Shown here: piece after piece, positions 1-21,620 of the stretch
Layout of the letters: the number at the start of each line of letters is the position of its first letter
Numbering within the stretch: position 1 is the stretch's first letter
Virus record (IMG/VR): IMGVR_UViG_3300027963_000379
Span: 1-21,620 of that record
Reading direction: 5' to 3' (one strand)
From: a virus
Length of the DNA stretch: 21,620 bases
The notes under the pieces: generated by a model
Seen by the model: the letters and a program-made list of their open reading frames with translations, nothing else
Told to the model about the DNA's origin: nothing
Databases searched by the model: none
Program-made: the position numbers and the translations under genes

Positions 1-816
1 GGGTGGGATACGCTGTATTGGAGCATTCCAGCTCTCCAAGATCGAACGTTTAATCCAGATTCTAAAGGAATATTTGAAAATATTGTATTGAATGCTGACA
101 TTATACATTCCCCAGAACCTTATAGAGTTGCTGGATATCTACGTCAACAGCTTTCAATCGCACAGGCATTTGATGAAATAATTAATAAGACCAGTGACCA
201 CAGTGATCTAGGCTCCCCTGTATTAAAGTTTAATAGACAAGAAAAAGTATGGGCTTCCTCTATCATTGCTAATATAAAGGCACAGACCAAAAAAACAAAA
301 ACCATAGTGTTTCAGCCCTTTGGTTCAAGTGCTGGGTGGGCAGCCGGGGATGTTTTTGATTCATCTGTACGCAGTATGAACAAAAAATCATTTTTATCTC
401 TAGCAGAAAAGTTATCAAAAAACTATAATGTGTTGTTCTTTGGAGATCACTCATTTAAAATGACCGAAGATACTTTTACTCAAAAAATGGATATTATTTC
501 TATTAGAGATTGGGCAGCTCTTATTGATGCGGCCGACTATTTTGTAGGGGTTGACAGTGTAGGACAACACATGGCTCGATCGGCTGGTAAACCCGGTACT
601 GTAATTTATGGATCAACATTTCCCGCAAACACATCTTATCCTGATTATTTTCAAATTTGGGAAAAACCAGGAGTTAAAAAATACGCACCTTTGAGATTAA
701 GCGAATTAGAATCGGGATTAGCAAATAGAATCAATGAAGGGCTAATGGACCTAACTGAAAAAGAAATAAAAGAAATCTTTGATAAAATTGTTTTGGATAT
801 TGAGAAGAAAAAATAA
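1..816 (+). CDS. Heptosyltransferase-like glycosyltransferase (GT9 type), 5' end outside window
   Basis: The reading frame is open from base 1, so the true start lies upstream; the TTG at 88 is only the first start-like codon. The visible part (271 codons) has the C-terminal half of a GT-B, family 9 (ADP-heptose:LPS heptosyltransferase-like) enzyme. There is a beta strand followed by FQPFGSSAGW, then VLFFGDH, then DWAALIDAADYFVGVDSVGQHMA, and then GKPGTVIYG. The last two segments correspond to the nucleotide-sugar binding region of GT9 enzymes, where a GxDSGxxHxA-like pattern is usual; here it reads GVDSVGQHMA. The frame ends 5 nt before the carbamoyltransferase start, so the two are probably co-transcribed. 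The likely role is to transfer a sugar to a phage or host surface glycan; donor and acceptor cannot be read. Family assignment is fairly secure, specificity is not. Confidence 0.75.
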   Translation, partial: GWDTLYWSIPALQDRTFNPDSKGIFENIVLNADIIHSPEPYRVAGYLRQQLSIAQAFDEIINKTSDHSDLGSPVLKFNRQEKVWASSIIANIKAQTKKTKTIVFQPFGSSAGWAAGDVFDSSVRSMNKKSFLSLAEKLSKNYNVLFFGDHSFKMTEDTFTQKMDIISIRDWAALIDAADYFVGVDSVGQHMARSAGKPGTVIYGSTFPANTSYPDYFQIWEKPGVKKYAPLRLSELESGLANRINEGLMDLTEKEIKEIFDKIVLDIEKKK

Positions 817-821
817 ATCAA

Positions 822-2498
822 ATGTATAATATTTTATCAATTAATCCCGGACATAACGGATCTATCGCACTGGTAACTGATGGTAAATTGCAGTATTATT
901 GCGAGGAAGAACGTTTATCTAGATTAAAGTACGACGGTAATCCTTTTAGAGGAATGATTTCCATATTAGAAACATTTTTAATCAATGAACTTGTAATAGG
1001 AGGAACTACTACCGAATATGCTTTGCTACCATGGACTGGAGAAGATCCTTATTCCGCTCTGGCAAGAAAATTCAATCCAAATGTTAAAATTACCAAAGTA
1101 GGCCATGATCATCATATCGGGCATGCTGCTTCGGCATTTTATAATTCTGGGTTTGAATCAGCCGTGGCTGTTGTTGTTGATGGTAGTGGAAGTTTAGATA
1201 ATAAAGAAAACTCTTATATATCATTTGAAACTGAGTCTATTTACAGTTGCAATTATCCGCATCAATTTACAAAATTATATAAAAAATATTGGAGTAATAA
1301 TTCAAGTTATATTTTTGATGGCACAGAAGAACACCACGACTCTGTGACCATTGTCAAGGCCTATGAAGCTGTTTCGGAATATTTAGGGTTTGGGTTTATT
1401 GAAGCAGGAAAAACCATGGGATTATCTCCTTATGGTTCCCCAGATAATAAAATTCCAGATTTTTTTATAGAAAATTTAGGAAATAAAAATTTACTGATCC
1501 CTTATTATCCAGCGGGAGCATACATTGATGAAAATAGATATAATTATCTGGCAAGAAGGCAGGATCCTAAAGATTGGCATCAGCACCTTGAAAAAATAAC
1601 AATCGTAGATAAAAATCTAGCATGGAAAATCCAACAAGAAACTCAAGTACTGGTCGGCGATTTAATTGAAAAAGCAATTGATTTATCTAGAGAAAAAAAT
1701 GTAGTCTTATCGGGTGGCTATGGATTAAATTGTGTTGCTAACTATTATTATAAAAAAAGATTCCCTGACATAAATTTTTATGTTGATCCTATATCGCACG
1801 ATGGTGGTACAGCAATTGGATTAGCCAAGTTAGCCTGGCATGCCTATAGTGAATCAAAAGAAAAAGATCCGTTAAGATCTCTCTACCTGGGTTTTTTTCC
1901 AAATTACAATGATATCGATAGTCTAGTTAATACGGCTGGTTTTAAAATCAGTGAGGCTACTGTTGATGATATTTCACAACTTATTATAGATCAAAACATA
2001 GTGGCTATATTTTCTGGCAGGGCAGAAGGTGGACCCCGAGCTTTAGGAAATCGTAGCATATTGTTTGATCCACGGAATCCTAAAGGTAAAGATATTGTCA
2101 ATACTGTAAAAGGTAGAGAATGGTTTAGACCCTTTGCTGGATCTATACTAGCCGAACATGCGGACGAATGGTTTGAAATGGCTGGTCTAAAAGACAGTCC
2201 ATATATGATGTATGCTATTCCAGTAAAAGAAGACAAGTTAAATCAAATTCCTGCAATAGCACATGTAGACGGAACGTGTAGAATACAAACTGTAAACCAA
2301 TTCGATAATTTACATTATCGAGAATTAATTGAATCTTTTTACAAAAAAACTGGGGTCCCTATATTGTTTAACACCAGTTTTAATCTTGCCGGACATCCTC
2401 TAGTCGAAGTCGTGAAAGATGCCATTGATACCATGAAAAATTCCGAGATCAAATATCTGTACCTTCCAGAAATTAAAAAACTTGTGTATAAAGGTTAA
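822..2498 (+). CDS. O-carbamoyltransferase, NodU/CmcH/TobZ family
   Basis: This 558-residue protein has the usual length of the family (TobZ is about 570). Family members transfer the carbamoyl group of carbamoyl phosphate, via carbamoyl-adenylate, to a hydroxyl of a sugar or antibiotic. An N-terminal Kae1-like domain starts SINPGHNGSIAL, and carries the metal-binding His cluster GHDHHIGHAASAFY (H95, H97, H98, H101) and VVVDGSG. GKTMGLSPYG and LSGGYGLNCVAN follow. A YrdC-like C-terminal region holds the signature GRAEGGPRALGNRS (about residues 399-412) and ILFNTSFN near the end. All expected motifs are present, so it is probably active. It follows the GT9-like gene by 5 nt, and a second glycosyltransferase lies downstream, which points to decoration of a surface or virion glycan. 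The substrate is unknown. Confidence 0.92.
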   Translation: MYNILSINPGHNGSIALVTDGKLQYYCEEERLSRLKYDGNPFRGMISILETFLINELVIGGTTTEYALLPWTGEDPYSALARKFNPNVKITKVGHDHHIGHAASAFYNSGFESAVAVVVDGSGSLDNKENSYISFETESIYSCNYPHQFTKLYKKYWSNNSSYIFDGTEEHHDSVTIVKAYEAVSEYLGFGFIEAGKTMGLSPYGSPDNKIPDFFIENLGNKNLLIPYYPAGAYIDENRYNYLARRQDPKDWHQHLEKITIVDKNLAWKIQQETQVLVGDLIEKAIDLSREKNVVLSGGYGLNCVANYYYKKRFPDINFYVDPISHDGGTAIGLAKLAWHAYSESKEKDPLRSLYLGFFPNYNDIDSLVNTAGFKISEATVDDISQLIIDQNIVAIFSGRAEGGPRALGNRSILFDPRNPKGKDIVNTVKGREWFRPFAGSILAEHADEWFEMAGLKDSPYMMYAIPVKEDKLNQIPAIAHVDGTCRIQTVNQFDNLHYRELIESFYKKTGVPILFNTSFNLAGHPLVEVVKDAIDTMKNSEIKYLYLPEIKKLVYKG

Positions 2499-2553
2499 TT
2501 AAATCTAACAGTTGGTATCCTAGAAGCACCAGTACGAGAGTTAAAAATTATTT

Positions 2554-2561
2554 AATAAATA
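2554..2561 (+). promoter_or_regulatory. Possible T4-type late promoter motif AATAAATA
   Basis: AATAAATA matches the TATAAATA late consensus at 7 of 8 positions. It lies in the 130-bp gap (2499-2628) between the carbamoyltransferase gene and the 73-residue gene. A second, closer motif at 2600 is the better candidate for that gene. I see no hairpin terminator in this gap. Confidence 0.35.
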
Positions 2562-2599
2562 CATCGAACTCACATTCTAATAAAGTTATAACTCAGGTC

Positions 2600-2607
2600 G
2601 TTAAATA
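2600..2607 (+). promoter_or_regulatory. T4-type late promoter motif GTTAAATA with leader and Shine-Dalgarno
   Basis: The TAAATA core ends 21 nt before the ATG at 2629. With T4 late geometry (motif at about -13 to -6) transcription would start near 2613. That leaves a 16-nt leader holding AGGA at 2617-2620, 8 nt before the ATG. The same layout is seen at gp19. Confidence 0.6.
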
Positions 2608-2628
2608 TAGGGCCGCTAGGAAAACAAT

Positions 2629-2850
2629 ATGGCATTACCAGCAACGGGGGCACAAATATCATTTGGACAAGTAAATCGAGCTTATACAAATATCGCTCCA
2701 GGCACAACAGGTGATGCACCTTCTGGTGGACAAAATATTAAACTGAGCTCAATTCTTGGAGCAAGATCTACTTATACAATAGGACAAACAACTGGTACAC
2801 AGATCAGCCTTTCTCTTACCTTTGGCGGCAAAACAACACCTTTTAGCTAA
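2629..2850 (+). CDS. Small Ser/Thr/Gly-rich protein, possibly a virion component
   Basis: The 73-residue product starts MALPATGAQISFGQVNRAY and ends in a Thr/Ser/Gly-rich stretch. It has no Cys, no membrane segment and no signal peptide. The opening MALP..G.ISF..VN is reminiscent of the N-termini of many environmental phage tail-fibre and small structural proteins, but this is recalled similarity only. It has its own late-type promoter (2600) and AGGA ribosome site, so it is probably made late and in quantity. It could be a small decoration or fibre-associated protein, or a cut-down fibre N-terminus. The reading frame is convincing; the function is not known. Confidence 0.6.
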   Translation: MALPATGAQISFGQVNRAYTNIAPGTTGDAPSGGQNIKLSSILGARSTYTIGQTTGTQISLSLTFGGKTTPFS

Positions 2851-2854
2851 CATT

Positions 2855-3325
2855 ATGAATTTAAATCAACTTAAAAATCTAATCTCAAAATCAAACGTCA
2901 CTACCAACAAGTGGGAATTAGATAACATTGTGTGGTGGGATCGTACAACTAATCCAGAATCATTGATAAGATTTGTCAACAGGATACAAGAATTAACTGA
3001 ACAAAAAACTCTAACTGCTGAAGAAACTAAAGAATTACAATATCTGTCAGAATTGCTAGATGAATTAGAACAAGATGAATGCGACGAACTGTTAAACAGG
3101 ACAGAAGAACAATCAAAAGATGCATTTATTGAAGATTTGGCTAGAACCAGTGCTATAGAAATATTAACTGGAGGAAAAATCAGCTACGAAACCATGAATA
3201 CCGCTTGCAAACTCAGCCCCAGTGACTTTATAATGTGTGCAAAACGCACCCAAGATTTACTTAATGCCATACAGGGATTGGTAATCAAAGGTGAAACACT
3301 CAGTAAAGACGTGGCAGGGGCATGA
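2855..3325 (+). CDS. Hypothetical acidic protein, 156 aa
   Basis: I do not recognise this family. The frame is open from a TTG at 2822 inside the previous gene, but the ATG at 2855 (MNLNQLKNLIS) is the natural start: it lies 4 nt after the upstream stop, and the 11 extra residues are encoded within the end of that gene. The protein is Glu/Asp/Leu-rich and probably mostly helical, with a likely coiled-coil stretch around residues 40-85 (RIQELTEQKTL, ELQYLSELLDELEQDE). There is no clear Shine-Dalgarno site. Its stop overlaps the start of the glycosyltransferase gene as ATGA (3322-3325), which suggests translational coupling of the two. It might assist that enzyme, but nothing in the sequence shows this. 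Confidence 0.7.
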   Translation: MNLNQLKNLISKSNVTTNKWELDNIVWWDRTTNPESLIRFVNRIQELTEQKTLTAEETKELQYLSELLDELEQDECDELLNRTEEQSKDAFIEDLARTSAIEILTGGKISYETMNTACKLSPSDFIMCAKRTQDLLNAIQGLVIKGETLSKDVAGA

Positions 3326-3978
3326 AAAAGAAAAGCGTATTCACAAGTTCTAGTTGGACAACTAAAAAAGGCAAACTGGCAGTACTGATCCCTTGCAGGG
3401 ATACTTTACATTCTGCACACGCTCTTTGTCTAGCAGAAATGATCAAACTCAACACCATGAACGATATTGACACGCATGTGTTTATGGATGCTAGTACTAT
3501 TTTACTAACACAAAGAGAGCGACTAGCTACTGAAGCTGTTAATTTAGGTGCAGAATATCTGTTGTGGCTAGACAGCGATATCACTTTTCCTGCTACCACT
3601 GCCATGCGACTAATGGCTCACGATGAACCCGTAGTAGCCTGTAACTATATTCGTAGACAGCTCCCAGCAAAAGGTGTTGCTTATGAAGTAATTGGCGATT
3701 GGAACAATCCTTTACCATTTGATATCTACAATCATCTTGTAGAAGTACAGGGAGTAGGAATGGGCTGTATGCTGATGCGTACGGAAATTTTTTCGAAGAT
3801 TCCTAAACCATGGTTTGAGTTTGGATGGAGTCCAGACAGTAACGATCATTTAGGAGAGGATATGATCCTCTGCCAAAAAATGGCAGCAGCTGGATATTCT
3901 GTTAAGATTGATAGCCAGCTCAGCCAAGAATTAAGACATTTAGGAACCTGGGCATTTGGTCCTGATCTATTAGACTAA
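3322..3978 (+). CDS. GT-A fold glycosyltransferase-like protein
   Basis: The 218-residue protein shows a GT-A nucleotide-sugar binding fold. It begins with a Rossmann-like strand KLAVLIPCRDTLHSAHA (about residues 18-34), then has RERLATEAVNLGAEYLLWLDSDITFP, where D84-S85-D86 is the metal/UDP-binding DxD motif. A later GVGMGCMLMRTEIF segment and a GEDMILCQKMAAAGY segment match the acceptor side and the ED motif common in GT2-like proteins. The length suits a single catalytic domain with no membrane segment, so it should act in the cytoplasm. It overlaps the 156-aa gene by 4 nt and the convergent Nudix gene by 9 nt. Similar proteins occur in T4-like environmental phages. The sugar and acceptor are unknown; it could modify virion protein, DNA or host glycan. 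Confidence 0.78.
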   Translation: MKKKSVFTSSSWTTKKGKLAVLIPCRDTLHSAHALCLAEMIKLNTMNDIDTHVFMDASTILLTQRERLATEAVNLGAEYLLWLDSDITFPATTAMRLMAHDEPVVACNYIRRQLPAKGVAYEVIGDWNNPLPFDIYNHLVEVQGVGMGCMLMRTEIFSKIPKPWFEFGWSPDSNDHLGEDMILCQKMAAAGYSVKIDSQLSQELRHLGTWAFGPDLLD

Positions 3979-4410
3979 ATCTAATAACAGTTCCAGTTTA
4001 GCTCTAATAATTTTATTGGTAAAACTGTTTTTTACGCCCTGGTGTAAGGGTCTCGGCCAGTTGTCATATTCGCACCAGGCATATCCTGAATGTTCTTGGT
4101 TTAGAACAGGAATAAATTCATTGTCTACCAACAGTACATATGTATTGTACTGAAACTTTTGATCGTTGCTAACAAACAGTTCCAAAGGAATAACTTTTTT
4201 TATCTGTGGACTAGGACCAATTTCTTCTTCAATTTCTCTTTTCAGTGTATCAAAAGGAGTTGTGTCTGATGGTTCTTTTTTGCCTCCTACAAAACCCCAA
4301 CATCCTGCGGTTTTACTATGAGCTCTAAGCATCAATAAAAATCGATGTGTATCTGCGGCTAAAAATAATCCACCACTACAGATAATTTGATTCACAGTAC
4401 CAAACGCCAT
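3970..4410 (-). CDS. Nudix hydrolase
   Basis: The 146-residue protein is a single Nudix domain. Family members hydrolyse nucleoside diphosphates linked to another moiety, using divalent metal. The Nudix box runs over about residues 42-66: GGKKEPSD, TTPFDTLK, REIEEEIG. The catalytic helix REIEEEIG is intact. The upstream acidic position is D49 rather than Glu, and the spacing to the Arg is one residue longer than the standard GX5EX7REUXEEXGU. Flanking strands (FLLMLRAHS, CWGFVGG, YNTYVLLVD) fit the fold. It is the last gene of the gp14-gp15 minus-strand unit; its start overlaps the gp15 end by 19 nt, and its 3' end overlaps the convergent glycosyltransferase gene by 9 nt. Substrate is unknown; nucleotide-pool or capped-RNA cleaning are possible. 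Confidence 0.85.
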   Translation of the reverse strand: MAFGTVNQIICSGGLFLAADTHRFLLMLRAHSKTAGCWGFVGGKKEPSDTTPFDTLKREIEEEIGPSPQIKKVIPLELFVSNDQKFQYNTYVLLVDNEFIPVLNQEHSGYAWCEYDNWPRPLHQGVKNSFTNKIIRAKLELLLDLV

Positions 4411-5801
4411 AGTTTATTGTTATAAACTCCTTCGTAACTTTTGCTCCAATCACCGCTCTTCCACTGATACTGAATACCTGTAAAAGAGTTAGTGACATAG
4501 ACAATGTCTGTAGAATTTTGAGAATCGAATACCACTGACCATTTTGCTCCGTCCCATTCTATAATATCATTGGCATGTGCCTGAAAATCGCTAAAGTCAG
4601 AATTTTTCCAAGCAACTGGTCCTGAAAACCCTGCTGTTCCATACATACTATTGTTATTAATATCTTCTAATATAAGGTATCTAGTCCCCGAGGTCACTGA
4701 TGCCGGATTAAAAGTTTGAGGATTTACAATAGCATCAATTGTGCCGCGACCTGCAATAACGGTATTGGTAGGTATGGTATCAGGATCAACAACTAATATC
4801 ATAGAGTAGTCATCAATAGGATTTAAACTAACATAGGCTACTGTCTCGGTACCAGTCGCTTGACTAAACCTCAATTGACTTAGTCCTGCTCTAAATTTAC
4901 CAGGATACAGATCTAAAATCTTATGCCACGAATTAGAATTTCTCGGATCGGTTAGATCTATATCGTCGCCTTGTGAATTATGATGCACTAATCTAGCCAT
5001 ACTGTTATAGACCAGTAGATCATAATTTCCAGGAGTGACAATAACTTCTTGATCCGGACTGATATTATTAAAGATTTCTGTAGCACCAGTCTTACCATAT
5101 ACCGATTGAATAGTTCCCTGAGCACCGGTAGCAAATATATTACTGATAATTTTGGTAATGATGCCTAGTTTTCTAACCTTAGCCGGTGGAGTAATCCATA
5201 CTGGTGCGGTAAACACCATAGTCAGCACATCAATGTCTTCGTTGATACCTTGCGGAACCGTGCGACTACTCCATGTTTGATTTTCTAAATGCAACACACT
5301 CAAACTGGTCCAATCAATATAATTATCGGTGGTTTGAATTTCAAAACTGGGATTGAAAAATACCACAATCTGTTCCCATATTTGCAGTTTTTGATCTACG
5401 CTGGTACTCCATATATCGGCTGCTAGCGTTATCAAATAGGGACTGGGCATGATTCTTTCTACAGTATAATTACTTCCCTGGGCATTTAAATATGAGGGAT
5501 TCTCGGGATCTTCGGTGTTTAATTCTCTTTCACGAATTTGAATTTTGCTGACAAATGTAGGATCCTGCATTCTAGGACGATCAAATTGTAGATCTTTGAT
5601 ATAGCAAGCAATGAACGGGGCATTAGGTATAGCATTTTCTGAATTCTTCTTCAGGATCTGTGCAGACTGGCGAGAAATATCTCCGTACCTTACAGGGACC
5701 TGTATAATGTTACCTTTGCCATCTTTGTAGGCAAAGTTACTCAATATATTAATAAATTGTGTCAAATATCTGCGTACTTGACCGTCGTAAAAATAGTCCA
5801 T
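4392..5801 (-). CDS. gp15: Tail sheath stabiliser/completion protein gp15, with long C-terminal extension
   Basis: The N-terminus (MDYFYDGQVRRYLTQFINILSN) closely follows T4 gp15, which starts with a similar YFYN..FRRY..L pattern. Further shared blocks are IIQVPVRYGD, ERIMPSPYLITLAADIW, QIWEQIVVFFNPSF and LTMVFTAPVWITPP. In T4, gp15 forms a hexamer that caps the tail and joins it to the neck. T4 gp15 has 272 residues; this protein has 469. The extra 200 or so C-terminal residues begin after about residue 240, are probably beta-rich, and end in Trp/Tyr-rich segments (IIEWDGAKWSVVF, YQWKSGDWSK, LWRLVL). It lies 20 nt after gp14 on the same strand, with a distant AGGAAGG site about 12 nt before the ATG. 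It is probably made from the gp14 late promoter. Confidence 0.85.
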   Translation of the reverse strand: MDYFYDGQVRRYLTQFINILSNFAYKDGKGNIIQVPVRYGDISRQSAQILKKNSENAIPNAPFIACYIKDLQFDRPRMQDPTFVSKIQIRERELNTEDPENPSYLNAQGSNYTVERIMPSPYLITLAADIWSTSVDQKLQIWEQIVVFFNPSFEIQTTDNYIDWTSLSVLHLENQTWSSRTVPQGINEDIDVLTMVFTAPVWITPPAKVRKLGIITKIISNIFATGAQGTIQSVYGKTGATEIFNNISPDQEVIVTPGNYDLLVYNSMARLVHHNSQGDDIDLTDPRNSNSWHKILDLYPGKFRAGLSQLRFSQATGTETVAYVSLNPIDDYSMILVVDPDTIPTNTVIAGRGTIDAIVNPQTFNPASVTSGTRYLILEDINNNSMYGTAGFSGPVAWKNSDFSDFQAHANDIIEWDGAKWSVVFDSQNSTDIVYVTNSFTGIQYQWKSGDWSKSYEGVYNNKLWRLVL

Positions 5802-5821
5802 TTTAAGCTAAAGCCTTCCTG

Positions 5822-7012
5822 TTAAACATCTGCTTTTGGTTTGAGAGCCTTACTCAGTGACTGCCGCTCTATGACCACTTCTCCTGCAATAGTAGCGGTG
5901 TTAATATTATTAACAAATCCTGCTTTTAGTTTCCTCCTAATTAGATCTTGATCTGTAGTCTGCGTTTCTCCCAATGTGCTAATAGTCATTCTGACATTGT
6001 CTTCAAACCTGATCCAATGTGTGCCATCGTATCTAAACATTCTATTAGGCAAATAATCTGTTCTTAAAAAATATTGTCCCACAGCACCACTACTAGGAAA
6101 ACTTATACCAAAATCATAGGGAGCACCGTTGGGAGGAACCCCGTCACCTGTTAACCAACCTACATAATAGTTTTTATTGGGACTAGTTAAGACAGCACTA
6201 GCACTAAGGCCGGTACTACTGACAAGCGTTGCTGTACTACTAACGTCTTCTGGTAATGCAAGTCCAGTGGCTAGGTCTTTAGGAACAATGAATAAATGTC
6301 TAGTTTCGTATCCGCTCTTGGGCACATCTTCCTCCGCCTGTAAAATAACCTGATTGTTAATCTCTATACTTCTCTCATAGTCTGACAACAGATCTTTTAA
6401 GGTAGTGCCATCGCCTGCACCAGCATCCTGTTCTAGTATCTCACGGAATTCTTGACGATCTACCATCGGTTGACATTTGGCTCTAACCAGATGTGGATAC
6501 CAAGTCTGACTATATCCAGATGCAGGTCTAGTAACTTCTTGCACTACATAAAATCTTTTTAATGCTACTAGATTATCATCCAAGGCAAATTCATCTTTCT
6601 GATGAGGTAATTCTAGCACATCACCTGCCATTATTTTTCTACCTAATGCATCAAAACTGCTTCTCAAGTGAAAAGTAATCATTACATTGTCATTTTGTAG
6701 GAAGATCCCAAACTGACTTAGATTGAAATCAATATCCTGCAGGGTATATATGCCTCTAATAGTATATACATCTGGTTCATAATGTCGATCTCTGTTTTCC
6801 ATCAACAACAGATCTTGAATACCTAGTTCAGGAATATCATTAGTGTTGTTGGGTTGGGCAGGAGTACTTTCTCCTTCTGCAGGATTAATTGGTCCTAGAT
6901 ACTTATGAACATGGATATCAGTACCGCCAACCTGGAACTGTTCATTGATTACCTTATCAAGAAATTTGAAATCGTGACCTTTTTCTGAACGGTATAAACT
7001 GAGTCTCGGCAT
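5822..7012 (-). CDS. gp14: Neck protein gp14
   Basis: The protein resembles T4-type neck protein gp14, which with gp13 forms the head-tail connector collar. Supporting segments are VGGTDIHVHKYLGP, MITFHLRSSFDALGRKIMAGDVLELPH (like the T4 stretch on level of parameter EGDLIYFP), and LKRFYVVQEV. The frame is open up to 7066, but that would overlap gp13. The start at 7012 (MPRLSLYRSEKGHDFKF, 396 residues) is preferred because it sits exactly 5 nt after a perfect TATAAATA. T4 gp14 has 256 residues, so this one is larger. The extra C-terminal part includes GQYFLRT...MFRYDGTHWIRFED, a short Trp motif also seen in the sheath protein. It is the first gene of the gp14-gp15-Nudix unit and is transcribed away from gp13. 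Confidence 0.83.
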   Translation of the reverse strand: MPRLSLYRSEKGHDFKFLDKVINEQFQVGGTDIHVHKYLGPINPAEGESTPAQPNNTNDIPELGIQDLLLMENRDRHYEPDVYTIRGIYTLQDIDFNLSQFGIFLQNDNVMITFHLRSSFDALGRKIMAGDVLELPHQKDEFALDDNLVALKRFYVVQEVTRPASGYSQTWYPHLVRAKCQPMVDRQEFREILEQDAGAGDGTTLKDLLSDYERSIEINNQVILQAEEDVPKSGYETRHLFIVPKDLATGLALPEDVSSTATLVSSTGLSASAVLTSPNKNYYVGWLTGDGVPPNGAPYDFGISFPSSGAVGQYFLRTDYLPNRMFRYDGTHWIRFEDNVRMTISTLGETQTTDQDLIRRKLKAGFVNNINTATIAGEVVIERQSLSKALKPKADV

Positions 7013-7017
7013 AGTCT

Positions 7018-7025
7018 TATTTATA
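7018..7025 (-). promoter_or_regulatory. Perfect T4 late promoter TATAAATA for gp14 (leaderless class)
   Basis: On the minus strand this is an exact TATAAATA, the T4 late promoter consensus. Only 5 nt (7017-7013) separate it from the gp14 ATG at 7012. With the T4 arrangement, +1 would be the A of the ATG. No Shine-Dalgarno site can fit on such a transcript. Confidence 0.75.
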
Positions 7026-7026
7026 G

Positions 7027-7034
7027 GATAAATA
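7027..7034 (+). promoter_or_regulatory. T4-type late promoter GATAAATA for gp13 (leaderless class)
   Basis: GATAAATA (7 of 8 to consensus) is followed by 5 nt and the gp13 ATG at 7040. It lies back to back with the opposing gp14 promoter, only 1 bp away. Confidence 0.7.
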
Positions 7035-7039
7035 TCTGC

Positions 7040-7798
7040 ATGACTGATACTGACATCGAAAGACAACTAGTAGTTGATTATATCCAGGCCATGCTAGGCG
7101 GAGGAATGATCGACGTCGAATTAGACCCTATCCATTACAACACTGCCATAGATCGTGCATTGGCCAAATTTCGACAACGCAGCAGTAACAGCGTTGAGGA
7201 AAGCTACGCATTTTTAACAATCCAGGTTGATGTCAATGAATATGCTATGCCATCAGAAGTAATGGATGTTCGACAGATATTTAGACGCAGCATTGGTTCT
7301 AGGTCAGGCGGTGGAGGCGGTGGCACGTTATTTGAACCGTTTAACCTAGCCTACTCCAATACCTATTTGCTGACCGCAACAAATATGGGGGGACTAGCTA
7401 CCTATTATGCATTTGCCAGCTATCAAAAACAGGTAGGTAAAATGTTTGGAAGTGAGATTAATTTTACTTTCAATAGAACTACAAAAAAACTGACCATAAT
7501 GCAGCGTCCCAGAAGTGAAGAAGAAGTATTGATTTGGCTCTACAATCACAGACCAGATTTTAATATGCTGCAAGATCCTTTTGCTCGTCAATGGCTTAGA
7601 GACTATGCCCTAGCAACCTGCAAAATCATGCTAGGAGAAGCCCGTGAGAAATTTAATCAAATCGCCAGTCCGCAAGGCGGCACAAGCCTAAACGGAACTG
7701 CATTAAAAACAGAAGGTAAAGCCGAAATAGAAACACTTGAACTAGATCTAATCAACTATAAAGACGGTGGGACTCCGCTGACCTGGGTAATTGGCTAA
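7040..7798 (+). CDS. gp13: Neck protein gp13
   Basis: The 252-residue protein has the pattern of cyanophage-type gp13. An N-terminal helical part (VDYIQAMLGGGMIDVELDPIHYNTAIDRALAKF) is followed by YAMPSEVMDVRQIFR, then ATYYAFASYQKQVGKMFGSEINFTFN, and then a helix WLRDYALATCKIMLGEAREKF. It ends with the conserved GGTSLNGTALKTEGKAEIE. In T4, gp13 with gp14 joins the packaged head to the tail. A poly-Gly run (SGGGGGGT, near residue 95) probably forms a flexible loop. T4 gp13 is longer (309 residues). The start is fixed by the late motif 5 nt upstream; no Shine-Dalgarno site is visible. It is transcribed away from its partner gp14, unlike in T4 where 13, 14 and 15 run together. Confidence 0.85.
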   Translation: MTDTDIERQLVVDYIQAMLGGGMIDVELDPIHYNTAIDRALAKFRQRSSNSVEESYAFLTIQVDVNEYAMPSEVMDVRQIFRRSIGSRSGGGGGGTLFEPFNLAYSNTYLLTATNMGGLATYYAFASYQKQVGKMFGSEINFTFNRTTKKLTIMQRPRSEEEVLIWLYNHRPDFNMLQDPFARQWLRDYALATCKIMLGEAREKFNQIASPQGGTSLNGTALKTEGKAEIETLELDLINYKDGGTPLTWVIG

Positions 7799-7805
7799 AT
7801 TGAGA

Positions 7806-7834
7806 TTGTTTTTTTAATTAGATTGTAATACAAT
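7806..7834 (+). promoter_or_regulatory. Sigma70-like promoter for the kinase gene
   Basis: A TTGTTT -35-like box (7806-7811) and a TACAAT -10-like box (7829-7834) are separated by 17 bp. Transcription would start near 7841, leaving a leader with AAGGAG at 7847-7852 ahead of the ATG at 7858. No TAAATA late motif occurs in this gap, so the kinase may be an early or host-type transcript inside a late region. Confidence 0.45.
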
Positions 7835-7857
7835 ATTCTTATCTTAAGGAGTGATGT

Positions 7858-8523
7858 ATGATTATCGGTTTCTGTGGGTTCATTGGCAGCGGCAAAGACA
7901 CAGCAGCAGATTATTTGGTTAACCTTCATGGATTTCGACGAGACAGTTTTGCAAATACACTTAAAGATGCAGTCTCCGCAGTGTTTGGATGGGATAGAAC
8001 ACTGATCGAAGGACGTACAACAGAAGCACGAGAATGGCGAGAACAGGTTGACTCATGGTGGGCCGATCGATTAGGACTGCCATCTTTAACTCCTAGGTGG
8101 GTATTACAGCATTGGGGCACCGAAGTATGCCGTCAGGGATTTCACGACGATATTTGGATTGCCAGTTTAGAAAATAAAATGCGTAAAACTCGAGACAGCA
8201 TTGTTATCAGTGACGTTCGCTTTCCTAATGAAATAGCTGCCATTCATAATGCCGGCGGCATTGTGGTAAGAATTAAAAGAGGACCAGAACCAGAATGGTA
8301 CGACGATGCTCTGGCATTTAATCAAGGAATACGAAATATGCTTTGGGCCAGCAGCAGACGAAAACTAGAGCAGCTAGAAATTCATTCAAGCGAAATTTCT
8401 TGGGTCGGTGGCGAAATAGATCATACTATTAATAATGACAGCACTGTAGATCATCTGTTTTCTCAACTAGAAACCATCATTAAAAATCAGGGGTTAGATC
8501 ACCTTGACGCCAAGGCAGCTTGA
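7858..8523 (+). CDS. P-loop deoxynucleoside monophosphate kinase-like protein
   Basis: The 221-residue protein has an N-terminal Walker A motif GFIGSGKDT (residues 7-15), of the GxxxSGKDT type found in T4 gp1 (dNMP kinase), which phosphorylates dGMP, dTMP and hydroxymethyl-dCMP. Further matches are FANTLKDAVSAVFGW after the P-loop, WVLQHWGTEVCRQGFHDDIWI (like the QALGTD...YWV part of gp1) and IVISDVRFPNEIAAI (like the PDTRQDHE part). It ends with DHTINNDSTVDHLFSQ, a common end in this family. A strong AAGGAG lies 5 nt before the ATG. Its 3' end overlaps the convergent zinc-protein gene by 44 nt. The probable role is dNTP supply for phage replication. Which nucleotides it accepts is not visible. 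Confidence 0.82.
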   Translation: MIIGFCGFIGSGKDTAADYLVNLHGFRRDSFANTLKDAVSAVFGWDRTLIEGRTTEAREWREQVDSWWADRLGLPSLTPRWVLQHWGTEVCRQGFHDDIWIASLENKMRKTRDSIVISDVRFPNEIAAIHNAGGIVVRIKRGPEPEWYDDALAFNQGIRNMLWASSRRKLEQLEIHSSEISWVGGEIDHTINNDSTVDHLFSQLETIIKNQGLDHLDAKAA

Positions 8524-8815
8524 GCCTGTCTAATACTCGCTGGCAATTAGCACATACTGTTTTTAAGTTCGAGAATCTACAGTTTTTAGGGTCTCCGTCT
8601 ATGTGGAACACATTGAACTGTTCCTGATACCGAGAATTAAATCCGCATCGATCACATGCGGGTTTTTTCTTATAACCCGCACGAGACCATAAAGGTATAC
8701 CTTCTTTTCTGTTCCTTGTACAATGATCGCATTGTGACCTATAAAAAACACGATCGTTTTTGTGATAATTGATAGCTACTGGCCTTTGCTGGCATTTCTT
8801 ACATAATCGCCTCAT
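8480..8815 (-). CDS. Small double zinc-module protein, HNH/endonuclease VII-like
   Basis: The 111-residue basic protein has two probable zinc modules: C5-C8 with C29-C32, and C54-C57 with C88-C91. The second encloses FNVFHIDGDPKNCRFSNL, which is the layout of a beta-beta-alpha metal HNH or endonuclease VII fold. His71 (general base position) and Asn83 are kept. The residue before His71 is Phe where Asp or His normally binds metal, and the residue after the last CxxC is Gln92 where HNH proteins have His and endonuclease VII has Asn. It may therefore be an altered or inactive nuclease, or a DNA-binding protein. It has its own late-type motif and an AAAGGG site 7 nt before the ATG. Similar proteins are common in environmental T4-like phages. 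Confidence 0.68.
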   Translation of the reverse strand: MRRLCKKCQQRPVAINYHKNDRVFYRSQCDHCTRNRKEGIPLWSRAGYKKKPACDRCGFNSRYQEQFNVFHIDGDPKNCRFSNLKTVCANCQRVLDRLKLPWRQGDLTPDF

Positions 8816-8846
8816 AGTTAAGCCCTTTTCGTGCCCTTTTCATATG

Positions 8847-8854
8847 TATTTAAC
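8847..8854 (-). promoter_or_regulatory. T4-type late promoter motif GTTAAATA for the zinc-protein gene
   Basis: On the minus strand GTTAAATA ends 31 nt before the ATG (8815). The predicted start at about 8841 gives a leader of about 25 nt containing AAAGGG close to the ATG. It diverges from the gp18 promoter 22 bp away. Confidence 0.5.
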
Positions 8855-8876
8855 CAGGAGATTTTTGTCTCTAGTG

Positions 8877-8884
8877 GCTAAATA
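8877..8884 (+). promoter_or_regulatory. T4-type late promoter motif GCTAAATA for gp18, with leader
   Basis: The motif contains CTAAATA, the form reported for cyanophage late promoters. It ends 32 nt before the gp18 ATG. The predicted start near 8890 gives a 27-nt leader with GGGAG at 8903-8907, 9 nt before the ATG. Confidence 0.65.
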
Positions 8885-8916
8885 ATCGAAAGTAATCCAT
8901 TTGGGAGATCTATATA

Positions 8917-11883
8917 ATGGCCACACTGAATTCACCAGGCGTAAGCGTAACAGTCATAGACGAAAGCTTCTATACCCCTTCAGCTCCGGGCACTAGCCCT
9001 ATGATTTTTATTGCGTCTGCACAAGACAAAACTAACCCTAGCGGCACTGTTGCCGCAGGCACAACCTCAGCAAATGCTGGAAAAGTTTGGTTAATCACAA
9101 GCCAACGAGACTTAACAGACACTTTTGGAACTCCTTTATTTTATACAGATTCTAGCGGCAATCCTTTGCATGCTAACGAACTAAACGAATACGGACTTCA
9201 AGCCGCTTACAGCAGCTTAGGAGTCAGTTCACGTTCATATGTAGTCAGAGCAGATCTTGATCTAGCACAACTTGCTCCACAAAGCAGTGCTCCTGAAGGA
9301 GATCCAGTCTCCGGTACTTATTGGGTTGACACAGCAGGTAGTGTGTTTGGTATCAAAGAATGGAATACTTCTACACAGAAATTTACAGTTAAAACACCAA
9401 TTGTTCTTGATGACACTTCGTCAGGTAACAGCTTTAATGGAGTGGCACCCGACACCAGCATTGGCCAAATTGGAGACTACTGCATGGTTGTCACGAACGA
9501 CAACAACAATAAGCTCTACTATAAAACCACAAGCAATGTATGGACAGGTGTAGTTAATGGGTTTAACGGCGGCAAGTTCTTACAAATTAGCCCGCATTAT
9601 ACATATCCTATTTACAACGCCAGTACAGCAACCGGTAGTGTTTGGGTTACCAGTACTACTCCTTCTAATGGTGCAAATTGGACTATCAAATACTGGAACG
9701 GTACTACTATGAGCTGGAGTAAAATTACTGCTCCTATCTATAATAATGTTCAGACAGCAACATATACATTAGATTCAACAGGCGGTGGTAAAAATATCAC
9801 AGTTGGTACATTGTTTATCGACAGCAACTATGATGATTCAACGACTGAAACTGCCAACTTCAAAATTTGGAGAAGAAACAAAGCTGGTACAACATCAGTA
9901 GTTACTGAGGGTGTGACTACATATGCCAGCAACGGAACCACATACACCTTTGACATTGCAGAAAGCAGAGCCAATCGTGCTTCCTGGACTGCATCTACTA
10001 CTATTAGAGTAACAGCCACCAATGCTACTACTATTTTAGGATCGTTACTTCCGAGTGCAATTAGTGCTGCTGCTACTTTAACTAATGTTACTGCCAGCTT
10101 TAGCACAGCATCTGGGATTTTAACATTGAATCATAAACTAGGCGGTGATATCAAAATTACTGCTATCAGTACAGTTACGCAAGAGCTGTTAGGAATTACA
10201 CCTTACAGTATGAACACACTGATGGGAACAGCTAACGTCTATACATTTACCAGCAATACAACTACAGATCTGTTGGTTACTAATTGGAAACCTTTAGCCT
10301 ACGAGGCTCGACCAGATGCTCCTTATACTGATCCAGCAGATGGTACTTTATGGTACAGCAACGTAGTAGATCAAATTGACATTCTTTATAATTCTGGTAC
10401 CTATTGGGTAAGTTATGCTAGTGCTTTCCCAGCATCTGACACAAATGGTCCTATTGTGATGGCAACAGAGCCTACTGAACAAAGCGACGGGAATCCTTTA
10501 GTAACAGGCGACATTTGGGTCGACACCAGTGACTTAGAAATGTATGGTCAAAACATCTATGTCTATGATTCCACTCAAACTACCGGTAATAAATGGGTCC
10601 TACAAGATACAACCGATCAATCAAGCCCAACTGGATGGTTATTTGCTGATGCTAGATACGCCACAACCGGTACTACATTAACTGCTAGTTCAATATCCGA
10701 TCTAAGATCCAGCAATTATGTTGATCCAGATACACCTGATCCATTGCTGTATCCAAAAGGCATGAGACTATGGAACACTCGCAGAAGCGGATTTAATGTC
10801 AAGAAATATGTCACAGGATATATTGATATCACTGCCAATAGCGGATATAATGTTAGAAATGGAGAATCTATGTCTAACTATGCTGTCGATCGTTGGGTCT
10901 CTCAATACCCAACAGACGACACAGGTGCTGGAGTATTTGGAAGAAAGGCACAGCGTCAGGTAGTAGTAAAAGCTCTAAAAACATTAGTTGACACCAGTGT
11001 TGCGGCAAGAGATACAGACACATTGAATTTTAACCTAATTCTATGTCCTGGGTATCCAGAGCTTATTTCCAACATGGTCAACTTTAATACCGACAGAGGA
11101 ATCACCGGATTTGTTATTGGTGATACTCCGTTTAGATTGACCCCAACTGGAACAGCACTCAGCAACTACGGAAATAATACCGCAGTGGCTCTCGACAATG
11201 GAGAAGCAGGGGCAGTATCCTATGATGAATACATGGCCATGTATTACCCTAGTGGATATACCACTGACAATACTGGAAATAACATTGTTGTTCCTCCAAG
11301 TCACATGATGTTGAGAACCTTTATCAACAGCGATGCAAAGAGCTATCCATGGTTTGCACCAGCTGGTACTCGCAGAGGAACAGTTGATAATGCTACCAGC
11401 GTAGGATACATTACTGCCGAAGGAGAATTTAAGACATCCTCAGTTCCCCAGGCTCTCCGTGATGTGTTAGACGACGTTAAGATCAATCCTATTTCAAGTT
11501 TAACTGGAATTGGTCTAATAGCATACGGTCAGCGTACTCGTGCTAAAAATGCCAGCAGTCTAGACAGAATCAATGTTGCAAGACTGGTAGCATATCTACG
11601 TAGACAACTAGATATTTTAGCAAGACCGTTCTTGTTCGAACCTAATGATGCACAAACACGTAGAGAAATCAAAGCGGCAGCTGAGAGTCTGTTACTTGAG
11701 TTGTTGGGCCAACGTGCTCTTTATGACTTCATTGTGGTCTGTGATGAAACCAACAACACTCCTGCAAGAATTGACAGAAGTGAACTTTATATGGATATTG
11801 CCATCGAGCCAGTTAAAGCAGTTGAATTCATCTATATTCCATTGCGATTGAAGAATAAAGGCGACATCGCAGCCGGACTTTAA
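8917..11883 (+). CDS. gp18: Tail sheath protein gp18, enlarged
   Basis: This 988-residue protein is the contractile tail sheath subunit. The N-terminus (SPGVSVTVIDESFYTPSAPGTSPMIFI) and the C-terminal 380 residues are typical. The C-terminal part includes MRLWNTRRSGFNVKKYV, APAGTRRGTVDNA, then the region from LNPISSLTGIGL-like sequence (KINPISSLTGIGLIAYGQR), NVARLVAYLRRQL and RSELYMDIAIEPVKAVEFIYIP, which form the conserved inner sheath core. T4 gp18 has 659 residues. The extra 330 or so lie between about residues 115 and 600 and should project outward. They hold at least four short motifs of the form GxxWxx[TN] (GTYWVDT at 133, GSVWVTS at 240, GTLWYSN at 476, GDIWVDT at 531), most followed by a second Trp. 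It has its own late promoter and a good ribosome site, as suits a protein made in many copies. Confidence 0.95.
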   Translation: MATLNSPGVSVTVIDESFYTPSAPGTSPMIFIASAQDKTNPSGTVAAGTTSANAGKVWLITSQRDLTDTFGTPLFYTDSSGNPLHANELNEYGLQAAYSSLGVSSRSYVVRADLDLAQLAPQSSAPEGDPVSGTYWVDTAGSVFGIKEWNTSTQKFTVKTPIVLDDTSSGNSFNGVAPDTSIGQIGDYCMVVTNDNNNKLYYKTTSNVWTGVVNGFNGGKFLQISPHYTYPIYNASTATGSVWVTSTTPSNGANWTIKYWNGTTMSWSKITAPIYNNVQTATYTLDSTGGGKNITVGTLFIDSNYDDSTTETANFKIWRRNKAGTTSVVTEGVTTYASNGTTYTFDIAESRANRASWTASTTIRVTATNATTILGSLLPSAISAAATLTNVTASFSTASGILTLNHKLGGDIKITAISTVTQELLGITPYSMNTLMGTANVYTFTSNTTTDLLVTNWKPLAYEARPDAPYTDPADGTLWYSNVVDQIDILYNSGTYWVSYASAFPASDTNGPIVMATEPTEQSDGNPLVTGDIWVDTSDLEMYGQNIYVYDSTQTTGNKWVLQDTTDQSSPTGWLFADARYATTGTTLTASSISDLRSSNYVDPDTPDPLLYPKGMRLWNTRRSGFNVKKYVTGYIDITANSGYNVRNGESMSNYAVDRWVSQYPTDDTGAGVFGRKAQRQVVVKALKTLVDTSVAARDTDTLNFNLILCPGYPELISNMVNFNTDRGITGFVIGDTPFRLTPTGTALSNYGNNTAVALDNGEAGAVSYDEYMAMYYPSGYTTDNTGNNIVVPPSHMMLRTFINSDAKSYPWFAPAGTRRGTVDNATSVGYITAEGEFKTSSVPQALRDVLDDVKINPISSLTGIGLIAYGQRTRAKNASSLDRINVARLVAYLRRQLDILARPFLFEPNDAQTRREIKAAAESLLLELLGQRALYDFIVVCDETNNTPARIDRSELYMDIAIEPVKAVEFIYIPLRLKNKGDIAAGL

Positions 11884-11885
11884 TA

Positions 11886-11893
11886 GGTAAATA
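11886..11893 (+). promoter_or_regulatory. T4-type late promoter motif GGTAAATA for gp19, with leader
   Basis: The motif starts 3 nt after the gp18 stop and ends 22 nt before the gp19 ATG. The predicted start near 11899 leaves a 17-nt leader with AAGGAG at 11903-11908, 7 nt before the ATG. Confidence 0.65.
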
Positions 11894-11915
11894 AAAAAGA
11901 TTAAGGAGCATTTCA

Positions 11916-12566
11916 ATGCCAATTGCAAGTTTAAAGAATTTTACAGTACCCATTGCCGGAAGTCAAGCAAGCTCTACACAGGGCTTGTTGATGCCAAAAT
12001 TAAAGTATCGCTTTCGCGTTACTTTAGACGGATTTGGTGTTGCTGGAGCACCTACTACAGAATTAACCAAGCAGGTAATGAATGCTACTAGACCTGACGT
12101 AAGTTTTGAAGAAATTAAACTGCCTGTTTACAACAGCACAGTGAAAATTCTAGGTAAGCACAATTTTGCTGATGCTAAGTTAACCGTTAGAGATGATGCC
12201 AGTGGAGTAGTAAGTAGAAAAATCGGAGAGCAGATGCAGAAGCAATTTGATTTCTTCGAGCAATCCGGTGCCCAATCTGGTATTGATTACAAATTCAGAA
12301 TGCGTGTCGAAATCCTAGACGGCGGAAACGGTGGATTTGAGCCAGTGACTCTTGAAAGTTTTGAGTTTTTAGGTTGCTTTATCAAGCAGGCCACATATGC
12401 TCAAGGCGACTACAACAGCAACGAAGTAATGGATATTGCTCTAAGTATTACGTACGACAATGCTATCCAACTAGAAGCCCCTGGCGGAGCAGCCAGCGGT
12501 ATTGGTGTAAATGTTGGAAGAATTGTACGTCCTGCAAACGCACAAGGCCTAACAACTGGCGGTTAA
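11916..12566 (+). CDS. gp19: Tail tube protein gp19
   Basis: The 216-residue protein is the tail tube subunit, stacked as hexamers inside the sheath. It shows the expected beta-sandwich pattern: LMPKLKYRFRVTLDGFG at the start, then RPDVSFEEIKLPVYNSTVKILGKH, which is the characteristic tube motif, then LTVRDD and QKQFDFFEQSGAQSG, and ESFEFLGCFIKQATYAQGDYNSNEVMDIALSITYDNAIQ near the end. T4 gp19 has 163 residues; this one has about 50 more, mainly in the N-terminal arm and a Gly/Ala-rich C-terminus. It follows gp18 directly, as in T4. A strong AAGGAG and a late promoter precede it, and a strong terminator follows it. Confidence 0.93.
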   Translation: MPIASLKNFTVPIAGSQASSTQGLLMPKLKYRFRVTLDGFGVAGAPTTELTKQVMNATRPDVSFEEIKLPVYNSTVKILGKHNFADAKLTVRDDASGVVSRKIGEQMQKQFDFFEQSGAQSGIDYKFRMRVEILDGGNGGFEPVTLESFEFLGCFIKQATYAQGDYNSNEVMDIALSITYDNAIQLEAPGGAASGIGVNVGRIVRPANAQGLTTGG

Positions 12567-12583
12567 TAATTAGTTTAACCAGT

Positions 12584-12612
12584 AAAAAGCCCAGTAAAAA
12601 CCTGGGCTTTTT
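12584..12612 (+). terminator. Rho-independent terminator after gp19
   Basis: An 11-bp perfect stem (12584-12594 with 12602-12612) has a 7-nt loop. The GCCCAG/CTGGGC core is flanked by A5 and T5, so it could also work on the opposite strand. It closes the gp18-gp19 unit just ahead of a new late promoter. Confidence 0.88.
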
Positions 12613-12617
12613 ATTTG

Positions 12618-12625
12618 ACTAAATA
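12618..12625 (+). promoter_or_regulatory. T4-type late promoter ACTAAATA, 5 nt before ATG (leaderless class)
   Basis: This motif contains CTAAATA and lies just past the gp19 terminator. It is followed by 5 nt and the ATG at 12631, with no Shine-Dalgarno site between the terminator and the start. Because the terminator isolates it, this is the cleanest test case for a leaderless late start. Confidence 0.72.
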
Positions 12626-12630
12626 TTCGT

Positions 12631-13884
12631 ATGAGTAAGACCAATAACTATCTATCGTTAGGATATCAGACCAACCTTGATGGAGAAAAATATAATCTCC
12701 GCGATTATAGGCATGCTGCCAGACTCTATGCCGACGATCATCAGGTCAGAGCACCAAAGTACGGTTTTTTATACTATGTTAAATTCGAAATAAATCAAAA
12801 AGCAGTAGTAGGAACGCTGGATAAAAACATAGGTGTCTATGTTAAAAAAATAGATTTGCCAAAATTTACTGTTCAAACCGAAATGGTAAATCAATATAAT
12901 AGAAAAACTCAGATTAATACCAAGCTAACTTATAGTCCCATTACTATAGATTTTCACGACGATAATGCTGACATAACTAACGACCTTTGGTATTCTTATT
13001 ATCAAAGTCTAATTGCAGATGGTAATTACAGTGGCGGAAATACTAATATTCCTAGACAGTTTACTGACACCAAATATGGCCCTACAGATTATGAATATGG
13101 TATGTATGATAATCAAGTTCCGGAAAGTTTTATTGAAAGAATAGACATCTATATGATGCACCATACACTTCAAGATCATACATTGATCTCTCTAATTAAT
13201 CCTAAAATATCAGAATGGAGACACGATACTGCCAGCCAATCAGATAGTACTAAGATGATGCAGAATAGTATGACAGTAGTCTATGAAAATGTATTGTATA
13301 TTAGAGGGAATGATAATAGTAAGCTAAAGGGATTTGTTAACGAATTTTATGATCCTGGACAAAGCCCTATTAAAACAGGAGGGACCGCCGTTAACGATCC
13401 TGGGTATAATAAAAATACTGATGTGCGTCCTGGTAATGCGGCTATATTCGATCAAATACCGGGGTCTGCCTTTTATAGGCCCGGTAATCGTATGCAAGAC
13501 AACGGGGGTCGACAAAGCTCTAGACAGGTCAATAATCCAATGTTTGACACTCGTAGAAACAATCAATATGGAGTAATCAATCCACCAAACACAGTTAATA
13601 ATCCATTCCTTAGTGTAGCCGGAGTATTGGCCAAAAACTATCTGCAGAAAAATGGATTAGGTAGATCTGGTCCTGTGGGATATACCATCGCATCATCTGC
13701 ACTACAGGCCGCAACTAATAGCGGTGCAGGTAAGTATTATGATCCTCCCAGCACACAAGCAGTCCCCGGATTATTTCAACTACCTGGAGGTGTAGGAATT
13801 AACATCTTTAAAGGACTCAACACCAGTGTTGACGGCAAGCTACGTATTAATCCGGCTGCTATAGTTTTTCCATCTAAAAGATAA
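12631..13884 (+). CDS. Tail tube-like/tube initiator-like structural protein (gp48/gp54 type)
   Basis: The 417-residue protein has a region at about residues 65-135 with a tube-like beta pattern: VYVKKIDLPKFTVQTEMVNQ, then YNRKTQINTKLTYSPITIDF, then HDDNADITNDLWYSYYQS. Such sequence is seen in phage tube, tube-cap and tube-initiator proteins that nucleate the tail tube on the baseplate. The last 190 residues are Asn/Gly/Pro-rich and low in complexity (from about FYDPGQSPIKTGG), then end in a Gly/Ala-rich tail. It follows gp19 after a terminator and starts from its own late motif. I cannot decide between gp48, gp54 or another tube-fold protein; position and size favour a minor tail component. 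Confidence 0.6.
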   Translation: MSKTNNYLSLGYQTNLDGEKYNLRDYRHAARLYADDHQVRAPKYGFLYYVKFEINQKAVVGTLDKNIGVYVKKIDLPKFTVQTEMVNQYNRKTQINTKLTYSPITIDFHDDNADITNDLWYSYYQSLIADGNYSGGNTNIPRQFTDTKYGPTDYEYGMYDNQVPESFIERIDIYMMHHTLQDHTLISLINPKISEWRHDTASQSDSTKMMQNSMTVVYENVLYIRGNDNSKLKGFVNEFYDPGQSPIKTGGTAVNDPGYNKNTDVRPGNAAIFDQIPGSAFYRPGNRMQDNGGRQSSRQVNNPMFDTRRNNQYGVINPPNTVNNPFLSVAGVLAKNYLQKNGLGRSGPVGYTIASSALQAATNSGAGKYYDPPSTQAVPGLFQLPGGVGINIFKGLNTSVDGKLRINPAAIVFPSKR

Positions 13885-13887
13885 ATC
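13880..13887 (+). promoter_or_regulatory. Degenerate late motif GATAAATC, 5 nt before ATG
   Basis: GATAAATC differs from the consensus at the first and last bases, but keeps the exact 5-nt distance to the ATG at 13893. It includes the TAA stop of the previous gene. Confidence 0.4.
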
Positions 13888-13892
13888 TTATT

Positions 13893-14264
13893 ATGCGTCT
13901 AAACTACACCAATTTACCCTTCAATCTCGATAACAAAAACAGCACTGTTAATAAATTTGAAAAATATCAAAGCATTCCAATGGGGATAGATCCTGCTATA
14001 TACGCAGCAACGGTTGGATTTTTTACCAGCAGAGATTTTGATAATACTGCTGCTGAAATGATCAGCGAAGTTATCATTATGCAGGCAAAACAAGACGGAT
14101 ATAATCCTATGACCATTTTAGATACCTTACGAGGGCTTGAAGATGTGGATATATCAGGATTAGTGGCTGAAGTACTCAATTATAATAGATTTAAAACTAG
14201 CAGTCTCGGATATGCTGCTAAACGTCAAATGAATCCGGAGATAGAAAGAAATATAATGGCATGA
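13893..14264 (+). CDS. Conserved small virion-associated protein of unknown function
   Basis: The 123-residue protein has a short extended N-terminus followed by helices (YAATVGFFTSRDFDNTAAEMIS, then VIIMQAKQDGYNPMTILDTL, then GLEDVDISGLVAEVLNYNRF). I recall similar proteins with a VGFF.KRGF..tAA pattern and a final LNYNR.KTS..LG motif in cyanophage structural gene blocks, but have no name for them. The first 25 residues are polar and Asn-rich. It sits 8 nt after the tube-like gene and its stop overlaps the gp4 start as ATGA, which suggests translational coupling. A minor tail, baseplate or head-completion role is plausible from position only. Confidence 0.65.
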   Translation: MRLNYTNLPFNLDNKNSTVNKFEKYQSIPMGIDPAIYAATVGFFTSRDFDNTAAEMISEVIIMQAKQDGYNPMTILDTLRGLEDVDISGLVAEVLNYNRFKTSSLGYAAKRQMNPEIERNIMA

Positions 14265-14686
14265 CATCAAAATACAGTCAGGGCATATATAAAATACAAA
14301 ACCCGGAAAAATATGTAGGGAATCGTGCTCCTAGATATAGAAGCAGTTGGGAACATACATTTATGATGTTTTGTGATAATAATCCCAGCGTACAACAATG
14401 GTCCAGTGAGAGCATAAAGATACCCTACAGAGATCCATTAACGGGCAAACAGACCGTGTATGTTCCTGATTTTCTTATTGTGTATCTCGATAAAAATTTA
14501 CGCAAACATGCTGAACTAGTTGAGATTAAACCAGCAAATCAAATGCTAAAAGAACGGGTAGGCAAAAATGTCTATAATCAAGCACAGTATGTAAAGAACA
14601 TGGCCAAATGGCAGGCTGCAGGAAAATGGGCTCGTAATCAAGGGCTAAAGTTTAGAGTTATAAACGAGCATGATCTATTTAGGTAA
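14261..14686 (+). CDS. gp4: Head completion protein gp4
   Basis: The 141-residue protein matches T4 gp4, which completes the head before tail joining and has a restriction-nuclease/TnsA-like fold. It shows the typical order: GIYKIQNPEKYVGN, RSSWEHTFMMFCDNNPSVQQWSSE, IPYRDPLTGKQTVYVPDFLIVY, then LVEIKPANQM, and KWQAAGKWARNQGLKFRVINE. The E (in SSWE), the D of VPDF and the ExK of VEIKP are in the positions of a PD-(D/E)XK catalytic set, so a nuclease activity is possible. It overlaps the previous gene by 4 nt and has no Shine-Dalgarno site, so it is probably translated by coupling. Its TAA stop lies inside the late motif for gp16. Confidence 0.85.
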   Translation: MTSKYSQGIYKIQNPEKYVGNRAPRYRSSWEHTFMMFCDNNPSVQQWSSESIKIPYRDPLTGKQTVYVPDFLIVYLDKNLRKHAELVEIKPANQMLKERVGKNVYNQAQYVKNMAKWQAAGKWARNQGLKFRVINEHDLFR

Positions 14687-14689
14687 ATA
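14682..14689 (+). promoter_or_regulatory. T4-type late promoter GGTAAATA for gp16 (leaderless class)
   Basis: The motif is 5 nt before the gp16 ATG at 14695. The TAA inside it is the stop codon of gp4. No Shine-Dalgarno site is present. Confidence 0.65.
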
Positions 14690-14694
14690 TCTTC

Positions 14695-15177
14695 ATGACA
14701 AAAAAATTAGAAAAATTGTTTGATCTTGGCAGTGCTGAAGAAGCCCTTATTGGTCCTACTCCTGTAGATGCTACGCCCGTTAATGCAGTCAATCTGCAAG
14801 AGCAACTTGAAGAATTTGATAAAATTTCATCAGCACTGCCAAGAGTAAAAGGCTTAGGAGACATCAGTGATGCAGAACTAGATGCACTAGCTGGTAAAGC
14901 AGAACAGGCCTATGACGATTTAATGGATCTAGGTATGAATGTAGATCCTAGACACGGTGGTAAAATGTTTGAAGTTGCTGCACAAATGATGAACGCAGCA
15001 ATCACTGCCAAAAGTGCTAAAATTGATAAAAAGCTAAAAATGGTCGAACTACAGCTAAAAAAGCTGGCAATAGACAAAAAACATGCAGGTCCTGAAAGCA
15101 ATACCATCGAAGGAGAGGGGTATATTATCAGTGATCGTAACAGCATCTTGGAAAAACTTAAATCTTTGAATAAATAA
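14695..15177 (+). CDS. gp16: Terminase small subunit gp16
   Basis: The 160-residue protein is read as the small terminase subunit, which binds DNA and regulates the gp17 motor. Like T4 gp16 (164 residues) it has an acidic N-terminal part, a central helical region that would form the oligomerising coiled coil (MFEVAAQMMNAAITAKSAKI, then KKLKMVELQLKKLAIDKK), and a short C-terminal tail (EGYIISDRNSILEKL). The T4 protein has the comparable stretch MEVFATLMGQMTTTNREIL. Primary sequence similarity in this family is low, so the call rests on layout, length and the nearby gp17. The start is fixed by the late motif 5 nt upstream. Confidence 0.75.
   Translation: MTKKLEKLFDLGSAEEALIGPTPVDATPVNAVNLQEQLEEFDKISSALPRVKGLGDISDAELDALAGKAEQAYDDLMDLGMNVDPRHGGKMFEVAAQMMNAAITAKSAKIDKKLKMVELQLKKLAIDKKHAGPESNTIEGEGYIISDRNSILEKLKSLNK
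15169..15176 (+). promoter_or_regulatory. T4-type late promoter AATAAATA, 5 nt before ATG (leaderless class)
   Basis: AATAAATA ends 5 nt before the ATG at 15182 and overlaps the gp16 stop codon (15175-15177). No Shine-Dalgarno site is visible. Confidence 0.62.
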
Positions 15178-15181
15178 AGTT

Positions 15182-15769
15182 ATGAAATCATTTAAAGACT
15201 ACCTTACAGAAAGCAAAAAGACCTACGATTTTCGTGTAAAAATCGCCGGGGATATGACTACAGAGCAAGAAACTCTGTTAAAATCCAGCCTTGATAAATT
15301 TCAAATAAGTGGATTTAAAAAGACAGGCAAAACTCCTATTCAAGAACTACCCCTAGATTTTCCGCAGGTTAAAAACTGTGAAGTCAATATCTACGAAGTA
15401 GTACTAAATTATCCTACTACTCAAAACGAGCTAACTGAATATCTCAGCGACAGTTTAAAAATCAATAAAAAGCATTTAGTTGTGAGAAGTCCGGGAGAGC
15501 CCACAGAAGAATATCAACAACAAGAAGCTCCGCGTAAAGGTGCTTTGTTAGACGACGCCGAATATAGTGAAGCACCTAATGCTAAATTTGAAGATTATTA
15601 CGGTGACAAGTATAACAGTGGATTTGTCAAAGAATTAAATGATATCCTGAAGCTACAGCGTAAGGCACGTGGAGAACAAATTCCTACTGAATCAGCAGCA
15701 AAATACAATACAGATGCAGACGTTAATACAAATTCAGTAATGACACAAGCACCCGATCCAAGGAAATAA
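15182..15769 (+). CDS. Probable internal head protein with T4-type capsid-targeting sequence
   Basis: The 195-residue protein begins MKSFKDYLTES. This lines up residue for residue with the capsid-targeting sequence of T4 internal proteins (MKTYQEFIAE), which directs them into the prohead and is cut after Glu10 by protease gp21. The expected cut would be between Glu10 and Ser11. The rest has an alpha/beta domain at about residues 14-105 (YDFRVKIAGDM through KKHLVVRSPGE), then a polar acidic tail (EDYYGDKYNSGFVKELNDIL and onward). The domain is not one I can name. It lies between the terminase subunit genes. A role inside the head is inferred from the N-terminus; other T4-like proteins also begin with MKxFxxF, so this is not certain. 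Confidence 0.62.
   Translation: MKSFKDYLTESKKTYDFRVKIAGDMTTEQETLLKSSLDKFQISGFKKTGKTPIQELPLDFPQVKNCEVNIYEVVLNYPTTQNELTEYLSDSLKINKKHLVVRSPGEPTEEYQQQEAPRKGALLDDAEYSEAPNAKFEDYYGDKYNSGFVKELNDILKLQRKARGEQIPTESAAKYNTDADVNTNSVMTQAPDPRK
15761..15768 (+). promoter_or_regulatory. Degenerate late motif AGGAAATA, or Shine-Dalgarno AGGA
   Basis: AGGAAATA is 5 nt before the ATG at 15774, the same spacing as the other late motifs, but lacks the T of TAAATA. AGGA could instead act as a ribosome site 9 nt before the ATG. The two readings cannot be separated by eye. Confidence 0.3.
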
Positions 15770-15773
15770 AATT

Positions 15774-16820
15774 ATGCATATGATCGATCTCGTAAAAAGA
15801 TTGGCCGAATTAGACGCCAGCAATCCCAATGTAATTAAAGAAGAGTCCGGCACTGTCAGTTGCTCCAGCTGCGGTGATAAATTTAAAATTGCTGGTCGCA
15901 AAGACGGATTCAGTCATTGTAGTGATCATAAAGGCCACAAGGCATTAGACGAAAGTGTGTCTCTAGAAGAGTGTGGTCCTATGGGCATGATGACAGGCGG
16001 CATGGATCATCATACTCCTGCCAGCATCAATATCACAGCAGATAGTGGTGATGAATTAAGCACCATGCTTCGGGATATTATGACATTAGCGGGTCGCGGT
16101 CATGCAGAACCAGATGCTGACAACATGCCTGTAGATGCAGTTGCAGTAGATATGGCCCCTCCTGCAGAAGTCAGTACGGATGGCGGAGATGATGAAAACG
16201 GTCTCATGCGTAGCATGATGGACAAACTAAATTCTACAGGCGACGAAGAAGAAACTGACGAGTCTGACGACAGAGTTTATGACAACAGCCCAGATGAAGA
16301 AACGGAAGATTACAGTGCATTAACACGTCACGGTGATCTAAATAAGAATTCAGTGCAGGGTGATCGTATGGACGGTAATATGCCCAAGGCACATGTTACA
16401 ATGGAAGATCAGTTGATGGCAGACTGGAAACAGTTTATGACCGAAGGTGTGGCGGAAGGCGAAGGCAAGACACAAAAGTACGAAATGATGCTGAAAAATG
16501 GACAAGTAAAAAAGTTCATTGCCAAAGATGATGCCGATGCCAAACGCATTGCCGCAGGACACAGTGCTAAAAGTGTTATTAAGATGAAAGGCGATGTTCC
16601 TGGTGACAAAATAGCAGAGCAAGGTGTGGCGGAAGGTGACAGCGGAGCAAAATACCGTGTCAAATCGGTTGGTAATGATGTTAACCCAGCAACCGATGAA
16701 AGATGTGACTACTATATTAATCCTGTAACTGACAAAAAAGTTTACTGTAAGCCTGGACAAAAAGTCAGCAAAGGCGATCATGTAAACCCCACCACAGGCA
16801 AGGTTACACCTAAGGTTTAA
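15774..16820 (+). CDS. Acidic virion-associated protein with zinc-finger-like motif and GVAEG repeat cassette
   Basis: I do not recognise a named function for this 348-residue protein. It has four parts. An N-terminal helix is followed by a CxxC-x15-CxxH motif (C30, C33, C49, H52), possibly zinc-binding. A long acidic Met/Asp/Glu-rich region (residues 65-220) includes IMTLAGRG and VAVDMAPPAE. Two copies of GVAEG (225-229 and 284-288) enclose a basic segment (KYEMMLKNGQVKKFIAKDDA). The C-terminal part has three NPxT[DG] repeats. The ATG at 15774 follows the upstream stop closely; a second ATG at 15780 is possible. Composition and location suggest a head or core protein. The GVAEG modules look like later additions to the C-terminus. 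A terminator follows the gene. Confidence 0.62.
   Translation: MHMIDLVKRLAELDASNPNVIKEESGTVSCSSCGDKFKIAGRKDGFSHCSDHKGHKALDESVSLEECGPMGMMTGGMDHHTPASINITADSGDELSTMLRDIMTLAGRGHAEPDADNMPVDAVAVDMAPPAEVSTDGGDDENGLMRSMMDKLNSTGDEEETDESDDRVYDNSPDEETEDYSALTRHGDLNKNSVQGDRMDGNMPKAHVTMEDQLMADWKQFMTEGVAEGEGKTQKYEMMLKNGQVKKFIAKDDADAKRIAAGHSAKSVIKMKGDVPGDKIAEQGVAEGDSGAKYRVKSVGNDVNPATDERCDYYINPVTDKKVYCKPGQKVSKGDHVNPTTGKVTPKV
16444..16636 (+). repeat. In-frame 16-nt direct repeat coding GVAEG, 177 nt apart
   Basis: The 16-mer AAGGTGTGGCGGAAGG occurs at 16444-16459 and 16621-16636. Both copies are in the same frame and code for GVAEG. The 177-nt period is exactly 59 codons, so loss or gain of one unit would keep the frame. 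The repeat is more GC-rich than the surrounding sequence. Confidence 0.85.
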
Positions 16821-16838
16821 CAAAATCAAAACAAGTAC

Positions 16839-16864
16839 AAAAAAGCCTCTTCGGAGGCTTTTTT
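16839..16864 (+). terminator. Rho-independent terminator with TTCG loop, before gp17
   Basis: An 11-bp perfect stem (16839-16849 with 16854-16864) encloses a TTCG tetraloop. GCCTC/GAGGC is flanked by A6 and T7, so it may work on both strands. It ends the 15774 transcript just ahead of the gp17 late motif. Confidence 0.93.
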
Positions 16865-16866
16865 TA

Positions 16867-16874
16867 CGTAAATA
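16867..16874 (+). promoter_or_regulatory. T4-type late promoter CGTAAATA for gp17 (leaderless class)
   Basis: CGTAAATA starts 2 nt past the terminator stem and ends 5 nt before the gp17 ATG at 16880. The terminator upstream leaves no room for a leader or a Shine-Dalgarno site on a transcript from this promoter. Confidence 0.7.
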
Positions 16875-16879
16875 AAAAT

Positions 16880-18460
16880 ATGGCTATAAAACAAACCAAA
16901 CTGGTAAAAACCGCTCACAGCCAGCAAAAATTTAATCAACAGCAAATTGATGATCTTGTTGCCTGTAGTGATCCCAAAACCGGTCCTCATTATTTTTTAG
17001 ATAACTTTTTCTATATACAGCATCCAGTTAAAGGGCAACTTCGGTACGAAGCATTTGAGTATCAGCGTAGATTAATAGACAGTTATCACGATCATAGATT
17101 TAATGTAAATCTACTGCCTAGACAGACAGGTAAGACTACTACCGCAGCAGGTTACCTATTGTGGTTTGCCATGTTCATTCCTGACAGTACCATACTAATT
17201 GCTGCACACAAATATACAGGTGCTCAAGAGATTATGAATCGTGTGAGATATGCCTACGAGCTGTGTCCTGATCATATTCGCTGCGGTGCCACCAGTTATA
17301 ACAAACAGAGTATAGAATTTGACAATGGATCACGTATTGTAGCACAGACTACAACTGAAACAACTGGTCGTGGTATGAGTTTGAGCCTGCTGTATGCTGA
17401 TGAGTTTGCATTTGTTCCACCTAATGTGGCCACTGAATTCTGGACTTCTATCAGTCCTACACTGGCTACTGGTGGTAAAGCAATTATTACATCAACGCCA
17501 AATAGTGACGAAGATCAGTTTGCACAGATTTGGAAAGAAGCCAATTACAGGTTTGATGAACATGGTAACCAAGCCAAGATCGGTCGCAATGGATTCTTTC
17601 CGTTTAAAGCACACTGGAGTGAGCATCCCGAACGTGATGAAAAATGGGCCGAGGTCGAACGTAGTCGTATTGGGGAAGAACGATTTAGACGAGAACACGA
17701 AGTTGAATTTCTTGTATTTGATGAAACACTAATTAATAGCATTAAGTTGTCTACTCTAGAAGGTCGAGATCCTTTTATGAAGATGGGGCAGGCTCGATGG
17801 TATAAACGGATCAAGACCCATTCTAGTTATATAGTGGCACTAGACCCTAGTCTAGGTACAGGTGGCGATCCTGCTGCTATACAAATACTGGAAATACCCA
17901 GTTTTGAACAGGTAGCCGAATGGCAACATAACCTGACTCCTATTCAGGGACAGGTTAGAATCTTGAGAGACCTCTGTAATTATATCAATGACGAGTGTAC
18001 CAAGCACGGATCACAGGCCAATATTTACTACAGCGTAGAAAATAATGCAGTAGGTGAAGCAGCATTAGTGGCCATTGACGAATTGGGGGAACAAAGTATA
18101 CCTGGGCTGTTTTTGAGCGAGCCCATTAAGAAAGGACACATAAGGCGGTTCCGAAAAGGGTTCAATACTACACACAGTAGTAAAATTGCCATCTGTGCCA
18201 AATTAAAACACTTGATCGAAAGTGACAGACTTAAATTATTCAGCAAGCCATTGATCAGTGAGTTAAAAACCTATGTGGCTAAAGGCATCAGTTTTGAAGG
18301 CAAAGCGGGCAGTCATGACGATCTTGTCAGCAGTCTATTATTAGCGTTAAGAATGGTTATCATGTTGCAAGAATGGGATCCTGCCATCTATGACAAGATG
18401 CGGGAAGAACGCGACGATGAATGGATCATGCCCCTGCCCATCTATGTCAGCAATTTTTAA
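16880..18460 (+). CDS. gp17: Terminase large subunit gp17
   Basis: The 526-residue protein is the ATP-driven DNA packaging motor and nuclease. The N-terminal ATPase has a Walker A motif PRQTGKTTT (from residue 80), a Walker B motif LLYADEFAF (D174, catalytic E175), and a coupling motif IITSTPN. The C-terminal RNase H-like nuclease keeps three acidic positions: D322 in ALDPSLGTGGDP, E387 in VENNAVGEAAL, and D480/D481 in GSHDDLVSSLLLALRM. These correspond to D401, E458 and D542 of T4 gp17. T4 gp17 has 610 residues; this shorter form is usual in environmental T4-like phages. It partners with gp16, located 1.7 kb upstream. The start is fixed by the late motif; no Shine-Dalgarno site is present. 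Confidence 0.97.
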   Translation: MAIKQTKLVKTAHSQQKFNQQQIDDLVACSDPKTGPHYFLDNFFYIQHPVKGQLRYEAFEYQRRLIDSYHDHRFNVNLLPRQTGKTTTAAGYLLWFAMFIPDSTILIAAHKYTGAQEIMNRVRYAYELCPDHIRCGATSYNKQSIEFDNGSRIVAQTTTETTGRGMSLSLLYADEFAFVPPNVATEFWTSISPTLATGGKAIITSTPNSDEDQFAQIWKEANYRFDEHGNQAKIGRNGFFPFKAHWSEHPERDEKWAEVERSRIGEERFRREHEVEFLVFDETLINSIKLSTLEGRDPFMKMGQARWYKRIKTHSSYIVALDPSLGTGGDPAAIQILEIPSFEQVAEWQHNLTPIQGQVRILRDLCNYINDECTKHGSQANIYYSVENNAVGEAALVAIDELGEQSIPGLFLSEPIKKGHIRRFRKGFNTTHSSKIAICAKLKHLIESDRLKLFSKPLISELKTYVAKGISFEGKAGSHDDLVSSLLLALRMVIMLQEWDPAIYDKMREERDDEWIMPLPIYVSNF

Positions 18461-18466
18461 TAAATA
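18459..18466 (+). promoter_or_regulatory. T4-type late promoter AATAAATA, 5 nt before ATG (leaderless class)
   Basis: The motif overlaps the gp17 stop (18458-18460) and ends 5 nt before the ATG at 18472. This spacing decides the start of the next gene, whose frame is also open further upstream. Confidence 0.65.
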
Positions 18467-18471
18467 ATGCA

Positions 18472-20211
18472 ATGAAGCCTATACAAATTATCAGCCAAGA
18501 TCTATTCGACAAAATTCGCAGCCGTTTCAGTAACCTAGAAATGGGGGATGAGACTGGTGCAGTGACCATCGAACCAACAGCAGCACGTTTTTTTGATTTT
18601 GACTTCGTCAGAGAAGGAGTAGATCTAGGGCGAGTTAGCATCAGCTTAAACGATTTAGGCAGTCTTAAAGTCTATTATAGTCAAGGTATCACAGAAGGTG
18701 AAGACGACAGTAGCAAACAATTATGGTATGATTTTCTTAAAGAAATGAGATTTTTTGCCATGCGTAGGCTATTGAGATTTGACACCAGAGACATTGCCAA
18801 AACCAATCTTGACAAAAATGATTTTCAACACCTTGCTAAAACACAGGGGCCCAAGGAAGAAACTATGACAACAATGAATGAAAGCCAATGGAACCATAAA
18901 AGCTCAAAGAAAACCAGTCGTGCGGTCAAGGGCCGTACAGAGGTTATTATGAGACATCATAATCCAGTATCAGAAACATATCCAGGTGCTCGTAGCCAAC
19001 GTAAAAACATCAAGGCAATTTTTATTCAGAACAGAGACGGTGAGCGTTTTAAATATCCTTTTATACATCCAGCAGGTGCATTTGCCATGGCTCAACACGT
19101 AGATCATGGTGGTGCTCCACACGATCCAGCAGGCAAGGCCATTATCAGCATCAGCGAGCAAATTGCACAACTAAGCGAATTTCAACGTAAAATACAACAT
19201 CAAACACTGCACGACGATGCAACAGGAATAACAGAAAGGGCCATAGGCCGACTTACAGAACTAAAAGCAAAGATTGCTGCTTTAGGCAAACGTCATCATT
19301 ATGAATCATGGCTCAGTGAATTTACTGAACAACAACCTATGGACGATGGACTAGAATTAGACGCCGTTACTATGGAAGATTACAAGAGCAAATTTACACA
19401 GAAAAATTTCCAAGAAGAATTAACACAATTTTTTCCTTTAATTCATCGCATAATGCAGGAGGCTAATAAAGTAGAATTAGAAGATTTTGTCAAAGAACAA
19501 GAACAAGAAGATGATATAGAAGAAACTGTAAAAGAAGACATATTCAATGAATTTGAACAATGGGCAGAAGCAATGGAACAGAATGTGTTCGACATCGAAC
19601 AACTAACTGCTGCCATGGAGGCTTTGCCACAACCGTTGTCGTTAGCAGACGAAGTCAGCGTTGATGAAACCGTACGGTTCTTTAACGAACACGGAATTCA
19701 AGATCCAGAACTAGAACAAAATCTCAAAGATCAGGCAAGAATTGATTCAACAGCAGATCCTGTAAAAGAAGTATTGTTACCATGGGCACAACAACCAGAA
19801 AATCAAGAACAATATCCAGGCCTAACAGAACTATTAACCACATATGCCGGTGGAGAGGAACCCCAGGGAGAAACTCCACCTGCAGAGCCGGCGGCTACAG
19901 AACCAGCACCGGATCAGGAGCAACCTGTAGCAGAATCCCGTGATTTTAAGAAAATGGCTAGAGAAGTTGTAGAAATGGTAAAAACACGGTTCAATCGAGA
20001 TAATCCCAATATGGAAGCGTTTAACGGACACGAAGGCATTTTAACTGATGTAGAAAAACATGTTAAAGAAAACTACGGTGATGAAGTTGCTGAAGCGGCT
20101 AGACAGGTGGCAGAAAAGGCCATGTCCAAAATGACTCATATGTGGAAGCAACGACACGGGCATGATTACGAAATGGAAAGCATCCTCAAATTGGCAGGTA
20201 TGAAAAAATAA
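18472..20211 (+). CDS. Large conserved T4-like phage protein of unknown function, probable virion protein
   Basis: The frame is open from 18421 inside gp17, but ATG 18472 (MKPIQIISQDLF, 579 residues) is preferred for its late motif. The N-terminal 100 residues form a mixed alpha/beta domain. A conserved block follows: KTSRAVKGRTEVIMRHHNPV, then GARSQRKNIKAIFIQN, then GERFKYPFIHPAGAFAMAQH and VDHGGAPHD. A helical region (about 230-400) is very acidic (EQEQEDDIEETVKEDIF). A Pro/Glu/Ala-rich linker (about 475-505) leads to a helical C-terminal domain ending ESILKLAGMKK. I recall proteins with the GAR...I.fIQ..GERFkyP...l.GArAM..H pattern in uncultured T4-like phages, where they are unnamed. It has no membrane segment. 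Late promoter and position next to terminase suggest a head or neck component. Confidence 0.7.
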   Translation: MKPIQIISQDLFDKIRSRFSNLEMGDETGAVTIEPTAARFFDFDFVREGVDLGRVSISLNDLGSLKVYYSQGITEGEDDSSKQLWYDFLKEMRFFAMRRLLRFDTRDIAKTNLDKNDFQHLAKTQGPKEETMTTMNESQWNHKSSKKTSRAVKGRTEVIMRHHNPVSETYPGARSQRKNIKAIFIQNRDGERFKYPFIHPAGAFAMAQHVDHGGAPHDPAGKAIISISEQIAQLSEFQRKIQHQTLHDDATGITERAIGRLTELKAKIAALGKRHHYESWLSEFTEQQPMDDGLELDAVTMEDYKSKFTQKNFQEELTQFFPLIHRIMQEANKVELEDFVKEQEQEDDIEETVKEDIFNEFEQWAEAMEQNVFDIEQLTAAMEALPQPLSLADEVSVDETVRFFNEHGIQDPELEQNLKDQARIDSTADPVKEVLLPWAQQPENQEQYPGLTELLTTYAGGEEPQGETPPAEPAATEPAPDQEQPVAESRDFKKMAREVVEMVKTRFNRDNPNMEAFNGHEGILTDVEKHVKENYGDEVAEAARQVAEKAMSKMTHMWKQRHGHDYEMESILKLAGMKK

Positions 20212-20234
20212 TCTGGACACTTTAGTGGTTGCGA

Positions 20235-20242
20235 GATAAATA
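20235..20242 (+). promoter_or_regulatory. Late-type motif GATAAATA overlapping a terminator
   Basis: GATAAATA sits 23 nt after the stop of the 579-aa gene. The last base is the first of the terminator stem. A transcript starting at the expected +1 (20248) would begin inside the left arm of the hairpin. No start codon lies at the 5-nt distance. Confidence 0.4.
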
Positions 20243-20274
20243 AAGTTAGCATACAATACATGTATGCTAACTTT
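20242..20274 (+). terminator. Strong rho-independent terminator between late module and gp32
   Basis: A 14-bp perfect stem (20242-20255 with 20261-20274) with a 5-nt loop is followed by a T-rich run (20272-20280). It separates the late structural block from the gp32-uvsX block. Confidence 0.93.
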
Positions 20275-20303
20275 TTTCTTTTAGTCAGTGGGCTAAAAGG
20301 AAT

Positions 20304-20323
20304 GGCATAACAAAGGCATAACA
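20304..20323 (+). repeat. Tandem GGCATAACA repeat in the gp32 leader
   Basis: GGCATAACA occurs at 20304-20312 and 20315-20323, an 11-nt period. It lies just upstream of the ribosome site (AAGGAG at 20326-20331) of gp32. T4 gp32 represses its own translation by binding its leader RNA, so this repeat is a candidate operator; that link is inference. Confidence 0.5.
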
Positions 20324-20338
20324 TCAAGGAGAAATATT

Positions 20339-21334
20339 ATGGCAACTTTGGCTGAAATTCGTGCAAAACTTCAAGCATCTTCGCAACAAAACACCGGAAC
20401 AGGTGGCGGAGACAACGCAATTTATCCACATTGGAATATCCCAGAAGGTTCGACTGTAACAGTGCGTTTCCTTCCAGATGCAGATCCTAACAACACCTTT
20501 TTCTGGGTTGAACGTAACCTAATTAAACTACCCTTTGCTGGCGTCAAAGGCGAAACCAATAGCAAACCTGTTCAAGTACAAGTTCCTTGTATGGAGATGT
20601 GGGGAGAAACTTGCCCAATCTTGTCTGAGGTTCGTCCTTGGTTTAAAGACAAGAGTTTGGAAGAAATGGGCCGTCGTTATTGGAAAAAGAAGTCATATCT
20701 TTTCCAAGGGTTTGTGGTCGATAGCAAGTATCAAGAGGACAAGACTCCGGAAAATCCCATCCGTCGATTTATCATTGGTAGCCAAATCTTTAACATTGTT
20801 AAGAACGCACTGATGGATGCAGAGATTGAAGAACTGCCCACCGATTACATTCGTGGCTTGGACTTTAAGATCATTAAAACCAGTAAAGGTGGCTATGCTG
20901 ACTACAGCACCAGCAACTGGGCTCGACGTGAACGTGCTCTAAATCAAGCTGAACAAGATGCTATTAACCAGCATAATCTGTTCAAACTCAGTGACTTCCT
21001 GCCTAAGAAACCAGGTGCAGTTGAACTTAAAGTCATGAAAGAAATGTTTGAAGCATCAGTTGATGGCGAAGCATTTGACATGGACAAATGGGGTCAATAC
21101 TTCAAACCAGCAGGCATGGGCGGTGGCGGTAGTGCTACCGGTACCGGTAAAGTAGCGGCATCAACTGATGACGAAGAAGCAGTAGCATATGAAGCACCAG
21201 TAGCACAATCTAAACCTGCAGTGGCCGCAAAGCCTGCAGAACCAGAAGCTGAAGCCGACGCTAGTTCGGGCAGTGAAGCCAGCGGCCGTGCCGCAGACAT
21301 CATTGCTATGATTCGCAAACGTCAATCAACTTAA
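20339..21334 (+). CDS. gp32: Single-stranded DNA binding protein gp32
   Basis: The 331-residue protein is the phage replication, recombination and repair SSB. It has the basic N-terminus expected for self-association (MATLAEIRAKLQASS), an OB-fold core with VTVRFLPDADPNNTFFWVE, CMEMWGETCP, RYWKKKSYLFQGFVV, NPIRRFIIGSQIF and KGGYADYSTSNWARRERAL, and an acidic, Ala/Pro/Ser-rich C-terminal region (from about residue 255) ending in RAADIIAMIRKRQST. In T4 the zinc site uses one His and three Cys. Here C84 and C92 are present but the third Cys position is Leu95 (CPIL), so zinc binding is probably altered or lost. AAGGAG lies 7 nt before the ATG. It is followed by a small gene and uvsX, consistent with an early or middle replication unit. 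Confidence 0.95.
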   Translation: MATLAEIRAKLQASSQQNTGTGGGDNAIYPHWNIPEGSTVTVRFLPDADPNNTFFWVERNLIKLPFAGVKGETNSKPVQVQVPCMEMWGETCPILSEVRPWFKDKSLEEMGRRYWKKKSYLFQGFVVDSKYQEDKTPENPIRRFIIGSQIFNIVKNALMDAEIEELPTDYIRGLDFKIIKTSKGGYADYSTSNWARRERALNQAEQDAINQHNLFKLSDFLPKKPGAVELKVMKEMFEASVDGEAFDMDKWGQYFKPAGMGGGGSATGTGKVAASTDDEEAVAYEAPVAQSKPAVAAKPAEPEAEADASSGSEASGRAADIIAMIRKRQST

Positions 21335-21346
21335 TAGGAGATTGCT

Positions 21347-21556
21347 ATGACCAAAAAATCAATCTCTTCGATTGGCGATAAACTTGCCAAGGTAAGTGAA
21401 TCATTCGCTGTCAATATGTATGACAACGGCTATTTGTTTGAAATCTCAGGTCGTGATGAGGATGGTGACTATAAATCTGCAAAAATTATGGTCTCCGATT
21501 TATCACAACTGGCTGCTCTAGTACAAGAAGCTACAGAAATGCCAAGGGACGACTGA
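21347..21556 (+). CDS. Small conserved protein between gp32 and uvsX
   Basis: The 69-residue protein starts MTKKSISSIGDKLAKVSESF and continues with beta-like segments (NMYDNGYLFEISGRD, DYKSAKIMVSDL) and a C-terminal helix with an acidic end. I recall near-identical small proteins beside gp32 in environmental T4-like phages, without a known function. AGGAG lies about 8 nt before the ATG, and the gene lies 12 nt after gp32 and 1 nt before uvsX, so it is part of that operon. A role in regulating or assisting gp32 or UvsX is possible from position only. Confidence 0.75.
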   Translation: MTKKSISSIGDKLAKVSESFAVNMYDNGYLFEISGRDEDGDYKSAKIMVSDLSQLAALVQEATEMPRDD

Positions 21557-21557
21557 T

Positions 21558-21620
21558 ATGGGTAAGGCTTTTGACATCTCAAAATTTCGCAAAAGCCTTA
21601 CCAAGTCCATTGACGGACTT
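21558..21620 (+). CDS. uvsX: UvsX-like RecA-type recombinase, N-terminal fragment cut by window end
   Basis: Only 21 codons are visible (MGKAFDISKFRKSLTKSIDG and on). I recall this N-terminus, with its FRKs.TKSI..G pattern, from RecA-like UvsX recombinases of environmental T4-like phages, where a stretch like GFNDP and then the Walker A motif follow beyond this point. The position after gp32 supports the call, since UvsX and gp32 act together in strand exchange. An AAGGG site lies 9 nt before the ATG. No catalytic motif is in view, so the identity rests on recall and context. Confidence 0.55.
   Translation, partial: MGKAFDISKFRKSLTKSIDGL
21561..21602 (+). repeat. Perfect 13-bp inverted repeat at the start of uvsX
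   Basis: GGTAAGGCTTTTG (21561-21573) and its exact reverse complement CAAAAGCCTTACC (21590-21602) enclose a 16-nt loop. The repeat begins on the base after the start codon, so the mRNA hairpin would lie within the initiating ribosome's footprint. Confidence 0.88.

Follow-up and report, generated by a model that had tools for sequence, protein, structure and literature searches.

A 195-aa protein encoded by a T4-like viral genome fragment starts with MKSFKDYLTE, which is probably a capsid-targeting sequence of the T4 type: the protein would be targeted to the prohead and then cut after Glu10. The DNA analyzed, referred to here as the window, is a viral record of 21,620 bases with a T4-like myophage gene set that includes sheath, tube-like, gp4-like, TerL and gp32-like genes. 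The open reading frame (ORF) of the 195-aa protein lies at 15182-15769 (+) and its product begins MKSFKDYLTESKKTYDFRVKIAG; positions 15182-15214 encode MKSFKDYLTES, the N-terminal end of this ORF. In the proposed pathway, the protein would be synthesized late, and its N-terminal helix (Phe4, Tyr7, Leu8) would dock on the prohead core and carry it into the prohead. The gp21-type serine protease of the phage would cleave after Leu8-Thr9-Glu10, a site of the major-capsid-protein type, and the product would be a mature virion protein with the new N-terminus SKKTYDF. Its body combines a ferredoxin-like domain with a flexible tail; most likely this is a conserved part of the head, located inside it or on its inner wall, and not a lineage-specific host-takeover factor. 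The features of the locus are listed below, with a slash marking cut sites here and throughout.

15171..15176 (+): TAAATA, T4 late-promoter-like, 11 nt upstream of the ATG
15182..15211 (+): codons 1-10, MKSFKDYLTE, presumed capsid-targeting sequence and propeptide (T4 IPII/IPIII class match, conservation, IPIII mutants)
15209..15214 (+): predicted prohead-protease cut Glu10/Ser11, with P4-P1' as at the presumed major-capsid-protein site of the clade
15212..15769 (+): predicted mature body of the 195-aa virion-type protein (phrog_14802), including the stop codon (phrog_14802 E 4.8e-7; virion homologues)
15224..15487 (+): ferredoxin-like domain, residues 15-102 (AlphaFold model, Foldseek)
14695..15177 (+): gene in the small-terminase position, putative only (phrog_16202, annotated as of unknown function)
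15774..16820 (+): downstream gene; its product has GVAEG repeats and a LAG motif, and RLAE/L near the N-terminus (sequence, motif scan)
16880..18460 (+): terminase large subunit, TerL (phrog_36964 E 2.6e-113; PF03237)
Candidate S77-protease peptides: MKSFKDYLTESKKTYD in the 195-aa family (Glu10) and ENTRKYLAESATAG in the shell protein

Genomic setting and the N-terminal tag

The initial annotation placed the 195-aa gene between the terminase genes. TerL is clear at 16880-18460, and an extra gene (15774-16820) separates it from the 195-aa ORF. The upstream partner is less certain: the 14695-15177 product belongs to phrog_16202, and its profile comparison with T4 gp16, a weak test with four sequences, gave no match; its identification as the small terminase subunit was not adopted. 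The homologues in PA5oct, 121Q and RaK2 lie after the gp4-like gene, one gene further along. Near its N-terminus, the 15774-16820 product carries RLAE/L and is thus a possible second protease substrate. This product also contains two GVAEG repeats and a DIMTLAG motif. Similar motifs are found in a 596-aa protein (18421-20211) with a C-terminal ILKLAGM, in both neighbors in the large relative G002 (ILKLAGL), and at the start of PA5oct EST35_0203 (DILRLAGV). Judged from their sequence, these LAG-type motifs are possibly a short binding motif common to head proteins.

TAAATA occurs within 30 nt 5′ of the 195-aa gene in 81 of 81 relatives, mostly at -13 or -11, and is enriched 15.6-fold and 24.5-fold upstream of genes in two large relatives (G001 and G002). 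In the window and in these two relatives, the hexamer stands 10-13 nt 5′ of many starts that have no clear Shine-Dalgarno site; in the window, the starts with an upstream TAAATA are 7040, 12631, 14695, 15182 and 16880. A late transcription start would then fall at or adjoining the ATG, and late mRNAs may therefore be almost leaderless.

T4 ipII and ipIII, translated from NC_000866, both start MKTYQEFIAE/A. The residue-class match to the T4 targeting peptide reported by the initial annotation is right at all ten positions, with identity only at M1, K2 and E10. T4 ipI starts MKTFKEF and lacks Glu at residue 10, T4 gp24 starts MAKINELLRE/S, and T4 gp23 has FLTE/A at residue 65. All 81 close-family locus sequences keep F/Y4, Y/H7, L8 and E10, that is, aromatic or hydrophobic residues at 4 and 7 of a roughly ten-residue N-terminus and, in this clade, a candidate protease site of the L/I-x-E type at residues 8-10; positions 3, 5, 6, 9 and 12 are variable. 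Column entropy (63 unique sequences) is accordingly about zero at 2, 4, 8 and 10, and positions 3, 5, 6, 9 and 12 have high values. Three of the 81 (L030, L066 and L073) have no start codon where Met1 aligns, and their protein is probably slightly longer. Residues 2-11 rank 9th of 109 windows of the protein, among the most conserved stretches and not at the top. In T4 IPIII, mutations show targeting to depend mainly on residues 4 and 7, and processing on residues 8 and 10; an Asp10 mutant blocks processing while targeting is retained (PMC9026906). The positions conserved in the 195-aa family are thus the determinants mapped in IPIII.

The predicted cut and lineages without Glu10

The predicted cut resembles that of the shell protein. 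At the equivalent of the T4 gp23 cut, the major capsid protein of the clade (71 readable sequences) has KYLAE/SA, KYLSE/SA, KHLTE/SA and similar. The cut expected in the 195-aa family, [Y/H]-L-x-E/S, is the same as this presumed maturation site, including the alternation of Y and H. In G001, whose proteome comprises 69,179 aa, there are six occurrences of the joint pattern; just two lie in the first 60 residues of a protein, one in the capsid protein (residue 41) and one in the target (residue 10). G002 has 12 occurrences, of which five are this close to the N-terminus, including those in the capsid protein and the target. The window is a 21.6-kb fragment without the head-gene block and without a protease gene. 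The initial annotation suggested looking for a gp21-type protease; this protease (PF03420, S77) is present in five of seven large relatives as well as in the cultured jumbo phages PA5oct, 121Q and RaK2.

A profile search recovers family members from PA5oct, 121Q, RaK2, Atu_ph07, Phosso, Munch and more environmental contigs. The same search finds nothing in the T4 genome, neither a homologue of the 195-aa protein nor homology of its body to a T4 internal protein. In these deep relatives, identity of the bodies to the window protein is 19-49%, and residues 1-11 are mostly 64-73% kept, less so in Phosso (45%) and RaK2 (27%). For instance, Atu_ph07 has the N-terminus MKTLQDYLTESKK on a body of 19% identity. 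The annotation of its homologue AUZ94910.1 (L211:6001-6088) begins at an internal start and so misses this N-terminus, which is read from a start 29 codons upstream. Ten deep representatives, each below 55% identity, have F or L at residue 4 (10/10), Y or F at residue 7 (9/10) and Leu8 (9/10). Residue 10 is Glu in six of them, Asp in two (RaK2 and G012), Ala in PA5oct and Ser in Phosso; in Munch it is also Ser.

The cultured relatives PA5oct, RaK2, Munch and Phosso have thus lost Glu10 while residues 4 and 7 remain hydrophobic, which means that the family does not depend on cutting. The capsid proteins of the Glu10-less lineages still have L-x-E-type sites. The starts of these four phages resemble the T4 Asp10 mutant, which is targeted and uncut, and the simplest reading of the sequences is loss of processing with targeting maintained; the alternative is a docking helix that was never cut.

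In its wider form, the latter idea makes the N-terminal helix a docking element that stays on the mature virion protein of the head, neck or tail, with L-x-E retained for binding only. The Glu10-less members do keep Leu8 and the hydrophobic face, the gene adjoins gp4 and tail genes, and the detection of homologues in virions fits head or tail alike. However, Glu10 is invariant in the clade (81/81) while position 9 is free, P4-P1' copies the shell-protein site down to the Y/H alternation, and both unrelated bodies and T4 internal proteins bear this start. Permanent docking is therefore unlikely, and targeting followed by cleavage is preferred. This latter model predicts a peptide starting at Ser11 in L-x-E members and an intact start in PA5oct or RaK2.

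Virion presence and the body of the protein

Residues 1-111 of the 195-aa protein match phrog_14802 (head and packaging, virion structural protein; E 4.8e-7), and a Pfam search of the protein returned no family. The record of the PA5oct homologue, EST35_0202, carries an ESI-MS/MS note. Another homologue, CBB_210 (MNKLQKILTELTPEYSYRVK), was identified in purified virions by 13 unique peptides with 60.5% coverage (PMC5259590). Presence in the virion, a property of T4 IPI-III, is thus seen through the homologues in PA5oct and CBB, and in whole virions comprising head and tail. Two further records were set aside. The RaK2 homologue is a "virion structural protein" in RefSeq and a "hypothetical protein" in the original record, and its virion detection was not counted. 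The phAPEC6 protein gp270c (16.2 kDa, 41% coverage) may correspond to the homologue, with its annotation beginning at a late start codon, and was left out of the evidence. With the positions mapped in IPIII, the shell-protein site, the protease of the relatives and the homologues in virions, the earlier prediction of prohead packing and a cut after Glu10 holds up as the probable course of events.

AlphaFold models a ferredoxin-like domain at residues 15-102 (strand-helix-strand-strand-helix-strand, pLDDT mostly 75-85), preceded by a lower-confidence helix at residues 4-10 and followed by a weak tail. The best Foldseek matches are S6-type folds at low TM-score, and the others are generic ferredoxin-like folds and unnamed phage proteins. 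A profile search against solved structures gave no match for the 195-aa protein, and neither this search nor Foldseek revealed an enzyme or effector signature in the body. The gene is single-copy and common to several jumbo-phage genera. Its position after a gp4-like gene and the TAAATA in 81 of 81 relatives favor a conserved head component.

These properties bear on the proposal of the initial annotation that the body is a host-takeover factor. For an internal head protein that would be injected to take over or disarm the host, T4 IPI provides a precedent: it enters the host by injection and counteracts a restriction system there (PMC9026906), and the tag is of the T4 IPI type. The 195-aa gene, by contrast, is single-copy and conserved across several jumbo-phage genera within a structural gene block, whereas T4 internal proteins are poorly conserved (PMC9026906), and its structural match is a generic ferredoxin-like fold with no effector-like match. 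We thus consider the takeover role quite improbable and favor a structural part in the head.

Distribution of the tag and comparison with known systems

A 30-nt degenerate pattern of the motif was searched in 22 records. It gave a single match per clade record in 11, always in the 195-aa gene, and elsewhere it matched T4 ipII, ipIII and 61.1 as well as a single site in 121Q. Read backwards, it matched once in the 22 records, in 121Q. In two large relatives, the strict motif occurs at two of 487 predicted gene starts, both of the 195-aa gene, and at none of 2,594 internal Met codons. T4 61.1 (L251:966-1130), a 54-aa ORF, starts MKTFKEFIKE and looks, from this start, like an unrecognized capsid-targeted protein. 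Because this ORF, which has no assigned function, carries the start as well, the pattern is no proof of packing. With a looser pattern, other starts were observed: MKINELLVE/N on an Ala-rich protein in the head-gene block of G002, MKINDIITE/G on a small protein between the portal and scaffold genes of PA5oct, and a 64-aa ORF of G001.

The initial annotation also raised the occurrence of the same start on other proteins of this genome. In the window's clade the gene-start scan and the 30-nt pattern found the strict start on no other protein; in four other T4-like contigs such starts occur three or four times each. A narrower pattern, MKTFKE[YF]LxE, matched at least 120 IMG/VR stretches, and a control with scrambled codon order gave zero matches in IMG/VR viral contigs. 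Among the matches listed, 78 ORFs of at least 40 aa with this start were grouped by BLAST of their bodies into 19 groups: the 195-aa family (46 ORFs) and 18 other, unrelated bodies. Also among these matches, four contigs (G015, G017, G018 and G023) each have three or four tagged starts, mostly clustered or in tandem, on unrelated bodies; their loci are L363, L489, L493, L495 and L496, and one body appears by eye to be HAD-type phosphatase-like. The S77 protease is seen in G015, G017 and G023. Among the matches listed, six of the 15 contigs bearing the start on other bodies have the protease, the remainder being mostly short fragments. As judged from sequence, this distribution is the pattern expected of a modular tag. 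A 420-aa protein (L351-L354) with an unrelated body starts MKKFTDFLTEA, and its first ten residues are those of the G013 target homologue.

That a short amphipathic N-terminus resembles the T4 peptide by chance, with 3 of 10 residues identical to IPII/IPIII, is strongly disfavored and barely credible against conservation in 81 of 81 sequences, a single match per clade record over an almost nil background, and zero scrambled-codon matches to at least 120 true-pattern matches in viral contigs. More tentatively, the T4 tag may be a general cargo tag in environmental and jumbo phages of the T4 superfamily, in which targeting through residues 4 and 7 was repeatedly kept and cleavage at residue 10 lost; proteins would be cut in the window clade and packed uncut elsewhere, and packed proteins might be predictable from their first ten residues. 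These results extend a targeting-and-cleavage system mapped by mutation in one phage to uncultured and jumbo phages, where the tag sits on a conserved virion protein, and suggest a possible simple sequence rule to predict the contents of T4-like phage heads.

Among known systems, T4 IPII and IPIII have a ten-residue start that agrees in residue class: positions 4 and 7 are aromatic and 8 is aliphatic, followed by Glu10 and a small P1'. Their bodies are unrelated to that of the 195-aa protein, however, Phe and Tyr are swapped at 4 and 7, and they are accessory and variable whereas the 195-aa gene is conserved and single-copy. T4 gp24 likewise has a ten-residue propeptide with an L-x-E/S end, and F-L-T-E/A of gp23 is of the same type as Y-L-T-E/S of the window; unlike gp24 and gp23, the 195-aa protein has no capsid fold in the searches made. 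The closest counterparts are the phrog_14802 proteins PA5oct EST35_0202, CBB_210, 121Q gp557 and RaK2 ORF047, which share the homologous body and the position after gp4 but differ from the window protein at the predicted cut: PA5oct has Ala10, RaK2 has Asp10, and 121Q and CBB have L-T-E with Lys or Leu at P1'.
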